Shown in pieces: positions 1-12,397 of a stretch of 12,397 bases of DNA; position 1 is the first letter of the stretch; every line of letters begins with the position of its first letter. Under the pieces are notes generated by a model that was not told the DNA's origin, ran no database searches, and was given only the letters and a program-made list of their open reading frames with translations. The position numbers and the translations under genes are program-made. Source of the stretch: Verrucomicrobiaceae bacterium (GTDB lineage Bacteria > Verrucomicrobiota > Verrucomicrobiae > Verrucomicrobiales > Akkermansiaceae); contig RPOS01000091.1 in the NCBI GenBank assembly GCA_003820635.1, positions 1 through 12,397 of the forward strand, read 5' to 3'.

Positions 1-185
1 CGGCTTTCCGAAGATTCACCAATATGTCCCCGAGAGAAGCCCTGCGGAAAGAACCTGGCTGAAATCCCCATGGAACCGATCACGGCATCAAAGGGTACAG
101 ATGGCCCCCAGTTCAAGGTGCGTGATAAAGCTGTTGAAAGGGTAGATGCCAAATGACCGGGAACCAGCATGGCTGCAAAAGGCTT
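1..185. other. Left edge, no confident gene
   Basis: No feature can be supported here. On the plus strand, frame 1 stays open from base 1 to a TGA at 154-156 and could be the last 51 codons of a gene entering from the left. It ends in the residues FKVRDKAVERVDAK, which match no family I recognise. Its third-codon-position GC is only about one half, lower than the real genes nearby appear to be. The minus strand also has a frame open to the edge, so openness alone decides nothing. I see no terminator hairpin for the regulator gene that ends at 186. Confidence 0.2.
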
Positions 186-1385
186 TCATGTCATCTGCCC
201 CCTTTTTTGCCTTTTGCGAATGGGCTTTTTGAGGTTCTTCGCGAATTGGCGGGGGCCGTGGCCGGTGGCGCGGACCAAGGCGCGGGCCAGATGCTTGAGC
301 CCGGAATAGCCACAGACCGCGGCAACATCGGTGGCGTTGTGTTCGCCCGTGGCGAGCATCGCCATGGCTCTTTCCATGCGCACACGGGCAATTTCCTCGC
401 TCACGTGTCGTCCGACGAGACGGTGAAAGACGAGTCCCAGCCCACGGCGCGACATGCCGGCTGCGGCTGCGGCATCGGCGACGCCAATGAGCGGATTGGT
501 GTGGTGGTCGAGGATGAAACGCAAGGCTTTGGCCACGCCCAGATGCTCCACGGCAAGGATGTCACTGCTGCGGCGGGTGACCACGCCGCGGCAGGGGACT
601 CGCACCGGCCGGCGGGGCGCCTTCCTGCCGTCCATCAGTTGATCGAGCAGCCTGGCGCCTTGATAGGCGACTTCCTCGAGATTCAAGTCCACGCTGGTCA
701 GCGGCACCGAGGCAAGGGGACAGATCAATTCGTCGTTGTCGCAGCCCACCACCGCCGCCTCTTCAGGCACCAGAATGTTCGCCATCGAACAGGCATCGAG
801 AATGTCCACCGCGAAATCGTCGTTGGTGCAAAACACGGCGAAGGGTTTCGGTATGGTCCGAAGCCGGCCCGCAAGCCAATCGGCGCATTGATAGATGGAT
901 GATGCCTGACTGGCCTTTACCGCGTTCCTGCCATCCAAGACCTTCATCCGATGGCCATGCGCAGCCAGTGTGGCGCGAAATCCGTCGAGGCGCTCACGGC
1001 TGGCGAAGTGTCCCCGCACGTCGGGCGCGGCAAATACGAACTGTTTGAATCCCCGTTCCAAGAGGTGCCGGGCGGCCATTTGCCCGGCGGTGACGTTGTC
1101 CGACAGCACGCGCGGCAGGTCGAGCGATTTGACCTGCCACTGCAGGTCCACGACCGGTTTGTCGATCTTGCGCACGAGGGCGGTCAATTCCGGTTGGCCA
1201 TACAGGCAACAGACGACGCCATCGATGGAATGGAGCGAGGGACGGTGGCCGATGTGGACCGAATGGTTGTCCAGAATCCAGCCGGCGTCGCGCGCATACC
1301 GGGCGATGCCGCTGTGTGAGGCATGATTGTACCAGCCCATAAGCATTGCCACGCGTCTTTTTGGGGATTGTCTCGCTGTTTTCAT
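186..1385 (-). CDS. XylR-like regulator: LacI-type sensor + AraC HTH
   Basis: This is a predicted 399-residue cytoplasmic transcription factor that senses a sugar and binds DNA. Residues about 10-275 form a LacI/periplasmic-binding-protein-type effector domain. Its hallmarks are the SDNVTAGQMAARHLLERGF region (95-113), VFCTNDDFAVDIL (184-196) and the VGCDNDELICP-to-SVDLN segment (213-235). Residues about 285-385 are a C-terminal AraC-family domain with two helix-turn-helix units, near 300-322 and 352-374, ending GHGPRQF. Length and domain order match E. coli XylR (about 392 aa). The frame stays open to 1490, but the ATG at 1385 (MKTARQSPKRR) fits the XylR start; a longer start would run into the divergent gene. 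No SD is evident. The lysine/arginine-rich tail (383-396) is unusual. It probably controls the divergent URO-D gene and perhaps the minus-strand operon; the effector is unknown. Confidence 0.92.
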   Translation of the reverse strand: MKTARQSPKRRVAMLMGWYNHASHSGIARYARDAGWILDNHSVHIGHRPSLHSIDGVVCCLYGQPELTALVRKIDKPVVDLQWQVKSLDLPRVLSDNVTAGQMAARHLLERGFKQFVFAAPDVRGHFASRERLDGFRATLAAHGHRMKVLDGRNAVKASQASSIYQCADWLAGRLRTIPKPFAVFCTNDDFAVDILDACSMANILVPEEAAVVGCDNDELICPLASVPLTSVDLNLEEVAYQGARLLDQLMDGRKAPRRPVRVPCRGVVTRRSSDILAVEHLGVAKALRFILDHHTNPLIGVADAAAAAGMSRRGLGLVFHRLVGRHVSEEIARVRMERAMAMLATGEHNATDVAAVCGYSGLKHLARALVRATGHGPRQFAKNLKKPIRKRQKRGQMT

Positions 1386-1461
1386 GACTGCGCAAAATGT
1401 GCTGTTTTCAGGAACAGAATAGCCATTGCGGGAAGATCGGCGCAAGCATAACAATCCCTCC
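1386..1461. promoter_or_regulatory. Divergent promoter/operator region
   Basis: This 76-bp gap separates the divergent starts of the regulator and URO-D protein 1, so both promoters and the regulator's operator should lie here. Two imperfect dyads are visible. One is CTGTT-N6-AACAG at 1402-1417. The other is TTGCG-N10-CGCAA at 1426-1445. A further CGCAA lies at 1391-1395, so GCGCAA occurs twice as a direct repeat (1390-1395 and 1440-1445) spaced 50 bp, near five helical turns. XylR-family proteins typically bind paired half-sites. No convincing -35/-10 pair stands out. The assignment rests on position plus symmetry. Confidence 0.4.
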
Positions 1462-2484
1462 ATGGCTTCAACCAAACGCGATGTGATCAAAACAGTCCTC
1501 TCCGGGGGAAAGCCGTCCTATGTTCCATGGTCGTACCGGTTCACTTTGGAATCGCAGGAATTGCTCTGCAATCATTTCGGCTGTGACGAGGAGTCCCTCA
1601 TCGAGCATACGGGCTGCCACATTGTCGAACTGAACAGCGCCATTGGGGTCTTCGACGATCTTGGCAACGACAAATGCCGGGATTTGTTCGGGGTCGTCTG
1701 GGATCGCAGCATGGACAAGGACATCGGAATGCCCGCGGAGCAGCTGATCAAGGAATACAGCGATCTGGAAAAGGTCAGATTTCCCGACCCGCGCGATCCG
1801 CGGGTCTTTGAAGACATTGAGCGGAAGATCGCCCGCTACCCGGACCGGTTCCGCCTGTTTGACCTTGGATTCTCGCTCTTCGAGCGCGCCTGGACCATGC
1901 GTTCGATGGAGGATCTGCTCATCGACATCATCGAAGAGCCGGATTTCGTTCACGACCTGCTCGGGCGCATCGCGGAATACAACATCGCTCACATCACCGA
2001 GGCGTTGAAGTATGATATCGACGCCGTGATTTTCGGCGACGACTGGGGGCAGCAGCAGGGATTGATCATGGGTTACGACAAGTGGCGGGAGTTCATATAT
2101 CCTCATATCAAGCGCATGTATGCCCTCGTGCGCGACGCGGGGAAGTTTCAGTTCATTCATTCCTGCGGGGATGTGGACGAGCTTTTTGACGACCTGATCG
2201 GGATCGGGCTGAATTGCTTCAACCCCTTTCAGCCGGAGGTCATGAACGTCGAGGAGATACATGCCAGGTATCATTCCAGGCTGACATTCTGGGGCGGGCT
2301 TTCCACCCAGCAAACCCTCCCTTACAAGGACGCGGATGCAGTGCGCGAGGAGAGCGGGCGGCTCCTGGCCATGGGGCGCAGCGGCGGCTACATCTTTTCC
2401 CCAGCGCACGCGGTCGAGGGGGATGTGCCTCTGGAAAACATGCTGGCTTTTGTGGATGCGGCCAAACGCCAGCCCGGCGCATGA
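1462..2484 (+). CDS. URO-D family protein 1, altered metal site
   Basis: This is a 340-residue TIM-barrel protein of the uroporphyrinogen decarboxylase superfamily. The superfamily includes true HemE and methylcobamide-dependent methyltransferases (MtaA, MtbA, CmuA). Family signs are an N-terminal RDV/R-K-PSYVPW segment, the [13 protein letters not shown] stretch (191-203), the HSCGD motif (233-237), and GG-x-I-F-S-P near the end (308-314). In MtaA-type enzymes H-x-C plus a later Cys bind zinc. Here H233 and C235 are present, but the later position reads PAHAV, so His316 sits where Cys is expected. It is not classical HemE: the FARG-type N-terminal porphyrin motif is absent and it lies in a catabolic context. 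The frame also allows a TTG start at 1426, but ATG 1462 gives the usual family N-terminus and leaves the operator region free. The leader is C-rich with no SD. The exact reaction is unknown. Confidence 0.88.
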
Positions 2485-2812
2485 CAAAAAACACAAGGGG
2501 GGGCGATTCCGCTGGAGGCGATCCGCCGGGAAGCAAAACCCTGGCCAACGAGACCCTGATAGAAGTTGCGCAACGCCGTGGAAATACTGCCCGAAAGGAA
2601 GTTGTCACCACCAACTCCGTCCTGCCCGATGGCCTCCTTCCAGTGGTGGCACGGCATACGAGCCTTACGGGCAAGGTCTTTGGCAATTCAGATTGATTCA
2701 GGTGCGCTTTCTGATCGTTGGTGGCGGAGAATCCAGTCCAGCGCTATATTCTCTTTGGCCACAAGGGTGCTTATTGGTTGGCGCTTGAAAGTTCACGTAA
2801 GGTGTCTAAACA
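2485..2812. other. Convergent intergenic region, nothing recognised
   Basis: About 330 bp lie between the 3' ends of URO-D protein 1 (plus) and the URO-D 3 remnant (minus). Open frames of 90-150 codons cross it on both strands, but none resembles a known family, and they also run through the flanking genes out of frame. A bulged hairpin (GGAAGTTG at 2597-2604 with CAACTCC at 2612-2618) is present without a T-run, so it is at best a weak terminator candidate. The stretch could hold debris from the rearrangement that truncated the neighbouring URO-D 3 gene; that is speculation. Confidence 0.4.
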
Positions 2813-3275
2813 CTACAGCGTGTCATATTGTCCAAACTCCTGCGCGGCACGGACGAGGGCGTGAATGTTTTCCGGCGGGGTGCTGGCGGGAATGGCGCAG
2901 CCTGCGTTCAGGATGAAATGCCCGCCGGGCTTCCACACGCCGATCCGATTGCCCGCCGCTTCCTGGACTTGCCCCGCCGTGCCGCGCGCGATGACGCCGC
3001 TGGGATCAATGTTCTCGAAAGCACGTGTCTTGCGCCGGCAGTTTTCTTGGCAAGGGCCATGTCCGTCTTGTAGTCCAACTCAAATCCGCAGAAGTCATAC
3101 CCGGCAAGCGAATCCACGATGCGCGTGGTGTCTCCGCAGATGTGGATGGCCGTGAAAATTTCTTCTGCCGCCAGTTCCTTGACGAGGCGTTCCTCGTAGG
3201 GACGCGAAAATTTCTCAAACATCGCGGGCGAGACCTCGTCCGGGCTATTCAGGGAAATCACATCTATCTGAATCT
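2813..3275 (-). pseudogene. URO-D family protein 3, truncated and frameshifted
   Basis: This is the C-terminal part, about 150 codons, of a third URO-D-family gene; the usual family length is about 340. Homology starts near VISLNSPDEVSP and runs through the metal motif AIHICGD, then ELDYKTDMALAKKTAGARHV. Near base 3017 one nucleotide is missing from the gene strand. Reading in the next frame restores ENIDPSGVIARGTAGQV, then GHFILNAGCAIPAS (the third zinc Cys), then PPENIHALVRAAQEFGQY, with a TAG at 2813-2815. It closely resembles URO-D protein 2, which ends PAENIHALVEAAKKYGNY. The N-terminal half is absent: the Rieske gene begins where it should be, and the Rieske stop codon (3264-3266) lies inside the remnant's first codons. 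It is therefore a rearranged, non-functional copy. A sequencing error could explain the frameshift but not the truncation. Confidence 0.88.
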
Positions 3276-3617
3276 CAGATAAACCCGCCCAGAGTCGATA
3301 CGCACCGGATAGACACGAATGTCGGTTTTTGCCGGGCGACGCAGAGCCTTCCCGGTGGGAATATGGAACCGGGCGTTGTGCTTGGGGCATTCGATGGTGT
3401 CGCCATCGACCAGCCCCATACAGAGCCGAACTGCTTCATGTGAGCAGAGTCCGTCGGTGGCATGGATCTGGCCATTTAGCTTGTAGAGTGCGACGATTCG
3501 GTCCTCCAAGACGCGTTCGAGGATATCCTCCTCTGGAACGTCGGCCGCTGGTCCCGCATCCACCCATTCGTTTTTTTCCTGGTTCATATTTTCCTGGTTC
3601 ATATTTTTCTGGTTCAT
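3264..3617 (-). CDS. Rieske-type [2Fe-2S] ferredoxin, MocE-like
   Basis: This is a 117-residue soluble electron carrier with a Rieske [2Fe-2S] centre. The first ligand pair is C58-S-H60 in DGLCSHE. The second is C77-P-K-H80 in ECPKHNARFHIPTG. The chain ends with the expected beta strands (IRVYPVRIDSGRVYL). Size and the lack of any other domain fit bacterial Rieske ferredoxins such as MocE rather than an oxygenase alpha subunit. It starts 10 nt after the desaturase stop codon and is almost certainly that enzyme's electron donor. A dedicated reductase is not in the window. Residues 1-15 (MNQKNMNQENMNQEK) are a threefold 5-residue repeat giving three in-frame ATG codons (3617, 3602, 3587). The first has the best SD. 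The last codons run into URO-D 3 remnant sequence, so the C-terminus may have been set by a recombination joint. Confidence 0.93.
   Translation of the reverse strand: MNQKNMNQENMNQEKNEWVDAGPAADVPEEDILERVLEDRIVALYKLNGQIHATDGLCSHEAVRLCMGLVDGDTIECPKHNARFHIPTGKALRRPAKTDIRVYPVRIDSGRVYLRFR
3573..3617 (-). repeat. Three tandem 15-bp units at the MocE-like start
   Basis: The gene strand carries three consecutive copies of ATGAACCAGGAAAAT (3603-3617, 3588-3602, 3573-3587), with one change in the first copy (CAGAAA) and one at the end of the third. Because 15 is a multiple of three, changes in copy number keep the frame. Each unit supplies a new ATG, and its purine-rich CCAGGAAAAT tail forms a plausible though closely spaced ribosome site for the next ATG. 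This is visible directly; any effect on expression is inference. Confidence 0.9.
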
Positions 3618-3623
3618 AAAAAG

Positions 3624-3629
3624 CACCTT
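3624..3629 (-). promoter_or_regulatory. Ribosome binding site of the Rieske gene
   Basis: AAGGTG on the gene strand lies 6 nt before the ATG at 3617 and shares its first two bases with the TAA stop of the desaturase gene (3628-3630). This is the only clear Shine-Dalgarno-like element among the genes in the window. Its overlap with the upstream stop points to translational coupling of the desaturase and its ferredoxin. It also favours ATG 3617 over the two downstream in-frame ATGs. Confidence 0.7.
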
Positions 3630-4614
3630 AATCCATTTCCGGAAGAATCCGGCGGATGGTCGCGCCGAAGTCATTGCGCTGTTTGAAAAGAACGACGATC
3701 AACTCCCCCAAGGCCCCCAGCAGACCATGATAGGGCTTGGGCAACTGGGCCTGAATGCGTTGGTTGAGAGCCGGCAAAGCGTGGAAGGGGACCAGCGGAT
3801 ACATGTGATGTTCGATATGCTTTTCCATGTTCATCAGCAGGAAGCTGGTGAACGGATTCAGCTTGAACGAGCGGCAGTTAAGCCGGTGATCCCAGACGTT
3901 TTCCTCCAAACCGGCATGCTGGAGGACGATGAAGGTCCAGATCAAGAACCCACCGTAAAACCGGGGCAGGCCGAAGAGGAGGACGGGCAACCAACTTTCT
4001 AATCCGATGGCCAAGCCGATTGCGATGAGGTGGGGCAGCAACGCCGCCCGTGCGCTCCAGAACATTCTCTGGTAATCTTCTTCCGGCACGTACGCCCCGG
4101 CCTTCTTGCTGACGATCCCCAGGGAATGGAGGACGAGATTCGTCATCGCCAAGGGGCCGTTCCACAGATAGAAGAAGTCGAGGAAAAAGGCCCAGAGGTT
4201 CGGCGGCCTTTGGGCCGGGATTTCAGGGTCAACCTCCTTTTGGATGGTGAATGAGTGATGGCGTGAGTGGCTATAGCGGAAATCCACCATGTCCCGGAGT
4301 TCCATGGACCCGCAGAACCAGTAGAAGAATTCATTGAGCCAGCCGGTTTTGAACGGCGTCCCGTGACTGCATTCGTGCCAGCGGGGATTGTTTCCGGTAT
4401 AGATCACTCCGTAAATCAGAAAAACAGGGAGCGACCACCAGCTCGGAAACAACCAACAGGCCAATGCGCCCACGGCCACCAAAAGGGCCAGCCAAAGGCC
4501 GAAATATACAAAAGCGTGCCAGTTATCCCGCTTAAGGAACGTTTTAAATTCACTCCGAGGGATCTCGCTGGTGTACCACTCTTCGATTTTGATTTTTTCT
4601 TCGGGGATGATCAT
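3628..4614 (-). CDS. Membrane di-iron desaturase/hydroxylase, MocD-like
   Basis: This is a 328-residue integral membrane protein of the fatty-acid-desaturase/alkane-hydroxylase superfamily, which uses a histidine-ligated di-iron centre to activate O2. The three His boxes are intact: HECSH (80-84), HSRHH (116-120) and HIEHH (266-270), with an extra conserved-looking QHAG (H233). Hydrophobic segments at about 34-56, 60-75, 143-165 and 190-230 place the boxes on the cytoplasmic side in the usual topology. Next to a stand-alone Rieske ferredoxin this matches the MocD/MocE arrangement of rhizopine O-demethylation, which suggests a hydroxylase or O-demethylase acting on a small methoxy compound. 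Lipid desaturation is the main alternative and cannot be excluded from sequence alone. There is no SD before the ATG; the upstream 35 bp are strikingly AT-rich. Family call secure, substrate uncertain. Confidence 0.92.
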   Translation of the reverse strand: MIIPEEKIKIEEWYTSEIPRSEFKTFLKRDNWHAFVYFGLWLALLVAVGALACWLFPSWWSLPVFLIYGVIYTGNNPRWHECSHGTPFKTGWLNEFFYWFCGSMELRDMVDFRYSHSRHHSFTIQKEVDPEIPAQRPPNLWAFFLDFFYLWNGPLAMTNLVLHSLGIVSKKAGAYVPEEDYQRMFWSARAALLPHLIAIGLAIGLESWLPVLLFGLPRFYGGFLIWTFIVLQHAGLEENVWDHRLNCRSFKLNPFTSFLLMNMEKHIEHHMYPLVPFHALPALNQRIQAQLPKPYHGLLGALGELIVVLFKQRNDFGATIRRILPEMD

Positions 4615-4650
4615 AAAACCAATATTAGTTATTAATTGCTAGGGTATTGC
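4615..4650 (-). promoter_or_regulatory. AT-rich leader, possible promoter of the desaturase pair
   Basis: The 35 bp just upstream of the desaturase ATG are mostly A and T (gene strand contains AATTAATAACTAATATTGG) in an otherwise GC-rich window. TAATAT about 8 nt before the ATG could be a -10 hexamer, which would give a very short leader, but no clear -35 partner is seen. The alternative is an unstructured leader that helps initiation without an SD. This would let the desaturase/Rieske pair be expressed separately from the genes upstream. Confidence 0.3.
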
Positions 4651-4823
4651 TTTTGGGGTGCAGGCCGTTGAGAGGGCAGAATCAGGATGCTTCTTATCTT
4701 CATGGTTTCATTCGTGGCTTTTTCGGCCGTTTGCGATATGCCGCCCCACGCGAAGCAGCACATCATGGCAAGAACGGTTCCCATTTTTCCGAAGGCCGGT
4801 CCTATGGATGAAATCCGAGTCAT
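4632..4823 (-). pseudogene. Short ORF with signal-peptide-like start, probable remnant
   Basis: A 63-codon frame starts at an ATG at 4823, begins MTRISSIGPAFGKMG, and is followed by a hydrophobic stretch (TVLAMMCCFAWGGIS, residues 16-30) that looks like the core of a secretion signal with a possible cleavage site before QTAEKA. After that it degenerates, ending with a stop beside the AT-rich desaturase leader. It matches no complete family. The first 10 codons lie in a 72-bp segment repeated at 6125-6196. The simplest reading is the 5' end of a lost exported protein. A genuine small exported peptide or pure chance are the alternatives. Confidence 0.35.
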
Positions 4824-4863
4824 GCGGTTGATGTGGAAGCATTCGTTTATGGGGCTTGCCGGA
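4792..4863 (-). repeat. 72-bp diverged repeat, copy A
   Basis: Aligned without gaps to 6125-6196, this segment is identical at 52 of 72 positions by my hand count. The best blocks are CCTATGGATG, the GTTGAT region and GAAGCATT on the plus strand. It sits directly after the stop codon of URO-D protein 2 (4864-4866). Similarity ends sharply on both sides. Mismatches show no excess at third codon positions in either frame that has a shared ATG, so it is not obviously conserved protein code. Confidence 0.6.
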
Positions 4864-5892
4864 TCAGTAATTGCCATATTTTTTCGCTGCCTCGACCAGC
4901 GCGTGGATATTCTCGGCGGGGACATTTGGTGCGAGGGCGCAACCGGAGCCGAGGATGAATCCGCTATCCGGTTTCCAAATGGCCATCAGCTCCTTGCAAG
5001 CGGCGTCAACCTCCTCGGGTTTTCCAAAGGCCATCAGGCCGGTATCAATCGCCCCCAGCAAACAGGTCTTGCCCCGGGCCGCCGCCTTGATTTTGCGGGG
5101 CTCGGTTTTGTGATCGACTTCCAGCACTGAAGCGCCTGTGGCAATGAAATCCTCGGTAATAAGGCCGGTATTGCCGCAGATATGATTGTGAAGGAAGATG
5201 CCGTGGGCCTTGAGTTCATCCACCATCTTCTTTTCGTGTCTCCAAGGATATTGCTTGTAGTGACGCGGCGAGAGCAAATCGGGGCCGGCAACCGGCTCGC
5301 CAATGGAGGTGGAATGACCGCCGCATTCAATCAGGGCAAAAGCATAGCGGGTGGCCACCCGACGCGCATAATCCAGGAGCGCATGGATACCCTCCTCCTC
5401 TTCGCCGGTGGCGATATCCATCATCAATTCATCCATTCCGCGAATCTGGGCCGCAAGATCCATAGGGCCTTGGTCGGCGCGCGCACAAATCCAGACCCGG
5501 TTGCCGAGTTCCTTGGAAAGAATCCGGGTGGCTTTGAGGATCTCGCACATCGGGAAGGCTTTGTAAGGATCGGGAACTTCCAGGTTGGCGACCTCCTCCA
5601 GGGAGTCGATCAGGGGTTTGTCTGCCACGGGGGCCGTGTCGTCGCGGTAAACCACTTCCAAGCCACAGGCCTGGGCACTGCAGGCGGTCCCGTTTTCAAG
5701 CAAGATCATGTCCTGCTTGAACTCCCGCCAGGAGGCCAGCATGGCCTCGGCAAGCAATTCCCCGTTCTTGAATACCTCACTCATTGGCAAGCCGGTGGCG
5801 TAGGCCGCCTGTTGAAAATTGTGAAGATCAACCGGAACCCGGTCGGGCTGTTGCAGGTTGATGGCGGCTCTGACTCGTTCGATGGATGTCAT
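4864..5892 (-). CDS. URO-D family methyltransferase-like protein 2
   Basis: This is a 342-residue TIM-barrel protein of the uroporphyrinogen decarboxylase superfamily. It starts with the typical MTSIERVRAAINLQQPDRVPVD. The zinc site of the methylcobamide-dependent branch (MtaA, MtbA, CmuA) looks complete: H237-I-C239-G in LHNHICGNT, and C318 in LGSGCALAPNVP, with the normal spacing of about 79 residues. The stretch ECGGHSTSIGEPVAGPDLLSP (189-209) is also family-like. This suggests transfer of a methyl group between a corrinoid protein and a thiol-type acceptor rather than haem synthesis. No corrinoid-binding protein is visible in the window, so the partner must be elsewhere. The leader is C-rich with no SD. 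About 260 bp of degenerate sequence separate it from the DUF5107 gene upstream. It is the intact relative of the truncated copy at 2813-3275. Exact substrate unknown. Confidence 0.9.
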   Translation of the reverse strand: MTSIERVRAAINLQQPDRVPVDLHNFQQAAYATGLPMSEVFKNGELLAEAMLASWREFKQDMILLENGTACSAQACGLEVVYRDDTAPVADKPLIDSLEEVANLEVPDPYKAFPMCEILKATRILSKELGNRVWICARADQGPMDLAAQIRGMDELMMDIATGEEEEGIHALLDYARRVATRYAFALIECGGHSTSIGEPVAGPDLLSPRHYKQYPWRHEKKMVDELKAHGIFLHNHICGNTGLITEDFIATGASVLEVDHKTEPRKIKAAARGKTCLLGAIDTGLMAFGKPEEVDAACKELMAIWKPDSGFILGSGCALAPNVPAENIHALVEAAKKYGNY

Positions 5893-5907
5893 GGGATGGG
5901 GTGGAGG

Positions 5908-6174
5908 TTAGTTGGAAAATCGAATAGAAATCTGCCCTGGCTGTTTTGAGTCGTGCGTCATTGTTTTCGCAAGGGACGGTTCTGTTCTCTTGGGACCAGT
6001 CCTCCCGAGGTGGCGGTCGAAAAAAGCGGAAATCGGTTCCATGTTCGCCGGAGTATGAAATTCAGCATCACCGTGGGCCGCGCCAAGAATCGTTGGCAAC
6101 GCGCTCTCCACGCCCGCTTCCCGCAAGACCGGCCCTATGGATGTAAGCGGCATCATGGAGTTGATAAAGAAGCA
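5908..6174 (-). pseudogene. C-terminal remnant of an alpha/beta-hydrolase (esterase)
   Basis: After a TAA at 6175-6177 the frame reads CFFINSMMPLTSIGP, then REAGVESALPTILGAAHGD and AEFHTPANMEPISAFFDRHLG. The latter part looks like the end of an acetylxylan-esterase/BD-FAE-type alpha/beta-hydrolase: L-x-x-A-G-V, then a strand, then G-A-x-H-G with the catalytic His, then a final helix with FFDRHL. The nucleophile and most of the fold are missing, so it cannot be active. The first 17 codons belong to the 72-bp repeat (6125-6196), and the hydrolase-like part begins where the repeat ends. It is a family-level guess from about 40 residues. Confidence 0.5.
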
Positions 6175-6196
6175 TTATTGCGCGGGGCCTGGCGGA
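6125..6196 (-). repeat. 72-bp diverged repeat, copy B
   Basis: This is the partner of 4792-4863 (52 of 72 identical, ungapped). It overlaps the last 12-13 codons and the stop codon of the DUF5107-TPR gene, so that protein's tail QAPRNNASLSTP is encoded inside the repeat. Its other end abuts the alpha/beta-hydrolase remnant. The short GGCCC/GGGCC inversion present here is not kept in copy A, so a conserved hairpin is unlikely. Confidence 0.6.
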
Positions 6197-8183
6197 AATC
6201 CAGGTGCGGCGGCACCGGCAGGAGGAGGGACTTACGATGAATCTCATCGGTCACTTCACTGTTTTCATCCCGAGCGATCTGCTTCGCCTTGAGTTCATAC
6301 CATAAGTCGGAAAGCGAAACCTCCCCCTCCTGGATGTCAGCAACCTCAAGATTCTTCAGCAGTTCTTCAGCCAAGGACAACCGACCCGCTCGCACGGCGG
6401 CCCGGGACATGATTAGTCTGGACCGCCCGAGGGCGGCGATGGCGGGTGGGATCTCCTCGAACAAATCCAGCGCGCGTGCATCGTGCCCGTCGGCAATGAG
6501 GCTTTGCAGGCATTCGAAGGCCAGCGGCGCGAGGTCGGGGTTCAACGCGCGCGCTTCGAGGTAGAGTCTGGCGGCCTCGCTGGAGCGCCCCTCCCGAGTG
6601 GCAAGGAGGGCGAGGTTGCGAAGCGTGATGTAATGGAGGCGTTGCTGCAGTGATTCCTGCCATGCTTCCTGCGCCCCGCTCAGATCCCCCCGGTGATAGC
6701 GGATGACACCGAGATGCAATGATGCGAGCCAGGAAACATCGGCACTTTTTTCGAGCATGAGCACCCATTCGTCCTGGATCATCCACGAGACTGGTTCGTC
6801 AACCTCGGGAAACGACCCCTTATCCAGTAACGAAATCCATGGAGACTGCTCCTCAGAAAGGGTTTCTTCATCAAAGACGATGCCCGAGCCACGGACGAGC
6901 GGCGGCTCTCCCTGGCGTTCACGGCGCAAGCGTTCCAGCGCCCCCCATCCCGAACCATTTTGAATGATCCTTTCCGGAGCTTTGGAAAAGAACTCCCGAT
7001 TGGAAGCCAGCATTTTTTCCAGATCAGCCGCCGGAAGCCGCCGCTCCAACTCGGCCGCCACCGCGCCGGTGGCCGCCTGCCAATCACAGCCATGGACTGT
7101 CTGTGAATCCGCCTCCATCAACCCGTAGGCTTCCAGCCATTCGATCTCAGAAAAGGCGGCCATGGGGAACGACTCGTATTGCGTGGGCGAAACACCAGCC
7201 TGAATCTCGAGGTATTTGGCATCACCCTCGGTCAGGAATTTCTGCCATTGGTTGCCTCCGGTGCTTTCCCCCCAAACAAACAGCTTCCTTCCCCGCTGGG
7301 CGCGCGTGGAGGTTTGGATGAGCCCGCTGCCATCCGCATCCAGCGCTGTCACCCAAGGCCGGGATGTTTCGGGCACCATGAAAAAGTAGTCATTGGAAGT
7401 CCTGCTCCGGGACCCATAGGTCACATCGACCCCGTCGTGGAGCGGGATCGGAATGCAACGAAGCCCGTCATTGTATGCGTTATTGAGCGCCCGCGCGGCG
7501 GGTGCCAGCACCCGCACATCCGGCGACACCGGCACGGCGATGTTCGACCACCAATACATCGGAAGTTCATGCGCATGGGGGTTGGAAATGGCGACGCGAA
7601 CCATCAGCCATGGCGAGTCGGGAGGGAGAAGAAAATCTAGCCGGTAAGTGACGGCTCTGATGCGTTCAAATTCCCAAAGCCGCAGCACGGGCCAGCCCTC
7701 CGGGTGCGTGAGTTCCGCCGCAAAGAGCGGATCGCATCCGAGGGGCGTATGCCCGCGCACGCCGCAGTTCCACTCGACTCCGCCGCTGAACCAGGCGTTG
7801 CGGATGGCGAGATTGGCCGGCTGAAACACGGGATTCACCGTGACCAGATCCCGGCCAGATCGCTTGTCAAGGAGCGACCAGAGTCTCCCGCCCCGCTCCA
7901 GCAGGATGGTGGCTTTGAGGTAATCATTTTCGAGGATGGCGGTTTTGAATGGTCGGACCTGACGATCGCGAGTGTATCCGTCCTGCACCAGATAAGGCAG
8001 AGCCGGGTCCGCGACATCGGCGCTGACGCCATAGCCGAGATACTTGCGGCTCTCAACGGGCACGCTTTCGTAAACCGTCAGGGGCTTGCTCTCCCCCGTG
8101 GAGCGGCTTAACTGGGGCAATGGGTTTTGGGGTCCCAGATCCGCGGCGGGAATGAGCTGATCAGTGATGGTGAGGCTTGTCAT
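6153..8183 (-). CDS. DUF5107 domain protein with C-terminal TPRs
   Basis: This is a 676-residue predicted cytoplasmic protein. Residues about 70-345 match the DUF5107 beta-sandwich: AILENDYLKATILLERGGR (82-100), LLDKRSGRDLV (104-114), NPVFQPANL (117-125), WFSGGVEWN (131-139) and GHTPL (144-148). This fold resembles aldose-epimerase-like and glycosidase beta-supersandwich domains. Residues about 480-640 are helical TPR-like repeats (SWLASLHLGVIRYHRGDLSGAQEAWQESL, then SEAARLYLEARALNPDLAPLAF). Full-length DUF5107-TPR proteins are often near 1,100 residues, so this is a short form. There is no signal peptide. It starts 5 nt after the GH95 stop, so it is in that operon, and probably helps process the same sugar; the reaction is not established. 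The final residues after HLDFR come from a repeat, which may mean that the original stop was lost. Confidence 0.85.
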   Translation of the reverse strand: MTSLTITDQLIPAADLGPQNPLPQLSRSTGESKPLTVYESVPVESRKYLGYGVSADVADPALPYLVQDGYTRDRQVRPFKTAILENDYLKATILLERGGRLWSLLDKRSGRDLVTVNPVFQPANLAIRNAWFSGGVEWNCGVRGHTPLGCDPLFAAELTHPEGWPVLRLWEFERIRAVTYRLDFLLPPDSPWLMVRVAISNPHAHELPMYWWSNIAVPVSPDVRVLAPAARALNNAYNDGLRCIPIPLHDGVDVTYGSRSRTSNDYFFMVPETSRPWVTALDADGSGLIQTSTRAQRGRKLFVWGESTGGNQWQKFLTEGDAKYLEIQAGVSPTQYESFPMAAFSEIEWLEAYGLMEADSQTVHGCDWQAATGAVAAELERRLPAADLEKMLASNREFFSKAPERIIQNGSGWGALERLRRERQGEPPLVRGSGIVFDEETLSEEQSPWISLLDKGSFPEVDEPVSWMIQDEWVLMLEKSADVSWLASLHLGVIRYHRGDLSGAQEAWQESLQQRLHYITLRNLALLATREGRSSEAARLYLEARALNPDLAPLAFECLQSLIADGHDARALDLFEEIPPAIAALGRSRLIMSRAAVRAGRLSLAEELLKNLEVADIQEGEVSLSDLWYELKAKQIARDENSEVTDEIHRKSLLLPVPPHLDFRQAPRNNASLSTP

Positions 8184-8188
8184 CGTTT

Positions 8189-10444
8189 TCAGGATATGCA
8201 GGTGGTATCGGAAATTCTTTTGAATCTCTGTTGGAAGGGCTTGAGGCAGTATTCCGCGCCGGCGCAGGTCTCAAACTCGAGTATCGCCCCCTTCACCTTC
8301 ACGGTGCGGGACGACGTGATTGCAACGGCCTTTCCCGGCCAGGGATTGGCGATCCGGCAGCAGCCGCCGACGGTGCTGTGGATCGCAATGCTATCAGGGG
8401 TTCCTCCTTCCGAAATTTCCGCGGAAGCCAGAAAGCCTCCCTCGGTGCGCAACCGCTCGAACGATGCGGAGATTCCCACCGGCAGCGAATAACCGACATG
8501 GATGATGCCATTGATGGTTTGAAGCAGCATCTCATTGACGGCCTGAACCGCGGCGAAATTACCTTCGAGTGTGAAGGGGCGGTATTTGTAAACCGAGTAA
8601 CCGAGGTTTTTGAAATCGCCGTTCAAATGGAAGCCGTTCGGCGAAACGAAGGCGTCGAGATAGCGCTCGAGCATCGAGATCGCAGTCTGTCCGAGGCCAA
8701 CCCGGGCGCAAAGCCCCGCATACCAGGAGAAGCTGTAGCCCACCCATTCGCCGGTCCCCAGCAGGTCGACCTGGTGGAGACTGTCGGCGATGAGTTCCTT
8801 CTCTCTGCCGCCATTGTCCGGATGCAGCAGGTTGAGCGGATAGATGCCCATCAGATGCGCATGATGGCGGTGCGAGCGGTCCAGCGGCATGCCGGGAGCG
8901 ATGCCGAGCACTTCACCGCGGATCAAGCCGTCGGGCGAAGGGATGTGGGACAGTGCGGGCGAACCCAATGATTCAGCACATCGCTTCCACTTGGTGCTCT
9001 CCGACTTTTGTCCCAGCGCCATGCTCATTTCCTCAAGATCGTTGAAGAGCTTTAGCATGAGGAAGTGGTCGTAGTTCGTATTGGCAGGAAGATATGAACG
9101 CGGTGTGTTGTCGTAGATCTCGGCAGAACTCGACATCGGAAGCAACAGACGCCCGGTGGCAGGTTCGGGCTTGAGGTGATGAAGCAGAAATTCCGCCTGA
9201 GCTAGACAGAACGGGTAGGCGCGCTCGCGCAGAAACGTCTCGTCGCTGGTGTATTTCCAATGCCGGTGGAACATCTCCGCCACCCACGCACCATTGGTGA
9301 GATTGAAGCTGTAAGGTGCCCACCCGCTGATCAACTCTCCCGCCAACGACATGGCGCATGGAATGAACGCGCCGGGAGCCTTGAAGAAACGCGCCGCCAA
9401 CTCACGATGCTTCGGCAGGATCTTCCACATGTGCTCAAGGAAGACCAAACCCTCGTCGATCCGGTTGTTGGAAAGGTAGGAGATGTAGCAGAATTGGGTG
9501 TTCAGGTTGTGGTGAAAGTCCCCGCGCCATGGCGGCAGATTTCCATCATCCGCTGTCCAGACACCCTGGAGCGGCATCGGGGGTGTCCCGGTGCGGGAAG
9601 AGCTGCCCAGAAAATACTGCCCGAGCTGATAGTGCTGGTTGATATTCTTGTGCGAGATTTGGACCCGTGACTTCGACCAGTAATCCTTCCACCACCGGGA
9701 GCTCGCGCGCTTGATGCCGGCATATCCCTTCTCGGCGCAGGCCTCGACCAATCCGCAGGCCTCAGTGACCATCATCTCAGGATCCCCGAGGCCGGTCACG
9801 CAGGTGTAGATTTCCATGTTTCCCCGATCTTGGCGCACCCGGGTGGCCGTGACCGTGGCTTGCCCCCCGGTCACAGGTTGAATGCAGTAATCAGCATTCT
9901 CGCGCGTGCCATGCTCGGCGGGGGGATAATCGAGCGCACTGAGGCTATTGGCGGCAGGGTTTGCCCCGGCGCATCCCCGGTAGTCGGGATAGTCCAACCG
10001 ATAGGTCGGCTTCAGACCGGTGGTCTTGATCACAAGGAGCGGCCGGGACTCGTCGCAGACGACGGCAACCTGTCCTTTGCGCGAAAAGATCACGGCTTCC
10101 CCAGTCGAGATATCGAGTTCGGCCTTGGTCCATGCGTCATTCTTCGGAAGACTCAGAATCAGGCGGCACGCGCGCAGCTTGGTCGGCCACGGGTCGTTGC
10201 CGGGGGACTCGAACCGTTCGCTCAATGCATCCCATTTTTTTTCGCGAATCATCCTGAGCATCTCCGCGAAGTTCCAATCCTTGCTGGCGTAAGCATCTGG
10301 AATCCTCTCGTCCCAGAGCGTCGCCTGATCGAGCGAAAGGACGATTTCGCGGGTATCCCCCCAGATGATCGAGCCGAGCAAGCCGTTGCCAATGGGAATG
10401 CCTTCATCCCAGCGTGATATTGGAAAGTTATAGATAAGTTTCAT
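8189..10444 (-). CDS. GH95-type glycosidase (alpha-L-fucosidase/galactosidase-like)
   Basis: This is a 751-residue protein with glycoside hydrolase family 95 architecture. The N-terminal beta domain opens directly with NFPISRWDEGIPIGNGLLGS (6-25) and LDQATLWDERIP (38-49). The (alpha/alpha)6 catalytic domain has GDFHHNLNTQF (308-318), PMSSSAEIYDN (436-446), RSHRHHAHLMGIYPL (523-537) and PFTLEGNFAAVQAVNEMLLQ (623-642). By comparison with the characterised Bifidobacterium AfcA, N313/N315 and E442 match the catalytic Asn pair and general acid. The usual Asp in F-Q-I-D-G-N-F is Glu here (E627). GH95 enzymes cleave terminal alpha-L-fucose or alpha-L-galactose by inversion. The frame is open to 10600, but ATG 10444 gives the family N-terminus and follows the MFS stop by 14 nt. 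There is no signal peptide, so it acts in the cytoplasm on an imported substrate. Specificity is uncertain because the protein is divergent. Confidence 0.82.
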   Translation of the reverse strand: MKLIYNFPISRWDEGIPIGNGLLGSIIWGDTREIVLSLDQATLWDERIPDAYASKDWNFAEMLRMIREKKWDALSERFESPGNDPWPTKLRACRLILSLPKNDAWTKAELDISTGEAVIFSRKGQVAVVCDESRPLLVIKTTGLKPTYRLDYPDYRGCAGANPAANSLSALDYPPAEHGTRENADYCIQPVTGGQATVTATRVRQDRGNMEIYTCVTGLGDPEMMVTEACGLVEACAEKGYAGIKRASSRWWKDYWSKSRVQISHKNINQHYQLGQYFLGSSSRTGTPPMPLQGVWTADDGNLPPWRGDFHHNLNTQFCYISYLSNNRIDEGLVFLEHMWKILPKHRELAARFFKAPGAFIPCAMSLAGELISGWAPYSFNLTNGAWVAEMFHRHWKYTSDETFLRERAYPFCLAQAEFLLHHLKPEPATGRLLLPMSSSAEIYDNTPRSYLPANTNYDHFLMLKLFNDLEEMSMALGQKSESTKWKRCAESLGSPALSHIPSPDGLIRGEVLGIAPGMPLDRSHRHHAHLMGIYPLNLLHPDNGGREKELIADSLHQVDLLGTGEWVGYSFSWYAGLCARVGLGQTAISMLERYLDAFVSPNGFHLNGDFKNLGYSVYKYRPFTLEGNFAAVQAVNEMLLQTINGIIHVGYSLPVGISASFERLRTEGGFLASAEISEGGTPDSIAIHSTVGGCCRIANPWPGKAVAITSSRTVKVKGAILEFETCAGAEYCLKPFQQRFKRISDTTCIS

Positions 10445-10458
10445 GGAGTGGTCGTTGT

Positions 10459-11883
10459 TCAAGGCAAGTCGGATGCGGCATGTTCTGGTGTGGGCGGCTG
10501 GTAGCCTGCAGGGCCGCCGTATCGATGCCAACCACGCCATGTGAAAAACCATGGGATCAGCGTCAGGGTGAAGAATACGCCCTGCCACGCCAGCAGCCAA
10601 CGGTAGTCACCGACCATATCGATGAACCATCCGCACAGCGCATTGCCCAAGACGATGCCGACACTTGAAATCATCGCGTTGGCCGAGCTGAACTGGCCGA
10701 AGCGGTCGGACGGGAATAGCGCGATGAACATCGGCATCATCGCCGTGGTGAAGGCGAGAAACCCTGTCTGATAGACGAGTGAAAAGACCAGGAGGGAGGT
10801 GGCGTCATGCACGGCAAAAAATCCGACCGCACCACCCAAGGCCATGATGATTACCCCCACGGCGATCATCCTCACCCCGTGGATTCTATCCACCCAGTAG
10901 CCGAACACGAGGGCCAGCGGGATAGTTGCCAGCGTGCCCCACGCGTTGATTTTTCCGATGGCATCCAGCGTCAGGCCCAAGTCATCTCGGGAGAAGAAGA
11001 TCATCAGCGTATTGGCAGAATTGGCGAACCAGCAGACGGTCGTGATCAGGAAAATCCACAGGTAGAAGGGCGAGTGGAAACACTCCTTGACGTAGGTCTT
11101 GACCCATCCCGTGATGCGTCCTCCGGGCAGGCGCTTCGGAGGCGGCGCGTATTGCCCTTCCCGGATTTTCCAGCACATGAGAAGGAAGGAGACAAGGTAG
11201 AGGAGACCGATGCCGACATAGATCGAGCGCATGTGCGTTTCGGCCAGGCCGAAAATCCACCGCCCCCAGACAAACAAAGCCAACTGGCTGACGATCCGCG
11301 TCAACCCGAGAAACCGTCCCATGACCGGCGTGGGCACCACGTCTGCAAACAAGTAATAGTACACCGACCCTACGAAGAGGTTGAAGAACTGGTATGCCAC
11401 GACGAAGACGCAGACCAGCACCAGAATCACGGCGTTGGACGCCCAGCCCATGGCCTTCACCAAACCGGTGCCGGCCAACCAGCCGCCGATGTCAGTCGAG
11501 AAGCCAATGAGGATCAAAAACAAGGTGATGAACGGCGTAGGCCAGAGCAGGAATGGAATGCGCCGTCCACGCGGCCCCCGGTGACGGTCGCTGATTGTGG
11601 AGATGAAAGGATTCATCACCACGTTGATTGCGGTAGGAAGACTGGCGGTCACGAAGCCGATCAGGATATTGCTCGCGCCGATCCCTTTGAGGCTGATGGG
11701 CAGCAACTGCGGCATGACCGACACCATCAGCGTGAGCGTGAAATCTCCCCACAGCAGCCAGAAGATCAGCCAACCCAATTGCTTCCGGTTATAGGAAAGC
11801 GTCCCCACCGTCCATCTTCCGGACACGGGTTGTGGCTCCGTAGGCGACGGGGGAGGAGACTCGGCAGGTGAATGGGCGGGCAT
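10459..11883 (-). CDS. MFS sugar/glycoside:cation symporter-like transporter
   Basis: This is a 474-residue inner-membrane carrier with about 12 hydrophobic segments. It has a Pro/Ser-rich cytoplasmic N-terminus (about 25 residues). The loop 2-3 signature N-P-F-I-S-T-I-S-DRHRGPRGRRIPFL resembles the D-R-x-G-R-R motif of sucrose/glycoside (SLC45/GPH-type) symporters. A matching loop FGYWVDRIHGVRM lies between the later helices. A TTG at 11901 is in frame, but ATG 11883 (MPAHSPAESPP) is the more likely start; neither has an SD. It follows the DUF4091 gene by 27 nt and precedes the GH95 gene by 14 nt, so it probably imports the glycoside that the GH95 protein cleaves. The substrate cannot be read from the sequence. 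C-terminal region GWHRYGGPAGYQPP is ordinary. Confidence 0.9.
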   Translation of the reverse strand: MPAHSPAESPPPSPTEPQPVSGRWTVGTLSYNRKQLGWLIFWLLWGDFTLTLMVSVMPQLLPISLKGIGASNILIGFVTASLPTAINVVMNPFISTISDRHRGPRGRRIPFLLWPTPFITLFLILIGFSTDIGGWLAGTGLVKAMGWASNAVILVLVCVFVVAYQFFNLFVGSVYYYLFADVVPTPVMGRFLGLTRIVSQLALFVWGRWIFGLAETHMRSIYVGIGLLYLVSFLLMCWKIREGQYAPPPKRLPGGRITGWVKTYVKECFHSPFYLWIFLITTVCWFANSANTLMIFFSRDDLGLTLDAIGKINAWGTLATIPLALVFGYWVDRIHGVRMIAVGVIIMALGGAVGFFAVHDATSLLVFSLVYQTGFLAFTTAMMPMFIALFPSDRFGQFSSANAMISSVGIVLGNALCGWFIDMVGDYRWLLAWQGVFFTLTLIPWFFTWRGWHRYGGPAGYQPPTPEHAASDLP

Positions 11884-11910
11884 TTGGATTTCGGGCTTCA
11901 ATCCGATCCG

Positions 11911-12397
11911 TTAGGGTTTTGCAGCGTTCTCCTTTGAACCGTTTTCCTGGGTAAGCAGTCCAGCGATATGTCGTCTGAGATCGGCAAAATCGGCGGGGTC
12001 TCGCGAGTAGTCATACGGTGCCGAGACCAGTGTCCCCAGGGAAAGCAGGCCCTTGGCTATTTCCTGTTTGTCGGCAGGGAGTGCAGGCAACCGCTGCTCC
12101 AACAGCTTGAGATATTCGTAATCCTCCATGCCGTCGCGCCAGTTTGACAAGCGGATGGAAGGCCAGAATTTCCCTCCCGTTCCGGGGTAACACAAATGAC
12201 CTTCGCCCGGTTTGTAATACCAGCCCTTCATCGACCAAGGGCGCGCGGGCCAGCGGGGGCCGTCCTGCGGATATGAGTTGTCGTCGTTGAAGAGAGTTGC
12301 CGCCCAATTCAGCACGCCGTCCATTTTGAATTTGTAGCTCAGAAGCGGAATCATCCTTGGCGCTGCATTTGCGCTCTGGACCGCCCAGTTCGGATAG
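11911..12397 (-). CDS. DUF4091 domain protein, C-terminal end (5' cut by window)
   Basis: Only the last 161 codons are present; the frame remains open to the window edge (YPNWAVQSANAAPRM precedes the first internal ATG). The fragment shows the end of a DUF4091 region: LLSYKFKMDGVLNWAAT, then a tryptophan-rich WPARPWSMKGWYY, then GEGHLCYPG, and the hallmark PSIRLSNWRDGMEDYEYLKLLE. DUF4091 is found at the C-terminus of predicted glycoside hydrolases of the TIM-barrel type in polysaccharide-degrading bacteria; few have tested activities. It is the most upstream visible member of the operon, 27 nt from the MFS gene. Whether it is exported cannot be judged because the N-terminus is missing. Confidence 0.82.
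   Translation of the reverse strand, partial: YPNWAVQSANAAPRMIPLLSYKFKMDGVLNWAATLFNDDNSYPQDGPRWPARPWSMKGWYYKPGEGHLCYPGTGGKFWPSIRLSNWRDGMEDYEYLKLLEQRLPALPADKQEIAKGLLSLGTLVSAPYDYSRDPADFADLRRHIAGLLTQENGSKENAAKP

What the first reader, a model, noticed from the sequence alone, without database searches (positions are those of the whole stretch)
2813..12397. Possible catabolic island for an O-methylated glycoside with two kinds of demethylation chemistry
Seen: a GH95-type glycosidase, an MFS symporter, DUF5107 and DUF4091 proteins on the same strand as a MocD-like di-iron enzyme, its Rieske ferredoxin and URO-D-family proteins. Two of the URO-D members keep the H-x-C...C zinc site of corrinoid methyltransferases. 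Known: MocD/MocE take part in breakdown of the O-methylated inosamine rhizopine, and MtaA/CmuA-type URO-D proteins move methyl groups. Inference: after import and hydrolysis, a methyl ether on the released sugar or cyclitol is removed by oxygenase chemistry, with methyl transfer as a second route. I know of no described sugar O-demethylation system with this composition.
Basis: partly seen in the sequence, partly recalled or inferred. Interest (0 to 1): 0.7.

Follow-up and report, generated by a model that had tools for sequence, protein, structure and literature searches.

The report
Sugar demethylation island, two enzyme types
This stretch of DNA from an uncultured bacterium looks like a sugar-breakdown gene set that pairs an oxygen-using enzyme likely to cut methyl groups off sugars with relatives of oxygen-free methyl-transfer enzymes; the pairing recurs in other bacteria but has not been tested in the laboratory.

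Summary
The genes named are present, with corrections. One of the two zinc-site URO-D members (2813-3264) is a broken fragment; the DUF4091-type gene is cut by the contig end; a further URO-D (1462-2484, +) and a XylR-like regulator belong to the island. The window holds no recognised ferredoxin reductase, corrinoid protein or activase.

Comparative genomics partly supports the inference. Of 57 MocD-type loci in genomes with URO-D paralogues, 19 have a URO-D within 3 kb (0.92 expected). Rhamnose mutarotase lies within 5 kb in 9 of 69 genomes (0.45 expected). Four clusters combine MocD-type genes, URO-Ds and a corrinoid protein with RACo, MtaB or a pterin-binding protein (L027, L155, L191, L194/L195). 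I favour oxidative removal of a sugar O-methyl group, with URO-D/corrinoid methyl transfer as an oxygen-independent second route.

Against: orthologues of URO-D-A lack a nearby MocD gene at 34 of 41 places; GH95, DUF5107 and the MFS gene hardly recur beside MocD; the window has no rhamnose gene; no substrate or activity is known.

The parts
186..1490 (-). XylR-like regulator: sugar-binding (Peripla_BP_3) domain plus AraC-type HTH
   Evidence: Pfam
1462..2484 (+). URO-D-A, non-zinc type (HSCG, no second Cys); orthologue of URO-Ds beside MocD-type genes in L003-L005, L114, L115 and L137 (59-62% identity)
2813..3264 (-). URO-D-C relic: zinc-site type, N-terminal part missing, frame broken near 3030
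3264..3674 (-). Rieske [2Fe-2S] protein, MocE-like (true start possibly near 3615)
3628..4614 (-). MocD-like membrane di-iron oxygenase/desaturase
4864..5892 (-). URO-D-B, zinc-site type (HICG...GC), MtaA/CmuA-like
6153..8183 (-). DUF5107 protein with a weak C-terminal TPR match
8189..10600 (-). GH95-type glycosidase (probable start near 10444)
10459..11901 (-). MFS sugar transporter-type protein
11911..12396 (-). C-terminal part of a GH123/DUF4091-type protein, cut by the contig end

Best explanation
The island takes up and hydrolyses a glycan carrying an O-methylated sugar, most likely a deoxy sugar, and removes the methyl ether. Step 1 (inferred from families): GH95 and GH123-type enzymes release the sugar, the MFS protein imports it, the XylR-like protein senses it. 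Step 2 (inferred by analogy to MocDEF and to P450 demethylation of 6-O-methylgalactose): the MocD-like di-iron enzyme, fed electrons by the Rieske protein and a reductase encoded elsewhere, hydroxylates the O-CH3 carbon, and the product falls apart to free sugar and formaldehyde. Step 3 (inferred): the URO-D proteins give an oxygen-independent second route, the non-zinc URO-D-A as substrate:corrinoid methyltransferase and the zinc-type URO-D-B as methyl-corrinoid:acceptor methyltransferase, with a corrinoid protein encoded elsewhere. Shown: gene content, active-site motifs, and recurrent linkage of the oxygenase with URO-D, RhaM and, in four clusters, a corrinoid protein with partner enzymes. 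Not shown: substrate, activity, co-expression.
For: URO-D within 3 kb of the oxygenase in 19 of 57 loci, 0.92 expected; nearest URO-D on the same strand in 18 of 19; URO-D density falls from 5.7 to 0.4 per 100 kb between 0-1 kb and beyond 3 kb. RhaM within 5 kb in 9 of 69 genomes, 0.45 expected. L027, L155, L191 and L194/L195 hold MocD-type genes, URO-Ds and a corrinoid protein together with RACo, MtaB, pterin-binding or homocysteine methyltransferase-type proteins. L155 has, like the window, one zinc-type and one non-zinc URO-D. All 22 genomes searched have a corrinoid-protein frame of 211-274 aa besides or instead of longer MetH-size frames. In one search, 10 of 12 oxygenase genomes have a 212-234 aa corrinoid frame; the two without (G006, G010) have a single URO-D each. 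URO-D-B orthologue directly behind a corrinoid protein in L174.
Against: URO-D-A orthologues of 55% identity or more lie beside the oxygenase at only 7 of 41 places (against 24, 30), so the two are not obligate partners. 38 of 57 loci have no URO-D within 3 kb. The window has no recognised corrinoid protein, activase, reductase or rhamnose gene. GH95/DUF5107/MFS do not recur. The GH95 has Glu where the five structures shown have Asp. The MocE model score is below its cut-off, and so is the MtaA/CmuA score of URO-D-B (136.2 of 235.4). Oxygenase genes in a strict anaerobe (Pontiella, PMC6388578) are hard to explain.
Confidence: 0.42

Rival explanations
1. One route only: the MocD/Rieske pair demethylates the sugar oxidatively, and the URO-D proteins do something else in the same sugar pathway (handling of one-carbon units, thiol methylation, sensing, or an undescribed reaction of the fold).
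For: URO-D-A orthologues usually occur without MocD (34 of 41 places); no corrinoid partner in the window; LacI-URO-D fusions exist; URO-D-A lacks the full zinc site.
Against: Corrinoid protein, RACo, MtaB or pterin-binding proteins sit in the same cluster in L027, L155, L191, L194/L195; described UroD-family methyltransferases can lack zinc (PMC13222342, passages).
Confidence: 0.28
2. The MocD-like protein is not a demethylase: it hydroxylates or desaturates another molecule (a lipid, or a C-H bond of the sugar or cyclitol itself), and methyl transfer, if any, is by URO-D alone.
For: Pfam and fold resemble desaturases and AlkB; no substrate evidence; present in strict anaerobes.
Against: Rieske partner and Rieske/reductase fusions; sugar-gene linkage; lipid-desaturase models score far below cut-off (DesB 41.9 of 500).
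Confidence: 0.18
3. The oxygenase and URO-D genes are neighbours without a shared pathway, brought together by general clustering of catabolic genes.
For: URO-D genes are numerous in these genomes (up to the scoring limit of 28); GH95/DUF5107/MFS do not recur; one URO-D of the window is decaying.
Against: Steep fall of URO-D density with distance, same strand in 18 of 19, recurrence in Kiritimatiellales, spirochaetes, Verrucomicrobia, Bacteroidota and Anaerolineae.
Confidence: 0.12

Closest known systems
Rhizopine catabolism mocDEF (Sinorhizobium meliloti, Rhizobium leguminosarum)
   Same: Desaturase-like MocD, Rieske MocE and a reductase thought to act on an O-methylated inosamine (role recalled; gene set in PMC10107442, passages)
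   Different: No mocA/B/C/R set, inositol genes or reductase in the window; Rieske below the MocE family cut-off; URO-Ds instead
Cytochrome P450 demethylation of 6-O-methyl-D-galactose (Zobellia, Formosa)
   Same: Oxidative removal of a sugar methyl ether giving formaldehyde, inside a polysaccharide gene cluster (PMC10033563, passages)
   Different: Haem P450 with ferredoxin and reductase, not a membrane di-iron enzyme; no URO-D described in those passages
Corrinoid O-demethylases and CdmBCA of the UroD superfamily (MtvB, OdmB, VdmB, MtoB, CdmB)
   Same: UroD-fold methyltransferase with corrinoid protein, second methyltransferase and activase (PMC13222342, passages); the same parts occur in L027, L155, L191, L195
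   Different: Known substrates are methoxylated aromatics or haloalkanes; strict anaerobes; not described there with a MocD-type oxygenase
Type 1 mlp gene clusters with MtaA-like UroD proteins
   Same: MtaA-like UroD proteins outside methanogens (PMC10418091, abstract and passages)
   Different: Proposed for methyl-sulfur/selenium compounds; sugar, desaturase, RACo and DUF1638 do not occur in the held text

Membership tests
MocD/MocE rhizopine-type oxygenase | Desaturase fold with three histidine boxes | tested here: met
   Pfam PF00487; invariant His in 39 sequences; model close to AlkB 8sbb, E 9.5e-4
MocD/MocE rhizopine-type oxygenase | Partner Rieske protein over the MocE family cut-off (TIGR02377) | tested here: not met
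   Rieske protein present, but 83.5 bits against 136.15
MocD/MocE rhizopine-type oxygenase | Ferredoxin reductase and mocA/B/C/R genes beside it | tested here: not met
   None among the ten window proteins scanned; the contig ends at 12397
MocD/MocE rhizopine-type oxygenase | Demethylation of an O-methyl inosamine | not testable with these tools
   needs assay
MtaA/CmuA-type corrinoid methyltransferase (TIGR01463) | Score over the curated cut-off | tested here: not met
   URO-D-B 136.2, URO-D-A 65.2, relic 43.8, cut-off 235.4
MtaA/CmuA-type corrinoid methyltransferase (TIGR01463) | H-x-C...C zinc site | tested here: met
   URO-D-B yes; relic keeps it but is broken; URO-D-A lacks the second Cys
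Corrinoid O-demethylase system | Corrinoid protein and activase encoded together with the methyltransferase | tested here: not met
   Absent from the window proteins scanned; met in relatives L027 and L194/L195
GH95 | GH95 catalytic domain over cut-off | tested here: met
   PF22124 168.9 bits, cut-off 27
GH95 | Conserved catalytic residues | tested here: inconclusive
   N-x-N and a Glu near SAE kept, Asp of the DGN motif is Glu; the catalytic role of these residues is recalled
P450 sugar demethylase system | Cytochrome P450 | tested here: not met
   No P450 among the ten window proteins scanned

The most novel reading that the evidence does not exclude
There is a widespread, undescribed class of sugar gene clusters with two demethylases of different chemistry for the same methylated deoxy sugar: a MocD-type di-iron oxygenase for oxic conditions and a UroD/corrinoid methyltransferase system for anoxic ones, as O2-dependent FGE and O2-independent anSME coexist for sulfatase maturation. 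Many of the URO-D paralogues of Kiritimatiellota, spirochaetes, Verrucomicrobiota and Chloroflexota would then be sugar O-demethylases, and Pontiella sulfatireligans (L194/L195) would be a cultured test organism.
Probability: 0.33. Interest if true: 0.8.

Novelty: new variant of a known kind. Interest (0 to 1): 0.58.

Why it matters
O-methylated sugars are common in algal, cyanobacterial and bacterial glycans (recalled), yet the sugar O-demethylation system that I met in the papers is the P450 one for 6-O-methylgalactose. If this reading is right, it gives a use to many unassigned URO-D paralogues, an anaerobic route for sugar methyl ethers, and a link from glycan breakdown to one-carbon and B12 metabolism.

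Tried and rejected
A genome-contig scan with the single window oxygenase found nothing; with alignment A1 it worked. A viral-contig scan gave three distant loci of no use (L081-L083 are among the 146 oxygenase places, of which 22 had a URO-D within 3 kb, duplicates included). The first ORF picking recognised the oxygenase in 69 of 84 sequences, so it was redone with seed-guided ORF choice. In one search two seeds were in the wrong frame; mended.

Lipid desaturase: not my first choice because the lipid model is far below cut-off and no lipid gene was among the neighbour families I identified; most neighbours were not identified. Inositol/rhizopine as the window's substrate: such neighbours (LacI, ferredoxin reductase, ABC transporter, Gfo/Idh/MocA, SDR) come from rhizobial, Paenibacillus and other loci, not from the window's clade, apart from the ABC transporters of L001 and L002. 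A plasmid search for a named mocD reference gave 278 records; none of the 40 listed carries that name. Ten paper searches: no listing shows a paper on sugar O-demethylation by MocD-type or URO-D enzymes. This covers only open-licence PMC text, and listings were cut where many papers matched.

Limits of the counts; 98 loci, 4 duplicates removed, L056 dropped (no oxygenase ORF), 93 examined, 57 of them in genomes with more than one URO-D, 0 of the other 36 linked. Only 28 of the 80 loci entered it; one search takes 145 loci and finds the same 19 linked. URO-D counts stop at 28 scored candidates, so 0.92 is somewhat low. L003-L005, L114 and L115 are one lineage; at 60% identity the 19 linked oxygenases form six groups, the window being a seventh; 79 of 87 genomes were given to the RhaM search, 69 had listed oxygenase positions; the 21 genomes of its corrinoid test were chosen mostly for URO-D linkage. 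Searches list oxygenases only to E 1e-40 and 1e-60.
Full report
What is there. The window seems to be a complete 12397-bp metagenome contig (P0241); no genome is held for it. On the - strand, in transcription order: the C-terminal piece of a GH123/DUF4091-type protein, an MFS transporter, GH95, DUF5107, URO-D-B, the MocD-like oxygenase, the Rieske protein and URO-D-C; then URO-D-A on the + strand and a XylR-like regulator on the - strand. URO-D-C is a relic: homology begins at the Rieske stop, about residue 200 of the family, and the frame breaks near 3030. So one intact protein, URO-D-B, keeps the H-x-C...C site; URO-D-A has HSCG and no second cysteine.

The oxygenase. It has 707 homologues at E <= 0.001 (120 listed), several with a fused Rieske domain. 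Its histidine boxes are invariant in 39 sequences. The AlphaFold model (mean pLDDT 95.8) matches chains of two chloroplast FtsHi motor complexes, AlkB 8sbb (E 9.5e-4) and, below significance, SCD1; a profile search finds AlkB 8f6t (E 2.3e-4). It is therefore a membrane di-iron oxygenase or desaturase. Of 145 loci, 21 have oxygenase and Rieske domains in one shorter ORF and 52 in one ORF of 700 aa or more; Pfam finds a reductase part in the two long ones tested (L027, L155) and none in the short one tested (L005). This resembles MocDEF more than acyl-lipid desaturases (general knowledge).

Neighbourhood test. Eighty loci came from genome contigs, further ones from class-wide searches: matches in 30 of 193 genomes (E <= 1e-40), 12 of 297, 45 of 286 and 13 of 199 (E <= 1e-60). 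Recurrent neighbours, mainly in rhizobial and Paenibacillus loci, are LacI regulator, ferredoxin reductase, ribose-type ABC transporter, Gfo/Idh/MocA and SDR. In Kiritimatiellales, spirochaete, Verrucomicrobia, Prolixibacteraceae and Anaerolineae loci a URO-D is often adjacent. Of 93 loci examined, 57 lie in genomes with URO-D paralogues; 19 of these have a URO-D within 3 kb, expected 0.92. Over 145 loci the URO-D density is 5.7, 1.3, 0.4 and 0.4 per 100 kb at 0-1, 1-3, 3-6 and 6-9.5 kb, which speaks against mere clustering of catabolic genes. In the tree the window lies in a 69-member clade (support 0.996); of its 12 loci, L001, L003, L004, L005, L114, L115, L137 and L138 have a URO-D within 3 kb, L002, L134, L135 and L139 do not.

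Rhamnose link. L027 carries RhaA, RhaT and RhaM (Pfam) and a RhaB-like gene (my reading). L053 has a RhaM (as G784 contig 179) and proteins similar to RhaB and RhaA of L027. L138 has a RhaM. RhaM lies within 5 kb of an oxygenase in 9 of 69 genomes, expected 0.45. The window itself has none; its GH95 points to L-fucose or L-galactose, weakly, since the Asp of the DGN motif is Glu. A PocR sensory domain sits in the regulator beside the L005 pair; PocR is known from propanediol/B12 regulation (recalled), which would suit deoxy-sugar breakdown.

Both chemistries together. L027: URO-D, MocD-Rieske-reductase fusion, DUF1638, RACo, corrinoid protein, MtaB. L155: the same kind of fusion, a zinc-type and a non-zinc URO-D, AraC-type regulator, corrinoid protein and MtaB-like gene (the last two by similarity to L027). 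L191: URO-D, ketopantoate hydroxymethyltransferase-type gene, MocD-Rieske fusion, corrinoid protein, pterin-binding protein. L194/L195 of Pontiella sulfatireligans: homocysteine S-methyltransferase, two MocD-like genes, four URO-Ds, CobW-like, RhaM-domain protein, sodium symporter, DUF1638, RACo and corrinoid protein in about 20 kb (not all of these went to Pfam). L121 has RACo- and DUF1638-like genes beside the oxygenase. Stand-alone corrinoid proteins lie within 10 kb of an oxygenase in 4 of 21 genomes, expected 0.25, but these genomes were chosen mostly for URO-D linkage. URO-D-B is 70-76% identical to four Anaerolineae proteins; one follows a corrinoid protein (L174), one lies behind an ABC transporter set (L176), two are near Gfo/Idh/MocA-like genes (L175, L177). 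None of these four has the oxygenase beside it.

The reverse test goes partly against. URO-D-A orthologues of 55% identity or more occur at 27 places in the Pontiella class (193 genomes) and 14 in the spirochaete class (297 genomes); 5 and 2 are next to a listed oxygenase. Twenty of the other 34 were fetched; in none did the oxygenase seed match. Sodium symporter-like genes are seen in 3, ribose-type ABC permease genes in 5, PocR- or AraC-like regulators in 8, a GH95-like gene plus a further URO-D in 1 (L209). So URO-D-A belongs to sugar clusters but does not need the oxygenase. That fits an anaerobic main route with an optional oxic addition, and equally a URO-D role unrelated to demethylation.

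Oxygen. Pontiella strains F1 and F21 are described as strict anaerobes that grow on L-rhamnose and paradoxically encode O2-dependent FGEs beside an anSME (PMC6388578, passages). The MocD-like genes of F21 repeat that paradox and, by analogy only, support paired oxic and anoxic enzymes.

Known systems. MocDEF (PMC10107442, passages), P450 demethylation of 6-O-methylgalactose (PMC10033563, passages), UroD-family O-demethylases and CdmB, with and without zinc (PMC13222342, passages), mlp clusters (PMC10418091, abstract and passages). None combines the two chemistries for a sugar in what I saw.

Verdict.

Noticed in passing
L138:13068-15167 (-) and L202:1994-4072 (-): Single ORFs of about 700 aa that fuse a LacI regulator to a URO-D domain, in two spirochaete loci (Pfam).
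   Followed up: partly
L194/L195 (G004, contig 1, 303-337 kb): In the cultured strict anaerobe Pontiella sulfatireligans two MocD-like genes lie in one cluster with four URO-Ds, RACo, corrinoid protein and homocysteine S-methyltransferase.
   Followed up: partly
   Followed up: yes
L201 (G003) and L203 (G777): Corrinoid protein, RACo and DUF1638-like genes in sugar/URO-D clusters without the oxygenase, which lies elsewhere in the same genomes.
   Followed up: no
window 4864-5892: URO-D-B is unusually conserved: the 120 listed homologues are 70-99% identical and named sources include Acidobacteria, Chloroflexi and Acidimicrobiales.
   Followed up: partly
L194:12629-14035 (-): URO-D domain followed by a weak thioredoxin-like domain in one protein.
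   Followed up: no
window 5908-6156 (-): 82-aa ORF between DUF5107 and URO-D-B without a Pfam match.
   Followed up: no
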